Shown one piece after another: positions 1 through 64,000 of a stretch of 64,000 nt of DNA (position 1 is the stretch's first letter; the number at the start of each line of letters is the position of its first letter). The notes under the pieces were generated by a model. That model was not told the DNA's origin. It did not search any database and saw nothing but the letters and a program-made list of their open reading frames with translations. The stretch is from Gemmatimonadetes bacterium 13_2_20CM_2_65_7 (GTDB taxonomy: Bacteria; Gemmatimonadota; Gemmatimonadetes; Gemmatimonadales; GWC2-71-9): contig MNDR01000083.1 in assembly GCA_001915025.1 (NCBI GenBank), positions 1-64,000 of the forward strand, in the 5' to 3' direction. Position numbers and translations under genes: made by a program.

Positions 1-2
1 CC

Positions 3-106
3 GACGTGCAACGCGTGGCGCGAACCTATCTCCGCGACGCGCATCGCGTCGTGCTCTCCGTGGTGCCACAAGGGAAGCCTGATCTTGCAGTGAAGGAGGC
101 ACCATG
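3..106 (+). CDS. C-terminal end of an M16-family peptidase-like protein (truncated by window start)
   Basis: Frame 3 reads DVQRVARTYLRDAHRVVLSVVPQGKPDLAVKEAP*; ATGA overlap with the next M16 gene; VQRVARxYL is typical of M16 C-termini. Confidence 0.7.
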
Positions 107-1534
107 AAGATCCTCTCTGCGGCAATCCTGCTCGCCGGCCTGGTCGCCAGTCCGCTCGCTGCCCAGGTCGATCGCACCAAGCCCCCCGCACTCGGGCCCG
201 CGCCGGCGATGCACCTGCCCGCCATGCACACCGTCACGCTGCGTAATGGGCTGACGCTTGCGGTGGTCGAGATGCACAAGGTGCCGGTGGTCGAGGTGCA
301 GGTTCTGGTGGACGCCGGCACCGCACGCGATCCGGCGGACGTCCCCGGCCTCGCCGCCTTCGCGGCCAACATGTTGACGCAAGGCGCCGGCACGCGCGGC
401 GCCCTCGCGCTCGCCGACGAAGTCGCCTACCTCGGCGCTCAGCTCACCGCCGTGAGCGACTTCGACGCCGTCACGGTGCGACTGCACGTGCCGAGTAGAC
501 ATCTCGAGGCGGCGCTCGACCTGCTTGCCGACGTGCTGCTGCGGCCGCAGTTCGCCGATTCCGAGATCACGCGGCAGCGCGGCCTCCTCGCCACGACGAT
601 TCTGCAGCAGCGGGATCAACCGGTCGCGATGGCGAGCATCGCGTTTCCGGCGATCGTGCTCGGACCCGGACACCCGTATGGACACCCGACGGCCGGCAAC
701 GACTCGACGCCGCCCAAGCTGACGCACGACCGCGTGATTTCTTTCTATGAGACGTCCTATCGGCCCAATGCCACCAAGATTCTCGTGGTCGGGGACATCA
801 CGCTCGCGCAGGCACAGCGCCTGTTCACCGCTCGCCTCGGCGGGTGGCCGCGAGGTGCCGTAACGCCGTTCCCGCAGGGCAACGCCCAGGCGCCTGCGTC
901 GCGATCGTTCTATCTCATCGACAAACCGGGCGCCGCTCAATCCGTAATCCGGATCGGTGAGCCTGGGGTTGCCCGGAGCACGCCGGACTACGCCACGATT
1001 CAAGTTCTGAACACGATCCTCGGCGGCGCGTTCACCAGCCGGCTCAACCAGAATCTGCGCGAAACGCACGGCTACACCTACGGCGCTTCGAGCGGCTTCG
1101 CCGCGCGCCGGCTGCCCGGCTACTTCGTCGCGGCCGCATCCGTCGTGACCGCCAAGACCGACAGCTCACTCATCGAGTTCATGAAAGAGTTGCGGCGCAT
1201 CCGCGATGACTCGGTGCCGCAGGCCGAGTTGGACAAGGCGAAGCAATACATCACGCTGCAGCTGCCGGGTGCGTTCGAGACCACGGGAGGAGCCGCAGCC
1301 CGTTTTCGCGACGTGTTGGTCTATAACCTGCCGCTCAACTGGTACGAACGCTTCGGTCCCGCGGTGAACGCCGTGACCGCGGCGCAGGTGCAGCGCGCGG
1401 CCCGGCGCTACATCGACCCCGATCATTTCGCGATCGTCGTGGTGGGCGATCGAGCGCAGATCGAGGCCGGGATCAAAGCGCTGAACGAAGGGCCGATCGT
1501 GTATCGCACGATGTGGGGTCAACCAGCGCAGTGA
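104..1534 (+). CDS. M16-family insulinase-like protein, probably the non-catalytic (no HxxEH) partner subunit
   Basis: Signal peptide; GLAAFAANMLTQGAGTR where HxxEH would be; RETHGYTYGASSGF; QVQRAARRYIDPDHFAIVVVGD. Confidence 0.85.
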   Translation: MKILSAAILLAGLVASPLAAQVDRTKPPALGPAPAMHLPAMHTVTLRNGLTLAVVEMHKVPVVEVQVLVDAGTARDPADVPGLAAFAANMLTQGAGTRGALALADEVAYLGAQLTAVSDFDAVTVRLHVPSRHLEAALDLLADVLLRPQFADSEITRQRGLLATTILQQRDQPVAMASIAFPAIVLGPGHPYGHPTAGNDSTPPKLTHDRVISFYETSYRPNATKILVVGDITLAQAQRLFTARLGGWPRGAVTPFPQGNAQAPASRSFYLIDKPGAAQSVIRIGEPGVARSTPDYATIQVLNTILGGAFTSRLNQNLRETHGYTYGASSGFAARRLPGYFVAAASVVTAKTDSSLIEFMKELRRIRDDSVPQAELDKAKQYITLQLPGAFETTGGAAARFRDVLVYNLPLNWYERFGPAVNAVTAAQVQRAARRYIDPDHFAIVVVGDRAQIEAGIKALNEGPIVYRTMWGQPAQ

Positions 1535-2202
1535 AGGGGCCCCAGTATTCCGACCCCGCGGATGGCATTCAGCTGCTGCGCGCCGCGGCGTGGTTCGGCC
1601 CCGCGTGTTACGGCATGCTGTCGCTGTTGTGGTACTTCATGTTCGACAAAGGCTGGATTTCGGGCGGGGTCTTCGCCCTCCTCCTCGTGCTCAACTTGCC
1701 GCTTACCGTCCTCGGGATATTTGTCATTCACCGCGCCGTCGGCAGTGCGGCGGTTGGCTTGGTTCACACCATTTTTGCCGTCGGCGACATGCCGCTGGAG
1801 CCGACGTATCCGCGCCAGGACGTGCTGATTGCGCGCGGCCAGTACGCGGAGGCGGCGGACTGGTTTCGCGACCACATCCGAATCGAGCCGGGCGATCATG
1901 ATGCGCGGCTGCGGCTGGCGCAGCTCCTGGAGAGCCACCTGCACGGTTACGACGAGGCGGAGCGGTTGTATCTCGAAATTCGGAAGGCAGAGCCGCCGGC
2001 CGATCGGCGGCAACAGATGCGCGCGGCAAATGGCTTGATCGACGTGTATCGCAAGACGGGGCGCAAGGACCGACTCAAGGTGGAGCTGGCACGGTTCGTC
2101 GATCGCTACGGCGGGACGCCGTTCGCGGACGGAGCGGCGCGCGAGCTGAAGGAGCTCAAGGAAGCGGATCTCACCAGCGAATCGCGGCACTCCCCCAGGT
2201 AA
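1531..2202 (+). CDS. Membrane protein with TPR-like C-terminal half
   Basis: ORF 1513..2202; in-frame GTG at 1531 gives GTGA overlap; N-terminal TM segments, C-terminal TPR-like helices (ARGQYAEAADWFRDHIRIEPGDHDARLRLAQLLE). Confidence 0.65.
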   Translation: MKGPQYSDPADGIQLLRAAAWFGPACYGMLSLLWYFMFDKGWISGGVFALLLVLNLPLTVLGIFVIHRAVGSAAVGLVHTIFAVGDMPLEPTYPRQDVLIARGQYAEAADWFRDHIRIEPGDHDARLRLAQLLESHLHGYDEAERLYLEIRKAEPPADRRQQMRAANGLIDVYRKTGRKDRLKVELARFVDRYGGTPFADGAARELKELKEADLTSESRHSPR

Positions 2203-3166
2203 ATCCGGACCCGAACGCCGTCAGCACCAGCAAGTCGCCTTGTTTCAATCGTCCCTCGGCGAGCGCCTCGTCGAGGGCGATGGGAATCGATGCCGCGGTC
2301 GTGTTCCCGTACTTCTGGATGTTGGTGTAGACCTGATCCTCGCGCAGGCCCGTTGCCTTCTGGACCATCTCGATGATTCGCAGGTTGGCTTGGTGGGGAA
2401 CGAGGAGCTTGATGTCGGCGGGAGTGAGACGGTTGGCTTTGAGCGCGATGGCGACGGACTCAGGCATCTTGACGGACGCAAACTTGAAGACGTCGCGTCC
2501 TTCCATCACCGCCCGGTGCAGCCCCTGTTCCAGCATCTCGACACTCACATAGGGATCGTGCGCCAGGCCGGGGCCGTCGACCCACAGCTTTTCGGCGTAG
2601 CGCCCGTCGGCGAAAATGTGCGTCGAGAGCACGCCGCGACCGTCATCGTCGATGGGCGCGAGCACTGCGGCGCCGGCGCCGTCGCCGAACAGCACCGCCG
2701 TGTCGCGACCGCGCGACGTCTTGTCCAGCCCGCGCGAATGCACCTCGGCGCCCACCAGGAGAATGCGCTTGTACTGGCCGGTGCGAATCCACGCGTCCGC
2801 GATCGACAGGCCGTAGATGAATCCACTGCACTGATTGCGCACATCGACCGCCGGAATGTCGCTTAGGCCGAGCTCGCGCTGGAGAAAGACGCCGTTACCG
2901 GGCTCGAAGTGATCGGGGGTGCAGGTGCAATAGATGATGCAGTCGAGGTCGGCCGCTTTGAGACCCGCTTTGTCGAGCGCTTTGCGGGACGCCTCGCGTG
3001 CCAAGCCGACGCCGGTGTCACCGCGGTCAACCCAATACCGCGTCTTGATGCCGCTGCGCTGCACGATCCATTCGTCCGACGTGTCCATCATCTGCGCGAG
3101 ATCATCATTGGTGACCACACGCGCGGGGACGTGAAAACCGGTCGCGAGGAATTGTGTGTGCGGCAT
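2171..3166 (-). CDS. fabH: 3-oxoacyl-ACP synthase III family (KASIII)
   Basis: Catalytic Cys (RNQCSGF), His (VPHQANLRI) and Asn (YGNTTAASIP) motifs. Confidence 0.9.
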   Translation of the reverse strand: MPHTQFLATGFHVPARVVTNDDLAQMMDTSDEWIVQRSGIKTRYWVDRGDTGVGLAREASRKALDKAGLKAADLDCIIYCTCTPDHFEPGNGVFLQRELGLSDIPAVDVRNQCSGFIYGLSIADAWIRTGQYKRILLVGAEVHSRGLDKTSRGRDTAVLFGDGAGAAVLAPIDDDGRGVLSTHIFADGRYAEKLWVDGPGLAHDPYVSVEMLEQGLHRAVMEGRDVFKFASVKMPESVAIALKANRLTPADIKLLVPHQANLRIIEMVQKATGLREDQVYTNIQKYGNTTAASIPIALDEALAEGRLKQGDLLVLTAFGSGFTWGSAAIRW

Positions 3167-3212
3167 CGATGCTCTGGGTTGCGGGTGAGAGTGAAGGTAC
3201 CAAGATTAGCGC

Positions 3213-3470
3213 ATGGACCTCACGGTGACCAGACAACAGTACGACGCCGTCCGCAACGCCAAACATCTCCCCGACGTGCTCGAGAAAGCGCTCGACAAGG
3301 CGAACAAACACGCCAATGGCTACGTGCTGCACCTCACGTATGAAGAAGCCACGGCGCTGAACGAGCTGTCGTCCTGGAACGTGCACACCGACGCGAATGG
3401 TAATGTCACTCCGGAATCGAAGCTCTTCGACGATCTCGTCCGTGCCATCATCACGCACCCGGAGTATTGA
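3213..3470 (+). CDS. Small conserved-looking hypothetical protein (85 aa)
   Basis: ORF directly upstream of the S9 peptidase (stop TGA then ATG); no clear domain recognised. Confidence 0.6.
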   Translation: MDLTVTRQQYDAVRNAKHLPDVLEKALDKANKHANGYVLHLTYEEATALNELSSWNVHTDANGNVTPESKLFDDLVRAIITHPEY

Positions 3471-5477
3471 ATGCGCTTAGGGATCCTGCTCTTACTGTTG
3501 TCAGCTCCGCTCCTCGCTCAGAAACGCGCGATCACGTTCGACGACTACATCGCCCTGAAAGCGGTGAGCGACGCGCAGCTGTCACCGGACGGCAAATGGG
3601 TCGCGTACACCGTGTCGACTCCCTCGCTGCAGGACAATCGCAACGTGGCGCGCGTATGGGTCGCGGAAGTGGCGACGGGGAAATCGCGACAGCTCACTGG
3701 GGGTCCGGGATCGGATCGCCAGCCGCGCTGGTCGCCGGATGGGAAGACGCTCGCCTTCATCTCGACGCGCGAGGGAGGCGCGCAGGTCTGGTTGCTGCCG
3801 GTCGCCGGCGGTGACGCGCGGAAGGTCTCGAGTCTTGCCGAGGGCGCATCGGATCCGTTGTGGATGCCGGAGGGGAAGGGGCTGCTGGTCACGAGCGACA
3901 TCAAGTGGCCGCCGTCGCAGGAGATCGATCAGCGGAACGGGCAGTATCCGACCGACGCGCGACTGTGGACGAACCTCATGTGGCGCCATTGGGACGATTG
4001 GCGCGCGGGGAAGCGCCAGCATGTTTTCCTGGTGGACGTCGCGACCGGCAAGGCGACGGATCTGACGCCGATGGATCACGACGTCCCGACGATTGCAACG
4101 GGTGGCGACGGCGACGTTGCGGTCTCACCTGATGGACGCACGGTGGCATTCGCGATGCACGGTGACTCGGTCGTCGCGGACAATACGAATGTGGACATCT
4201 ACCTGATGGGTAGCGACGGCTCAAACATCCAACGGCTCACGACCAATCCAGGCGCCGCTAACACCCCACGCTTCTCGCCCGACGGGAAGCTCTTCTCGTA
4301 TCTCTCGATGGAGCGCGCGGGATTCGAAGCTGACCGGCAGCGATTGATGTTGCTGCGACGGACGGACGGAAGGACGGAAAGTGGGAACGCGATCGAAGCG
4401 ACGACGGGATGGAATCTCTCCGTTGGCTCGTACTCCTGGTGTCCGAATGCAAAGTGTGTCTACGCGGTCGTGGAGGACCGCGGCCGCGACAATATCTATC
4501 GTATCGAGATTCCGTCGTTCCGGCGTTCCGTCGTTGTCTCGGGAGGCGTGAACACCGGAGTTCAGGTCGGGCCCGACAGCCGCACGCTCGTCTATCTCCA
4601 TCAGAGCAACACCCAGCCGCCTGAGGCCTGGGTTTCGGGGAAAGCGCTTTCACACCAAACCGATTCGGCCGTCGCCACACTCGATCTGCCGCCGCTCGAG
4701 GCGTTCGGTTTCATCGGCGCGCTGGGCGACTCGGTATTCGGATGGATGCAAAAGCCGCCCGCGTTCGATGCCACCAAGAAGTATCCGCTCATCTACCTGA
4801 TCCACGGCGGACCCCAAGGAGCCTGGACAGACTACTGGGGTGGCCGCTGGAACTATCAGCTCTTTGCCGCGCGCGGGTTCGTCGTGGCGGCCGTGAATTT
4901 TCACGGCTCAACCGGTTATGGACAGAAGTTCACCGACGCGATCTCGAAGCATTGGGGCGACTACCCGTTTGAAGACCTGATGAAAGGGTTGGACGTCGTC
5001 GCACGGTTGCCCTATGTGGACTCGACGCGGATAGGCGCGGCGGGGGCATCTTATGGCGGCTACATGGTCTACTGGATGGCGGGCAATACGAACCGGTTCA
5101 AGGTGCTGGTAGATCACGATGGCGTCTTCAATCCCGCGAGCATGGCCGGATCGACAGAAGAATTGTGGTTCACCGATTGGGAATTCGGCGGACCGCTCTA
5201 TGCCAATCGCGCGCTGTACGAGCAGTGGTCGCCGCTGAACTTCGTGAGCAACTGGAAAACACCGATCCTGATCGTTCATTCCCAGCTCGACTACCGCGTC
5301 GATTTGTCCGAGGGCTACCAGGCCTTCACGGCGGCGAAACGGATGGGACTCGACGCGAAGTTCCTGTACTTCCCCGACGAAGGACACTGGGTGCTGCGGC
5401 CGCGGAATCGCCGCATCTGGTGGGGCACGGTCCTCGACTGGCTGGAGGTGCACCTGCATGAAAGCGCTCACCCGTAA
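3471..5477 (+). CDS. S9-family prolyl oligopeptidase / acylaminoacyl peptidase
   Basis: Signal peptide, TolB-like beta-propeller repeats (QLSPDGKWVAYTVS), Ser nucleophile GASYGGYM, His DEGHWVLRP. Confidence 0.92.
   Translation: MRLGILLLLLSAPLLAQKRAITFDDYIALKAVSDAQLSPDGKWVAYTVSTPSLQDNRNVARVWVAEVATGKSRQLTGGPGSDRQPRWSPDGKTLAFISTREGGAQVWLLPVAGGDARKVSSLAEGASDPLWMPEGKGLLVTSDIKWPPSQEIDQRNGQYPTDARLWTNLMWRHWDDWRAGKRQHVFLVDVATGKATDLTPMDHDVPTIATGGDGDVAVSPDGRTVAFAMHGDSVVADNTNVDIYLMGSDGSNIQRLTTNPGAANTPRFSPDGKLFSYLSMERAGFEADRQRLMLLRRTDGRTESGNAIEATTGWNLSVGSYSWCPNAKCVYAVVEDRGRDNIYRIEIPSFRRSVVVSGGVNTGVQVGPDSRTLVYLHQSNTQPPEAWVSGKALSHQTDSAVATLDLPPLEAFGFIGALGDSVFGWMQKPPAFDATKKYPLIYLIHGGPQGAWTDYWGGRWNYQLFAARGFVVAAVNFHGSTGYGQKFTDAISKHWGDYPFEDLMKGLDVVARLPYVDSTRIGAAGASYGGYMVYWMAGNTNRFKVLVDHDGVFNPASMAGSTEELWFTDWEFGGPLYANRALYEQWSPLNFVSNWKTPILIVHSQLDYRVDLSEGYQAFTAAKRMGLDAKFLYFPDEGHWVLRPRNRRIWWGTVLDWLEVHLHESAHP
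4358..4389. repeat. Octad array in S9 peptidase CDS
   Basis: ACGGACGG ACGGAAGG ACGGAAAG TGGGAACG. Confidence 0.65.
4510..4541. repeat. Octad array in S9 peptidase CDS, opposite orientation
   Basis: TTCCGTCG TTCCGGCG TTCCGTCG TTGTCTCG. Confidence 0.7.
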
Positions 5478-5877
5478 CACGCTGCTGGCCGTCCCGCTGG
5501 CGCTGCTGATCATGACGGTGCTGCCGCGGCAAAGCTCGTTTGGTTGGGACTATCTGGACGCGTTCACGCTGGCGTTCAGCTTCACCTATATCGGCCACTG
5601 GGTCGAAGTACTGCTGCTGAAAATCCCGGGAATTGAGACTGGTAGTGGCAAGGTTGTCCGTGTCCTGGGTTGGTTTGCAGGCGGATTGTGGTGCTACGTG
5701 CTCGCGCGCTGGGCGCTCGTCGCCTATGGGCGTGATACGCGCCAATTGCCCGCCTTGATCTGGGGCGGACTGTTTTTTGTGGCCCTGGAGGTTGTCGTGC
5801 ACGGCCTCCTGCAAGCGTCCGGGAAGCCGAACTTCTACAGCGGCCAGCTGCGCGATTCGACTACGGTCGCGCGCTAG
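5458..5877 (+). CDS. Hypothetical integral membrane protein
   Basis: Overlaps preceding CDS by 20 nt; several hydrophobic segments. Confidence 0.6.
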   Translation: MKALTRNTLLAVPLALLIMTVLPRQSSFGWDYLDAFTLAFSFTYIGHWVEVLLLKIPGIETGSGKVVRVLGWFAGGLWCYVLARWALVAYGRDTRQLPALIWGGLFFVALEVVVHGLLQASGKPNFYSGQLRDSTTVAR

Positions 5878-7831
5878 TCGACTGAGGCTTTGACCACGCG
5901 TTGTTCTGCCGGCGCACGTCCGGGAAATTCCTGTTCGGATCGATCTCCACCTTCACGAGCTCCTTCGGAAACTGACGCACGTAGGCGAAGTGGTTGCCCT
6001 CGAACCACATCTCGACGGGCAGTCGGACATTGTCGGGCGTCCCGTCGGCGAACGTGAGGCGCAGGTCGACGGGCATCGGTAACCCGCCGAGGTTGGACAG
6101 AAAGATTTCCGTGAACGTGTTGCCGGATGAGTCCCTCGCGGTGCGGACCGAGTCCACCGCCTGGTCGACGACATCGGTGCGATAGAACCAGCCGCGCCAG
6201 AACCATGACAGATCTTCTCCGACGCCATCCTCCATCGACCGGAAGAAATCCGCCGGCGTGGGATGCTTGAACGCCCAGCGGCGGATGTATTCCCGGAACG
6301 CGCTGTCGAACCGGGTCGTGTCGCCGAGGATCGAGTGACGCAGCACGAACAGGCCGACCGCGGGCTTGCTGTACGCGGCGGCGCCGAGGAGGAAGCCCGG
6401 CACGCGGTCGGCGGGCATGATGGAGGGAGCCTCGTCGCGCCCGCTCCCCGCGAAACCAGCCCAGTTGTCGATGCCGCTAGCGCCCGGGCCGGTGGTGTCG
6501 TGATAGAAGGCGCGGGCAGAGTACGTGTTCATGAACGTGTTAAACCCCTCGTCCATCCACGCGTACAGCCGCTCGTTGCTGCCGACGATCATCGGGAACC
6601 ATTGGTGCCCGAGCTCGTGCGTGGTCACGCCGAAGAGCCCTCGCGTACTGCGGCGGCTGGCGCAGAACACGATCATCGGGTACTCCATGCCGGCGACCGG
6701 TCCGTTGACGTTGATCGCCGTCGGATACGGATACGGGAACCACTTCTCCGAATAGTGCTTGATCGAGTGGCGCACGATCCTCGTGGACTCGCGCCACACC
6801 GAATCGGCGGCCGGCGGATAGAACGACTGCAGCAGGATGCCGTTCCAGCCGCTCGCGTCCCAGATGAAGGTGGGCGCGGCAGCCCAGGCCACGTCGCGCA
6901 CGTTGTTCGCCGAAAAGCGCCAGGTGAGCGTCGCGCCCGTTCCCGCCGGTCGGGTCGACGCCTGTCCGACTTCGCTCTTGGCGATGATGGCCACCGTCGA
7001 ATCGGAGCGCAGCGCTCGCGCGAGCCGCTCGCGTTCGGTTGCCGTCAGCACCTCGAGCGGATTCGTGAGCCGCCCGGTCCCGGCGACGATAAATCCCCGC
7101 GGGACCGTGATCGCGAAATCGATGTTACCGTACTCGAGGTAGAACTCGCCCTGGCCGAGGTACGGTTCCGTATTCCAGCCGCGCACGTCGTCGTAGACGG
7201 CGAAGCGCGGATACCATTGGGCGATCTCATACAACCACCCTTGTGCGAACTGTTCGCGTCCCATGCGATCGGCGCCGTGCTCCGGCACCTGGAACGAGTA
7301 GCCGATCTCGAGCGACGTGACGCCTCCAGGCGCAAGCGCGCGGCCCAAATCGACGCGCATCGTGGTGCCGTTCTCCGTCGTCCGCAATGACGCACCCCTG
7401 GCGGCCTGACGGCCTGACAGCCCGACGGCCCGCACGCCATCGATCAGGAATCCACCGTGAAAGCCGCGCGCCGCAAAGCGCGCATCGGGCGGATTCAGCA
7501 GCGCGCCGCGGCTGTCGTCACGAAAGAGATTCTGATCGAGCTGCAGCCAGACATAACGCAGCGTGTCGGGCGAGTGGTTGGTGTACCGAATAGTCTCGCG
7601 GCCCGCGATGGTATGCGTCGCCGTGTCGAGCGTGACTGCGATCGTGTAGTCGACTCGTTGCTGCCAGTAACGCGGGCCAGGCCGGCCCGATCCCTCCCTG
7701 AGCAGCGTCGGAGTCGGAAGCGCGAGACGCCGGAACGGCGACGTGTCGGTGCGCGCGGCGGGCAACTGCGGCGGCGCGGCGGGAGTTTGCACGGGTTGCA
7801 ACGCCGCGAGCACGAGCGACAGAACGAGCAT
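5861..7831 (-). CDS. M1-family metallopeptidase (secreted)
   Basis: HELGHQWFPMIVGSNERLYAWMDEGF (HExxH-x18-E); start reset to internal Met MLVLSLVLAALQ giving a signal peptide. Confidence 0.92.
   Translation of the reverse strand: MLVLSLVLAALQPVQTPAAPPQLPAARTDTSPFRRLALPTPTLLREGSGRPGPRYWQQRVDYTIAVTLDTATHTIAGRETIRYTNHSPDTLRYVWLQLDQNLFRDDSRGALLNPPDARFAARGFHGGFLIDGVRAVGLSGRQAARGASLRTTENGTTMRVDLGRALAPGGVTSLEIGYSFQVPEHGADRMGREQFAQGWLYEIAQWYPRFAVYDDVRGWNTEPYLGQGEFYLEYGNIDFAITVPRGFIVAGTGRLTNPLEVLTATERERLARALRSDSTVAIIAKSEVGQASTRPAGTGATLTWRFSANNVRDVAWAAAPTFIWDASGWNGILLQSFYPPAADSVWRESTRIVRHSIKHYSEKWFPYPYPTAINVNGPVAGMEYPMIVFCASRRSTRGLFGVTTHELGHQWFPMIVGSNERLYAWMDEGFNTFMNTYSARAFYHDTTGPGASGIDNWAGFAGSGRDEAPSIMPADRVPGFLLGAAAYSKPAVGLFVLRHSILGDTTRFDSAFREYIRRWAFKHPTPADFFRSMEDGVGEDLSWFWRGWFYRTDVVDQAVDSVRTARDSSGNTFTEIFLSNLGGLPMPVDLRLTFADGTPDNVRLPVEMWFEGNHFAYVRQFPKELVKVEIDPNRNFPDVRRQNNAWSKPQSTSARP
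7402..7433. repeat. Octad array in M1 peptidase CDS
   Basis: CGGCCTGA CGGCCTGA CAGCCCGA CGGCCCGC. Confidence 0.7.
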
Positions 7832-7941
7832 GGCAGATCCTTGGGATAGGGAGCGCGGTGAACAGCAATGTACCCACGCTTCACTCGTCGGTGCCGCAGG
7901 GCGCGAGTGCGCGGGCGCGCGTAGATTCCCCGACCACGAAC

Positions 7942-9060
7942 ATGCACGCGCATCTTCGCATCCGTTTCGCGATCGCCATGGCGGGCGCGCTCGCTGCCTG
8001 TGAGCACACGGCACCGTTTCGTCCCGGAGCCTACGGTGCGTCGGGACCACTCAACCCGGGCGTCGTCGCGCGCCTGACGTTCAATCTTGGCCAGGATCTG
8101 ACGCCCGCGTGGGTGCCCGGCACCAACGCAATCGTCTATACGGCCGAGCGCATGGATCGGGCGGATCGCGATCGCTGTCTCGCGTTCATGCCGGGAACGG
8201 GCGGAGCGATCACGCGCTATGTCTGCGGGACGAGTACGCCCGACGAATCGTTGAATGTCTACGGCGAGACGGCCGTCTCCTCGGATGGCCACATCGCGTA
8301 TGTGCGCGCCAGCAACACGCGGGCGCTCTTCCGCATCGGTCCGGACGCACAGCAGCTCGACGTCGGTCCACTTGCGAACCCCACGGACGCGCGCGTGGTG
8401 CACATCGTGCCGCTCACGACGGCGTGGGGCCGCACGTACGACGCTGTTTCCTACCTCGGTTGGCTGAGCGCGCATCGCCTCGTCATGATCGGCGACAGCG
8501 TGCGCTATCCGCGCTCATGTGGGAGTTGCCCTGCGGACACGGTGCGGACGGGGATCGAGATTGTCACCGTCGATTTCGCGGACACAGGCCTGGGCACGCT
8601 GACGCTCGTCCCGGGAACCGATAGTGCCACGTCCGTCACTCCAGGAGCCACGGGCGACACGATCTACTTCACCCGTGCCGGCGACTCCGGGATTCATCGC
8701 TATGCCTTCTCGACCGGTCAGGCCAGCGTCGCGTTCGATTTCGGCCCGGGGCGACTCGTTCGCGACGTCACCGTCGCGAGTGGACGGCTCGTAGCCATCG
8801 TCGATGGACGGGTCGCGGATGGCGGCGACCTTCACGTTGTCAATCTGGCAACGACTGCCGATTCGATCGTCGCCCAACCCGCCTCCGGTGGTCCGCTATG
8901 GTTCGCACGACCGGCCTTGGCTCCCGACGGTCGTCAGGTCGTGGCGCAGGCGCGCGTCCTCACGATCACGCCGATCTTCGATCCGGCGACGGGCATCCTG
9001 CTTCGCGTCGACACCACCGCGGCGGGGGGTAACGACCTCTGGGCGGTACAGCTTCCGTGA
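7942..9060 (+). CDS. Secreted lipoprotein with TolB/WD40-like beta-propeller
   Basis: Start reset to MHAHLRIRFAIAMAGALAAC (lipobox); repeated propeller-like blades. Confidence 0.7.
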   Translation: MHAHLRIRFAIAMAGALAACEHTAPFRPGAYGASGPLNPGVVARLTFNLGQDLTPAWVPGTNAIVYTAERMDRADRDRCLAFMPGTGGAITRYVCGTSTPDESLNVYGETAVSSDGHIAYVRASNTRALFRIGPDAQQLDVGPLANPTDARVVHIVPLTTAWGRTYDAVSYLGWLSAHRLVMIGDSVRYPRSCGSCPADTVRTGIEIVTVDFADTGLGTLTLVPGTDSATSVTPGATGDTIYFTRAGDSGIHRYAFSTGQASVAFDFGPGRLVRDVTVASGRLVAIVDGRVADGGDLHVVNLATTADSIVAQPASGGPLWFARPALAPDGRQVVAQARVLTITPIFDPATGILLRVDTTAAGGNDLWAVQLP

Positions 9061-11798
9061 TTCGACGCGTCCTCCTGTTGCTCCTGCTCCTTGCCGGCAG
9101 AGTGAGCGCGCAAACCGGGGGATCGATCAGCGGCCACGTGCGGCAGCGCGACGGTCACACGGGACTCGCCGGCGCCGAGGTTGGCCTCGATGGGCGCTGG
9201 GTCACGCACACTGACAGCTCCGGCTTCTATAGGATTCGCGAGGTCCGCAGCGGCTGGCATTTGGTCACGGTTCGGGCGATCGGTTTCGAATCGGCGCGGC
9301 GCGACAGCGTGCTGGTCCGCGCCGGTCAGATCTCGGTCGTGAATTTCGTGATCGACGTGTACACGATCGAGCGGCCGATCGTGGTGGAGGCGTTCGCCGA
9401 TTCGATCCTCGATCCGGCGCTCGTAGCAACCGTCCAGCGCATCAGTGGCGAAGAGTTGCGGCGCTTCCCCGTGACAACCGTCGATGAAGCGATCGCCCTC
9501 TCGGCCGGTGCGGTCGGGGAGAGCTACCGGGGGGGCAGGCTGGGACAGCAGGCATTCATCCTCGACGGCCTCGGCGTCAAGAATCAGCTCGATGCCTCCA
9601 CCGGTCCGCTGGGCGTGCGAATCCCTCCCGATATACTCACCGAAGCTTCGCTCGCGACGAACGGATTTTCGGCGCGCTACGGGCAGGCGATTTCGGGTTT
9701 GGTCAACGTAGTCACGAAGGATGGCGACGAGCACTGGGGCGGACGCGCGGCCTACGAGAGTGATCGTCCGCTCAGTGGGGGCGCCGATCTCGGACTCGAC
9801 CGCGCTGTCGTCTCGGCAAGTGGACCGCTGCCCGGTGGTGCCGGTCTCGTCGCGGTCATCGACGCGGAGGGCCGGCTCGATGCGGACCCGGTGAACGCCC
9901 CGGCGCCGGCCGATCCGCGCGATCCGCGCCACGACAATCCGGCGCTCCTGCCCCATAATAGCGGCGAGCGCTACGATGCCGTGGCCAAGCTCCGCGTGCC
10001 GCTCGGCGGCCCGTACACGGTACGCCTGTTTGCCCTGCGGTCGGCGGATCAGCGGCTGTTGTACGATCCCGCGTACAAGTACGACACGCAGTGGGCGCCG
10101 GCGCAGCGCGTGAGTGGGGACCTCTTGAGCGCGCATCTCCAGCGCGCGACCAATGCGCTCACCGCGGACCTGCGCGTTGGCTACTTCACGCGGCAATTCA
10201 TCCGCGGGACACTCACCGATCAGCCGGCCTACCAATTCGGCGCTATCACGGGACGATCCTTTCACTTCGTCGGCGAGGAGATGGCGCGCGCGCAGGACAC
10301 GATCACCGCCCGAGCCGCATTGCCCGCCATGCAGACGCCGGATCTGAGCAATCGCTCGCCGTGGGGCGTGCCTGCATTCTTTCTCGCTACTGGATCCAAC
10401 GGCGAGATCACCTGGAACCGCTATCGCGAGCTGCGCGGGCAAGTGGATTTCAGCGTCGGTGGACCGCGCAGCGACGTCTACTTCGGCGGCGAAGTCTCCC
10501 GCCAGCAGGTGCGGACGTTCCAACGCGTGCTGGGATATCTGCCGGTCGGTAAAGGCGTGCCGCCCGCAGCCGCCTCGACCTTCTCGCCGACGTCGGCGGC
10601 GGGATACGTCGAGGGCCAACTCCACGGCGAAGACTTCGTGCTCTCGCTGGGCGTGCGCTACGATCAGTTCGCTCCCGGTGGCGGCATTCCCGGATCGAAG
10701 GTCGGCGCACGGCGCAGCCTCAATCCACGCTTCGCCTTCTCGACCGTCCTGAAGGGTGCGACGGTGGTTGCGAGCTGGGGGCGGTTTTCTCAGGTGCCCG
10801 ATTTTCAGTATCTCGTGGACGCAGCGTTCGACGATACGATGCGCACGGGGCGATTCCGGCGCGGCAGCCCGGACATCGGCTTTGAAGATGCCACCCAATA
10901 CGAATTCTCCGTGCGCGCCCGCGCGCGCCCGAACACGACGGTGCGCGTCAACGTCTTCAACAAGCTGCTCGACGGCCTCGTCGGATCGATCCCGCTCGGC
11001 GTCAATCCCGACTCCAGCGTTTTCGGCAATTTCGATTTTGGCAACGTGAAAGGCGCGGAGCTGATCTTTGAGCGCGCCCTGGTCGATTGGTGGGGCCTGC
11101 GGGTTGCGTATTCGCTGCAGAGCGCGAATGCGACGGCGACGAACGCCTTTGAGCTGGTGCACCGTATCCGGATCGGTCCGACGGGCGACACGATCAATCC
11201 GGCGCGCGTGCAGTTCCCGCTCGATTACGACCGTCGGCACAGCGTGACGATTATCGGTCAGGGTCGTGTGCCGGCCGGCTGGGGTCCGCGCATCGCCGGT
11301 GCGTTCCCGCTCGCGCGACTGGAAGCCGCCACGATCGTGCGCGCCAGCTCGGGGTTGCCATTCAGCATGACCAACGCGACGGGCGATACGCTGATCGGGT
11401 TGCCGAACAGTTACCGGCTGCCGCCGGTGTGGACCATCGACATGCTCTTGAGACGGCCGCTGCGCATCGCGGGACGGGACGGAACGCTCTACATCGACGT
11501 TCGGAATCTCACGAACCGGCGGAATGTCGAAGCGGTGCGCCGCGACACGGGGGAGCCACAGATCGATTCGGCGGGACTGGCTGGTCTAGCGGAGCGCGCC
11601 TATCAGGCGCACCCGGAAGCAATTCCCTACGAGTCGCCGCGCTATCGGCCGGCGGCCGACCTCGACCACAACGGTCTCATCGAAGGGCGGACCGAGCTCG
11701 TTCCGCTCTATCTCGCCGCGGCCCGCGACTTTTCGCAGCCACTGTTCTCATACGGGCCGCCCCGGCTCTTCCGCCTGGGGCTCGAGCTGCTGTTTTAG
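9057..11798 (+). CDS. TonB-dependent receptor with N-terminal carboxypeptidase-regulatory-like domain
   Basis: GSISGHVRQRDGHTGLAGAEVGLDG; plug-domain-like region; C-terminal LFRLGLELLF barrel signature. Confidence 0.88.
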   Translation: MIRRVLLLLLLLAGRVSAQTGGSISGHVRQRDGHTGLAGAEVGLDGRWVTHTDSSGFYRIREVRSGWHLVTVRAIGFESARRDSVLVRAGQISVVNFVIDVYTIERPIVVEAFADSILDPALVATVQRISGEELRRFPVTTVDEAIALSAGAVGESYRGGRLGQQAFILDGLGVKNQLDASTGPLGVRIPPDILTEASLATNGFSARYGQAISGLVNVVTKDGDEHWGGRAAYESDRPLSGGADLGLDRAVVSASGPLPGGAGLVAVIDAEGRLDADPVNAPAPADPRDPRHDNPALLPHNSGERYDAVAKLRVPLGGPYTVRLFALRSADQRLLYDPAYKYDTQWAPAQRVSGDLLSAHLQRATNALTADLRVGYFTRQFIRGTLTDQPAYQFGAITGRSFHFVGEEMARAQDTITARAALPAMQTPDLSNRSPWGVPAFFLATGSNGEITWNRYRELRGQVDFSVGGPRSDVYFGGEVSRQQVRTFQRVLGYLPVGKGVPPAAASTFSPTSAAGYVEGQLHGEDFVLSLGVRYDQFAPGGGIPGSKVGARRSLNPRFAFSTVLKGATVVASWGRFSQVPDFQYLVDAAFDDTMRTGRFRRGSPDIGFEDATQYEFSVRARARPNTTVRVNVFNKLLDGLVGSIPLGVNPDSSVFGNFDFGNVKGAELIFERALVDWWGLRVAYSLQSANATATNAFELVHRIRIGPTGDTINPARVQFPLDYDRRHSVTIIGQGRVPAGWGPRIAGAFPLARLEAATIVRASSGLPFSMTNATGDTLIGLPNSYRLPPVWTIDMLLRRPLRIAGRDGTLYIDVRNLTNRRNVEAVRRDTGEPQIDSAGLAGLAERAYQAHPEAIPYESPRYRPAADLDHNGLIEGRTELVPLYLAAARDFSQPLFSYGPPRLFRLGLELLF

Positions 11799-12701
11799 TC
11801 CCTCTTTCACGTAGCCGGCCGCGACGCCGCCCACGACCAGCGCGAGGCCGACCCACCCGAGCAGTGTCAAGCGCTGGCTGAAAAGCGTGAGCGCAAGCAA
11901 CGCCCCCACAACGGGCTCGACGGTGGCGGCAACTGATGCCGGCGCTGCTTCGATTCGTTTCACCGCCCCGAAGAAAAAGATATTGGCGGCGACCACCGAT
12001 CCCGCAGCGAGTCCCAGCAAATCGCGCCATGCCGGCGGCGACGGCGGCCAGGCCGGCGGCCGGCCCCAGATCGACAGAGCGATCCAGATGAGCACGACAC
12101 CGCCAATCGCTTCGAGGAACAAGACCTTGAGGACACCGTAGCGGGGCGCCGCATATCGCCCCATCAGCGTCGTCAATGCGTAGCTCAGCGCCGACAGCAA
12201 TCCACCCGTAATGCCTGCGGCGATGCCCATGCGCGCCGCCTCCGCGCCGGCGTTGCTGCCGCCGGTCACCGTGAGCGCGACGCCGATCATGACGATGACC
12301 GCCAGCGCGATACGCGTTGCCGAGAGCTCTTCCTTGAGGATGATGCGGGCGAGCACGGCGACCATGACTGGCGCGGTGTACAGCAGTGCCGCCGCACCTG
12401 CGACGCCGACGCCCGCAATCGCGAACTGATACGCGATCTCGAACAGCGCGACGAGGGCGCCCCCACCCAATCCGACCAACAGCCATCCCTTACGGTCTGT
12501 GCGGAAGAGCTCGCGACGGAAGAGCAGTCCCCAGATGGCTAACGCGATCGTGCCGATGAGCACGCGCCAGAAGCCGATGCTCGTCGCCGGCATGAGATCG
12601 TACAGACCGGTCGACAGCGGCCCGGTCGTTCCCCATGTCGCGCCGGCGGCGAGCGCGAGGAGATATCCGACAACGCGCTTTGGTCGTTGGAGTTCGGTCA
12701 C
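11748..12701 (-). CDS. EamA/DMT-family transporter
   Basis: About 10 hydrophobic segments; two EamA-like repeats; GxxxATWGTTGPLS and SYALTTLMGRY motifs. Confidence 0.85.
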   Translation of the reverse strand: MTELQRPKRVVGYLLALAAGATWGTTGPLSTGLYDLMPATSIGFWRVLIGTIALAIWGLLFRRELFRTDRKGWLLVGLGGGALVALFEIAYQFAIAGVGVAGAAALLYTAPVMVAVLARIILKEELSATRIALAVIVMIGVALTVTGGSNAGAEAARMGIAAGITGGLLSALSYALTTLMGRYAAPRYGVLKVLFLEAIGGVVLIWIALSIWGRPPAWPPSPPAWRDLLGLAAGSVVAANIFFFGAVKRIEAAPASVAATVEPVVGALLALTLFSQRLTLLGWVGLALVVGGVAAGYVKEGLKQQLEPQAEEPGRPV

Positions 12702-13513
12702 GAAGCCATTTTGTCCGCGGTGAGCTCACCGCGCAACACCGTCACGGCCTGCCCGGCGAGGCGCACGCGCCCGCTTCCGTCGAGCCGCACGCGCACAATG
12801 CCGCCGCGCGCCGACGCCTGGTAACCAGTCAGCGACTGCTTGCCGAGTTTGTCGCACCAGTACGGCGCGAGCGCGCAGTGTGCCGAGCCCGTGACGGGAT
12901 CTTCGGGAACGCCGGACTGCGGCGCGAAGAAGCGCGATACGAAGTCGTACTGCGCATCGCCTCCCCCATTCGCGCGGCTCGTGACGATGACGCCGCGGGC
13001 GGCGACGCGGCCGAGTGCGCCGAGGTCCGGATCGAGCCCTCGCACGGTCGACTCGCTGTCGACTTCGACGAGATAGTCGAAGCGGCTGCGCCCCACGAAA
13101 CGCGGCTTGATTCCCAACGCTTGGATCAACCCTGGTGGCGCTGGCGCAGGGGACGCTGGGGTTGCGGGGAAATCGAGCTCGATCCAGGCGTCGCGGCGAT
13201 CGGCAGTCAACAGGCCGCTCTTTGTGTGGAAGCGCGCCTGGGTACTCGGCGTGAGATGCGCGTCTTCCCACAGCACGTGCGCGCTCGCCAGCGTGGCGTG
13301 GCCGCAAAGATCGACTTCGACGGCCGGCGTGAACCAGCGCAAATCATATCCATCCTGGCGACGAACGAGAAACGCGGTTTCGGCGAGGTTCATCTCGCGC
13401 GCGACGTTCTGCATCCACGCGGGTTCAGCGGCGTCGGGGAGAACGCAGACCGCAGCGGGATTGCCCGCGAAGGGGCGGTTGGTAAACGCGTCGACTTGGG
13501 TTATACGAAGCAT
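12698..13513 (-). CDS. PhzF-family isomerase-like protein
   Basis: MLRITQVDAFTNRPFAGNPAAVCVLP; EDPVTGSAHCAL motif; start reset to internal Met. Confidence 0.9.
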   Translation of the reverse strand: MLRITQVDAFTNRPFAGNPAAVCVLPDAAEPAWMQNVAREMNLAETAFLVRRQDGYDLRWFTPAVEVDLCGHATLASAHVLWEDAHLTPSTQARFHTKSGLLTADRRDAWIELDFPATPASPAPAPPGLIQALGIKPRFVGRSRFDYLVEVDSESTVRGLDPDLGALGRVAARGVIVTSRANGGGDAQYDFVSRFFAPQSGVPEDPVTGSAHCALAPYWCDKLGKQSLTGYQASARGGIVRVRLDGSGRVRLAGQAVTVLRGELTADKMAS

Positions 13514-13529
13514 GACCTCGCAATCTAAG

Positions 13530-14156
13530 CTATCCCGGCAATTGAAACGTTGTCTTGCCATGCCAAAAGCTGTTTTCGTGACCGATAATGAACACGCTTT
13601 CAGGATCCGCGTTCCGCAGGATGAGCCGCACCTGTCCCGCGTTCGCGGGAATGTCGAACACGAGATCGGTTGTGTACGATTCGCCGGGAATGAGTCGTCG
13701 CTTCAAACCATCGATTGAGCCGACATACCGGTTGCCCTTCGAATCCACCAGCGCCACGTACCGACTGTTCGGCGACAATGACGCGTCCTTCGGACGCCAC
13801 GGCGCGATTGTCTGCTCATCAAACCGCACTTTCACCGTGACGACGTGACGCACCTGGCCGCTCTGGAGAGTCTCGGATTTTGCCGCGGCAACGGAGTACG
13901 CGAGGTGACAGTCCACCTCGCAGATGTGTTTTTCCTCGCCGGGAGCGAGCACGCGACTGTGGCTCGCAGCGGAAAAGCAAATCAGCAGTATCGCATAAGC
14001 GCCCACGCCACCGAGCAGCGCGCGCAGGCTGATCCGAGCGATCCGCTCGCGCTTCGTGACTCGCGCGAACACGTAGGTCACTGTTAGCGCCACGGCAGCA
14101 AGTATGGAGCCAAGGAACAACAGCACCGTGAATGGATTCAGGCCATCAGTGATCAT
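13530..14156 (-). CDS. Hypothetical membrane-anchored protein
   Basis: Two N-terminal TM segments and a soluble C-terminal domain; ATGA-type overlap region with neighbour. Confidence 0.6.
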   Translation of the reverse strand: MITDGLNPFTVLLFLGSILAAVALTVTYVFARVTKRERIARISLRALLGGVGAYAILLICFSAASHSRVLAPGEEKHICEVDCHLAYSVAAAKSETLQSGQVRHVVTVKVRFDEQTIAPWRPKDASLSPNSRYVALVDSKGNRYVGSIDGLKRRLIPGESYTTDLVFDIPANAGQVRLILRNADPESVFIIGHENSFWHGKTTFQLPG

Positions 14157-15654
14157 GGTGCATCTCCTTGATTGCGGCTGTGCACGTCTGCCGAAGCACC
14201 GCGGCGTCGTGGCTCACCAGTCGACGCGCCCGCGCTCGGCTCCAGTTCCAGGTCCGCCAATCGGCGTCGTCCTTATTCCAACGACTCACCAGACCACAGA
14301 CGACAACGCGGCGGTCTCCGGCACCGAATTGTGGGAGCGCTTCGATGAGAGCGGGGACTGCGTCGGCGCCGAGCGTCAGGGCGTACTCGGCATCAAAGGG
14401 ACGCTCGGCAACGGGACGGTTGAGATTTGTCTTGACGATGAATGCGTCGGGGTTCATGACGTGGAGCGCAGCCAGGATCCCGAATCCCTGCATCAATACG
14501 CCCAACGCGAACCGCTCGCGCCTACCCCGAAGCAGTGTCCACGTAAACCAGGCGAACACGCCCAGCAGCAAGAGCATGAATGCCGTCGCGTAGAGCCTGA
14601 TCTCCGAGAGACCGAACGCGTCCACGTACAATCGCATCCGCTCGAACGCCGATGCCATGATCACGGCGAGCAGAATGAGAAGCAGAGCGGCGAGCCGCCG
14701 GAACGTCTGGATTTCAACGGTTGTGCCGCCACGGACCAGGAAGTCGGCGCCGAGCAACACCGGCAACACGAGCGCGCTGGCGGTCACCAGCTGAAAGAAT
14801 CCCTGGCGCGCGTATTCGGCATACCTCAGACCGGTGGTGACTTGGACTAGGGCCGCACCACCGAAGAAGTAGCGGAGCTGAACGACTACGAACAGCAGGA
14901 AGAGCGCGTTCAGAAGGCCGAGTGCGGTAGCCATGGGAACGAGTCCGAGTCGCACGTTGCTGGCGCCGTACGGCATGGCGACGGGTTGGCCCAGCAGACT
15001 CCATCGGAGGTAGCCGGCGGTGATCACGGCCCAGAAGCAGAACAACATCGTGTGACTGACGAGGCTGGTGATGTCGAACGCGAACAAATTCGTGAGGACA
15101 TTGCCAAAGACCTGATCAGCCGACGAGAAGAGCGCTGCGAATATGACGAGCAAGGGGGCAGCGACGAGCAGACCGACCAGAATGGCGCGGACGTTCCGGA
15201 GCCGACCTTCCCGCGGCAGCTCCTGCCACTGGACGTCCCGACCGACGAGCAACATCCCACCTGCGATGCTGCCGGCTGTGGCGGTCACACCGGCGCGCAG
15301 ATAGTCGAGCAAGCGCCAGCCGCCGATCCGCTCGCCCTGGAGGCTCGACGCCGCCAAACACAGCGTGATGAAGAGCGCCAGCATATCGAACCTGGTAAGG
15401 ACTGCCGCGTCTCTCCTCAGGAACGCCGCCCCCAGAAGCAGCGCGGTAATCGCAAGCCACGGAGCATCCGGTCCGGGTTGCAGATGATGGCGGCGCACCA
15501 GCCATACTCCCCCGCCGACGAGGACGCAGGTGCAGAGCATGACATTCAGGCCCCACGGCATCGCGCGCAGCAGGGTGTCACCGGCGAGGCCCGCTCCCGC
15601 GGCGACGCCGAGGATCTCGAGACCCAGGCGGGTGCGGGGATTGATCGCGCTCAT
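14146..15654 (-). CDS. DUF4173/DUF4153-like polytopic membrane protein
   Basis: Start reset to [16 protein letters not shown]; many TM helices; ends in soluble region with W-rich repeats typical of this family. Confidence 0.7.
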
Positions 15655-16286
15655 ACCGCCGCCTGCGTCGAGAGACCTCCGAAGCGGCGATCGCGCGCGC
15701 GGAAGTCTCGCACTGCGCCGGCCAGCTCGTTCGCGGTGAAATCGGGCCACATCGTGTCTGTGAACCACAGCTCGGCGTACGCGGACTCCCACAGGAGGAA
15801 GTCGGAGAGCCGTTGCTCGCCGCCAGTGCGGATCAGGAGATCCACGTCGGGAAGCAGCGTGCCGCTGCGGATGGCAGCGCGGGCCGAGTAATCGACGGCG
15901 ATCCGCAGATCGAGTCGCGTTCCACCGCTCGTTGCCTGGTCGGCGTCGACGATGGCGTTCACGAGCGCTGCGGGCAGCCGATCGCGGCGACCGATGATCG
16001 AGAGCCGGACGGATTGGGCGACGAGCTCGGCGACTTCCCGGTGCAGGTAGCGCGCGAACAGCCGCATCAGCGCGGTCACTTCCGCCGGCGGCCTGCTCCA
16101 GTTGTCGGAGGAAAAGGCGTACAGTGTCAGCGCGGTGATGCCGAGGTCGGGCGCCGCCCGGACCATACGCCGCACGGCTTCAACGCCGGCGCGATGGCCG
16201 GCCGCGCGCGGCAAGCCGCGGCGCGTAGCCCAGCGTCCGTTGCCGTCCATGATGACAGCCACGTGAAAGGAAGTACTTTGTGTCAT
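15651..16286 (-). CDS. uppS: Isoprenyl transferase (cis-prenyl / undecaprenyl diphosphate synthase family)
   Basis: [74 protein letters not shown]. Confidence 0.93.
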
Positions 16287-16317
16287 AAAGCGATTCCGCA
16301 AAAAAAGAGAGGGCACA

Positions 16318-16689
16318 TCAGCGCGCGCGCGTCGCACGAATCAACGCTTCCATGTGATCGAGATAGCGCTCGAGCGCCCGCCGGCCGAGGGCGGTGAGTC
16401 GGTATTCCGTCTTGGGGACGCGTCCCGCGAACGACTTGAGGCACGTGACGTAGTCCGCGTCCTCGAGCTTGCGCGCGTGCACGCTCAAATTGCCGTCGCT
16501 GGTGTTGAGCAGCGCCTTCAGCTCGTTGAACGTGAGGCTGTCGCGCACGGCGAGCGCGCTGACGATCGCCAGGCGCACCCGCTCGTGAATCAGCCGGTCG
16601 AGCTCGGCGGGCGCCGGCTGCGGTTTGGTCTTCACCGCCCGCTCCGATTCTGCGCGCGTGAGTCGCGCCGTGTTGCTCTTAGCCACCAT
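16318..16689 (-). CDS. Winged-helix transcriptional regulator
   Basis: [43 protein letters not shown] winged-helix motif. Confidence 0.85.
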
Positions 16690-17263
16690 ACCTCCTCGCA
16701 ATGATGATGCCGAACACGATGTTCAAGCCCCCGAATCCCGCCGCCATGAACCACGGCCACAGGCCGGCGGGCGCAAACAACGCCACGGTGCCGAGCACCA
16801 TGAAACACACCCCCATGATGGGCACGATCCGCACCGAGAATGCGCCCGCTGTCGCAACCGCCGTCCCATAGAGCAGCAGCCAGACGCCCGGCATCAACGC
16901 AAACAGACCGGCGCGGTGCAGGGCAATCGTCAACAGCGCTCCCACGACGATCGGCGGCAGAAAACTGAGACCGAAGCGGCGGCCCGGTCCCGACAGGAGC
17001 GGGTCGTTCGCAGCCCGGGCTTTCTGCACCATGGCGGCTCCGCCGACGACGACGCCCAGCACCGCCTCGCCCAACCACACGGCGAGCCAATCGGTATCGC
17101 GCGACTGGCGCACGGCGAGCCAGGTCGCCGCGAGCGCCGTGCACCCCACGACCACCATGCCCCAGCCCGGCACGGCCGTGAACGATCCGGCCCGCTCCAT
17201 GGTGGAGCGGATGAACTGGAGATTGTCGAGAGCCCGATCGTGCAACGGCCGCGGAGCCGTCAT
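16679..17263 (-). CDS. Hypothetical polytopic membrane protein co-transcribed with the winged-helix regulator
   Basis: 4-6 TM segments; overlaps regulator start. Confidence 0.7.
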   Translation of the reverse strand: MTAPRPLHDRALDNLQFIRSTMERAGSFTAVPGWGMVVVGCTALAATWLAVRQSRDTDWLAVWLGEAVLGVVVGGAAMVQKARAANDPLLSGPGRRFGLSFLPPIVVGALLTIALHRAGLFALMPGVWLLLYGTAVATAGAFSVRIVPIMGVCFMVLGTVALFAPAGLWPWFMAAGFGGLNIVFGIIIARRYGG

Positions 17264-17298
17264 TGCTCGAAGTAAAGCACTTTGCTCTGCAAAGTCAA
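17264..17298 (-). promoter_or_regulatory. Putative promoter with palindromic operator, possibly leaderless
   Basis: Minus strand TTGACT-N17-TTACTT, with -10 ending 6 nt before the ATG at 17263; perfect palindrome ACTTTGC-aga-GCAAAGT (17279..17295). Confidence 0.5.
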
Positions 17299-17705
17299 GG
17301 ACGCCGAGTTTTGAGCCGGCGCACGAGCTTCAGGCCCGACCAGACGGCGTCGATCGCCGCCACCTTCACGTCCACCAGACCCGTCGGCAACGCGACCGCA
17401 CGGACGACGTCTTCGGTGATGTCGGTCTCTACTCCCGATGCCTGCTTCGGCCAGGAAATCCAGAGGCTGCCGTCCGGCGTGAGAGCCCGGAGCAGTGCGG
17501 GAATTCTGGTTTCGAGGACCGCGCGACTGACGACGAAAAGATGAATGAACGAGAGAACGCCTCGCGCCGCGGCGACCACCTGTACTCCCGCCGGCAATTT
17601 GCCGAGCGTCGCGCGGTAGCCCCGCGGCGCGTTCAGGATGGCGATGCGGATACCGGGCTTGATTCCCAGCTTGTCGACGAGAGGCCGGCCTGAGTATCCC
17701 GCCAC
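17295..17705 (-). CDS. DUF3052-like protein
   Basis: MAGYSGRPLVDKLGIKPGIRIAILNAP; LTPDGSLWISWPKQASG. Confidence 0.75.
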   Translation of the reverse strand: MAGYSGRPLVDKLGIKPGIRIAILNAPRGYRATLGKLPAGVQVVAAARGVLSFIHLFVVSRAVLETRIPALLRALTPDGSLWISWPKQASGVETDITEDVVRAVALPTGLVDVKVAAIDAVWSGLKLVRRLKTRRP

Positions 17706-17709
17706 GTCG

Positions 17710-18927
17710 TTACGGTGGGGTCTCGTCGGCGACCGGCTCAGGGCGGGAGCGCCGGCCCAACGAGCGCGCCAGAATCCCGATGCCTGCTCCCTGTCCCTGC
17801 CGGCGCGGCATGGCGCGATATAGAAGAATGACCACCACCCACGTCAGCCAGCTCGCACGTTCGCTCCAGCTCAGGGAGCGAAACATGAACCAGGGTTGCG
17901 TCACGGGTGCTGTCCACGGCAGCCAGTCCCCCTGAACCATCGCCAAGGAGCGGGCGAATACACGGTTCGTGTGGAATCCTTGCGCGCCGGGATGCGACAG
18001 ATTCCACACGCACGTCACCTGGCCCCAGCCGTGGTTGTCGCTCGCGCCCACGACCAGGAGATCGTGCCCCGCCGCGAGCGCGAGTACTTCGCTGCGGCCC
18101 GCCGCTGGGAAACTCAGCGCCTTGGGAGCACAATTCACGATCTCGAATCCATCGACCCCTGCGATGACGAATGCGCCGAGGTCGTCGCGGTGATTGCGCC
18201 AATATTCCGGGAGCGAGGCGATGCTGATGGCGCCCTGGCGCTCGATCGCCGCGAAGATCCGCACCATGCGCTGCGTACTTCCGCCGAAACTGTCGCGCGG
18301 CAGCGCCTCGACCGGACCGATCGCGACGACATGCTGGCCGTACACGCTCCACTCGACGCCGGGCAATAGGTTGATCGAAGTAGGAGGTAGTGGGAGCGAG
18401 CCGTCATAGACGATGTTGTGATCGGTGACGTAGCTCGCCTCGAAGCCCTGTCGCTCGTGCCAGGCGGCGAGCTTCGCCAGCGTCCAGCCGGGGCGCCCAT
18501 CATGCGAGGCCTGCGTGTGCGCGTGATAATCGATGATCGTCGCGCCGGAGTCCGTGGTCGTGAGCCGCGGCACGGGGCGGGGGAGGAACACCGTCGCGAC
18601 GCCCATTACCAGGAGCGTCAGTGGACCGGCGAGCGCGCGCACGATCCGCTGGCGCCGTGTCCCTGCCCGCAATGCCCCCCAGGCAGCGAGCACCAAAATC
18701 CAGACCACCACCGCCCACGCGGCACGAGCCGCGCTGAAGAACGTGAGCGCGTCGAGCGTGTTGGAAAGCGGCGCGAGCGCAACGTACATGGTCGGCCGAT
18801 CGAGATCGACATCACCGGGAGCGGAGCCGGTGATCGCATCGACGAGAGGTGGCAGCGGATGAAAAGCAGTGACGAGGAGGAGGAAGACCAGCGCGATCGC
18901 AATCGGGTGGCGGCGCAGCAGGTTCAC
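17710..18927 (-). CDS. PHP-domain-like metal-dependent phosphoesterase with TM segments
   Basis: IIDYHAHTQASHDGRPGWTLAKLAAWHERQGFEASYVTDHN; GASDNHGWG. Confidence 0.75.
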   Translation of the reverse strand: MNLLRRHPIAIALVFLLLVTAFHPLPPLVDAITGSAPGDVDLDRPTMYVALAPLSNTLDALTFFSAARAAWAVVVWILVLAAWGALRAGTRRQRIVRALAGPLTLLVMGVATVFLPRPVPRLTTTDSGATIIDYHAHTQASHDGRPGWTLAKLAAWHERQGFEASYVTDHNIVYDGSLPLPPTSINLLPGVEWSVYGQHVVAIGPVEALPRDSFGGSTQRMVRIFAAIERQGAISIASLPEYWRNHRDDLGAFVIAGVDGFEIVNCAPKALSFPAAGRSEVLALAAGHDLLVVGASDNHGWGQVTCVWNLSHPGAQGFHTNRVFARSLAMVQGDWLPWTAPVTQPWFMFRSLSWSERASWLTWVVVILLYRAMPRRQGQGAGIGILARSLGRRSRPEPVADETPP

Positions 18928-18942
18928 TCGCAGATTCCCCGC

Positions 18943-19382
18943 ATGTCGGGTCGGATGGAAGGTAGTGGTCGGCTGGAAGAGCTGCCAACACTTGTGCTCG
19001 GTCCGCTACGAGGCCGCACCGATCGCGACTGGGAACGCGGCCCCGAAGGGAAATGGACGCCGGCGCAGATCGTCGAGCACCTGGCGCTCGGTTTGACCTC
19101 CAGCGCCGCAAAGTTCGCAGAGCGCCGCAATCACGCCCCGATGGCGCGGCGGCCGCGGACGCCGGCCGAGAAGATCGCGAAGCTGTTCGTCTTCGGCTTC
19201 CGTTTGTTTCCGCCGGGCCGGAAGGCGCCGGAGCGTACGGTCCCTCCACCGCAGATGCCGCGCGTTGTGGCGGAGCCGCATTTCCTGGCGCCATGCGCGG
19301 CAAATCCGCCGCCGGATTCGGTAGGGGATCGCCTGCCCACACGTCGCAAAGTGAAGTTGACAAGATCCGCAGCGCGGCATAG
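18943..19382 (+). pseudogene. Possible truncated/frameshifted DinB/DUF1569-like protein
   Basis: MEGSGRLEELPTLVLGPLRGRTDRDWERGPEGKWTPAQIVEHLALG resembles DinB-like N-terminus; after about 19290 the reading frame becomes non-protein-like and the expected C-terminal His motif is absent. Confidence 0.4.
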
Positions 19383-19451
19383 ATGTGGCGTTGGATTGTC
19401 TGTCACCAGCCGTTCTCTCGCAGGGTCTTCTTCCCACGAGGGGAGGTTCAC

Positions 19452-20861
19452 ATGGTCAGGCGGTTCCTGAAGGCCGCAGCCCCGCTGGCGATGTTGGTTT
19501 GCGCGGCCATGGCACCAAACCCCGGCGGCAGCACGGTGGCCGCCACCTACACCGCAGCGTACGCGACCTACACGCACCGAATCCCATCGTTCGCGCGCAA
19601 GTACAACCTGCCGTGTTCGGCGTGTCATACCGCGTGGCCGGAGCTGAATGCCTTTGGACAGGCGTTCCGCGACAACGGCTACCAAATGATGAATGACCGC
19701 GACTCCCCCATCTGGCAGAACCCGTCCTACATCCCCGTGACATTCCGCGTGACGCCGAACTGGCACCGCGAGGGCGCTACGAAACAACCGGTGGACCCAA
19801 CCCCCGGCGTGCCCAGCTGCGTGTCGGCGACGGGCGTAGGCTGCGTCCCCAGGACGCTGATGCAATCGGGCTTCGACCTGTCAGGCATGGATTTGTGGAC
19901 GGCGGGCACGATATACAAGAACATCTCCTTCGTCCTGCTTCCCTCGGCCGACGCGAACGCGTCGTTCCACTTCGAGGCCGCGTTCGTGCGGTTCGACAAC
20001 CTGGCGGACAATCGCTGGGTCAACTTGAAGGTGGGAAAGTTCGAGCTCGACAACCTGATCTCGGAGAAGCGGTTCCTGTTCCTGTCCGGCAACGGCGGCG
20101 TGTATCAGTCATACCATTTCCTGCCGGCCGGCGACGCGAACGACTTCGGATTGGGCGACAATCAGATCGGTGCCGAGCTGTCGGGACACTCGCAAAACAG
20201 CTACACGCGCTATGGTGTGGCGCTGTTGAGCACCTCGTCCGGGAACCCCGGTCTCGTGTCGAGCAACGCGTACGACACCTACCTCACGTTCAGTCACGCC
20301 ATCGACGCCGGCAAGCTGGGTGTGGAGCGCCTCGGCGTCTACGCGTACCTGGGCCGACGGCCCACGTACTTCCAGACCACGGATTCCGGCGCAGCAATTC
20401 CCGGCACGGGGACGGGGAACAAGCCGTTTTATCGCGTCGGCCTCTCCGGTGACTTCTTCTTCGGCGACTTCGAGTTGCTGCCGCTGGTGATGCACGCGTC
20501 GGACGACAAGTATCTGGCCAACGCGACGCCCTCGAACGGCACGCTGCCCGCTGGTGCCCAGGCTGCGACCTGGAATGCCGGATTCCTCGAGGCGCACTAC
20601 TACGTCAGCCCGCAGCTCGTTTTCACCGGGCGGTTCGAAACGGTGCGGATGGCGCAGCAGGCCATTTCCGGCACGCAGAAGAACCTCGGCGATGTGGATG
20701 CATTCTCGGGGGGCGTGCGCTGGTATCCGATCATGTTCAGCCGCGCCGGGTTGAGCTGGCATACGGAGATCTCCGCGGTGAGGATGCAGGGGTCGGTCTT
20801 TGCCGGGAGCGACCGCGTGTGGGCCACCAGCGTGTTCAGCGGACTGGACTTCGACTTCTAG
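19452..20861 (+). CDS. Monoheme c-type cytochrome with C-terminal beta-barrel-like domain (Cyc2-like porin-cytochrome candidate)
   Basis: RBS gggaggtt; signal peptide; FARKYNLPCSACHTAWPELNAFGQAFRDNGY; C-terminal about 400 aa of beta-rich sequence ending in ...FSGLDFDF (terminal aromatic). Confidence 0.7.
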   Translation: MVRRFLKAAAPLAMLVCAAMAPNPGGSTVAATYTAAYATYTHRIPSFARKYNLPCSACHTAWPELNAFGQAFRDNGYQMMNDRDSPIWQNPSYIPVTFRVTPNWHREGATKQPVDPTPGVPSCVSATGVGCVPRTLMQSGFDLSGMDLWTAGTIYKNISFVLLPSADANASFHFEAAFVRFDNLADNRWVNLKVGKFELDNLISEKRFLFLSGNGGVYQSYHFLPAGDANDFGLGDNQIGAELSGHSQNSYTRYGVALLSTSSGNPGLVSSNAYDTYLTFSHAIDAGKLGVERLGVYAYLGRRPTYFQTTDSGAAIPGTGTGNKPFYRVGLSGDFFFGDFELLPLVMHASDDKYLANATPSNGTLPAGAQAATWNAGFLEAHYYVSPQLVFTGRFETVRMAQQAISGTQKNLGDVDAFSGGVRWYPIMFSRAGLSWHTEISAVRMQGSVFAGSDRVWATSVFSGLDFDF

Positions 20862-20874
20862 GGAGGGCCCGATC

Positions 20875-21723
20875 ATGAGACCGATCATTCGGCGCATGGC
20901 GCGCATGGCGGCTCTGAGCGTTCTCCTCGGAGCGGGGGGAACGACTGCGGGCTGGGCGCAAGAAAGCCAAGTCGGCAGCATCACCGGCCACACCGACGCT
21001 GGGAAAAAGTTGTACCGTCGCTACTGCATCGGCTGCCATGGGCCCAGCGGCGACGGAGCCGGCGAGAATGCACCGTGGATCGATCCCAAGCCGCGTGACT
21101 TCACGCTCGCCGTCTTTAAGTGCCGCTCGACGCCGAGCGGGACGCTGCCGACTGATGAAGACCTGTTCAACGCGATCACCCGGGGGTTCGTCACGACGTA
21201 CATGCCGCAGTGGCGTCCCCTCACCGCCCAAAACCGCACCGATCTCGTGGCGTACATCAAGACGTTCTCGCCGAAGTGGCGGAGCGGTAAGGCCGGAACA
21301 CCGATCACGGTTCCGCCGGAGCCGGCGCCCACCGCGGAAAGCATCCTGCGCGGCCGCCAGCTATTCCAGCGGATGGAATGCTGGAAGTGCCACGGCCCTG
21401 CGGGCCACGGCGACGGTCCCTCGGCCGCGACGCTTACCGACAACAAAGACCTGCCCATCCGGCCGTACGACTTCTCGACCGGCACGCGGTTCATGTGCGG
21501 AGCGACCAACCAGGATCTCTACCGCATCTTCATGACCGGCCTGGATGGCTCGCCGATGCCGTCGTTCGCCGACCAGCTGAAGCCCGCTGAGGCATGGGAT
21601 CTCGTGCACTTCCTCCGGACACTGCAACCGATCGAAACCCGGGAGGCCGCGATCTGGCGGGACTGGTTGAACACGCACGCGCGTGAGCTGAAGCCGATTG
21701 GCCCTGGAGGAGGTGGACGATGA
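20875..21723 (+). CDS. Diheme c-type cytochrome
   Basis: Signal peptide MRPIIRRMARMAALSVLLGAGG; CIGCH and CWKCH heme motifs; strong RBS gggaggg. Confidence 0.88.
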   Translation: MRPIIRRMARMAALSVLLGAGGTTAGWAQESQVGSITGHTDAGKKLYRRYCIGCHGPSGDGAGENAPWIDPKPRDFTLAVFKCRSTPSGTLPTDEDLFNAITRGFVTTYMPQWRPLTAQNRTDLVAYIKTFSPKWRSGKAGTPITVPPEPAPTAESILRGRQLFQRMECWKCHGPAGHGDGPSAATLTDNKDLPIRPYDFSTGTRFMCGATNQDLYRIFMTGLDGSPMPSFADQLKPAEAWDLVHFLRTLQPIETREAAIWRDWLNTHARELKPIGPGGGGR

Positions 21724-22427
21724 TGCTTCGGATTTTCGCAGGGTCCATGCTGGTGGTGCTCGTTGGAGCTGCGGGGCGCGGACCATTCCCCGCGGGCACG
21801 ATCAATGGCAAGGTCACGTATACCGGCACCCCGCCCAAGGCACACCCGATCGACATGGCGAAGGAACCAAACTGTGTGACCCAACACCCAACGCCGGTCT
21901 CCACCCAGGACGCGGTGACCGGCCCAGGCAACAGCGTTCGCTATGTCGTCGTCTACATTGCCGCCGGTGACCAGGGCGCCCCCGCGGCGACCGACACCGT
22001 TCATTACGATCAGAAGGGTTGCATGTACATTCCGCACGTGGCGGCAATGCAGGTGCACCAGCCGCTCGCGATCTTCAACGATGACCCGCACTCCCACAAC
22101 ATCCACCCGCTCGCTCGAATCAATCCGGAGTGGAACAAGTCGCAGCCCAAGGGAGCGCCCCCAATCCGGACCACGTGGGAGCAGCCGGAGTTCATTGCGG
22201 TCAAGTGCAATGTGCACCCCTGGATGCACGGCTATTTCGCGGTGCTCGCGACGCCGCATTTCAGCGTGACCGATACCACCGGTGCCTTTATGCTCGCGGG
22301 ACTGCCGCCGGGCAAATACACGGTGACGGCGTGGCACGAGCGCTTTGGGACGCAGAGTCAAGAGGTGACAATTGGCGGAGCCGAGACGAAGACCGTCAAT
22401 TTCGTGCTGACCGCGAAGCCCTACTAA
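21720..22427 (+). CDS. Cupredoxin-like protein with carboxypeptidase-regulatory-like C-terminus
   Basis: NDDPHSHNIHPL and VKCNVHPWMHGYF copper-ligand-like motifs; GAFMLAGLPPGKYTVTAWHE. Confidence 0.8.
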   Translation: MMLRIFAGSMLVVLVGAAGRGPFPAGTINGKVTYTGTPPKAHPIDMAKEPNCVTQHPTPVSTQDAVTGPGNSVRYVVVYIAAGDQGAPAATDTVHYDQKGCMYIPHVAAMQVHQPLAIFNDDPHSHNIHPLARINPEWNKSQPKGAPPIRTTWEQPEFIAVKCNVHPWMHGYFAVLATPHFSVTDTTGAFMLAGLPPGKYTVTAWHERFGTQSQEVTIGGAETKTVNFVLTAKPY

Positions 22428-22430
22428 GCC

Positions 22431-23234
22431 ATGGGGCGGTTGTTTGCCGTCGTCGTGGCCGTAATCGCGCTGGTCTCCGCGGCGATCTTCGCGCTGCACA
22501 TCTGGTGGCTGCCCCCCGACATCTCTGTCCACGGCGGCGGGATCGATCGTCAGCTGAACGAGACGATGGTCGTCGCTGGCGTGCTGTTCGTGCTCGCGCA
22601 GCTGGCGCTGGCCGCGTTCGTCTGGCGTGCGGGCGAGAAGCAGCAACCGCGACCAGTCAAGGTATTTCCGGGCGGCGCGACGCCGATGGTCGTCGTTGCT
22701 ACCGTGCTGGTCGGCTTCGAAATCCTGGTGCTGACATTCGTGGGCTCGAAGCTGTGGGCGGGCGTGTACCAGACGCTGCCCGCGCCGGGTTCCTTACAGA
22801 TCGAAGTCCAGGCCGAGCAGTTCGCGTTCTATTTCCGCTACGCCGGCAAGGACGGGAAGTTCGGCGGCATGCATCCCGAGCTGATGAACGATGCGACCGA
22901 GAACTTCTTCGGGCTGGATCCCGCCAATGACACGACCGCTCGTGACGACATTGTCGTCGCGAGCCTGGTGATCCCGGTAGATCAGCCCATCCTGCTGCAG
23001 ATGCACGCGAAGGACGTCAATCATTCCTTTTACGTGCCGGAGCTGCGCATCCAGCAGGACTTCGTGCCTGGCATGGTGATTCCGCTGCATTTCACGGCGA
23101 CGATCCCTGGGAAGTACGAGCTGGTATGTACGCAGCTGTGCGGGCTGGGGCACTATAACATGCGCGCGTATGTCGAAGTGAAGACGGCCGCCGATTTCAG
23201 CCAATGGCTCAAGCAGAAGGAGGCCGAGCAGTGA
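22431..23234 (+). CDS. coxB: Cytochrome c oxidase subunit II (variant CuA motif CTQLCGLGHYNM)
   Basis: NHSFYVPELRIQQDFVPG...CTQLCGLGHYNM; N-terminal TM segments. Confidence 0.9.
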   Translation: MGRLFAVVVAVIALVSAAIFALHIWWLPPDISVHGGGIDRQLNETMVVAGVLFVLAQLALAAFVWRAGEKQQPRPVKVFPGGATPMVVVATVLVGFEILVLTFVGSKLWAGVYQTLPAPGSLQIEVQAEQFAFYFRYAGKDGKFGGMHPELMNDATENFFGLDPANDTTARDDIVVASLVIPVDQPILLQMHAKDVNHSFYVPELRIQQDFVPGMVIPLHFTATIPGKYELVCTQLCGLGHYNMRAYVEVKTAADFSQWLKQKEAEQ

Positions 23235-24979
23235 CCGCTCCGGCGCACGTGCACGCGGCACCGCCGCAAAGCTTCCTGCGCAAGTACGTCTTCAGCGTCG
23301 ACCACAAGGTGATCGGCCGGCAATACCTCGATCTGGCGCTCGTCGCTGTGGTGACGGGGATGGTGTTGTCGTGGATCATGCGCTTCCACCTCGGCTTTCC
23401 AGACACTGCTATACCCGGCCTCGGGAAGGTCGCGCCGACGGGCGCCGCCGGCGGGGTGATCACGCCGGAGTACTACCTCGAGCTGATGACGATGCACGGC
23501 ACGATCATGGTCTTCTTCGTGCTGACGACGGCGCCATTCGCGGGCTTCGGCAACTATGTCCTGCCGCTTCAGGTGGGCGCCGAAGATATGGCGTTTCCGC
23601 GCATCAACATGATGTCGTTTTGGGTGACCTTGCTCGCGTTTCTCGTCCTCGTCGCGGCCTTCTTTATCGGCGATGGCCCGCCGCTGTCGGGATGGACGGC
23701 GTACGCGCCGCTCAGTGCGGTCGGCAAGGACGCGGGCCCGGGCCAGGGCATGGGTCAAACGCTCTGGGCCTTCTCCATTGCCATCTTTTGCATAGCGCAA
23801 CTACTGGGGGCCCTCAACTTCATTGCCACCACGCTCGATCTGCGCACCAGAGGAATGTCGCTCGCGCGGCTGCCATACTCGACCTGGGCGTGGTTCATCA
23901 CCGCCGTGATCGCGCTGATCGCCTTCGCCGTGCTCATGCCCGCCTGCATTCTGTTGATTCTCGATCGCGTGGCGGGCACGAGTTTCTTCATTCCCGCCGG
24001 GCTCGTGCTCAGCGATCGCCTCCAGCCGCACGCAGGGGGATCCCCGCTGTTGTGGCAGCACCTCTTCTGGTTCTTCGGGCATCCGGAGGTGTACGTTGCG
24101 ATCCTGCCCGGGTTCGGGATCGTCTCGCACATCCTGCCGGTGTTTACCCGCAAGCCGCTGCTCGGACCGCGAGTCTTTATCGCCTGCCTGATCGCGATCG
24201 CCTTTCTCAGCTACACGGTGTGGGGTCATCACATGTTCCTGAGCGGGATGAACCCCTTTTCGGCGACGCTCTTTTCCGTACCGACGCTGGTGATCACCAT
24301 TCCGGCGACGATCATCACGCTGTTGTGGATCGGCACGATCTACGGAGGACGGCTGCGCTTCACGGCGGCGTCGCTATTCGCGCTCGGCTTCGTCTCGGTG
24401 TTCGTGAGCGGCGGCATCAGCGGCTTCTTTCTGGCGCAGCCGTCCACCGACATCTACCTCCACGGCACCTACTTCGTCGTCGCGCATTTCCACTTCGTGA
24501 TGGGCGTTGCGGCGATGTTCGGGATTTTCGCGGGCACGTATTTCTGGTTCCCGAAACTATTCGGCCGATTCATGAACGAGACGCTGGGGAAGTGGCACTT
24601 CTGGCTCACGTTGATCGGCGTGTATTGCATTTTCATGCCGATGCACTACCTCGGGCTCGCGGGCAACGTGCGTCGCTACTCCGCGTTCACGGACGATTAC
24701 TTGAAGCCGCTGATCCCGCTGCATCGCTTCATCACGATCGCGGCGCTCTTTACGGGCGCCGTGCAGCTCATCTTCCTCTTCAATCTCTTCCGCAGCCGGT
24801 TCCGGGGAGCGAAGGCGCCGGATAATCCGTGGGAGGCCACCACGCTCGAGTGGTCCACGTCCTCACCGCCGCCGGTGGACAATTTCGGCGGCCGTCATCC
24901 CGTCGTGACACACGGCCCCAACGAATACGGCGTCAATGATGGACGCGGCCGCGACTACATCATGCAGGCGGCGGACTGA
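23231..24979 (+). CDS. coxA: Cytochrome c oxidase subunit I (heme-copper, GHPEVY A1-like; lacks canonical K-channel Lys)
   Basis: GTG start in GTGA overlap; WFFGHPEVYVAILPGFG, WGHHMF, HGTYFVVAHFHFVMG. Confidence 0.95.
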   Translation: MTAPAHVHAAPPQSFLRKYVFSVDHKVIGRQYLDLALVAVVTGMVLSWIMRFHLGFPDTAIPGLGKVAPTGAAGGVITPEYYLELMTMHGTIMVFFVLTTAPFAGFGNYVLPLQVGAEDMAFPRINMMSFWVTLLAFLVLVAAFFIGDGPPLSGWTAYAPLSAVGKDAGPGQGMGQTLWAFSIAIFCIAQLLGALNFIATTLDLRTRGMSLARLPYSTWAWFITAVIALIAFAVLMPACILLILDRVAGTSFFIPAGLVLSDRLQPHAGGSPLLWQHLFWFFGHPEVYVAILPGFGIVSHILPVFTRKPLLGPRVFIACLIAIAFLSYTVWGHHMFLSGMNPFSATLFSVPTLVITIPATIITLLWIGTIYGGRLRFTAASLFALGFVSVFVSGGISGFFLAQPSTDIYLHGTYFVVAHFHFVMGVAAMFGIFAGTYFWFPKLFGRFMNETLGKWHFWLTLIGVYCIFMPMHYLGLAGNVRRYSAFTDDYLKPLIPLHRFITIAALFTGAVQLIFLFNLFRSRFRGAKAPDNPWEATTLEWSTSSPPPVDNFGGRHPVVTHGPNEYGVNDGRGRDYIMQAAD

Positions 24980-24981
24980 TC

Positions 24982-25557
24982 ATGGCCGCCGTGATGCCGC
25001 CCCCTCCGCTCACGACGCGACCCACTGCCACCGTCACGGAGGCGCCGCGGGCGCAGCCCGGGCGGACAGGCATGTGGATCGCGATCGCAACGATCTCCAT
25101 GTCCTTCGCGGCGTTGACCAGTGCCATGGTGGTGCGGCAGAGTGGCGCTCCCGACTGGCGGCATTTTCACCTGCCGTCCATCCTCTACGCCAACACCGCG
25201 GTTCTCCTGATCAGCAGCCTCACGCTCGAGTGGGCGAGGCGGCGATCGGCGGCAGCATTGTCGGTGACGCTCGGCCTCGGGCTCTTGTTCGTGGCTGGAC
25301 AGATCACTGCGTGGCGCGAACTCAGCGCGCAGGGGCTGTTCCTCGCGACGGCGGCGAGTAGCTCGTTCTTTTACGTCTTCACGGCGCTGCACGGCCTGCA
25401 TGTGATGGGAGGTTTGGGTGCTGTCGGATATCTCCTCCAGCGGCGCCTGGTGGCGGGCCGAGTCGCACCCACAACGTTCGCGGCCACCGCGTTGTACTGG
25501 CACTTCATGGCGGTGCTGTGGCTGTACCTGCTGGTCCTCCTGGTGGCGCGCGTATGA
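24982..25557 (+). CDS. coxC: Cytochrome c oxidase subunit III-like protein (first copy)
   Basis: TALHGLHVMGGLGAVGYLLQRR and ALYWHFMAVLWLYLLVLL. Confidence 0.85.
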   Translation: MAAVMPPPPLTTRPTATVTEAPRAQPGRTGMWIAIATISMSFAALTSAMVVRQSGAPDWRHFHLPSILYANTAVLLISSLTLEWARRRSAAALSVTLGLGLLFVAGQITAWRELSAQGLFLATAASSSFFYVFTALHGLHVMGGLGAVGYLLQRRLVAGRVAPTTFAATALYWHFMAVLWLYLLVLLVARV

Positions 25558-26165
25558 GCCACAGCGCGGCGCTGGCGGCGAGCGAGCCCTCTCCGTATCA
25601 AATCCCGTCGCGCAAGCTCGGCATCTGGATGTTCATCCTCGCCGACGCGGCGACATTCGGTGCGATGCTGTTCGCGTATGGCTATTTGCGCGTGGCCAAT
25701 CCCGACTGGAACCGCCCGTTCGCGTTCTGGCCATCGATCGTGAACGGCATCGGGATGACCGTGATTTTGCTAACGAGCAGCCTCACCATGGTCGCCGCGA
25801 TGCTGGAGTCACAGCGAGGGCGCACCAGCGCGGCACTGCGCTGGCTCGGCGCGACAATGGCGCTGGGCGCGCTGTTCGCAGCGTTGCACCTGCGGGAATG
25901 GGTTGCGCTGATCGGCAGCGGATGGAGGTTGTTCCGGAATCCACTTGGCGGCACGCCGCTCGTGGGCGCGACGTTCTTCAGTATCACGGGGCTTCACATG
26001 CTCCACGTGATTAGCGGTGTCGTCGTGATCGGCGTGATTGGACTCGGCTTTCGGCGGGGCCGTTTCACGGCCAGTCATGTCGAGATCACGGGCCTCTATT
26101 GGCACTTCGTAGATCTGGTCTGGATGTTCGTGTTTCCGCTCGTCTATCTCTTGAACATGCGCTGA
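25554..26165 (+). CDS. Cytochrome c oxidase subunit III-like protein (second copy)
   Basis: KLGIWMFILADAATFGAMLFAYGYLR; GLHMLHVISGVV; GLYWHFVDLVWMFVFPLVYLL; ATGA overlap. Confidence 0.88.
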   Translation: MSHSAALAASEPSPYQIPSRKLGIWMFILADAATFGAMLFAYGYLRVANPDWNRPFAFWPSIVNGIGMTVILLTSSLTMVAAMLESQRGRTSAALRWLGATMALGALFAALHLREWVALIGSGWRLFRNPLGGTPLVGATFFSITGLHMLHVISGVVVIGVIGLGFRRGRFTASHVEITGLYWHFVDLVWMFVFPLVYLLNMR

Positions 26166-26174
26166 GGATCGGCG

Positions 26175-26456
26175 ATGAAGCGCTACGTTGTGGTGTGGAT
26201 GGGATTGCTGGCGATCGTTGCAGCTGAGGTGGTGATTACGCTCGCCCGCCCGGCGACTTTGGTTCTGCTTGCGGTGTTGCTTGCGCTGGCAATCGTGGAA
26301 GGCGGACTCGCACTCTTGTACTTCATGCATCTCAAGTATGAGCGACGCAATCTGTTGTGGAGCCTGATTCCGACGCTTGTCATCGTCCTAGTACTTATGG
26401 GGCACTTCTTTCCGGATGCATTCCGCCTGATGCATCAGCGGGGCACCGCGCCCTGA
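26175..26456 (+). CDS. Cytochrome c oxidase subunit IV-like small membrane protein
   Basis: Three TM segments, LLYFMHLKYERRNLLWSLIP motif, position after subunit III. Confidence 0.8.
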   Translation: MKRYVVVWMGLLAIVAAEVVITLARPATLVLLAVLLALAIVEGGLALLYFMHLKYERRNLLWSLIPTLVIVLVLMGHFFPDAFRLMHQRGTAP

Positions 26457-26472
26457 CCAACCGAACCATCCG

Positions 26473-26568
26473 ATGCAGGCCGTAATCAGCGCAATGCTCG
26501 TCCTCATGATTCCCGCATTTCTCATCTGTGCGGGAATAGCCGTCACGGCCTATCGCAAGCGGCGATGA
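26473..26568 (+). CDS. Tiny single-TM protein (31 aa), not in ORF track
   Basis: atgcaggcc...cggcgatga: MQAVISAMLVLMIPAFLICAGIAVTAYRKRR*; overlaps next ORF by ATGA. Confidence 0.5.
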   Translation: MQAVISAMLVLMIPAFLICAGIAVTAYRKRR

Positions 26569-26723
26569 GCCGCAAGCGGCAGAAGGACAAAGTCGTCGTG
26601 CGGGTGCCGAATCCGGATGCGCCGGTAAAGGAACGCCTGAAGACTCCAGCCCATAAGGTCCATCGTTCCAAGAAGGGATACCGCCGGCGCGCGAAGCATC
26701 AAAAACCGCCGGGCCTCGACTAG
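26565..26723 (+). CDS. Small highly basic protein (52 aa), not in ORF track
   Basis: MSRKRQKDKVVVRVPNPDAPVKERLKTPAHKVHRSKKGYRRRAKHQKPPGLD*; ATGA-coupled to preceding tiny ORF. Confidence 0.45.
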   Translation: MSRKRQKDKVVVRVPNPDAPVKERLKTPAHKVHRSKKGYRRRAKHQKPPGLD

Positions 26724-26770
26724 ATGCTGCTGGCGAGTTTCGTGGCAATACACTAAGCTGACGCCCTCAG

Positions 26771-27442
26771 ATGCAACGGTCACCGCTGACACTCCTGCTC
26801 GTACTCAGCGCGGTCCAAGGTCCGGCGACACGCGGCGCGCACGTGACCGGCAGAATCGTGATCCTGGAGAAGGACAACAAGCCGTCGCCCGATCTCGACG
26901 ATGCGGTGCTGTATCTCGAGGGAAACGCCGCCGCGCCGGTCAAACCGGTGACCGTCGAGATCGCCATCACGGACAAGACGTACGCGCCGCATGTGGTGGT
27001 CGTCCCCGTCGGATCGACGGTGCGCTTTCCGAATCACGATCCCTTCAATCACAACGTCTTCTCGGTCAGCGAGCCGAATCAATTCGACCTCGGCCTGTAC
27101 GGCCGCGGTGACGCCAAGAGCCATACGTTCACGAATCCGGGACTCGTGCGCGTGTACTGCAACGTGCATCCGCGCATGGTCGCCTACGTGCAGGTCATGG
27201 CGAACCGGTACTACGGGCAGCCCGGGACCGACGGCAGCTTCACGATCGACAACGTCCCGGCGGGCCGATATCGGCTGCACGTCTGGCACGAGCGCATTCC
27301 AACGGAGATCGTGCGGGACGTGACCGCAGGTGGCGATTCCACCGTGCAAATCGCGCTGAACGCTCGCGGCTACCACTGGGAACCACACCGTAACAAGTAC
27401 GGACGCAACTATCCCACCAATGCCGGACGCGAGCGCTACTAA
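26771..27442 (+). CDS. Cupredoxin/plastocyanin-like protein with carboxypeptidase-regulatory-like C-terminus
   Basis: VRFPNHDPFNHNVFSVS...VYCNVHPRMVAYVQV; GSFTIDNVPAGRYRLHVWHE. Confidence 0.82.
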   Translation: MQRSPLTLLLVLSAVQGPATRGAHVTGRIVILEKDNKPSPDLDDAVLYLEGNAAAPVKPVTVEIAITDKTYAPHVVVVPVGSTVRFPNHDPFNHNVFSVSEPNQFDLGLYGRGDAKSHTFTNPGLVRVYCNVHPRMVAYVQVMANRYYGQPGTDGSFTIDNVPAGRYRLHVWHERIPTEIVRDVTAGGDSTVQIALNARGYHWEPHRNKYGRNYPTNAGRERY

Positions 27443-29450
27443 ACCGGCGTTCGGGCTCACCGCAAAGATCTTTCTCGCCTCGACCCTGCTGGTCGTGGCA
27501 GTGCTCGGTGTCACGTTTGGCCTCACGTCCATTCAGGCGAACCGCACGGCGGACGCGTCGATTCACCGAGCCCTCCTGGCCACGCGCCGCGCGGTCGACG
27601 ACTATCTGGCCGCGCGCACGCGCACGCTGAGCCGCGCCAGCACCGTCGCCACCGACGTGCCCCAATACCGCCAGCGGCTCCTGAACCAGCGGGATCGTGC
27701 CGAAGCACTCGATCAGGCGGACGACGTGCGCGGCCTGATCGGCGCGGCGTGGGTTTTAGTGACGAACAGCGAGGGGGTTCTCATCGCGCGCACCGACTAC
27801 CGGGAGCAGTACGATCGGGACCTGTCGGTGGCGCCGCTCGTCGCCAATGCGCTGAGCGGCGATCAGACGAGCGGCGCGTGGCTCGATGACGTGCAGGGAA
27901 CGATGTTCATCGCGATCGGGACGCCGCTGCGCGACCGTCCCACCGCGGCGCCGCTCGGCGCCCTGGTTGCGACCTATCAGATCGACGATTCGCTCGCCCA
28001 GGCGATCAAGCAGACCACCAATTCCGACGTGGTGTTCTTCTCGCTCGACACGCTCAATCGGCCGGTCGTGGTCGGCAGCACGGTTCCCGCGCAGGAGATC
28101 GGTCCGGTGTTACGCGACGCGGTCCGCGCCGAGTCGCTCGCCGCCGACACGGGTGGGGCGGGCATGGCGCTCGTTGCGTCGATGGGTGGCCAGCATCTCA
28201 TCGGCCTCGCGGGCGCGATCCGTTCCCCGGGCGGGGACGTCAGAGGCGGCTTTGTGGCGCTCCGCTCGCGCGAGGCGGAGCTGGCGGCATTCAATGCGCT
28301 GCGCCGCACGATGTTCTTCGCGATTGGGTTGGGGATCGTGCTGGCGCTGGTCTTCGCGTTCGTGCAGGCGCGCCAGATCAGCGGGCCGGTCCGGCGACTC
28401 GCGCTGGCGACACGGCAGGTGCAGGACGGCGACTACAGCGTCAACATCGACGTGAAATCGAAGGACGAGATCGGGGTCCTGTCACAGGCGTTCAAGAGCC
28501 TCGTCGAGGATCTGAAGGAGAAAGCGGCGCTGGTCGATTACATGATGGCCGCGTCCGGCGCCGCGGCCACGCAGCCGCTTGCGTCCGTCCCGACCGTCAT
28601 CAGGGACGCGGCCGGCGGTCAGATGCGACCGGGTGCGGTGTTCGCCGGCCGCTACGAGGTGAAAGAAATCCTCGGCGCGGGAGGAATGGGCGTCGTATAT
28701 CGCGCGTTCGATCGCGAGCTGCAAGAGCCGGTCGCCATCAAGACGCTGAGGCCGGAAGCGATGGCGGGCGGCACAGTCGCGCTCGATCGCTTCAAGCAGG
28801 AAATCCGCCTGGCGCGCCGCATCGCGCACCGCAACGTCGTGCGCACGTACGATCTCGGCGAAGTGAATGGGACGTACTACCTCACGATGGAGTACGTCGA
28901 AGGCACGTCGCTCAAACAGCTCATCGCTTCGCGCGGACGGTTACCGGTCGCCGTGACGTTGACGGTCGGCAAACAGTTGTGTCGAGCGCTCGAAGTCGCC
29001 CACGCCGAAGGCATTATTCACCGCGACATCAAACCGCAGAACATGGTCGTCGATCCCAGCGGTTTTCTGAAGGTGATGGACTTCGGTATCGCGCGGCTCG
29101 CCAATCCGCCCAAGGGCAAAGGGCTGACCGAGGCGGGGATATCGATCGGAACTCCCGATTACATGTCGCCCGAGCAGCTCTCCGGCGCCGATCTCGATCC
29201 ACGCAGCGACCTCTATTCGGCGGGTGTGGTGCTGTTCGAGTGTTTGACTGGCCGTGTGCCGTTTGAAGCAGACACGACGTGGGCGCTCGTCGCGAAGCAT
29301 CTGGAGGAGGAGCCGCCCAATCCGCGCACACTCAACGCGGACGTACCGGAGGCTCTGGCGATAGTGATTCTTAAGGCGATGGCAAAGGATCGTGAGAAGC
29401 GATTCCCGACGGCGGCGGAGATGTTCGACGCCCTGGCGCGCATCGGCTGA
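27420..29450 (+). CDS. Membrane sensor Ser/Thr protein kinase (periplasmic Cache-like domain, TM, HAMP, C-terminal Hanks kinase)
   Basis: TM1, extracytoplasmic region, TM2, HAMP-like GPVRRLALATRQVQDGDYSVNIDVKSKDEIGVLSQAF; kinase motifs GAGGMGVVYRA, AIKTL, HRDIKPQN, DFGIA, GTPDYMSPEQ. Confidence 0.9.
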   Translation: MPDASATKPAFGLTAKIFLASTLLVVAVLGVTFGLTSIQANRTADASIHRALLATRRAVDDYLAARTRTLSRASTVATDVPQYRQRLLNQRDRAEALDQADDVRGLIGAAWVLVTNSEGVLIARTDYREQYDRDLSVAPLVANALSGDQTSGAWLDDVQGTMFIAIGTPLRDRPTAAPLGALVATYQIDDSLAQAIKQTTNSDVVFFSLDTLNRPVVVGSTVPAQEIGPVLRDAVRAESLAADTGGAGMALVASMGGQHLIGLAGAIRSPGGDVRGGFVALRSREAELAAFNALRRTMFFAIGLGIVLALVFAFVQARQISGPVRRLALATRQVQDGDYSVNIDVKSKDEIGVLSQAFKSLVEDLKEKAALVDYMMAASGAAATQPLASVPTVIRDAAGGQMRPGAVFAGRYEVKEILGAGGMGVVYRAFDRELQEPVAIKTLRPEAMAGGTVALDRFKQEIRLARRIAHRNVVRTYDLGEVNGTYYLTMEYVEGTSLKQLIASRGRLPVAVTLTVGKQLCRALEVAHAEGIIHRDIKPQNMVVDPSGFLKVMDFGIARLANPPKGKGLTEAGISIGTPDYMSPEQLSGADLDPRSDLYSAGVVLFECLTGRVPFEADTTWALVAKHLEEEPPNPRTLNADVPEALAIVILKAMAKDREKRFPTAAEMFDALARIG

Positions 29451-29672
29451 TTACATCCGCTTTTTCTTTTTCAGCAAGTGCATCGTGGCGCTGTCGTTCC
29501 CCCGCGCCATCTCACCGCCCGGCATCGTGTCCAACATGCTGTCGGCCTTCATGGGGTTCTTGATCATCGCGGAGTCAGCCGGCGGCATCACCGTGCGGTC
29601 GGCCATGTCGCGATTCTTGCGGCACGCCAGTGCGGCAACGACGATCAGGAGCGTCAGACTCCGCCGAACCAT
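29451..29672 (-). CDS. Small Met-rich lipoprotein (73 aa)
   Basis: MVRRSLTLLIVVAALACRKNRDMADRTVMPPADSAMIKNPMKADSMLDTMPGGEMARGNDSATMHLLKKKKRM; lipobox LAAC-like; overlaps upstream gene by 19 nt. Confidence 0.65.
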   Translation of the reverse strand: MVRRSLTLLIVVAALACRKNRDMADRTVMPPADSAMIKNPMKADSMLDTMPGGEMARGNDSATMHLLKKKKRM

Positions 29673-30358
29673 GGGTATCCCTGATCCTCCCAGTAGCCGC
29701 CGGGCCGTTGGGCGGTGAACGTCATCGAGACGAGATACTTCGTCAGCTTGTAGCCGAGTTTCGTGGGCGAATAGAGTCGCAGTGGCGCGCCATGGGCCGC
29801 TGGGAGCGGATTGTCGTTCATGCCGTACGCCAGGATCGTCTGCGGATGTATCGCGCTCGCCAGATCCCAGCCGTTTGAATAATCGGAATCGAAAGAGACG
29901 AACCGTATGAAGCGGGCTTCGGGCAGCGGGTCGCAGCGCTCCACGATCGTCGAAACGGGGACGCCGTGCCAACTCGCGATGGCGGACCACCCCTCGACAC
30001 AGTGATGCTTGACCGTGTAGGTCGTCCGCGGCAGCGCCTGCAAATCGTCGAGTGAGAGTGACATCGGCCTGCGCACGAGCCCAGTGACGAGCAGCCGCCA
30101 CGTTGCCGGATCCTTCAGCACGGGCGTCATCGGCGAGATGAAGTAGCTCGGTAGATGCGCCGTGCGCTCCGAAACCGGATACTGCGGCGCGAGCCGATGT
30201 GCGGAGAACAGAATCTTCTCGCCCACCCAGTCGTTCAGGCGACTGACGTCGAGCAGCGCCGGCCGAATGGCGTTGCCTCCATCCCAGCCACACGCGGCCG
30301 CGAGCGACGCCGGGCCCGCGCCGGCGGCGAGCCGGAGAAAGCCGCGGCGGTCAATCAT
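29654..30358 (-). CDS. Molybdopterin-dependent oxidoreductase, sulfite oxidase / MsrP (YedY)-like, Tat-exported lipoprotein
   Basis: MIDRRGFLRLAAGAGPASLAAAC (Tat motif plus lipobox); YTVKHHCVEGWSAIASWHGVPV Moco-Cys motif. Confidence 0.85.
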   Translation of the reverse strand: MIDRRGFLRLAAGAGPASLAAACGWDGGNAIRPALLDVSRLNDWVGEKILFSAHRLAPQYPVSERTAHLPSYFISPMTPVLKDPATWRLLVTGLVRRPMSLSLDDLQALPRTTYTVKHHCVEGWSAIASWHGVPVSTIVERCDPLPEARFIRFVSFDSDYSNGWDLASAIHPQTILAYGMNDNPLPAAHGAPLRLYSPTKLGYKLTKYLVSMTFTAQRPGGYWEDQGYPWFGGV

Positions 30359-31058
30359 GGCTGGGGAATCGGCCGCGATACCAGCCGGTGATCATGGCGC
30401 GCAAGGATGCTGGGTCGACGACGAACACGAGGAGCACGTGAACGACGAGAAATGCCGTGAAAAACCACACCGCCCAGAAATGCCAGTACCGCGCTGCCTG
30501 GAAGCCACCGAAAAGGGCCGTGAGCCAGGAGAGCTGCGTCGGTTTGTAAATGGCAAAGCCGGTGAGTACGGAGAGGGCGCCGAGAAAAATGATGAAAGTG
30601 TAGGCGAGTTTTTGCAGTGGGTTGTGCTTGCCTTGCGCGGGATGTTCCTTCCGCAGCCGCAAGTAGTACTTCTGCATTTCGATTGCGCCGCGAATGTCGC
30701 GCGGCCGGAACAACAAGGATCGCCACTCCCCGCTGGTGACGAGATACGAGAGATAGAACAGACCTGCCGCGATGAACGGCCACATCAGCGTGAAGTGCCA
30801 ATTCAATCCGCCCGCGAGCCAGCCACCGAGGCGGACGGAACGAGGAAACTCCCGATCCTGAAACGGATTGATGTAGTAGGGACCGCCACGCTCACCGAAG
30901 CGCGCGTAGGCGGTGTAAATCTGCAGCCCGCTCGCGACCATTCCGGCGAGCAACACGAACGTCGCCCAATGCGTGAGGCGGACGATCCAGTGATGACGCT
31001 TTACTTGAACGGGAACAGACGAAGCAGGTGCGGCCGGTGGGGCGGGGGGAGCCGTCAT
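30351..31058 (-). CDS. Cytochrome b561-like membrane protein (partner of the molybdoenzyme)
   Basis: VRLTHWATFVLLAGMVASG, YWHFWAVWFFTAFLVVHVLL; four TM helices with conserved His; 8-nt overlap with molybdoenzyme gene. Confidence 0.8.
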   Translation of the reverse strand: MTAPPAPPAAPASSVPVQVKRHHWIVRLTHWATFVLLAGMVASGLQIYTAYARFGERGGPYYINPFQDREFPRSVRLGGWLAGGLNWHFTLMWPFIAAGLFYLSYLVTSGEWRSLLFRPRDIRGAIEMQKYYLRLRKEHPAQGKHNPLQKLAYTFIIFLGALSVLTGFAIYKPTQLSWLTALFGGFQAARYWHFWAVWFFTAFLVVHVLLVFVVDPASLRAMITGWYRGRFPSHD

Positions 31059-31079
31059 GCGACAAGTATATTGTCTGCC
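31059..31079. promoter_or_regulatory. 21-bp divergent promoter region with shared palindromic -10
   Basis: gcGACAAgtataTTGTCtgcc between two start codons; TATATT (+) and TATACT (-) overlap; minus -35-like TTGCCA at 31092..31087 with 16-nt spacer. Confidence 0.45.
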
Positions 31080-31604
31080 ATGCGCCTGGCAACGCTTTGC
31101 ATCATTGGAATCCTCTCATCATGTCGGCCCGCACCGCGCGATGCCTACGTTCCGAATCGGAGCGACAGCCTCGCGTTCAATGACATGGCGGCTCACGACT
31201 CGGCGGACAGCGCGCTGCTCACGCCGCGAGTCGTCACGGGCCCGACCGTCATCGTCTTCTGGCTGCCTGCCGCGGACACGTTGAGCGCCGACGATCAGGC
31301 GCAGGCTCTCGACGACCTCAACAATGCCACCGATCACATCGCGCCGATGCTCAAGCGGCACGACATCAAGCTCCTGCCGACGAACGCCGAGACGATCTAC
31401 GTGGCGCTGCCCAATCACCAGCGGCGCACGATTCTGTTGTCGGGCGTCGACTACCCGTTCGGTTACGTCCTGGTAGAGCCGGGGACCGCCGAGCGCATTC
31501 TCGCCGGCGTGTACAACGACGATGAGCTGAAAGACGAGCTCGAAGCGTATTTCGACTTGCCCCCCGGCGCAGATTCGACCGCTACCGGTCCGCGGATCTC
31601 CTGA
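31080..31604 (+). CDS. Hypothetical lipoprotein
   Basis: MRLATLCIIGILSSCRPAPRD lipobox; thioredoxin-like-length soluble domain (GPTVIVFWLP). Confidence 0.6.
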   Translation: MRLATLCIIGILSSCRPAPRDAYVPNRSDSLAFNDMAAHDSADSALLTPRVVTGPTVIVFWLPAADTLSADDQAQALDDLNNATDHIAPMLKRHDIKLLPTNAETIYVALPNHQRRTILLSGVDYPFGYVLVEPGTAERILAGVYNDDELKDELEAYFDLPPGADSTATGPRIS

Positions 31605-32935
31605 TGTCGCTGCTGCTTCGCGGCGGCCGGGTGGTCACAATGGATCCGTCGCGGCGCATTCTGGAAGCCGACATTCTCGTAGAAACAGGCCGAATCAAGA
31701 GCGTTGGAACGTTGGAACGTCGGAAGGTTGGGACGAAAAAGCCCCTCATCCTCGACTGTACGGGGCTGATCGTTCTTCCCGGGTTAGTGCAAGCCCACAT
31801 CCATCTTTGTCAAACGCTGTTCCGGGGCCTAGCGGAGGATCTCACCCTCGAGGCATGGCTCGCCCAGCGCATCTGGCCGCTCGAAGCGGCGCACACCGAG
31901 ACTTCGATTTATTGGTCGGCGATGCTGGGCGCGGCCGAGCTCCTGCTCGGCGGCACCACGGCGATCCTCGACATGGAATCGGTGCGACACACCGGCGCCG
32001 CATTCGAAGCGCTCGAATCAATCGGCATCCGCGCGACCGCGGGCAAGTGTCTCATGGACGCTCCCTCGAGCCCGTCCGCTCTGCGCGAATCAACCGATCT
32101 TGCGTTGCAGGAGAGCGCGGCCCTCTGTGCGCGTTGGCACGGCGCCGCGGGCGGCCGATTGCGTTACTGCTTTGCGCCACGGTTCGCGCCAAGCTGCACT
32201 GGGCCGTTGCTGAGGGCGGTGAGCGATCTCGCTGAGAAGGCCGGCGCCGTCGTCCACACGCATGCCGCCGAAACGCCGCTCGAGCTGGAGCTCGTGAAGC
32301 GCGAACGCGGCAATGACGAAATCGCCTATCTCGACTCGGTCGGCATTTCGGGGCCGCGGGCCGCGCTGGCGCACTGCGTGTGGGTCGATAAAGAGGGAAT
32401 TGCGCGCCTCGCGCGCCAGGCCACCAACGTCGTCCATTGTCCCAGCTCGAACCTGAAACTGGGCAGCGGGATCGCACCGATTCCGGAAATGCTCGCGGCC
32501 GGCTGTCGCGTCGGGATCGGTGCGGACGGCGCTCCGTGCAATAACCGTCTGGACGTGTTCACGGAGATGCGGCTCGCGGCCCTGATTCAGAAGCCGCGCC
32601 ATGGGCCCGATTCCCTGCCGGCCGCGCACGTGCTCGAGCTTGCCACGCTCGGCGGCGCGCGCGCGTTGGGGCTTCAAGCGGAGATCGGCTCTATAGAAGA
32701 GGGGAAGTGCGCGGATTTAGTGGTGCTGGATCTCGAAGAACCACACGCGCAGCCCGAGGACGCCGATCTGGTTTCGCGGATCGTCTACAGTGCCCAGGCC
32801 GCTGACGTTCGCCATGTGGTCGTCGATGGCCACGTCGTCGTCCACGATGGTGTTCTCAAAACCGCCGATACCAGGGAGATCCGCCGTGGCGCGAATACTG
32901 AGGCTCGTCGCCTGCGCCGCGCTGTGGGCATCTAG
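31604..32935 (+). CDS. Amidohydrolase, 5'-deoxyadenosine/SAH/guanine deaminase-like
   Basis: LVQAHIHLCQTLFRGLAEDLTLEAWL; HTHAAE; GIGADGAPCNNRLDVFTEMRLA. Confidence 0.88.
   Translation: MSLLLRGGRVVTMDPSRRILEADILVETGRIKSVGTLERRKVGTKKPLILDCTGLIVLPGLVQAHIHLCQTLFRGLAEDLTLEAWLAQRIWPLEAAHTETSIYWSAMLGAAELLLGGTTAILDMESVRHTGAAFEALESIGIRATAGKCLMDAPSSPSALRESTDLALQESAALCARWHGAAGGRLRYCFAPRFAPSCTGPLLRAVSDLAEKAGAVVHTHAAETPLELELVKRERGNDEIAYLDSVGISGPRAALAHCVWVDKEGIARLARQATNVVHCPSSNLKLGSGIAPIPEMLAAGCRVGIGADGAPCNNRLDVFTEMRLAALIQKPRHGPDSLPAAHVLELATLGGARALGLQAEIGSIEEGKCADLVVLDLEEPHAQPEDADLVSRIVYSAQAADVRHVVVDGHVVVHDGVLKTADTREIRRGANTEARRLRRAVGI
31703..31734. repeat. Octad array in amidohydrolase CDS
   Basis: GTTGGAAC GTTGGAAC GTCGGAAG GTTGGGAC. 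Confidence 0.75.
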
Positions 32936-33881
32936 CCTCAGCGCGCAAGGAGACAGTCTCTATACGGCATGGTGCAGTCACTGCCATGGCGCCGATGCCC
33001 GCGGCACGCCCGCGGCGACAACCAAACTCGACGTGCCGCCGGCCGATCTTGCGTCGTGCGCCGCATCCACGGCGGAGACGGAAGACCGTTGGGTCGGGAT
33101 CGTCACGCGTGGCGGGGCGGCCTTTGGCTTGTCGCTCGATATGCCCGCGTACGGCGAGGGTGCGACACGCGATCAAATCCGCATGGTCGTCCGTTACGTG
33201 CGCTCGCTGTGCGGCGAGCACGGCTGGCCTCCCGGCGAGCTGAACTTTGCGCGAGGCTTTCTCATCGAGAAGGCCTTCCCAGAGAATGAGCTTATCGCCG
33301 TCGCGCATGCATATGAACAACAGCTCATTTACGAGCGGCGCATGGGCCGTCGCTTCCAGTTCGAAGCAGAAGCGACGACCGTCCTCGATTCACAGGGCCG
33401 CCCATTTGAGTCCGTAACGGGTGCTCTCAAGTACAACATCTGGCACAGCCTCGAGCATCGTGCTCTCGCCACGCTGGGTGTCGAGGCGACGCCCCCGCTC
33501 GGCCGGCGCGACCGGTGGGAGCTCGCGCCGTACCTGTCGGCCGGCGCAGAACGGCTCGGTTTCACCATCCAAGGCCAGGCGGTGGCGAGTTGGGAAGAGG
33601 CCCGAGGTATTGCGGGTGCGTCGTACCGGTTGGGCATCAGCCATGAGATTGCCGCAAGACGATTGGTGCCGATGATCGAAGCGGGGTGGGACGTGCCGCA
33701 GGCCGGCGCAAATGCCCTTTCCCTCTATCCTCAGCTCTGGATCAAGCTGTCACGGCTCGGTCACGTCGCAGGATGTCTCGGCGCCGAGGTTCCCGTGACC
33801 GGCGTGTCACCGCCCCGATCGAAGCTGATCGCGTTTCTGCTGTGGGATTTTGGTGACGCGCCGCTACTCCGCGGTTGGTGA
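32886..33881 (+). CDS. c-type cytochrome N-terminal domain fused to a C-terminal beta-rich domain
   Basis: GTG start [21 protein letters not shown] signal peptide; [15 protein letters not shown] heme motif; C-terminal alternating beta-strand pattern. Confidence 0.75.
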
Positions 33882-35504
33882 CGGTCCTCCGCCGTTCACG
33901 CGGAAGCGCCGGATCGTCTGTGCCAGCTGCGTCGCGGCTTCTGACAACCGCTGCGACGTCGTTGTGAGCTCGCCAAGCGACGCGAACTGGTGAGCGGTGG
34001 CGGCAGACGTCTGGCGCGCACCGCTTGCCGCGCCATCGGCGATCGCCGCGACTTCTTCCATACGGCGCAGCACCTCACGCATGCGCTTCGTTTGATTCTC
34101 TGTTTCGACCGCGAATGAAGTCGCGAACTGCACCGTCGTATTGAGGTCGGAGAAAATCGCGTCGAGCGCCCCCTGTACGGTCGTGGCGACGCTGCCGACG
34201 CCCTGCGCCGCTTCACGACCTTGCTGCATCGCCTCTACTACCCGACCTATCTGGCCCTGCGTTTGCCGCACCCGGGTGCGCACCTCTTCCGCGGATCGCG
34301 CGCTCTGCTCGGCGAGCTTCCGCACCTCGCCCGCGACGACGCGGAATCCTAACCCATGCTCGCCGGCGCGCGCGGCTTCGATGGCCGCGTTGAGCGCGAG
34401 CAAATCGGTTTGACTCGCAATGCGCGTGATCCCGTCCACGAGCTTGCCGATTTCCCGTGATTCACGATCGAGCTCGATCGCGACCTGTGCCGCGTGATCC
34501 ATGTGCACGAGCAGATTCATCAAGTACGTGCTCGCCCGGGATACCTCTTCGCCGCGGCGATGCGCCTGTAAGGCGATCTCGGTGATCCGTCGCTCCGCTT
34601 CCTGGGCGCGCGCGTGCAACGTGGTCGCGAGACCCGACGCTGCTTCCGAGTCCTCGCGGCCGGAGACGATGAGCTGGCGTTGACGCTCCGTTCCTTCCGA
34701 CAGGTGGTCAGTGGTCGTCGAGATCTCCTGCGAAGCGGTTTGCAGGTCGCGTGCGGAAACGGCGAGCTCACGCGCCATGGCGGCGAGCGCGTGGCCCTGC
34801 TTGCCGATTTCGCGGATGATGTCGGTGATGGCCGCAGTCGTGCGGTTGACGCTGACACTGAGGTATCCGATTTCGTCGGCGGCGAGGCCTTCGCCCGCTT
34901 CCATCTGCCGCGTCAGGTCCCCACGTTCGATCTCGCCGAGCACGCCGCGCGCGTGCCGCAGCCGCTCGATGATCTGCGCGAGCATGGGAACGAGGGCGAC
35001 GCAGGCGAAGACCAGCACGAGTCCTTCCTGCACATAAAGCGACCACGGCCAGCCATGGCCCGCGACCTGCGCTACGGCAGTCACGAGGGCGAACGCAACC
35101 AAATTGGTGATCAACGCGCCCCAGGCGTCGCGTCGCTCGAGATACAATGCCGCTTGCAGCGGCGCGATCAGATAGGCGCCGTAGAGCACGTGGCCGCTCG
35201 CGCCCATCGCGAACAAGACCGCCGAGATCAGGAGACAGCCGACGACCAGATTGAGCTGTGCGTACCACGGCTGGAACGGCGCGCGCTGCACCAGCCGGCG
35301 CACGCCCGCGTTGGCGCCGGCAAAGATCGCGGCGAACGCGAGCATGAACCACGACGAGATCGCACCGATGCCGGCGACCTTTACGATGCCGAGCAGCAGG
35401 ATGCCGAAGCCGACGAATCCCCAGCGCGCCCGCGTGTTCGCAAGCACATATTGCCGCTGCTTGGCGAGCCGTTCGTCGAGGAGCTGAGCCCCCAGACTGT
35501 TCAC
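33864..35504 (-). CDS. Methyl-accepting chemotaxis protein with N-terminal multi-TM region
   Basis: [47 protein letters not shown]. Confidence 0.93.
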
Positions 35505-37819
35505 ATCCGGAATAGGTAGCTGGCCTTCAGGAAAAAGCCGTCGCCGGTGCGCGTGAGCCGGCCGAAGCTGAACGGCTCCGGCTCCGTGAGTGACGAACCG
35601 TATCCAAAGAACAACACCGTTCCCGGAGTAGGCCTGTAGGAAAAGAGAAAGTCGTTGCGGAACTCGGTATCGGTGTGGCGCGGCTGGAACTGACCTTTGA
35701 CGACCAGCGAATCGCCGGTGCGCGGATCACGTAACGCATCGATCTGCTGAGCGGTGTATTGGCCCACGTAGCGAAAGAAAATGTCGCGTGTCAGCTGATA
35801 CTCGAGCTTGAGGCGGGGGATATTTGCGGTCGAGAACCAGCTGCCATCCGCGGCTCGCGTGAGACGCTGATGCGTCCATTGGCCATCGACGCGGACGGCG
35901 TTCGTCGGCTTCCAGGTGACTCCCACAAAGGCGTTGAGCCCGCGTGATTCCGCGGCTTCGGCGAAGATCACGCCCATACCGGCGCCGACGTTGGCGTTCA
36001 GCGTGAGTGCGCGGTTCGGCGTGTTGAAGCCGATATTGCCGCCCCAGAGGTTGTAGCGCCCGTGGGGAACGACAAAGGGAATCAGGGTCCCCGCCGAGTC
36101 GACTTGATAGCCGGCGTAGTCGGGCGGATCGAAGCGCTGCTGGGCGTTCTGGTAGTTGGCGTTGACGCCCCAGCCGCCACGCAGCGTGAAGAGCCACTGC
36201 TCATTGATGTTTCCCTCGAACGTACTGGCGAGCTTGAAGAAGTCTCGATAGTGCCAAACGGGTTGGACCAGAATGAACGTGGTGGCATTCTCCAGTTCCG
36301 CGCCGAGCTTTCCATACCACGTGAAGCGATTGGCGAACCGGCCCTGCACGATGTTGACACGATTCACAAAGCCGCTGAGCGCCGCGAAATCGGGACTGAT
36401 GCCCACGAGCTCGGCATGGTTGCCGTACGAATAGCCCGTACGGTCGTAAAGTGTCACGTCCCAGAGCTGTCCCGCCCGAACCCCCAGTCCGGACCCAGCC
36501 TTTGTCCATGAGCCTACGAACTGCGCCTCGGAAAACCAGATCTTCTTCCAGATGACTCTGGCGTCGGCTCCGAACACGCGGTTCCAGGCACTCTCTACGA
36601 TACGGTCCGTATAGACGAGTCCCACTGTCGAGCTGGCGCCGAGGTCGCGTCGCAAGCGCAGCAGGTTCACAATCGGATGCAACCGAGGGGTCCCGCCGTT
36701 GTCGTCCACGGAGCCGATATAGGCGACCGCCGTGCCGCCCACTTTGCCGGTCAGCTTCGCTCCGACAATAGGGGAAGTGATCCGGCGCGTATAAATCAGC
36801 GCGTTCGGTGTGTCGAACTGCTCGAGGCCTTCCAGGAAAAACGGCCGCTTTTCGGGGAAAAACAGCGCGAAGCGTTGGTTGACGGTCACCTGGCCGACGT
36901 CGGCCTCGACCTGCGAGAAATCGGGATTCACCGTACCCGCGGCGCTCAGATTTTGCGTGACGCCCCAGCGGACGTTGACCCCCAGCTCGGGATCGATGTT
37001 GTGATAGCGGTAGGACGTGGGCGATACCGGTGCGCCGTCGAGGCGCGAGGTGAACTCCGGCGCGACGTCCATGACCAGGCCGCGGCGCAGGCCGGTGAGC
37101 GCCTTCAGCGTGCCCGATTGAATGAGAAAGCTCGCGCTGGCGCGTACCACGGGCGCCCAGGTGTCTTCATAGCCGGTATGCTGCGTCGTGCGGATGATCT
37201 GGATGCCCCAGTCCTGGGTCGCGCCGCTCTGATAGCGGAGGCTCTTGAAGGGAATGCGCACCTCGACTTCGTAGCCCCAGGGGGTGACGCGGCCCTTTGA
37301 CTGGTAGACGTAGTCGGGATTCAGATCGACGACGCCGTCGAAGCGAAAGCCGGCGTTCTGCCCGCCCGCCGCGCCTGCGAGTCCCTCACTGCGCACCCCG
37401 TCCTGTTGCACGCCGAGCGGGTTGACCGCGAACAGGAGCGCGCGGCGGCGGTCGTTGAAGGTGTCCAGGAGGAGCTGGATCTTATCGTCGGCGTCGATGT
37501 TGTCGCGGTTGGCCAGCGTCGCGCGCACGACGTTCCCATGGGCCTCGTACGCGCGAATCCCGAAGTAGATCGCGTCCGGACCGTAAAACGCGAGCACCTC
37601 CGTGCTGTCCTCCGCCGGCCGGCTATCGACGGGGCGGTATTGCGTGAAGCCGGTGAGCAGCGCCGCTTGCTGCCAGGCCGCTTCATCGAGGACGCCGTCG
37701 ACGTGCACCGACGGCGCGTCGATGCGCGGGACGCGCACCTCGATCCGATGGAGGCGGCCGTCGTAGACCGGTTGCGGATCGCCCACAGACTGGAGCAGAA
37801 CGAGAAGAACGGCGAGCAT
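35501..37819 (-). CDS. DUF5916 protein with CBM9-like N-terminus and outer-membrane barrel-like C-terminus
   Basis: [86 protein letters not shown]. Confidence 0.88.
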
Positions 37820-37833
37820 GGAACTAAAACTAC

Positions 37834-37925
37834 AATGCGAAATGTGGAATGTGGAATGCGGAATTTCGGAGGCAAGCGACGATTCGTCAGGTCAATTCCA
37901 CATTTCGCATTTCACATTTCGCATT
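37834..37925. repeat. Heptad-repeat (AATGYGR) inverted repeat / hairpin
   Basis: Left arm AATGCGA-AATGTGG-AATGTGG-AATGCGG-AAT; right arm 37895..37925 reverse complement AATGCGAAATGTGAAATGCGAAATGTGGAAT; about 30-nt loop. Confidence 0.8.
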
Positions 37926-37926
37926 A

Positions 37927-39147
37927 CTACTCGTACCGCAGCGCGACAATCGGGTCCAGAGCCGCCGCCCGCTTGGCCGGCCAGAGGCCGAAGAACAAGC
38001 CGACCAGCGCGCTGAACAAAAACGCGATCAGGATGGCGAATAGGTTAATCGACGTGTTCCAATGCGCGATCTTGGACAGGCCCACGGCGCCGAGGACGCC
38101 GAACAGGATCCCGATCACGCCGCCGACGAGGCATAGCACCAACGCCTCGACCAGAAACTGGAACATGATGTTGAAGCGCGTCGCGCCGAGCGCTTTGCGG
38201 ACGCCGATCTCGCGCGTCCGCTCCGTGACCGAGACCAACATGATGTTCATGATCCCGATCCCGCCGACGAGGAGACTGACCGCCGCGATGCCCGCGAGGA
38301 GATAAGTGAACGTCTCGGTCGTCTGCTGAAACGTCGCGAGGATATCCGACTGGTTGCGGATCTGGAAATCGTTTTCCCCGCCAGGCCGGATCTTGTGCTC
38401 ACGGCGCATCACACGCTCGATCTCGATCATCGCGAGCGTCATTTGTGGCACGCTCGCTGCATCGACCGTGATCGACCGCAGGCGATTGGTGCCCATGATG
38501 CGGTAGCGCGCGGTCTGCAGGGGAATGAGAATCTGCTCGTCCGGATTCCCAAACCCCATCGCGGAACCCTTCGACGACAGCACGCCGATGATTTCAAAGG
38601 GAATGCCGCGGATCTGGATCTCCTGCCCGATCATCGCGGCACCATTCGCGTTGAACATTTCGGGAATGGCCGATCCGAGCACGGCGTAGCGGCGCCGCCC
38701 CTCGTCTTCACCGGCCGTGAACATCCGGCCGGCGGTGAAGGTGTAGTTCTTCACGGTTGGATAATTCGGCGTGGTGCCGACGATGTTCACATTGGCGTTC
38801 AGGCCGCCCCGCTTCACTTGAAAGTTGCGGGTCAACTCGGGGACGACGCCCTTCACGTAGCGCGCACTCGCGGCGAGCGAGTCGGCGTCATCCACGGTCA
38901 GGCTGGCACGCTGGTCGAACATGATCGCGACGCCACCGCGGAATGACTGGCCGGGATAGATGGACAACAGCGTTGGCCCGAGCGCCTGAATGCGTGCCTG
39001 CACGGCCTTCTGCGCGCCGCTGCCGAGCGCGACCATCGTGATGACCGCGCCCACGCCGATGATGATGCCCAGCATCGTGAGAAACGACCGCAGCTTGTTC
39101 GCCCGGATCGACTGGAGCGCGACCTGGAAGATCTCGTCGAAGAGCAT
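37927..39147 (-). CDS. ABC transporter permease, MacB-like (MacB_PCD + FtsX)
   Basis: LRSFLTMLGIIIGVGAVITMVALGSGA; GIGIMNIMLVSVTERTREIGVRKALGA; LWPAKRAAALDPIVALRYE. Confidence 0.93.
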   Translation of the reverse strand: MLFDEIFQVALQSIRANKLRSFLTMLGIIIGVGAVITMVALGSGAQKAVQARIQALGPTLLSIYPGQSFRGGVAIMFDQRASLTVDDADSLAASARYVKGVVPELTRNFQVKRGGLNANVNIVGTTPNYPTVKNYTFTAGRMFTAGEDEGRRRYAVLGSAIPEMFNANGAAMIGQEIQIRGIPFEIIGVLSSKGSAMGFGNPDEQILIPLQTARYRIMGTNRLRSITVDAASVPQMTLAMIEIERVMRREHKIRPGGENDFQIRNQSDILATFQQTTETFTYLLAGIAAVSLLVGGIGIMNIMLVSVTERTREIGVRKALGATRFNIMFQFLVEALVLCLVGGVIGILFGVLGAVGLSKIAHWNTSINLFAILIAFLFSALVGLFFGLWPAKRAAALDPIVALRYE

Positions 39148-39149
39148 CG

Positions 39150-40687
39150 CTACGGTCTCGTGGGCGTCGCCGCCGGCGGCCGCTGTTGTGTGGTCGTCGG
39201 CTGCTGTTGCACGCCAGGCAGGCCACCACCCGTGAAGCTGCGCATGCGCTGTTGCATGTCGCGCTGGGAATTGAGCAGCGACGCGCTGGGAAGCACGAGT
39301 ACGGTATCCTGCTCGGTCAGGCCGCTCACCACCTCGATGTAATCGAGGTCGGAAAGTCCGGTGCGAATCTGCACCGGCGTCGGCTGTCCCTTGCGGAGCG
39401 TGAAGACGATGTAGCTGGAGGCGTCGCCTCCACTCCGCCGCATGCCACCGCCACCGGCTCCTCCTCCACCGCCCCCGCCCCCCCCCGCGCGTTGGAACGC
39501 GGCCCGCATGGCCGTCATCACGCTCTGCTCGGCCGGCGTCAGCTCCTGGCCCGACATCCGCTTCTGAAATGCCGAACGAACCTGCGCTTCGGTCACGCCG
39601 GGCGGCAGTTGAATCGTCCGCCCGTCCGGCATGGTCATCGTGTTGCCACCAGGGGTCGAGTCCCTTCGCGTCGCGGTGCCTCCGCCGAGCGAGGCGCTGT
39701 CATGGGTGGTCGGCGTCTGCGGCCGTTGGGCCGCGAGCTGCTGTTGCACCTGCTGGGGATCGAGCCCGAGGACTTGAGCTGCCGATGCGACGTCGCGCTG
39801 AGTCCGCAATGCCGCGTTGGGGATGGCCAGCGCGTTCTGACGCTGCCCAACGTGAATCTCGACCTCCGTATTCATCCCCGGCTTGAGGAGATGACTCGGG
39901 TTGGGGATGCGCACCAGGACGTTGAACATCGTCACGTTCTGCTGCACGGTCGCCTGCGGCTCGATCTTCAGGACCGAGCCTTCGAACGGCCGGTTGGGAT
40001 ACGCATCGACCGTAATACTCGCGAGCAGGCCGGGCTGCACCTTGCCGATGTCGGTCTCGTCCACGAGCGCGCGGATCTGCACGGTATCGAGGTTCGCCAT
40101 CTTGAACAGCACGGTTCCGCCACCCACGTCCGTCGTCGGGGATGAGATCACGGTGCCGAGCTCGACGTTTTTCGTGATGATTGTGCCGGCGAGTGGGGCA
40201 CGCAGCTTGGTGTCGGTCATGCGGTCGCGCGCGTTCTCGAGGTCGGATTGCGCGCGGATCACGGCCGCGTTGGCGTTGGCGTAGTCGAGTTTGGACTGAT
40301 CCCACTCGGTCTGGGTGATCGCCTGCGCCTTGAACAGCGTATCCGAGCGCGCAAGCTGAGCCTTCGCATTGCTGAGTTGTGCCTGCGCGACCGCCAGGTT
40401 CGCCTGCGCCTGCGCGAGGTTGTTGCGCGGGATGCGCGGGTCGATCGAGGCTAGCAGCTGGTCGGCCTTCACGTCGTCGCCGGTCTGCACGTTCATCCCG
40501 ATGATCTCGCCGGATGCCTTGGACTTCACGTCCACCGTGAGCACCGGTTCGATGGCGCCGGATGCCGACGCCGACACCACGATGTTGCGGCGCTCGACCG
40601 GGACCGCCTCGTACGACAGGTTCGGCTGCGTCTTGTGGCAGGCGATGACGGCGGCGAGGAGTACCACCACCGCGCGACTAGGAGTTG

Positions 40688-40691
<4 letters not shown>
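39150..40691 (-). CDS. Periplasmic adaptor (MacA/HlyD family) with Gly-rich insert
   Basis: [65 protein letters not shown]. Confidence 0.88.
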
Positions 40692-41427
<736 letters not shown>

Positions 41428-41431
<4 letters not shown>

Positions 41432-42726
41432 AGCGTCCGTCCTACCACTGCCTCGAGTTGCGCGCGGGCAATCAGATAATCGAAGCGCACCTGAACGAGG
41501 TTTTGCTCCGCCGTGGTGAGTGCCGTCTGTGACGTGAGAAGATCGAGAATCGTCGCGGCGCCGACGCGGTACCGCTCGTTCTGCACGCGGAGATCCTCGG
41601 TCGCGGCGGCCACATTCGTCTCGGCGATCGAGATCTTTTCGAAGGCGGTCGCCAAGGCGGCGATTTCCTGCGTGAGCTGGGCGCTGACCTGCCGGCGCGT
41701 GTCGGCCGCGCGTGCTTGCGCTTCGTCGCGAGCGACGACGGCCGAGGTGAGCTGTTTCTCGCGCGAGAATCCGTTGAACAGATTCCACTGGCCGCTGAAG
41801 ATGACACGCCACCCCGACGAGTAACCATCAGTCGATGTCCAGGGAGCCACGGAACCCGAGTAGGAATTGCCGACCGATACGCTGAAGGTTGGCCAATACT
41901 GAGCGCGCGAAATCCCGACCTGCGCGCCGAGCGCCCGCGCCTGAGCATCAGCCTGTTGGACCTGCGGCGTGTTCGCGATCACGGATTGGCGCAAGTCCGT
42001 CGTGTCCGGCAGTGGAGGAAGGACGCTGTCCGGGACGGCGCGCACGAGCGCGTCGACACCGATCTGGCGGCCGAGATTCGCTTGAGCCGTCTCCAGGTTC
42101 GCCTGGGCCTGCAACAGTACGATGCGTGAGTTGCCATAGTCCACGAGCGAACGGAGCGAATCGGAACGCGTCGCGGAGCCGGCGTGCAGTTTGTCCACCG
42201 AGATCCGCAACTGCTGCTCGGCCCGACGCACCTGCGCTGCGGCGACACGCACGAGGTCCTCGGTGGCGAGAGCGTTATAGAACGCCTGTTTCGTCTGGAG
42301 CGTGACCTGAAAGCGCTGGTTCACTACGCCTGCTTCGGCTGCGTCCTGCGATGCATGCGACGAACGCATGTCGGCCAGTCTGCTAAAGCCATCGAACAGG
42401 ACCAGACTCGCGCTCAGTCCGCCGTTGAAGGCCGTCGACGCGGGAAGCGTCAGCGTTTGGTTGGTCGAAGAGTTGAACCGCGTCCCGCCAATTCTCTGGG
42501 AAGAGCCGCTGGCGGACACGGTCGGGAGATACGAGCCGAGGCTCGATCGCATCGCCGCGCCGGCACTGCGCTGATCGCCGCGCGCCTGCACCATCGCCGG
42601 CTGCACCTGCAACGCGCGCTCGACCGCTTCGTTGAGCGTGACTTCCTTTTGGGCTGGTTGCTGCGACGCGAGGCGCCCGCGCGGGAAAGCCGCCAGGGCC
42701 AACAGCACAGCGAAAGGCCACCGCAT
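41428..42726 (-). CDS. TolC-family outer membrane protein
   Basis: [22 protein letters not shown]; repeated coiled-coil halves; ATGA overlap with ATPase gene. Confidence 0.9.
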
Positions 42727-43130
42727 TAGTTGGGTCCCCCTCCCCCGCGTTCCCCGGAGTTCTCTCTACGGTGATGCTCTGCGTTGTCGATCAGTCGCTG
42801 ATGCTTCTCCCGCTGTGCGGGCGTGAGCTGGGCGTCGATCTCGGCGCGCATCCGGGCCTTGATCGAGTCGAAGCGCGGGCGGACCTGCGCCCACAGGGAA
42901 TCGGTCTCGGGACGGTGGCGCTCGAAGATCGCGCGCACCGAGTCCCGTTGAGCGGTGCTGAGATCCAGCTCACGGCTCAGATATGCGACGATGGCGTCCG
43001 GGCCGCGGCGTCCGCGCATTCCCGCATCATCGCGCTCGGCGGCAGCGTGGCCGCCCCAACCTGCGAGGCCACCCGCCAGAAAAACGGCGGCGAGCAGTCC
43101 GACGGCGGCGAGTTTCGGTTTATTCAGCAT
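42726..43130 (-). CDS. CpxP/Spy-like (LTxxQ) small periplasmic protein
   Basis: DLSTAQRDSVRAIFERHRPETDSLWAQVRPRFDSIKARMRAEIDAQLTPAQREKHQRLI. Confidence 0.75.
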   Translation of the reverse strand: MLNKPKLAAVGLLAAVFLAGGLAGWGGHAAAERDDAGMRGRRGPDAIVAYLSRELDLSTAQRDSVRAIFERHRPETDSLWAQVRPRFDSIKARMRAEIDAQLTPAQREKHQRLIDNAEHHRRENSGERGGGGPN

Positions 43131-43148
43131 GGCTCCTCGATAGTTCCT

Positions 43149-43550
43149 TTAGCGTTGCTCTACTAATGCAGTGAACACGATGCTCGGATCAGGCGGAGAC
43201 GGCGCCGTGACGAGCGCTGCGACGCCGCGTCCGGGTCCACCGACCGCGGCGGAGGCGATCGCGGCATCCATCGATACCGGAGCGGCTCCACCACCGGCCC
43301 CGGCGAACAAAACCGTGCGGCCGATGAGGAAACCGGCGATCAGCGCCGCCGCGGCTGCGGCAACGCCCGGGCGGAACCACGACGCGAGCACGTCCCACGT
43401 CGGGACCGTCGCCCGCCGCAGTGCCTCGTCATATCCTGCCATCACGCGAGCGACGAACGCGGACTGGCCGTCCCTGGGCTCGAGGGCCGCCCGCAACGCG
43501 GCCGCGAGCTCCGGGTCCGGACGATGGTCGAACATCTGCGAGTCTGTCAT
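43149..43550 (-). CDS. Putative anti-sigma factor / sigma-linked membrane protein
   Basis: Single TM (PGVAAAAAALIAGFLIG) and position directly after the sigma factor gene with ATGA overlap. Confidence 0.6.
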   Translation of the reverse strand: MTDSQMFDHRPDPELAAALRAALEPRDGQSAFVARVMAGYDEALRRATVPTWDVLASWFRPGVAAAAAALIAGFLIGRTVLFAGAGGGAAPVSMDAAIASAAVGGPGRGVAALVTAPSPPDPSIVFTALVEQR

Positions 43551-44101
43551 TTCACCTGCTCCTTCCAATCAGCCAGAAGTGCTCGTAACCGGCGACGCCC
43601 GTGAAATACCTCCGAACGTACAGTTCCTTCGGGTACTCCCAGCATGCCGGCGATCTCGGCGTGCGAATATCCCTCGACGTCGAACAGTACCACCGCGGTG
43701 CGCCGCCGCTCCGGCAGCTCGGCCAGCGCGGCGCGCAAACGATCGCCCAACTCACTCTGCACTGCTGCCGCATCGGGCCGGGGCCCGCCGCCAACCAGCG
43801 CAGGATCGAGCGGCTCCGCACGCCGCACGCTACGGCGGCGACGCCGGTCGGTCGCGGCGTTGGCGACGATCCGCATCAGCCATGGGCCGAACGGACGCCG
43901 GGCATCATATTGGGCGAGCTTCACCAGGGCTGAGAGAAAGCCGTCCTGCGCGGCGTCATCGGCGTCATCGGGATCCCCTAACACCGCCCGTGCGACCCGG
44001 CGCGCTTGTGCCGCATAGCGCTCCACCAACTCCCCGAATGCCGCACGGTCGCCGGCCAGGGTCTTGGCAACAAGCCCCCGGTCGTCTCCTTCGCTTCCCA
44101 T
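43547..44101 (-). CDS. ECF-type RNA polymerase sigma factor
   Basis: DAAQDGFLSALVKLAQYDARRPFGPWLMRIVANAATDRRRR; LPERRRTAVVLFDVEGYSHAEIAGMLGVPEGTVRSEVFHGRRRLRALL; start reset to MGSEGDD. Confidence 0.9.
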   Translation of the reverse strand: MGSEGDDRGLVAKTLAGDRAAFGELVERYAAQARRVARAVLGDPDDADDAAQDGFLSALVKLAQYDARRPFGPWLMRIVANAATDRRRRRSVRRAEPLDPALVGGGPRPDAAAVQSELGDRLRAALAELPERRRTAVVLFDVEGYSHAEIAGMLGVPEGTVRSEVFHGRRRLRALLADWKEQVK

Positions 44102-44124
44102 ACGCTTTGCCCCGCCCGGGGGTT

Positions 44125-44165
44125 GGGACGGGGAGGGGGGCGGGGGCGGGGGCGGGGGCGGGGGC
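44125..44165 (+). repeat. (GGGGGC)n G-quadruplex-like tract upstream of sigma factor start
   Basis: ggttgggacggggaggggggcgggggcgggggcgggggcgggggc. Confidence 0.7.
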
Positions 44166-44174
44166 ATCCCTGCT

Positions 44175-45578
44175 TCAGCGGGCATCGGTCTCGCGGCGGC
44201 GCCGCCGTCTCGCGACCGTATAGCCCGCCAGCCACAGCGACGTCGCCAACGCCCCCACTGCGAGCACGGCGCTCGCGGTGAGCGGGAAGAGAATCAGGCA
44301 CACGCCGATGACCGCAAATAGACCCGCCGCCGCCCCGGCGAGCATTCGGCGGGCGCCGCCCGCCGCCTGCATGAGTGCAACGGCCGCCACCGCCTGCCGC
44401 TCCCGCAGCGACCGCTTGTAGTACGATGGCGCCCCCTCGCCCGCCGACGTCGGGGCGACGGCTGCCGCAGCCACGAGTTTCGGCGGCAGTGGCAGACGGC
44501 GCCGCGCCTTGAGCACGATCTCCCGGCTCTGCGCCATATCGTGCAGAAACTGCGTCGCCAATGTGGCCGTGAGACCGTCGGCCTCCGTCACGAGGTCGAG
44601 CTCGTAATTCCCGAACAGGCTCGAGACGTTGAGGTTGCTCGACCCCACGCGAGCCCAATCGTGATCGGCGACGAGCGTTTTCGCGTGCAGCATCGGTCCG
44701 CGGAATTCGAAGATGCGGGCGCCGGCATGCAGCAGCTCGCGATATCCGCTGCGCGTGAAGATGCGAACGATCGGCACGTCGGTGGTGCCGGGCAGGAGCA
44801 GCCGGACGTCCACGCCGCTGCGGGCCGCGTCGACGAAGGCAGCATAGAGCGGAGGCGGAGCGATGAGATATGCGTCGGTTATCCAGAGCCGCTCCGTGAC
44901 CGCGGCGGCGAGCAATTGCACGGCGCGGTAGATGCGTGACTGTCCCGGAAGGCCCTCGACGACGCGCACGCCCGAGGGCCCACATTCTTCGTTCGTTCCC
45001 GCCGCTTCGTCTACGGGAAGCGCCGGGCCGGCGCGCGCCCACATCCGGGCAAAGGCGCCTTCGAGCGCCGCCACGGCGGGACCGCAGACCACGACCATCG
45101 TGTCACGCCACGCCCGCCGCCCCAGCGCCGGATCGCCGGACCATTCGTTGCCGATACACAACCCGCCTGTCATGGCCCGATAACCGTCCACGACGAGCAG
45201 CTTGCGGTGATCGCGACTGAAGGCCTCGATAGGGCCGCTCGTCCAGATCGGCCGAAACGGCCGCACGTCCACGCCGTGCTGCCGGAGGTCGCGCCAAAAC
45301 GCATGGCTGGTGCTGCGGCATCCGAAGGCGTCGTACAGCACGCGCACATGCACGCCGGCGCGGGCGCGCTCGACCCATGCCGTCGCGAACCGGCGACCGG
45401 TGCGATCGTCGTGGATGATGTAGTTCTCGAAATGCACCGATCGCTGGGCGCCGGCAATCATCTCGAGCATCGTCTCGAGCGCATCCCGGCTCACGGCGAT
45501 GTGGCGGACGATGTTGCCGGGAATCGGTCGCGCGCCGGTGGCACGATCGAGAGCGCTCGAGAACGGGTGTGCGGTCAC
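44175..45578 (-). CDS. Phospholipase D-family protein (cardiolipin synthase-like)
   Basis: Two HKD motifs HRKLLVVDGYRAMTGG and HAKTLVADHDWARVGSSN; GTG start at 45578 with GTGA overlap. Confidence 0.88.
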   Translation of the reverse strand: MTAHPFSSALDRATGARPIPGNIVRHIAVSRDALETMLEMIAGAQRSVHFENYIIHDDRTGRRFATAWVERARAGVHVRVLYDAFGCRSTSHAFWRDLRQHGVDVRPFRPIWTSGPIEAFSRDHRKLLVVDGYRAMTGGLCIGNEWSGDPALGRRAWRDTMVVVCGPAVAALEGAFARMWARAGPALPVDEAAGTNEECGPSGVRVVEGLPGQSRIYRAVQLLAAAVTERLWITDAYLIAPPPLYAAFVDAARSGVDVRLLLPGTTDVPIVRIFTRSGYRELLHAGARIFEFRGPMLHAKTLVADHDWARVGSSNLNVSSLFGNYELDLVTEADGLTATLATQFLHDMAQSREIVLKARRRLPLPPKLVAAAAVAPTSAGEGAPSYYKRSLRERQAVAAVALMQAAGGARRMLAGAAAGLFAVIGVCLILFPLTASAVLAVGALATSLWLAGYTVARRRRRRETDAR

Positions 45579-46147
45579 CCTCCGAGGCCCAACGTCGGCT
45601 CGACCGGCCGGAGCGCTTGAATACAAAAGGCGACGTGCTCGTCGAGGGGCACACCCAGCTCCTCGGCCCCCTGGCGAACCTCGTCGCGGTTCACGCCGCG
45701 CGCGAAGGCTTTGTCCTTGAGCTTCTTCTTGACGGACGAAACCTCCAGATCGGCAAAACTCTTCGAGGGGCGCACGAGGGCGCAGGCAACCAGGAATCCA
45801 CACAGCTCGTCGACCGCGAAGAGCGTCTTCGCCAGAGGCGTGTCGCGCGGTACGCCGGAATAGGTGGCGTGTCCGAGAATCGCCCGGCAGAGGGGCTCCG
45901 GGACTCCGCGCGACCGCAGGATGCCGACGCCCCAGGCGGGGTGCCCCTCCGTCGCGGAATGCTCCTGATTGGGAAACGTTTCGTAATCGAAGTCGTGCAG
46001 CAGACCGACCAGTCCCCACGGCTCCGGATCTTCGCCGAATTTCGCGGCGTAGGCCCGCATCGCCGCCTCGACCGCCAGCATGTGCTGGCGCAGCGACGGA
46101 CTCTTCGTGTGCTCGTGCATGAGTGCGAGCGCTTCTTCGCGCGTCAC
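45575..46147 (-). CDS. HD-domain protein
   Basis: HMLAVEAAMRAYA...GLVGLLHDFDYETFPNQEHSATEGHPAWG; GTG start at 46147 with GTGA overlap. Confidence 0.8.
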   Translation of the reverse strand: MTREEALALMHEHTKSPSLRQHMLAVEAAMRAYAAKFGEDPEPWGLVGLLHDFDYETFPNQEHSATEGHPAWGVGILRSRGVPEPLCRAILGHATYSGVPRDTPLAKTLFAVDELCGFLVACALVRPSKSFADLEVSSVKKKLKDKAFARGVNRDEVRQGAEELGVPLDEHVAFCIQALRPVEPTLGLGG

Positions 46148-47955
46148 GGTCCGATGTCCACTCCCCAACGCTCCGCCCACAACCCGAGCATCAACTGCGG
46201 CCACAGGCGGCGAGCGTGGTTGCGTTTTCCCGACCGGTGCTCCACCAGGAGCGGTGTGTCCAACAGTCGGTCGGCCAGCGGCGCCAATCCAGTGTTGAGC
46301 CAGCGCGCCACCGGCACCGACAAGCCGCGTTTCCGGCGATTAATCACCCTGTCAGGCACGAGTCCGCGGGCTGCTTCCTTTAATATCGCCTTGGTGGTGA
46401 GGCCACGCACCTTGAGCCGCGACGGCGCAGGCAAGACCAGCTCCATGACCTCACGATCCAGGAACGGCGCTCGCGCCTCGACGGACGCGAGCATGGTCGC
46501 ACGATCCACCTTGACCAGCAGGTCGTCGGGCAAATAGGTCAGAAAATCGAACCAGAGAATGCGGTTCACTGGGTCGTCATGCGGGAACCGGTCGAGCTTG
46601 CACGCGAGCTCCGTGATCACGCCGTCCTCGATCGCCGTCGCGCCGAGCCAGGTGAGGTGGCGTTCCATCCAGGGGAGGTCGGTCGCCGCCAAAAACTGCT
46701 TCACCATGAACTCGAGCGTCATCTTGCCGGTCGATGACGGCCAACGATCGATGGCCCAACGAAAAATGTGGCGGAATGGTTTGGGTACGCGCTGCCAGCG
46801 CTCCGCAAACTTGTGACCGAGATACGTCGGATAACCACCGAACAGCTCGTCCGCGCCCTCGCCGGAGAGAATCACCTTGACGTGCTCGCGGGCCGCCTCC
46901 GCCAGCAGCCAGGTCGGGAGCACTGCGGGGTCGCCGAGCGGCTCAGCGAGTGTTTGGGAGACGACGTCGAGTGCGCGACCGAGCGACTCGTCATCGGCCG
47001 TAACGACGTGGTGGATCGTCGCGATGTCGTGGGTCACGGCTTCGGCATACATGCTTTCGTCGTAGCCGCGCTCGACGAACCGTACGGCGTACGTATGGAT
47101 GCGCTCGCCAGGCATGCTTCGCGCCGCTGCCGCGACGAGAACGGATGAATCGAGACCGCCGCTGGTAAAGACGCCGAGCGGTACGTCCGACATCAACTCG
47201 CGCGTCACCGCGCGCAGTAACGTGTCCCGGAGCTCCGCAGGACTGTCGAGTGTGAGTCTGGATGGCTTGCTCGCTGCTTCCGCGGCGCTCCAATACGACC
47301 GAATCTCGGTGCGGCCGCCTTCTGCGATGAGCAATGAAGCGGGGGGCAGCTTATGGATGCCCTCGAACATTGTATACGGAGCCGGCACATAGCCGAGCGC
47401 GCGATACAGCGACAAGGCTTTGCGATTGACGCGCCGGAGTTGATCGGGGAATTCAAGGAGCGCCTGTACCTCGGAAGCGAAGCGCAGCTCTCCGTTCAGC
47501 TCGGTCCAGAACAGCGGCTTCTCTCCCGCGCGATCGCGCGCGAGCAACAGCCGCTCGCGCGCATCGTCCCAGACCGCCAGTCCAAACATCCCCTCGAGCC
47601 GGGCAACCGCGTCGGCGCCGAAGCGCTCGTAGAAGGGCACGATTGTTTCGATGTCGCCACGCGAGCGGAACGGATAGCCCCACGTCGCTGCTTCACGTCG
47701 CAGATCATTGGCGTTGTAGATCTCGCCATTACACACCATCCAGATCTTGCCATTGGGGCTTTGGAACGGTTGATCGCCGGTCGTGAGATCCATGATGGCG
47801 AGCCGGCGGGCGCCGATGCGCGCGCGCTCATGCCCGACGATGCATTCGCCATCCGGCCCGCGGTGTTTGAGGGCCGCGGCCATGCGAGGGATCGATTCTG
47901 GGTGGCGCAGCGTCGCGCCCCCCGTGCGCGCTACCGCGCCGAAGATGCCGCACAT
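46144..47955 (-). CDS. asnB: Asparagine synthase (glutamine-hydrolysing)
   Basis: MCGIFGAVART...RGPDGECIVGHERARIGARRLAIMDL; SGGLDSSVLVAAAA; start reset to MCGIFG. Confidence 0.95.
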   Translation of the reverse strand: MCGIFGAVARTGGATLRHPESIPRMAAALKHRGPDGECIVGHERARIGARRLAIMDLTTGDQPFQSPNGKIWMVCNGEIYNANDLRREAATWGYPFRSRGDIETIVPFYERFGADAVARLEGMFGLAVWDDARERLLLARDRAGEKPLFWTELNGELRFASEVQALLEFPDQLRRVNRKALSLYRALGYVPAPYTMFEGIHKLPPASLLIAEGGRTEIRSYWSAAEAASKPSRLTLDSPAELRDTLLRAVTRELMSDVPLGVFTSGGLDSSVLVAAAARSMPGERIHTYAVRFVERGYDESMYAEAVTHDIATIHHVVTADDESLGRALDVVSQTLAEPLGDPAVLPTWLLAEAAREHVKVILSGEGADELFGGYPTYLGHKFAERWQRVPKPFRHIFRWAIDRWPSSTGKMTLEFMVKQFLAATDLPWMERHLTWLGATAIEDGVITELACKLDRFPHDDPVNRILWFDFLTYLPDDLLVKVDRATMLASVEARAPFLDREVMELVLPAPSRLKVRGLTTKAILKEAARGLVPDRVINRRKRGLSVPVARWLNTGLAPLADRLLDTPLLVEHRSGKRNHARRLWPQLMLGLWAERWGVDIGP

Positions 47956-49592
47956 GGTCCATAGGCCGCGTAGCGGCCTTCGACGGCGAGCAGCGGAAGC
48001 TGTGGATCGAGTAAAGCGCGAGTGCGCGCATCTCCGGCGCTTGTCACGAAGACGGTCGGGACGTCGCATTGCTGCAGCCGTTCACGCCAGTAATCGGCGG
48101 GCTTGAGTGGTGAATCGGGGATCTGCGCGTAGCGCTCGTAGCAATCAGCGATGAACGTACTCGTCAGCTCGCGTCCGTTGGCGGTGGCGACGGGAACTGG
48201 CCGTCGCAGGTAGAACGGCAACGACGGGGGAAAGGCGCTGATTCCCAGAACGGCGGTCGACCCGCGCCCGCTGCTTTCAATCACCTGCGCCAGCGTCTTG
48301 GCGGACCGGTCGTCCCCAATCGCGACGCGGAGGCGATGCGACACGAACGGGATAGTGAGCACGACGATCGTATAGCCCATCATCCCCAGGGCAGGGCGGA
48401 GCCGGACAGGACGACCCGCATACCAGATCAGCGCCGCAGAAATGAGCAGCGCCACGCCCAGCGCCAAGGCGGTCGGCGGGATGGCCGCGCGCTCAGCCGG
48501 CGTAAGACTGATCGGAGCCGGCAACCACAGCGTCAACGATGCCAGCGCCACTCCGAACAGCGTGGCGATAATGAGGTACGTGCGCCTTCCGGCGGTGAGC
48601 CCACCGCCGAGCTCGGTTGCCTGCGCGGTGAGCACTCGCGCCGCGCCGATGGCGAACGGCGGCATGAGCGGCAAGACGTACTGCGGCAGCTTCGACTTGT
48701 TGATCGTGAAGAACAGTAGCGGGCCGAGAACCCAGCAGGCCAGGAGAATGGTTTCCTGTGCCCGCGGATTCACGCGCCGCGCGAGCCAGGCCCAGCGCCA
48801 GGTCCTCCACCGTGCCAGCGCCGGCACGATCCACGGGAACGCGGCAATGGGCACGATCGGCAGGTAATACCAGAACGGCGCGGTACGATGAAAGCGTGTC
48901 GTCGTCACGCGCTCGAACGTCTCACGCACGAACACGTAGTGCGGAAAGTCCGGAATCCGTGCCGATACCGCGAGAAACCAGGGAAGCGCGACGAGCAGAA
49001 ACACACCCAGTCCCGCGAGCGGAAAGAATCGCCGCAGCGGCCGGCCAGCGAGCAACGCAAACGGCACCACGGTGGCGAGTGGAATCAGAATCGCGATGGG
49101 GCCCTTGGTAATCGACCCTACGCCGATCGCCGCCCACGCCAGCAGCGGCCGATCCTCCCAGAACGCCAGAATGGCGAGGGTGGTACAGAACGCGAGCGCA
49201 CTGTCGAAAATCGTAGTCCGCGCGTAGGCGAGCACGAGCGGCATCGTCGCGAGCGCGAGTCCCGCGAGCCAGCCGGTATCGGCACCCCAACGCCGGCGCG
49301 CGAAGCGAACCACGACCACGAGCGTCGCAATGGTGAAGAGCAGCGCGGGCAGGCGGGCGGCGGTTTCATTGGGCCCGAGCACCTTCATCGTCACCGCGGC
49401 GGCGGCGAAATACACGATCGGCTTGTCGAGATAGGGAAGACCATTGAGATGCGGCAGCACGAAGTCGTTCGTCTCCGCCATCTCGCGGGCGACTTCCGCG
49501 TTGCGTCCTTCGTCGGGATCGAACAGCGGATAGCCGCCGAGGTCGAAGCCGAGGGCGAGAACGGCGGCGAGCAGCAGCAACGGCAGCCGCAC
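47931..49592 (-). CDS. Glycosyltransferase family 39 / ArnT-like membrane protein
   Basis: YPLFDPDEGRNAEVAREMAETNDFVLPHLNGLPYLDKPIVYF; multiple TM helices. Confidence 0.88.
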   Translation of the reverse strand: MRLPLLLLAAVLALGFDLGGYPLFDPDEGRNAEVAREMAETNDFVLPHLNGLPYLDKPIVYFAAAAVTMKVLGPNETAARLPALLFTIATLVVVVRFARRRWGADTGWLAGLALATMPLVLAYARTTIFDSALAFCTTLAILAFWEDRPLLAWAAIGVGSITKGPIAILIPLATVVPFALLAGRPLRRFFPLAGLGVFLLVALPWFLAVSARIPDFPHYVFVRETFERVTTTRFHRTAPFWYYLPIVPIAAFPWIVPALARWRTWRWAWLARRVNPRAQETILLACWVLGPLLFFTINKSKLPQYVLPLMPPFAIGAARVLTAQATELGGGLTAGRRTYLIIATLFGVALASLTLWLPAPISLTPAERAAIPPTALALGVALLISAALIWYAGRPVRLRPALGMMGYTIVVLTIPFVSHRLRVAIGDDRSAKTLAQVIESSGRGSTAVLGISAFPPSLPFYLRRPVPVATANGRELTSTFIADCYERYAQIPDSPLKPADYWRERLQQCDVPTVFVTSAGDARTRALLDPQLPLLAVEGRYAAYGPCAASSAR

Positions 49593-49614
49593 GTAGGCGC
49601 CGAGCGGCAGAGTG

Positions 49615-50073
49615 CTAAGAACCGGGCGCCTGCGGCGACGAAGGGGGAGGGGATGAAGACGGTGACGTCGGTGCGGGCATGGGAGGCATCTGTGACACCG
49701 TGATCGGCACGGTGGCTTTGCGCTCGCCGTCGACAGTGATCTCGAACCGGTATTGCCCAGCGTGCGGGAACGGGACGTCGAACACCAGCACCGCCGCTGC
49801 CTCGATCTCCGTCACGCCCGCGGGCGGCTCAGCGAAATTCACCGTGCCCGAGCCGCCCAGGAGCTCCGCATCCTCCTCATCCATCAATCTGATCTGCACC
49901 TGATGCTCGCCGACTTCGGTGCGCTTGCCTTTCAGGCGGAGCACCAGATGCAGCCGCGGGTGCATCGCCGGGAATTGCGGCACCCAGATGTGCTGGAAGA
50001 TGCCGAGTACCGACATCTTGCCCGACTGATCGACCAGCGCATAATCGGCGACGACCGCGAAATCGAGATGCAT
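49615..50073 (-). CDS. Conserved hypothetical (DUF6941-like)
   Basis: MHLDFAVVADYALVDQSGKMSVLGIFQHIWVPQFPAMHPRLHLVLRL. Confidence 0.65.
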   Translation of the reverse strand: MHLDFAVVADYALVDQSGKMSVLGIFQHIWVPQFPAMHPRLHLVLRLKGKRTEVGEHQVQIRLMDEEDAELLGGSGTVNFAEPPAGVTEIEAAAVLVFDVPFPHAGQYRFEITVDGERKATVPITVSQMPPMPAPTSPSSSPPPSSPQAPGS

Positions 50074-51216
50074 CTATGGCCAATGCTTCGAGACCGGTAC
50101 CAACACACGCGTGCGGTCCCAGGTGATCGCCAAAATGCTGCCCTTGTTGGCCGGCTCGAACGAGATAGTGAGTTGCTCCACCGGTGTCGCCAACGTCTCC
50201 ACTTTCGCGTCAATCCGAATCAAATCGAGCTCCCGATTGTACTCGGTCCCCCACTGGCCGGTCTGCTTGTTGATGATGACCTTCCATCCGGTCGGCGTGG
50301 GCAGGGTCCACAACGTGTACTTGCCCGCTCGGACCACCTGCGCGGCTCCGCCGTCTCCGATCACGATATCGCCCGCGGCACTGAGTTGCGTCGCCGCGTT
50401 CGCGCCTGTGCGCCACACCGCATTCCAGGGCACGATGTTGCCGAAGATCTCCCGGCCGCGTTTCTGGGGCCGGCTGTAGTCAATCCAGACGTCGACGCCT
50501 TGCAGGTTGGCGCGCGTGGTATCGCGCGGTGAGAGCTGCCCAAGCGGGCGGTTCGCGAAAGACTGCGTCGCTTGCGCCATCGGGACGGACGCGACGCGCT
50601 GGACTTCGACTTGCAGCGTGCTGCCTTTTCCAGTGAGCCAGGTAAGGTGCCCCTGTCGGTCGAGACGAAATGTGAATGGACCGACGCCCGCGAGCTGGCC
50701 CTCATCGAGCATGAACACAAGCGTGTCGCCGCCGCGCTTACGGATGTAGCCGCCGCTGGTCTGGTTGGCAGACGCCAGCGCCGTGAACCGCACACTGTCC
50801 TTCCCCGTGGCGCGAGCCCACCGGCCCATGTGTTCCAACAAGCCATATCCGTAGATCAGGAAGGGGAACGTGCCCCGCGGCACGGCGAACTTCGACGTCA
50901 CGGTGCCGTCACCCTGCGGAGATACCATCACTGCAGTGTCGCCGGAGAAGTCGACCGAGGCCTTCGTCTCCATCGGCCCCGGGCCGCCACCGATATTGTG
51001 AGTGACCAGCTCCCACCGGCGAACCGTGCCGTCGGGATTGAGATCGGCGGTATAGATGCGATGCAGGCTGCGGGGCGTACGGACCACGTACTCGCCGCGC
51101 AGCTGTGTCGCGGTGCGCGTGTACTGCTCGAGGGCCACCGTGTCGGTGCCGAGCCGCACCACGAAGGCTCCCGAATCCTGAACGGCGACGGACAGCGTCA
51201 AGAGTAGCGCCAGCAT
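50074..51216 (-). CDS. DUF2911-domain secreted protein
   Basis: VDYSRPQKRGREIFGNIVPWNAVWRTGANAATQLSAAGDI (as VWIDYSRPQKRGREIFG...). Confidence 0.85.
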   Translation of the reverse strand: MLALLLTLSVAVQDSGAFVVRLGTDTVALEQYTRTATQLRGEYVVRTPRSLHRIYTADLNPDGTVRRWELVTHNIGGGPGPMETKASVDFSGDTAVMVSPQGDGTVTSKFAVPRGTFPFLIYGYGLLEHMGRWARATGKDSVRFTALASANQTSGGYIRKRGGDTLVFMLDEGQLAGVGPFTFRLDRQGHLTWLTGKGSTLQVEVQRVASVPMAQATQSFANRPLGQLSPRDTTRANLQGVDVWIDYSRPQKRGREIFGNIVPWNAVWRTGANAATQLSAAGDIVIGDGGAAQVVRAGKYTLWTLPTPTGWKVIINKQTGQWGTEYNRELDLIRIDAKVETLATPVEQLTISFEPANKGSILAITWDRTRVLVPVSKHWP

Positions 51217-51231
51217 GCGATGCCTCCTGCT

Positions 51232-51681
51232 CTATGAGACGCGAATCGATGTGATCTCGTCGTTCCCCTTGATGGCGTTGACGACGTCCATCCCCTTGGT
51301 GACCTGCCCGAACACCGTGTGCACGCCATCGAGATGGCGCTGCGGCGAATGACAGATGAAGAACTGGCTGCCACCGGTGTCCTTGCCGGCGTGCGCCATC
51401 GAGAGCGTCCCCGCCACGTGCTTATGCACGTTCTTCTGCGTTTCGCATTTGATCGTGTAGCCCGGTCCACCCGTGCCCACCGGTCCCTTGCCCGTCTTGG
51501 AGTAGGGATCGCCGCCTTGAATCATGAAGTTCGGAATGACACGATGAAACTTGGTGCCGTCGTAGAATTTGGAATTCGCGAGCTTCTCGAAATTCGCTAC
51601 CGTGCCGGGGACTTCGTCGCCGAACAACTCCAGCTCGATCGTCCCTCGGGCCGTTTCCATCACCGCTTTCTTATTCGGCAT
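51232..51681 (-). CDS. Cyclophilin-type peptidyl-prolyl cis-trans isomerase
   Basis: [56 protein letters not shown]. Confidence 0.95.
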
Positions 51682-52659
51682 CTACATCCTCGCGTTGAGG
51701 TTCTCCTCGACCTGCGCGACAGTCTTCATGCCTACGAGTGCGCACGCGATGTCCGTGCGGTCGAGCACGAACTTGAGCGCCAGCTGCGCCGCCGTCATTT
51801 CCCCCCCCGATTGCTCGGCGAGCTCGCGCACGCGCCGACCGAGGGCACTGAGCTGCGCGACGTAGGGGCGCGGCATACGGCTGCGGATGTCGCCACGCTC
51901 CCACCTGCTGTCGGCACTGTACCGGCCGCTCAGAAAACCATTCGCCAGCGTTTCCCGCGCGATCACGCCCACATTGGCGGCGTGCGCTGTCGGTAGGAAT
52001 GTGTCCTCGGCTTCGCGCCGCGCCAAGTTGTAGACGATTTGGATAGTGTCAGGCATGGTGGCGTTGATCGCGGCCAGGCCCTCCTCGGGAGGATGGACCG
52101 AGACGCCGTAAAACCTGATCAAACCGTCCCGTTTCATCTCCTCCAGCGGCTCGTAGGTGCCCATCGCGGCAATGAGCTGCAGCGGCGGATTGTGGAGCTG
52201 GAGCAGATCGATCCGGTCGGTTCGCAACCGCTCGAGCGAGCGTTCCACCGCAAATCGCAGATACCCCGGCGTGAAGTTGGCGTCATGCGAGACGGGCAGC
52301 GGCGCACCGGCGTCGATCTCATCGAGCGACTTCCCGACCGTCTGTGCGATGCGCTCGCGCATGAGCGGCTGAATGTCGCGGTTGTAAAAGTTGCCGCCGA
52401 CCTTGGTGGCGATGATCACCTGATCGCGAACGTCGCGCAACGCCTCGCCGAGCAATGCTTCGGACTGGCCGTGGCCGTACACGTCGGCGGTGTCGAAGAA
52501 ATTGCAGCCGAGCTCGAACGCTCGGCGGATCGCCCGCTTGGACTCGCCATCATCCGTCGATCCGTAGGAATTGCCGAACGCGTTCCCGCCGATCGCCCAG
52601 GCTCCGAAACCGATCTCACTGATCGAGAGCCCTGTGCGGCCGAGGGTTCGACGGTTCAC
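51682..52659 (-). CDS. Aldo/keto reductase
   Basis: RTLGRTGLSISEIGFGAWAIGG; FFDTADVYGHGQSEALLGEALRD; GTG start at 52659 with GTGA overlap. Confidence 0.92.
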   Translation of the reverse strand: MNRRTLGRTGLSISEIGFGAWAIGGNAFGNSYGSTDDGESKRAIRRAFELGCNFFDTADVYGHGQSEALLGEALRDVRDQVIIATKVGGNFYNRDIQPLMRERIAQTVGKSLDEIDAGAPLPVSHDANFTPGYLRFAVERSLERLRTDRIDLLQLHNPPLQLIAAMGTYEPLEEMKRDGLIRFYGVSVHPPEEGLAAINATMPDTIQIVYNLARREAEDTFLPTAHAANVGVIARETLANGFLSGRYSADSRWERGDIRSRMPRPYVAQLSALGRRVRELAEQSGGEMTAAQLALKFVLDRTDIACALVGMKTVAQVEENLNARM

Positions 52660-54674
52660 TGCTCGAGCAGCTCCGCGAGTTTCTCCGGAGTCGAGACCGG
52701 CAGCGAGCACGATGTGCCGACGCATACCGTCGCGTTGGGTGCGGCGGTGATTTTCCGTATGATCACCGTGCGCGGGCGGTACGTCTGCAGCGCGAGCAGG
52801 TGCATCGCGCACGCGGGTCCCGCTCCGCTCGGCCCTGAGACTTCGATTCGCGTTATGGGGCGCAGCGCCCAGTCGATGGCACGCAGGAACGTGGATCCGT
52901 ATAGCGATAGCTCCTGGACGCGGCCGGCGAACGCAGCGATCTGGCGACCGAGTCGCTCCCGCCACTCTGTCTTGTCGGTCATGGCCCAGAGTCTGGCAAG
53001 CACCAGGGCGGCCACGCCGTTGGGAGAAGGCGTGGGCGCGTCCTGAACGGGCTTCGCGCGCGTGGCGAGATAGGCGCGGCCCCCCCCGCTCCCCCCGCCG
53101 CCCCCGGTGTCTCGCTTTTCGGCGAGATCGAAGTAGCCACCCGCTGGATCACCATGGGCGCGCTCGCAATAGGTCATGACGGAGATCGTTCGCTCGAGCC
53201 AGCTGCTTTCACCTGTCGCCTCATAGGCGTCGAGGAACGCCGCGGCAGCCTGGACGTTGTCCTCGAGCATTCCGTTCGGCTCAGCCCGCCCCCCCCCGAG
53301 TACGTGCGTCATACCTGTCTGCGCGTTCCACGCGAGCGTCCAGATGCGCTCCAGGATCTTGAGGGCGAGGGCATTGCATTCGGGTCGATCGAGAACGGCG
53401 CCGGCCTGCAGGAATGCGCCCGCCATCATCGCGTTCCAGTTGACGTACGCCGTGCGATCGACAAATGGGGCCGGCCGGCGGTCGCGTGCGGCCTTCAGCT
53501 TGCGCATCGCCGTTCGCAATACCGGCCATTCATCGTCCCCCGCCGGATCCTGCTTCCACCACAGCACATTTTTTTTCGTGTTGTGGTGCATCTCACCCGT
53601 CTCCGAGATATCGAACACGCTCGAAACGACCGTGCCTTCGGCCGCAGTCAGTTCCGCCCGTGCTTCTTCCAGCGTCCACGTCCAGTAGTCGCCGTCGTCG
53701 CCGAATGTGAGGTCTGCGTCCTGCGATGTCGCGAAGGCGGCGTGCTCCTGGTCGGCCATTACTTCGAGCACCCAGTCGACGATGCCGGTCGCCACTTCCT
53801 TGTACAGGGGAGTCCCGAACGCCTGATAGGCTGACAGGTAAGCGCGCAGCAGCTCGGAGTTGTCGTACGACATCTTCTCGAAATGGGGAACGATCCAGCG
53901 TTCATCCACGGAATAGCGATGAAACCCGCCGCCCAGATGATCGCGGATCCCCCCCTTTGCCATTCCCGACAGCGTCTTGTCGACGATCTCTCGCTGCCAC
54001 GCGAGTCCTGCGTTGGCGTCGTGCCAACGGGCGAGCAGGAACTGGATGGCCGCGGGATGGGGGAACTTGGGCGCGGAGCCGAAGCCGCCGTAGCGAACAT
54101 CGAACAGACGAGCCATCTGATCCGCCGCGGCGGCGAGCATGGCTTCATCGGCTGTCCCGGGACGAGATTCGTTCAGCGTTTGCGTGACGTGCTCGCGAAT
54201 CGCGCGCGCGTTGCTCGCGATGCGGTCACCTTCTTCGCGGAAGGCGCGGGAGATCTCCATCAGTACCCGCCGGAATCCCGGGCGCCCATACTGGTTGTTG
54301 TCAGGCGGGAAATACGTTCCGCCGAAGAAGACTTCGCCGTCCGGCGTCAGAAACGCCGTCAGCGGCCAGCCGCCCTGGCCACTCAACGCCTGAACGGCTC
54401 GTTGGTAGCGAGCATCGACGTCCGGCCGCTCATCCCGATCGACCTTGATGCAGACGAAGTCGCGATTGAGAATCTCGGCCACGCTCGAGTCCTCGTACGA
54501 CTCGCCGTCCATGACGTGGCACCAGTGGCACCACACCGCGCCGATGTCGAGCAGGATCGGCTTGTGCTCGGCCTGCGCTCGGGCGAAGGCCGACTCTCCC
54601 CACGGGAGCCAGTGCACGGGCTGGTGCGCGGCGGATTTGAGGTAGGCGGACGGCTCGGAGGCCAGCGTGTTCAA
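52656..54674 (-). CDS. Thioredoxin-domain protein of the DUF255/YyaL (spermatogenesis-associated 20) family
   Basis: HQPVHWLPWGESAFARAQAEHKPILLDIGAVWCHWCHVMDGESYEDSSVAEILNRDFVCIKVDRDERPDVD. Confidence 0.95.
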   Translation of the reverse strand: MNTLASEPSAYLKSAAHQPVHWLPWGESAFARAQAEHKPILLDIGAVWCHWCHVMDGESYEDSSVAEILNRDFVCIKVDRDERPDVDARYQRAVQALSGQGGWPLTAFLTPDGEVFFGGTYFPPDNNQYGRPGFRRVLMEISRAFREEGDRIASNARAIREHVTQTLNESRPGTADEAMLAAAADQMARLFDVRYGGFGSAPKFPHPAAIQFLLARWHDANAGLAWQREIVDKTLSGMAKGGIRDHLGGGFHRYSVDERWIVPHFEKMSYDNSELLRAYLSAYQAFGTPLYKEVATGIVDWVLEVMADQEHAAFATSQDADLTFGDDGDYWTWTLEEARAELTAAEGTVVSSVFDISETGEMHHNTKKNVLWWKQDPAGDDEWPVLRTAMRKLKAARDRRPAPFVDRTAYVNWNAMMAGAFLQAGAVLDRPECNALALKILERIWTLAWNAQTGMTHVLGGGRAEPNGMLEDNVQAAAAFLDAYEATGESSWLERTISVMTYCERAHGDPAGGYFDLAEKRDTGGGGGSGGGRAYLATRAKPVQDAPTPSPNGVAALVLARLWAMTDKTEWRERLGRQIAAFAGRVQELSLYGSTFLRAIDWALRPITRIEVSGPSGAGPACAMHLLALQTYRPRTVIIRKITAAPNATVCVGTSCSLPVSTPEKLAELLEQ

Positions 54675-55822
54675 CTCAAGAATCTCACGGCGGTTCTCGT
54701 CAGCAGCTCCGCGCCGATAACCAGCGATTCCTCGTCGATATCGAATGTCGGGCTGTGGTGCGGCGCGCTTCCGCTGCTCCCGGCCGAACCCACGAACGCG
54801 AAACAGCCGGGCACCCGCTCCAGGAAATACGCCATATCCTCGCCACCCATCGTGCGGACACTATCGCGGACGTTGGTTCTCCCGACGAGATCGACGGCCA
54901 CATCCCGCACGAGGTCGCTCAACTGCCGGTCGTTGACGAGCGGCGCGCTCAGGCGGCGATACTGCACTTCCGCGCGCGCGCCGAACGCTGCCGCAATTCC
55001 CTGAGCGGTCTCTTCGATCAGCTGCGGCGCTCGCTCGTAGAATCTGCCGCCGAACGTGCGCACGGTGCCGCGCAAATCGGCGCGCGCCGGAATGACGTTG
55101 AATGCGCGGCCGGCATGCACCTCCGTGACCGACACAACGGCCTCCTCGAGCGGGTCCCGGCGTCGCGAGATCAGACTTTGGAGCGCCGTGACGACGTGCG
55201 CGGCAACGAGAACGGAGTCGATGGCTTGGTGCGGCGCGGCTGCATGGCCGCCGCGTCCGTGGATCGTGATCTCGAACTGATCGACGGACGCCATGAACGG
55301 GCCGGGAGTCACGGCGATGGTTCCCACGGGCAGCTCATTCCACAGGTGAATGCCGAACGCGGCGCTCACTTGGGGCGCCTCCAGCACGCCATCGACGATC
55401 ATCGCCTGCGCGCCGTTCGACGCCTCCTCAGCCGGCTGGAAAGCGAACTTCACGCTGCCGGGGAGATCGAGTGCCGCGAGTCGTCGGGCTACCTCGAGAC
55501 CGATCGCAACGTGCCCGTCGTGGCCGCACGCATGCATCTTGCCCGGGTGCTGCGACCGGTACGGTACCGCGTTTGCTTCTTCTATCGGAAGCGCGTCCAT
55601 GTCGGCGCGCAGCAGCACACAGCGCGCGTCAGCTCGTCCGTTTCGGACCGCGACGACGCCCGTTCTCCCAACGCCCGTCTTCACCTGGTAGCCGAGGCTG
55701 CGGAGGCGGTCTGCGGCGAGCGCCGCCGTGCGCGTCTCCTCGAACCCGAGCTCAGGATGCTGATGGATGTCGCGGCGCGTGGCGACCAACGTGGATCGAT
55801 CGACCGGTGGCAGAGTGATCAT
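54671..55822 (-). CDS. M20-family amidohydrolase (N-acyl amino acid amidohydrolase-like)
   Basis: [56 protein letters not shown]; start reset to MITLPPVDR. Confidence 0.92.
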
Positions 55823-56478
55823 ACCGTCGAGCTCGGACACAACCGGTTGAGCACGCACTCCGCGCATCGTGGCCGGCGCGCGATGCAGACCTGACGCCCG
55901 TGCTGGATCAACGTGTGCGAGAACCACGTCCAGTCTTCTCGCGGCACAATGTCCATCAGCTCCTGCTCGATCTTCACCGGATCGTCCTGGCGACGCAGCT
56001 TGAGCAGCCCTGTGAGACGCTGGACGTGGGTGTCCACCACGATTCCTTCATTCTTCTTGAACCAGGTGCCCAGGATCACGTTTGCCGTCTTGCGCCCCAC
56101 CCCCGGGAGCGCGGTCAGCTCTTCCATTGTCTGCGGCACTTCGCCCCCATGCCGCTCCACCAGCGCCTGCGCCATTCCGATGATCGATTTGGTCTTGTTG
56201 CGGAAGAACCCCGTGGACTGGATCTCCTGCTCGAGGACTTTTGGATCGGCGGCGGCATAATCGGCGGCGGTGCGGTACTTCGCGAACAGCTGCGGCGTGA
56301 CCAGGTTGACCCGGGCGTCGGTGCACTGCGCTGACAGGATCGTCGCCACCACGAGCTCCAACGCGCTCGTGTGATGCAATGCGCAGCTGGCGTCCGGGTA
56401 CTCCCGCTTCAGACGGGCGATGATTTTCTTCGCCCGCGCCTTGCGTTCGAGGGCTCCCGCGGCTGCTTTCGTCTTCAT
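55819..56478 (-). CDS. nth: Endonuclease III
   Basis: [14 protein letters not shown] HhH-GPD; C-x6-C-x2-C-x5-C cluster [17 protein letters not shown]. Confidence 0.95.
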
Positions 56479-57161
56479 GGGGATGCGGCGGAATCTAGCA
56501 GCGTCAGGAGCCGGCTGGTGAGCAGGAGCAGCTCGCCGGGATTGGCGACCGAATACAGTCCGGCCGCGGTCCCACCGGTCAGCATCGGACCGAACGCTGC
56601 GGTGCCATCCTCGCGCGCCGCGGCAACCTCGATCTCTCCGCCTGATGCGTCGTCGGCATCGGCATGGCCTTGCAATCCAACCGCGCTGAACCCCGGTCGA
56701 TCCGGTCGCAGACCAAAGATGCCAAGTACGGCGATCTCTCCAGGCACGGCCGTTCCGCTCACAAACATCCCATCGAGCGGCTCCGCCGGTGCGTCGGCGT
56801 TCGGCGACCCCCAGACGCGCAACTCGGGCAGTTGCAGATATAGAGAAGACCGCCGCAGGTCTGATGCGATGCGCTTATTCGTGATCGCGCTGCGCAGCGC
56901 CCGCTCACTCACCTGATAGACCCAGCTGCCGCCCGCCCAGTGCAAATACGCATGATGAAGCAAGAGGACGTGCGCCTCCAGCGCATCTGCGCCCGCCGCG
57001 TCGGGGACGATGCTCCGCAGCAATCGACCCACGGGCTCGAGCAACACGAAGCGGTCGCGCTGCATCGGATCCACGTCATTCTGCCGCAGTGCCTCTGCGA
57101 TCAACGGAAACTGCTCGGCGGCGAGCTCCGCAAAGACGAGGTCGAACGGCGTGGCTCTCAT
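56475..57161 (-). CDS. Hypothetical protein
   Basis: ORF start reset to [25 protein letters not shown] overlaps both sides. Confidence 0.6.
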
Positions 57162-58015
57162 GATGAAGGCAGAAACTCGTCGAGGGCCCGAACGAATTCC
57201 TGGGTCGCTTCCACATGTGGGCAATGCCCGACGGGAAGCTCGATCAGGCTGGCGCGCAGCAGGCCGGCGAGCTCTCGCGAGCCCGCGATCGGAATTGGAT
57301 CGAATGTGCCGTGGATGACACGAGATGCGGGAAGGGGGATGCGGGATGCGAGCTCACGGAGCTGCGGCCGCAGATCGTACTCACCCAGGCTCTTCCACAC
57401 GGCATCCTGCGTGCGAGCCGTGACGCGAAATGGCGTGAGTTTGCGGGCGTCGTGGAAGTCACGAAAATACCCGGCCACCGAAAGCTCGAAGGCGCGACGC
57501 TGGTATGCGGCTGGATCCCGCTCCCGCAGACCGCTCGCGCGCAGGTCGTCCCGTTCGCGCTGGATCTCGGGAGCGGACATGCGGCGGGCGAATTCCGCTT
57601 CGAACTCGCGGCGGTACGCGACGGTGATCGAGGCGGGCGACACGAGCGTGAGACGTTCGACGTGCGCCGAGTGCTCGAGCAGGTAGAGCACCGCGAGCAG
57701 CCCGCCCCAGGAATAGCCGCAGATGGTCAGCCGTTCGATTCCGAGGATCGCGCGCAACGCCTCGAGGTCGGCGACATGCTCGCGCCAGCCGACAGGCGTG
57801 TCGCGGGACACGGGTGATTGGCCGCCGCCGCGCTGGTCGTAATAGAACAGCTCCCGCCGGTTCGCCAAGAGGTCGTACTGGGGCAGCAAATAGTCATGGT
57901 GTGCGCCGGGCCCGCCGTGCAGAACGACCACGAGGGGTCCAGAGCCGCCCCCGCCCCCCCCGCCCCCCCCGACGCGGCGCGTGAAGAGCCGAACGCCGTT
58001 TACTTCAACGAACAC
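57158..58015 (-). CDS. Alpha/beta hydrolase (proline iminopeptidase-like) with poly-Gly insert
   Basis: VVVLHGGPGAHHDYLLPQYDLLA; GYSWGGLLAVLYLL nucleophile elbow; [11 protein letters not shown] near N-terminus. Confidence 0.88.
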   Translation of the reverse strand: MFVEVNGVRLFTRRVGGGGGGGGGSGPLVVVLHGGPGAHHDYLLPQYDLLANRRELFYYDQRGGGQSPVSRDTPVGWREHVADLEALRAILGIERLTICGYSWGGLLAVLYLLEHSAHVERLTLVSPASITVAYRREFEAEFARRMSAPEIQRERDDLRASGLRERDPAAYQRRAFELSVAGYFRDFHDARKLTPFRVTARTQDAVWKSLGEYDLRPQLRELASRIPLPASRVIHGTFDPIPIAGSRELAGLLRASLIELPVGHCPHVEATQEFVRALDEFLPSS

Positions 58016-58026
58016 GGAGGGAGGAA

Positions 58027-58473
58027 CTAGAGGAGCACCGCGAGGGCGTCGGCGACCGTTTTCACATCAGCGTGTTCGCGCTCGCCAAATCCGTCGCGCA
58101 CGTCGGAATCGATGTCGATCTGGCCGAGGATGTGGTCGCCGCGGCGGATCAGCACCACCAACTCCGACTTCGTGAACGCGTTGCACGCGAGATAATTGCC
58201 GACTGCGGTGACGTCTGGAATGTTCTGGTCGGCCTTCTCAGCCACGGCTGTCCCGCACACGCCGGCGCCAACGGGAATGCGGACGTGCTCGGTGTCGCGG
58301 CCGGCGTGCGCTTCGAGAATGAGCTCGCCGTCGTGCAGCATGTACGCGTAGACGGACGTGTAGGGCGGGCCCCACGATTGGATGCGGTCGCAGGCCATTT
58401 GCAGCAGGGCTTGGCGGCTCGCATCGTGCAAATGTGCCGCTCGCAATGCGCGGACGACGCCTGCGGTTGCCAT
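58027..58473 (-). CDS. GAF-domain protein resembling free methionine-R-sulfoxide reductase
   Basis: PVGAGVCGTAVAEKADQNIPDVTAVGNYLACNAFTKSELVV...GQIDIDSD resembles fRMsr GxGVCGTA...HIACDAASNSEIVV...DIDS. Confidence 0.75.
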   Translation of the reverse strand: MATAGVVRALRAAHLHDASRQALLQMACDRIQSWGPPYTSVYAYMLHDGELILEAHAGRDTEHVRIPVGAGVCGTAVAEKADQNIPDVTAVGNYLACNAFTKSELVVLIRRGDHILGQIDIDSDVRDGFGEREHADVKTVADALAVLL

Positions 58474-58530
58474 GATGGTTTACTTTAGCCGCGACGACGA
58501 GACACCGGAAGCGTTAAATTGACCGTCCCC

Positions 58531-60054
58531 ATGACCAGCCCGCAGGAATTCGCGCTGCTCTTTGCGCGCACGCTCGACCTGTTTCGCGACCCGGGCGCGA
58601 AGGACGAACAGAAGGCGCGGTTTCGCGCATTGGTGGTGCTCGTCAAGGCGGAAGCCGCGACGATCGCGGCGCAGGACGGCCGGCTGATCGTCAATGGGAC
58701 GATGCTGCCGCCCCCCGAACCCGGAACCCCCGAGGACTCGCTGCTGCAGCGGCTGGAATTCCACGCGGTGAAGGCGATCTCGATCCCCGCCGATCCTCCG
58801 CTCAGCGAAATGTTCGAGCTGCTGAAAGTCCTTGCCGAGCAACCGGGCGAGGAAGACATCGCGACGCGGCTGCGCGGCAGCGGCACCACGCGCATCGGGA
58901 TCGAGATACAGCGTTTCGTGATTGAGGCCACCGTGCCAGTGACGACGGCTCCGAAGCTGGCTTCCCCGGCCCCCCCGGCCCAGCCGGCCCCCTCCGACCC
59001 CGACGTTCCGCCGATCGTTCAGGAAACGTTGATGCACGGAACAGCGTTTTCTCCCGCCGCGGCGGCGACGCGCCCGTCGGCGGAGCTGCTGGCAGAGCTG
59101 CTCGAACGACCATCGGGACCACACGCCGGCGATCTGCTCGCCGTGCTCGGCAGGCAGCTCGAGACCGCCATGAAGATGCACCGCATGGGGCAGTCGCTGG
59201 CGATTATCGTCGGCGTCGTGCGAGCGGAACAGCAGGTGACCGATGCGACGCGGCGCCGCCAGTACTCGATCGCATTGAAGCGGATGTACAGCAAGGCGCT
59301 GCTCGAGGCGGTGGCGGAGGTCGCCAATATCCCGGGCCATCGCGACGACGCGCTGCTCGTACTGCGACGAGCTGGTGAGGACGGCGTGGAGGTCCTGCTG
59401 GATTTGCTCGCGGCCGCTCCGACCATCGACGAGCGGCGCGGCATTTTCATGGCGCTGACCGGCATGAAGGAGGGCACTGACCAGCTCGTGCACATGCTCG
59501 GCCACCACCAATGGTTTGTGGTGCGCAACGTGGCGGAGCTAGCGGGAGAGCTTGGTCTCGACGAAGCGGTCCCGGCGCTTGCGCAGCAGCTGGATCACGA
59601 CGATGAAAGGGTTCGCAAGGCGGTTGCGCTGGCACTCGCCAAGATCGGCTCGAGCGGCGCTGCCGAGCCATTGCGGCGCGCATTGCGCGACAAGTCACCG
59701 GAGGTGCGGATCCAGGCGGCGCTGGGCGTCGGCGGCCGGAAATCGAGCGCGCTCGCGATGCCACTCGTGGTGGCAATGGAAGAAGAGGAGGATGAACGGG
59801 TCGAGCGCGAGTTGATTCTGGCGTTGGGCCGCATCGGCAGTCCTGCGGCGGTTCAGGCGCTCATCAAGTTCGCCCAACCGGGCGGACGCCTGTTCGGCCG
59901 GCAGCCCGCGGGCCTGCGCGCGATCGCAATCGAAGCACTGCGCCTCGCCGCGACACCGGCGGCGGTCGGAACGCTCGAAGGTCTGACCGATGACGGCGAC
60001 AAGCAGGTGCGAGCAGCCGCCCAGTCGGCTCTCGCCGATTTGAAGCGGAAATAA
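58531..60054 (+). CDS. HEAT-repeat protein
   Basis: Repeats of VPALAQQLDHDDERVRKAVALALAKIGSSGAAEPLRRALRDKSPEVRIQAALGVG. Confidence 0.85.
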   Translation: MTSPQEFALLFARTLDLFRDPGAKDEQKARFRALVVLVKAEAATIAAQDGRLIVNGTMLPPPEPGTPEDSLLQRLEFHAVKAISIPADPPLSEMFELLKVLAEQPGEEDIATRLRGSGTTRIGIEIQRFVIEATVPVTTAPKLASPAPPAQPAPSDPDVPPIVQETLMHGTAFSPAAAATRPSAELLAELLERPSGPHAGDLLAVLGRQLETAMKMHRMGQSLAIIVGVVRAEQQVTDATRRRQYSIALKRMYSKALLEAVAEVANIPGHRDDALLVLRRAGEDGVEVLLDLLAAAPTIDERRGIFMALTGMKEGTDQLVHMLGHHQWFVVRNVAELAGELGLDEAVPALAQQLDHDDERVRKAVALALAKIGSSGAAEPLRRALRDKSPEVRIQAALGVGGRKSSALAMPLVVAMEEEEDERVERELILALGRIGSPAAVQALIKFAQPGGRLFGRQPAGLRAIAIEALRLAATPAAVGTLEGLTDDGDKQVRAAAQSALADLKRK

Positions 60055-60253
60055 GGCTCGCAGAACGCCACAAAAGCTGCATAACGCAACGTCAAATAAT
60101 CCTACGGCAGCACAGGCGATTTCTGCACCGTTTTTCCATCGTATCGCACGCTCCACCAACCACTTATACGTCGAGCGCAGGTTGTGGGTGCGCTTCTTGC
60201 CCCTGTTGGCGGTGCTGTTTCAGTGAGCCACAAACTTTGGTCAGGAGACCAGG

Positions 60254-60842
60254 ATGCGCGTCCCACTGATAGTACTGGCCCTCGTCGCCATGCCGATTGC
60301 GGCTGGTGTCGCGCAGGGCAACGATAAAAACAAGTGCAAAGGCAGTAACCCAACTGCGATGGCGAATGCGCACAATCCGCCGCCGGGACAGGTGAAGAAG
60401 GACTGTCCGGTGCCGGCGTCGCCTCCGCCACCGCCGGCCGCCTCCGCCCGCGCCGCCTCCAGCGCCGCCGCCACCTCCACCTCCGGCGCCTGCGCCGGGG
60501 ATCGATGAGGTCCACGGGATGGTGTGGGAGGATATCGATGGCAACGGCAGCCGCGATCCGTTCGCCGGTGAAATGGGCCTGATGGGCTGGGACGTTCAGT
60601 TGCTGGACGCGAGCGGCCTGCTGCTGGCCACGCAGACGACCGACGCGTCAGGTAACTATGTGTTCGCGGGGCTTTCGGCAGGCACGTACAGCACGTGCGT
60701 CGTCCCCCAGAGCACCTACACCCAGACGTTTCCGACCAGTGGGACGGGTTGTGGTGGGCTAGGGTATTCGTTCACGATTCTGCCCAGCTCGTTCGCCACC
60801 TGGGTGACGAACATCGACTTCGGTGAGATGTTGAAGCCGTAA
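60254..60842 (+). pseudogene. Secreted protein with Pro-rich linker and SdrD-B-like domain, apparent frameshift near 60436
   Basis: Signal peptide ORF 60254..60508 and domain ORF 60519..60842; the downstream frame upstream of 60519 reads [36 protein letters not shown]. Confidence 0.65.
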
Positions 60843-60866
60843 CGAGTAACAACTCCTGACCAACCG

Positions 60867-60899
60867 GGCCCCGGCGACTTTCGCCGGGGCCTTTTTTTT
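60867..60899 (+). terminator. Rho-independent terminator
   Basis: GGCCCCGGCGA-ctt-TCGCCGGGGCC followed by T8. Confidence 0.95.
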
Positions 60900-60901
60900 G
60901 A

Positions 60902-61972
60902 TTATTGCGGAATGAAGTCGATGCCTGGCTCGAGCCGGCGGGCGAACGCGGCGAGCAGCTCCGCCGCGCGATCGAGGTCCTGCAACGCCACCATCTCGTT
61001 GGGGCTGTGCATGTAGCGGTTGGGCACGCTCACGAGGCCGGTCGGGATACCCCGCATCGCGTTATAAATGGCGTCGGCGTCCGTCCCCGTTTCCCGCGGG
61101 GCCGCCTGGATGGTGTAGGGCAGCTTTGCCTGCACCGCGCATTCGACCAGCAAGTCGAAGACGAGGGGACTGACCGACGAGCCACGCGTCAGGACGACGC
61201 CGCCGCCGAGCTTGTGATCGCCGGAGTGTTTCTTGTCGGCGCCGGGGTAGTCGGTTGCGTGCGTGACGTCGATGACGAGCGCCACGTCCGGCTCGATTCC
61301 GATCGCGCTGGTTCGCGCGCCGCTCCCGGTCCAGGCGATTTCCTCGCGCGTGGAGGCGACCGCAAACACCGCGGCGTGCTTGGGACGCTGGGACGCGAGC
61401 CGCCGTAACGCTTCGGCGGCCACGAAGGCGCCGATGCGGTTGTCGAGACTGCGCGATACGATCCGGTTGTTGGGGTACTCCTCCACGCGGCTGTCGATTA
61501 CACCGGCGTCGCCGATACGAATTCTCGAGGCGGCCTCGTCCCGATTGGCGGCGCCGATGTCGATCCACAAGTCGATCACCTTGGTGACGCGATCGAGATC
61601 TTCCTTCTTCAGATGGTGAATGGCTTTCTTGCCGACGACTCCATGCACCGGTCCCTCGCGACCCAACAGCAAGACGCGCTGTCCGACCAGCACCTGCGAG
61701 TCCCAGCCGCCGATGCCGCTGAAGTAGAGAAACCCCTCCTCATCGATGTGCGTGATCTGGACGCCGATCTCGTCGATGTGGCCGGCGAACATGAGCCGCG
61801 GCTTCCCTTTGGGATTGACCGCCGCCACGGAGTTGCCATGCACATCGGCGCGTACGTCGTCCGCGAAGGTCGCGACTTCGTCGCGCCACAGGCGTGCAGG
61901 AGCCCGCTCGAACCCCGACGGGCCCGGCGTGTCGAGGAGCTGCTTCAGGAATCCGACCGTCGGTAGCGTCAT
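60902..61972 (-). CDS. M42-family aminopeptidase (glutamyl aminopeptidase-like)
   Basis: TPGPSGFERAPARLWRDEV; FAGHIDEIGVQITHIDEEGFLYFSGIGGWD; STREEIAWTGSGA. Confidence 0.93.
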   Translation of the reverse strand: MTLPTVGFLKQLLDTPGPSGFERAPARLWRDEVATFADDVRADVHGNSVAAVNPKGKPRLMFAGHIDEIGVQITHIDEEGFLYFSGIGGWDSQVLVGQRVLLLGREGPVHGVVGKKAIHHLKKEDLDRVTKVIDLWIDIGAANRDEAASRIRIGDAGVIDSRVEEYPNNRIVSRSLDNRIGAFVAAEALRRLASQRPKHAAVFAVASTREEIAWTGSGARTSAIGIEPDVALVIDVTHATDYPGADKKHSGDHKLGGGVVLTRGSSVSPLVFDLLVECAVQAKLPYTIQAAPRETGTDADAIYNAMRGIPTGLVSVPNRYMHSPNEMVALQDLDRAAELLAAFARRLEPGIDFIPQ

Positions 61973-61999
61973 ACTGTCGTTATGATGTCTCGATAGTGT

Positions 62000-64000
62000 T
62001 TATTGCCTGCGGAATCCAACCCGATAGAGCAGGGTGCCAAGAATCGCGAACATGACGAGCGCGACGATCGCCGAAGTCGCGAAGCCTCCGAGCGCGTGAT
62101 AGAGCTGCACAGAGTCGGCCAACCAATCGGCGGATTTGCCGCGGGCACTGCCCCATCCCGCAATCGCTGCGACGGCAATGCCGCAGATCGCCCCACCGGC
62201 GATCAGCCCGCTCGCGAAGAGTACGCCGGGCCCCGATTCGATTTCCGCGAGCGACCGATTCGTCGACCGCACGCGGCGCTCGACCAGCCAGCGCACGACT
62301 CCGCCCGCGAACATGCCTGCCGATGTAGTGAGTGGCAGATACACGCCGACCGCCACCGGCAACGACCCCACCCCCATCAGCTCGATGGCGATCGTCAGGA
62401 AGACCCCGATCAGCACCAACGCCCACGGCAGCTTGTGAGTCAGGATGCCGTCCGTGATGAGCGCCATCAGTGTGGCTTTGGGCGAGTCGAGCCGCTTCAG
62501 GTCGTGGCCCGCATACTCATGAATGCGGCCGCCGATGCCGGGGTCGACGACGTAGCGGATCTCATGCGAGGCGGGATCGACGAGGTACTTGCCCGGCGGC
62601 ACGCCCTGAGTCTGGACGTACACGCGAATGACCTGATAGGTGTTGTTGTCGATCGAATCGGTGCCGCCGACACCGAAATGCGTCATCGTCTCGCTGTGAA
62701 CGACGACATTGCCGTCTGCGCTCTTGCCACTGGCCGGCGCGACAAAGCCGGCGCGCCGCTCCGGCACCTCGTACCGATAGGCGTTATTGAGGAATGTGAG
62801 CGTCCACCCTACGGCGAGCGCCGATCCGATGGCGCCGATGAGGATGGCGATCTGCTGACGACGCGGGGTCGCGCCCACCAGAAATCCGGTCTTGAGGTCC
62901 TGCGACGTGTTTCCGCCGTTTGCGACCGCGACCGCGATCACGCAGGCGATCGAAATCGCGCGCACGCGATCATCGATCTGCGTCCACCCGAGCAACAGGA
63001 AGATGAAAGAGATCGCGATGAGCGACGCGATCGTCATTCCGGAGATCGGGTTTGCCGAACTGCCGATCTGCCCGCAAATGCGGGACGACACCGTCGTGAA
63101 GAAGAAGCCGAACAGAATGATCAGGATACCGCCGAGGAGATTCACGCCGATCTGGGGCAGGAGCGCCAGGACGATGGCGAGCGCGATCGAGCCGAACACG
63201 GTGACGCTGATTGGCAGATCGTCGTCGGTGCGCAATTTCGCGGCGATGGCCTGGCCGACCCGGCTCGCGCGCATGTCCGCAAAGCCGGCGCGGAACGCCG
63301 CGATGATGGTCGGCATCGAGCGCGCGAGCGCGATGATCCCGGCGCTGGCTACCGCGCCCGCGCCGATATAGAAGACGAACGCGGCCCGGATCTCGCCCGC
63401 GCTCATGTCGCGGATCAGCTTGGTCGTTCCGAACATCGGCTCGGTCATGGAGCTGCCGAAGAGCTTGATCGCCGGCATCAGCACGACGTAGGCGAGACAG
63501 CCGCCGGCAAACAGGTAGCCCGCGATCCGCGGTCCAATGATGTATCCGACGCCGAGCAGCTCGGGACTCACCTCCACCCGGACTTCGGCGTTCTGATAGC
63601 CGCGCAGCACCTTGCCGGGAAGCTCCTGCCACAGCTTCAAGGCCGTCATCAAGAACTTGTAGACGAACGCGATGCCGAATGCCTGGAATACCGTCTTGGC
63701 GTGGATGCCGCCGCGCTCACCGGCGATCAGCACTTCGGCGCACGCAGTGCCCTCGGGGTAGGGCAGATTGCCGTGCTCTTTCACGATCAGGGCGCGCCGC
63801 AGCGGAATCATCATCAGCACGCCCATCAGGCCACCCGCGATGGCGAGGATCGTCACGCGCGAGATGTCGAGGTCGTAGCCCATCAACAAAATCGCGGGAA
63901 TCGTGAACACGACCCCCGCGGACACCGAATCGGCTGCCGATCCGGTCGTTTGGACGATGTTATTCTCGAGGATCGTGGAGCGGCCAAACCACCGGAAAAT
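62000..64000 (-). CDS. OPT-family oligopeptide transporter (5' end beyond window)
   Basis: In-frame coding continues upstream of the track Met: IFRWFGRSTILENNIVQTTGSAADSVSAGVVFTIPAILLMG; many TM segments. Confidence 0.92.
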   Translation of the reverse strand: MFRWFGRSTILENNIVQTTGSAADSVSAGVVFTIPAILLMGYDLDISRVTILAIAGGLMGVLMMIPLRRALIVKEHGNLPYPEGTACAEVLIAGERGGIHAKTVFQAFGIAFVYKFLMTALKLWQELPGKVLRGYQNAEVRVEVSPELLGVGYIIGPRIAGYLFAGGCLAYVVLMPAIKLFGSSMTEPMFGTTKLIRDMSAGEIRAAFVFYIGAGAVASAGIIALARSMPTIIAAFRAGFADMRASRVGQAIAAKLRTDDDLPISVTVFGSIALAIVLALLPQIGVNLLGGILIILFGFFFTTVSSRICGQIGSSANPISGMTIASLIAISFIFLLLGWTQIDDRVRAISIACVIAVAVANGGNTSQDLKTGFLVGATPRRQQIAILIGAIGSALAVGWTLTFLNNAYRYEVPERRAGFVAPASGKSADGNVVVHSETMTHFGVGGTDSIDNNTYQVIRVYVQTQGVPPGKYLVDPASHEIRYVVDPGIGGRIHEYAGHDLKRLDSPKATLMALITDGILTHKLPWALVLIGVFLTIAIELMGVGSLPVAVGVYLPLTTSAGMFAGGVVRWLVERRVRSTNRSLAEIESGPGVLFASGLIAGGAICGIAVAAIAGWGSARGKSADWLADSVQLYHALGGFATSAIVALVMFAILGTLLYRVGFRRQ

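Follow-up and report, generated by a model that had tools for sequence, protein, structure and literature searches.

Introduction

What does a small, methionine-rich lipoprotein do at the end of an operon whose other two genes encode a molybdoenzyme and a membrane cytochrome b? The question is raised by contig MNDR01000083.1 of Gemmatimonadetes bacterium 13_2_20CM_2_65_7, which belongs to a metagenome-assembled genome (MAG) of 2.68 Mb in 101 contigs that is 82% complete. A first-pass annotation of a 64,000-nucleotide stretch of this contig (hereafter, the window) had likened the operon to the Met-rich protein and YedY-type reductase of Azospira. In the first part of this report, we describe the three proteins and their relatives. 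In the second part, we weigh what they may do together. The enzyme–cytochrome pair proves to be of a known type, and the lipoprotein family is the new part.

The Operon and Its Neighbours

On the minus strand of the window, three overlapping genes follow one another in the order cytochrome b, molybdoenzyme, and Met-rich lipoprotein, with an overlap of 8 nt between the first two and of 19 nt between the enzyme and lipoprotein genes (Table 1), and the open reading frames agree with those of the first-pass annotation. Wherever a fetched contig extends far enough, the cytochrome b gene lies directly upstream of the enzyme gene. On the cytochrome side, the gene of an unannotated lipoprotein is divergent from the cytochrome gene, with 21 bp between the two start codons, and about 25 Gemmatimonadota loci keep it next to the operon. 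On the other side, the kinase gene adjoins the gene of a plastocyanin-like protein. The kinase and the unannotated lipoprotein are the neighbours of the operon, and no oxidant-responsive ECF sigma factor or two-component regulator adjoins it in the window.

Table 1. Features of the operon and the adjoining genes in the window.
Feature	Coordinates	Strand	Evidence
Membrane Ser/Thr kinase with HAMP domain	27420-29450	+	Convergent with the operon; syntenic in many relatives
Met-rich lipoprotein, 73 aa, proposed sacrificial Met-sulfoxide sink	29451-29672	-	ORF, homologues, Met count
Conserved core of the lipoprotein family, DSMLDTMPGGEMARG	29499-29543	-	Homologue alignment
Lipobox Cys17 of the lipoprotein	29622-29624	-	Invariant within the family
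Tat/lipobox sulfite-oxidase-fold molybdoenzyme, 234 aa, YedY-like group 1B type	29654-30358	-	Pfam, motif, tree, fold
HHCVEGWS, Mo-ligand Cys120 motif of the molybdoenzyme	29984-30007	-	Alignment
Lipobox Cys23 of the molybdoenzyme (RR..SLAAACGWDGG)	30290-30292	-	Same residue in all phyla aligned
Membrane cytochrome b, 235 aa, Ni_hydr_CYTB/prokaryotic cytochrome b561 superfamily	30351-31058	-	Pfam, invariant His
Putative lipoprotein, unannotated	31080-31604	+	No Pfam match

The Molybdoenzyme and Its Cytochrome

The enzyme matches Oxidored_molyb (PF00174, 128 bits). Among the curated HMMs, it scores highest on that of MsrP (106.5 bits), followed by SorA (61), SoxC (50), and SorT (45). The MsrP score lies far below the curated cut-off for that model (group 1A, NF003767; 207 bits), on which the reference MsrPs of E. 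coli and Azospirillum reach 504 and 482 bits. By sequence, its closest solved structure is E. coli MsrP (1xdq), and a predicted model (mean pLDDT 78) has its best fold matches in 1xdy and 1xdq (rmsd 1.7, about 160 columns). The Mo-ligand motif, HHCVEGWS, takes the CVE[AG]WS form of MsrP and is present as CVEGW[ST] in 79 fetched relatives; the corresponding motif of the sulfite-oxidiser references is ECAGNG, QCSGNG, or ECAGSP. The tree sets this family, together with its proteobacterial relatives, apart from the SorT/SoxC-type rows with a support of 97; long branches restrict finer statements, and a sister relation to MsrP is not firmly supported. Membership among the sulfite oxidisers SorA, SorT, and SoxC is ruled out by the model scores, the absence of a C[AS]GNG-type motif, and this tree position, and the first-pass view of an MsrP-like rather than a sulfite-oxidising enzyme is borne out by HMM ranking, motif, tree, and fold.

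The first-pass annotation had also described the enzyme as a Tat/lipobox protein, and here, too, the alignment agrees: an N-terminal RR and an invariant lipobox-like Cys are found in the enzymes of Gemmatimonadota, Myxococcota, Binatota, and Proteobacteria, and the subfamily is therefore probably lipid-anchored. In many of the non-gemmatimonad members, an Asp follows this Cys. In E. coli, an Asp in the position after the lipoprotein Cys is the signal for retention in the inner membrane. Among named relatives, those from soil Gemmatimonadetes MAGs are closest to the enzyme, which is about 37-43% identical to the proteobacterial homologues.

The cytochrome matches Ni_hydr_CYTB, the “prokaryotic cytochrome b561” family (PF01292), with 109 bits against a cut-off of 30.1. 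Because four of its His residues (30, 88, 193, and 207) are invariant in an alignment of 79-81 sequences, it is suggested that it carries two b hemes. According to a review, YedY-type enzymes are divided into group 1A (MsrP) and a smaller group 1B with a different cytochrome (PMC7759655). The partner in our operon is the PF01292 protein and not the MsrQ type of group 1A, and with its 234 aa and Ni_hydr_CYTB partner, the enzyme has the size and cytochrome traits described for group 1B in the Kappler scheme; by these traits, it fits YedY-like group 1B and not MsrP proper. The first-pass suggestion of a b-type rather than an MsrQ electron donor is correct as far as the PF01292 assignment goes, but the cytochrome is not an odd replacement: enzymes of this subfamily have it as their standard partner, including in E. 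coli and in the proteobacterial MXKDX operons.

Elsewhere in the same MAG, there are two MsrA proteins and a single other PF00174 protein, encoded on contig C86, which was considered as a second copy and rejected as a YuiH-like enzyme whose gene adjoins a lipB-like gene. Neither a canonical MsrP nor an MsrQ was found in this MAG (82% complete).

A New Family of Met-Rich Lipoproteins

The mature lipoprotein contains nine Met in 57 residues, or 15.8%, against a window background of 1.8% (binomial p = 8e-7). The first-pass annotation had credited its mature part with about ten Met; the richness stands, but the tenth is reached only when the start Met is counted. A signal-like N-terminus and the lipobox Cys predict its export. 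Neither a Pfam family nor a solved structure matches it, a search with the single sequence gave few hits outside the window, and a plasmid collection contained no match to a homologue. The family came to light when the stretch 3' of the enzyme gene was read in 80 loci: homologues lie directly 3' of the enzyme gene in L076, L085, L089, L094, and L106, and L064/L010 has one with a frameshift. In L064 (genome G028), the homologue at 1634-1885 seems to be frameshifted near the C-terminal part, which appears to be decay or an assembly error.

In all members, RxM comes after the invariant Cys, and a further Met, the core DSMLDTMPGGEMARG (family pattern LDxxPGGEMxRG), and LLKKK are shared as well. 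The mature homologues have 6-10 Met in 57-58 residues (10.5-17.5%, six members). Three of the Met columns are invariant, and the remaining Met drift while the total stays high. Pairwise dN is smaller than dS throughout the family, indicating purifying selection. Because homologues with dN < dS are present in at least five other genomes, the reading frame is, on this comparative evidence, a real gene, and the Met enrichment on which the first-pass interpretation depended is kept in homologues under purifying selection. A chance origin of the enrichment is rejected by the binomial probability, by the conservation of Met in homologues, and by the enrichment of Met-rich frames in the neighbourhood of the pair (see below). 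The lipoprotein was also compared with the MXKDX/MrpX peptides (TIGR02953), and this assignment was rejected: the model gave no match, and an hhalign profile comparison gave a probability of 1%. As judged by these searches, it is a previously unnamed, sparsely distributed Gemmatimonadota family that is unrelated to MXKDX and is described here for the first time.

Among 395 sampled Gemmatimonadota genomes, seven have a strong match to the lipoprotein and 129 have the enzyme; all seven carriers are among the 129 (hypergeometric p = 3.5e-4), and in 7/7 of them the lipoprotein gene lies directly 3' of the enzyme gene. Most relatives keep the cytochrome and enzyme genes without it. In the tree of the enzyme, carriers occur as a clade of four and three scattered lineages, a pattern that requires four changes and is best read as an ancestral lipoprotein that was then repeatedly lost. 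In L055, L067, and L070, for example, the stop codon of the flanking kinase gene abuts that of the enzyme gene, with no lipoprotein between them; in the window and in L076, the lipoprotein occupies a gap of about 200 bp between these two genes. Because the lipoprotein is absent from most enzyme-bearing relatives and seemingly frameshifted in G028/L064, the enzyme does not need it.

Unrelated Met-Rich Proteins Beside the Same Pair

In 787 kb of DNA around the fetched pairs, we looked for small open reading frames whose N-terminus is signal-like and whose Met content is 7% or more. There were 12, and 11 of them lay on the same strand as a pair and within 800 nt of it (actually about 110 nt), which amounts to an enrichment of about 50-fold next to the pair (11 near, 1 far); even the twelfth belongs to the same cluster as a pair. 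In L049-L128, genome-contig loci that were found by enzyme homology alone, the Met-rich frames are adjacent to the pair in 6/6 cases. These partners are of at least four unrelated types. The homologous pairs of Proteobacteria adjoin pentapeptide MXKDX proteins, ECF sigma factors, NrsF/DUF1109, and MsrA/MsrB, or else a two-component system.

Several single loci deserve mention. In L094, a second, unrelated Met-rich lipoprotein (5068-5325; about 14 Met in 85 aa) is encoded directly upstream of the cytochrome gene, and in L114 (Binataceae), a Met-rich exported DUF6799 protein (845-1156) has the same position. A directed search among Gemmatimonadota yielded two further cases. In the gemmatimonad genome G282 (L151, 593-1772), an ECF sigma factor, an anti-sigma factor, and an MXKDX-like Met-rich protein are divergent from the pair; judged by its predicted genes, this is the proteobacterial MrpX-type layout outside the Proteobacteria. 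Another gemmatimonad genome, G393, has a protein related to the MXKDX-like one of G282 near its pair. In L085 (4707-5270) and L089 (4514-5089), the gene immediately upstream of cytochrome b encodes a cytochrome P460 lipoprotein; the N-terminal linker of this protein bears Met and is Met/Glu-rich in L089, and the protein is a possible extra electron partner.

What Might the Operon Do?

The gene structure, the protein families, the conserved cofactor ligands, the linkage, the conservation of Met, and the kinship with the proteobacterial pairs are observed. On this basis, we infer the direction of electron flow, Met-sulfoxide as the substrate, a sacrificial role, and lipid anchoring of the products, as follows. 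The cytochrome b would draw electrons from the quinol pool and pass them to the lipid-anchored molybdoenzyme, which, as a YedY-like group 1B enzyme, would reduce Met-sulfoxide. The Met residues of the anchored lipoprotein would react with reactive chlorine or oxygen species that reach the envelope, and the oxidised residues would be regenerated by the molybdoenzyme. The lipoprotein would thereby fill the role of MrpX/MXKDX as a different, membrane-tethered family. Because of the precedents in uropathogenic E. coli (UPEC), Brucella, and Azospira, we consider such an envelope Met-sulfoxide cycle, with the lipoprotein as a regenerable sacrificial sink, to be the most likely function, and our confidence in it is somewhat better than even. 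The Azospira analogy of the first-pass annotation accordingly survives in part: the tight linkage, the recurrent Met-rich partners, and the oxidant-resistance arrangement of UPEC speak for it, but the lipoprotein is only sporadic among enzyme-bearing Gemmatimonadota.

Against the sink cycle stand the lack of the lipoprotein in most enzyme-bearing relatives, the lack of an oxidative-stress regulator next to the operon in the window, the modest identity to the proteobacterial enzymes, and the core LDxxPGGEMxRG, which exceeds the needs of a pure Met reservoir and also allows a docking role. The pair might then carry out general envelope Met-sulfoxide repair, in which the lipoprotein would serve to hold or tune the enzyme as an accessory or docking subunit, and its Met would be incidental. 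The core, the lipobox Cys, the fixed position next to the enzyme gene, the three invariant Met positions, and the dispensability of the lipoprotein in most relatives are all consistent with such a subunit, but its Met count remains high even though most Met positions shift, and unrelated Met-rich proteins fill the same neighbourhood elsewhere; we regard this alternative as unlikely. It is quite improbable that the enzyme instead oxidises a small sulfite-like sulfur compound, sending electrons through the cytochrome to quinone, in a process unrelated to Met repair: the sulfite-oxidase fold permits it, and SorA structures rank close behind MsrP in the fold comparison, but the motif is the CVE of MsrP, the enzyme stands apart from the SorT/SoxC-type rows, and Met-rich partners recur, with MsrA/MsrB beside the proteobacterial homologues. 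Met-rich exported proteins can bind Cu(I), and a syntenic plastocyanin-like protein gene lies two genes away, but a lipoprotein that binds Cu(I) through Met thioethers, in an operon for copper-linked oxidative stress, is the least credible reading, because His is nearly absent from the protein, there is no Cys other than that of the lipobox, few of the Met stand in close pairs, and the stress linked to the MrpX/MXKDX analogues is hypochlorite or peroxide.

To return to the sink cycle, it would carry a sacrificial-Met defence familiar in Proteobacteria over to soil bacteria that are common and uncultured. Since the Met-rich partner varies while the cytochrome–enzyme pair stays, it can be argued that Met content itself is selected. 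We further speculate, as a possibility that is on balance doubtful, that the lipid-anchored group 1B enzyme and its cytochrome b generally serve, in several phyla, as the place where evolutionarily unrelated Met-rich exported proteins dock, and that the anchored gemmatimonad Met sink, with LDxxPGGEMxRG as its recognition core, is a substrate-specific client of the enzyme. The conserved core makes a specific enzyme–client interaction testable. Operons with Met-rich peptides have been called “MsrPQ homologues”; at least in E. coli, their enzyme is a distinct one with a lipobox and their b-type cytochrome does not belong to the MsrQ family, and an MsrQ-like electron supply should therefore not be assumed for them.

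Comparison with Known Systems

SorA, SorT, and SoxC have the sulfite-oxidase superfamily fold in common with the gemmatimonad enzyme, which differs from them in its Mo-site motif, its weak scores on their HMMs, and its separate place in the tree. The nearest characterised enzyme is that of the E. coli MsrP–MsrQ system (YedYZ, group 1A), which shares the fold and the CVE[AG]WS motif, whereas the enzyme described here is shorter, bears a lipobox, and has a cytochrome of another family and another gene order. With respect to regulation, the sigma-F regulon of Caulobacter contains a YedY gene (PMC3511200), and a 2012 paper on Bradyrhizobium EcfF mentions neither a cytochrome b nor a molybdopterin enzyme.

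In UPEC, c3566 (cytochrome B), c3567, and c3568 (Met-rich peptide) are co-transcribed in the OrhKR regulon, and mutants that lack c3566 or c3567 survive tert-butyl hydroperoxide less well (PMC8550376). Loci of this layout on an E. coli plasmid (L140) and on the chromosome of ATCC 25922 (L148) carry the same enzyme family as our operon; we infer that they correspond to c3566-c3568 from gene order and annotation and not from the sequence of CFT073 itself. In ATCC 25922, the annotation marks the chromosomal cytochrome b gene (L148, 326-924) as frameshifted. These loci have the same order of cytochrome b, molybdoenzyme, and Met-rich peptide as the gemmatimonad operon, a cytochrome of the same superfamily, and a Tat/lipobox enzyme with a CVEGWSAI motif. 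They differ in that the enzyme of L140 is about 37% identical to ours, a two-component regulator is adjacent, and the peptide is MXKDX-like and soluble.

The closest functional models are the yedYZ-mrpX genes of Azospira suillum, the model for sacrificial Met cycling (cited in PMC4623255), and bcrXQP of Brucella, which contributes to HOCl resistance (PMC8315932). Both systems are tied to hypochlorite resistance. In the gemmatimonad operon, the Met-rich protein belongs to a lipoprotein family without kinship to MXKDX/MrpX, and neither an ECF sigma factor nor NrsF adjoins. What MrpX-YedYZ, BcrXQP, and the operon described here have in common is a small, Met-rich protein, in our case predicted to be exported by its N-terminus and lipobox Cys, that is encoded beside a YedY-type enzyme and a membrane cytochrome (PMC4623255, PMC8315932).
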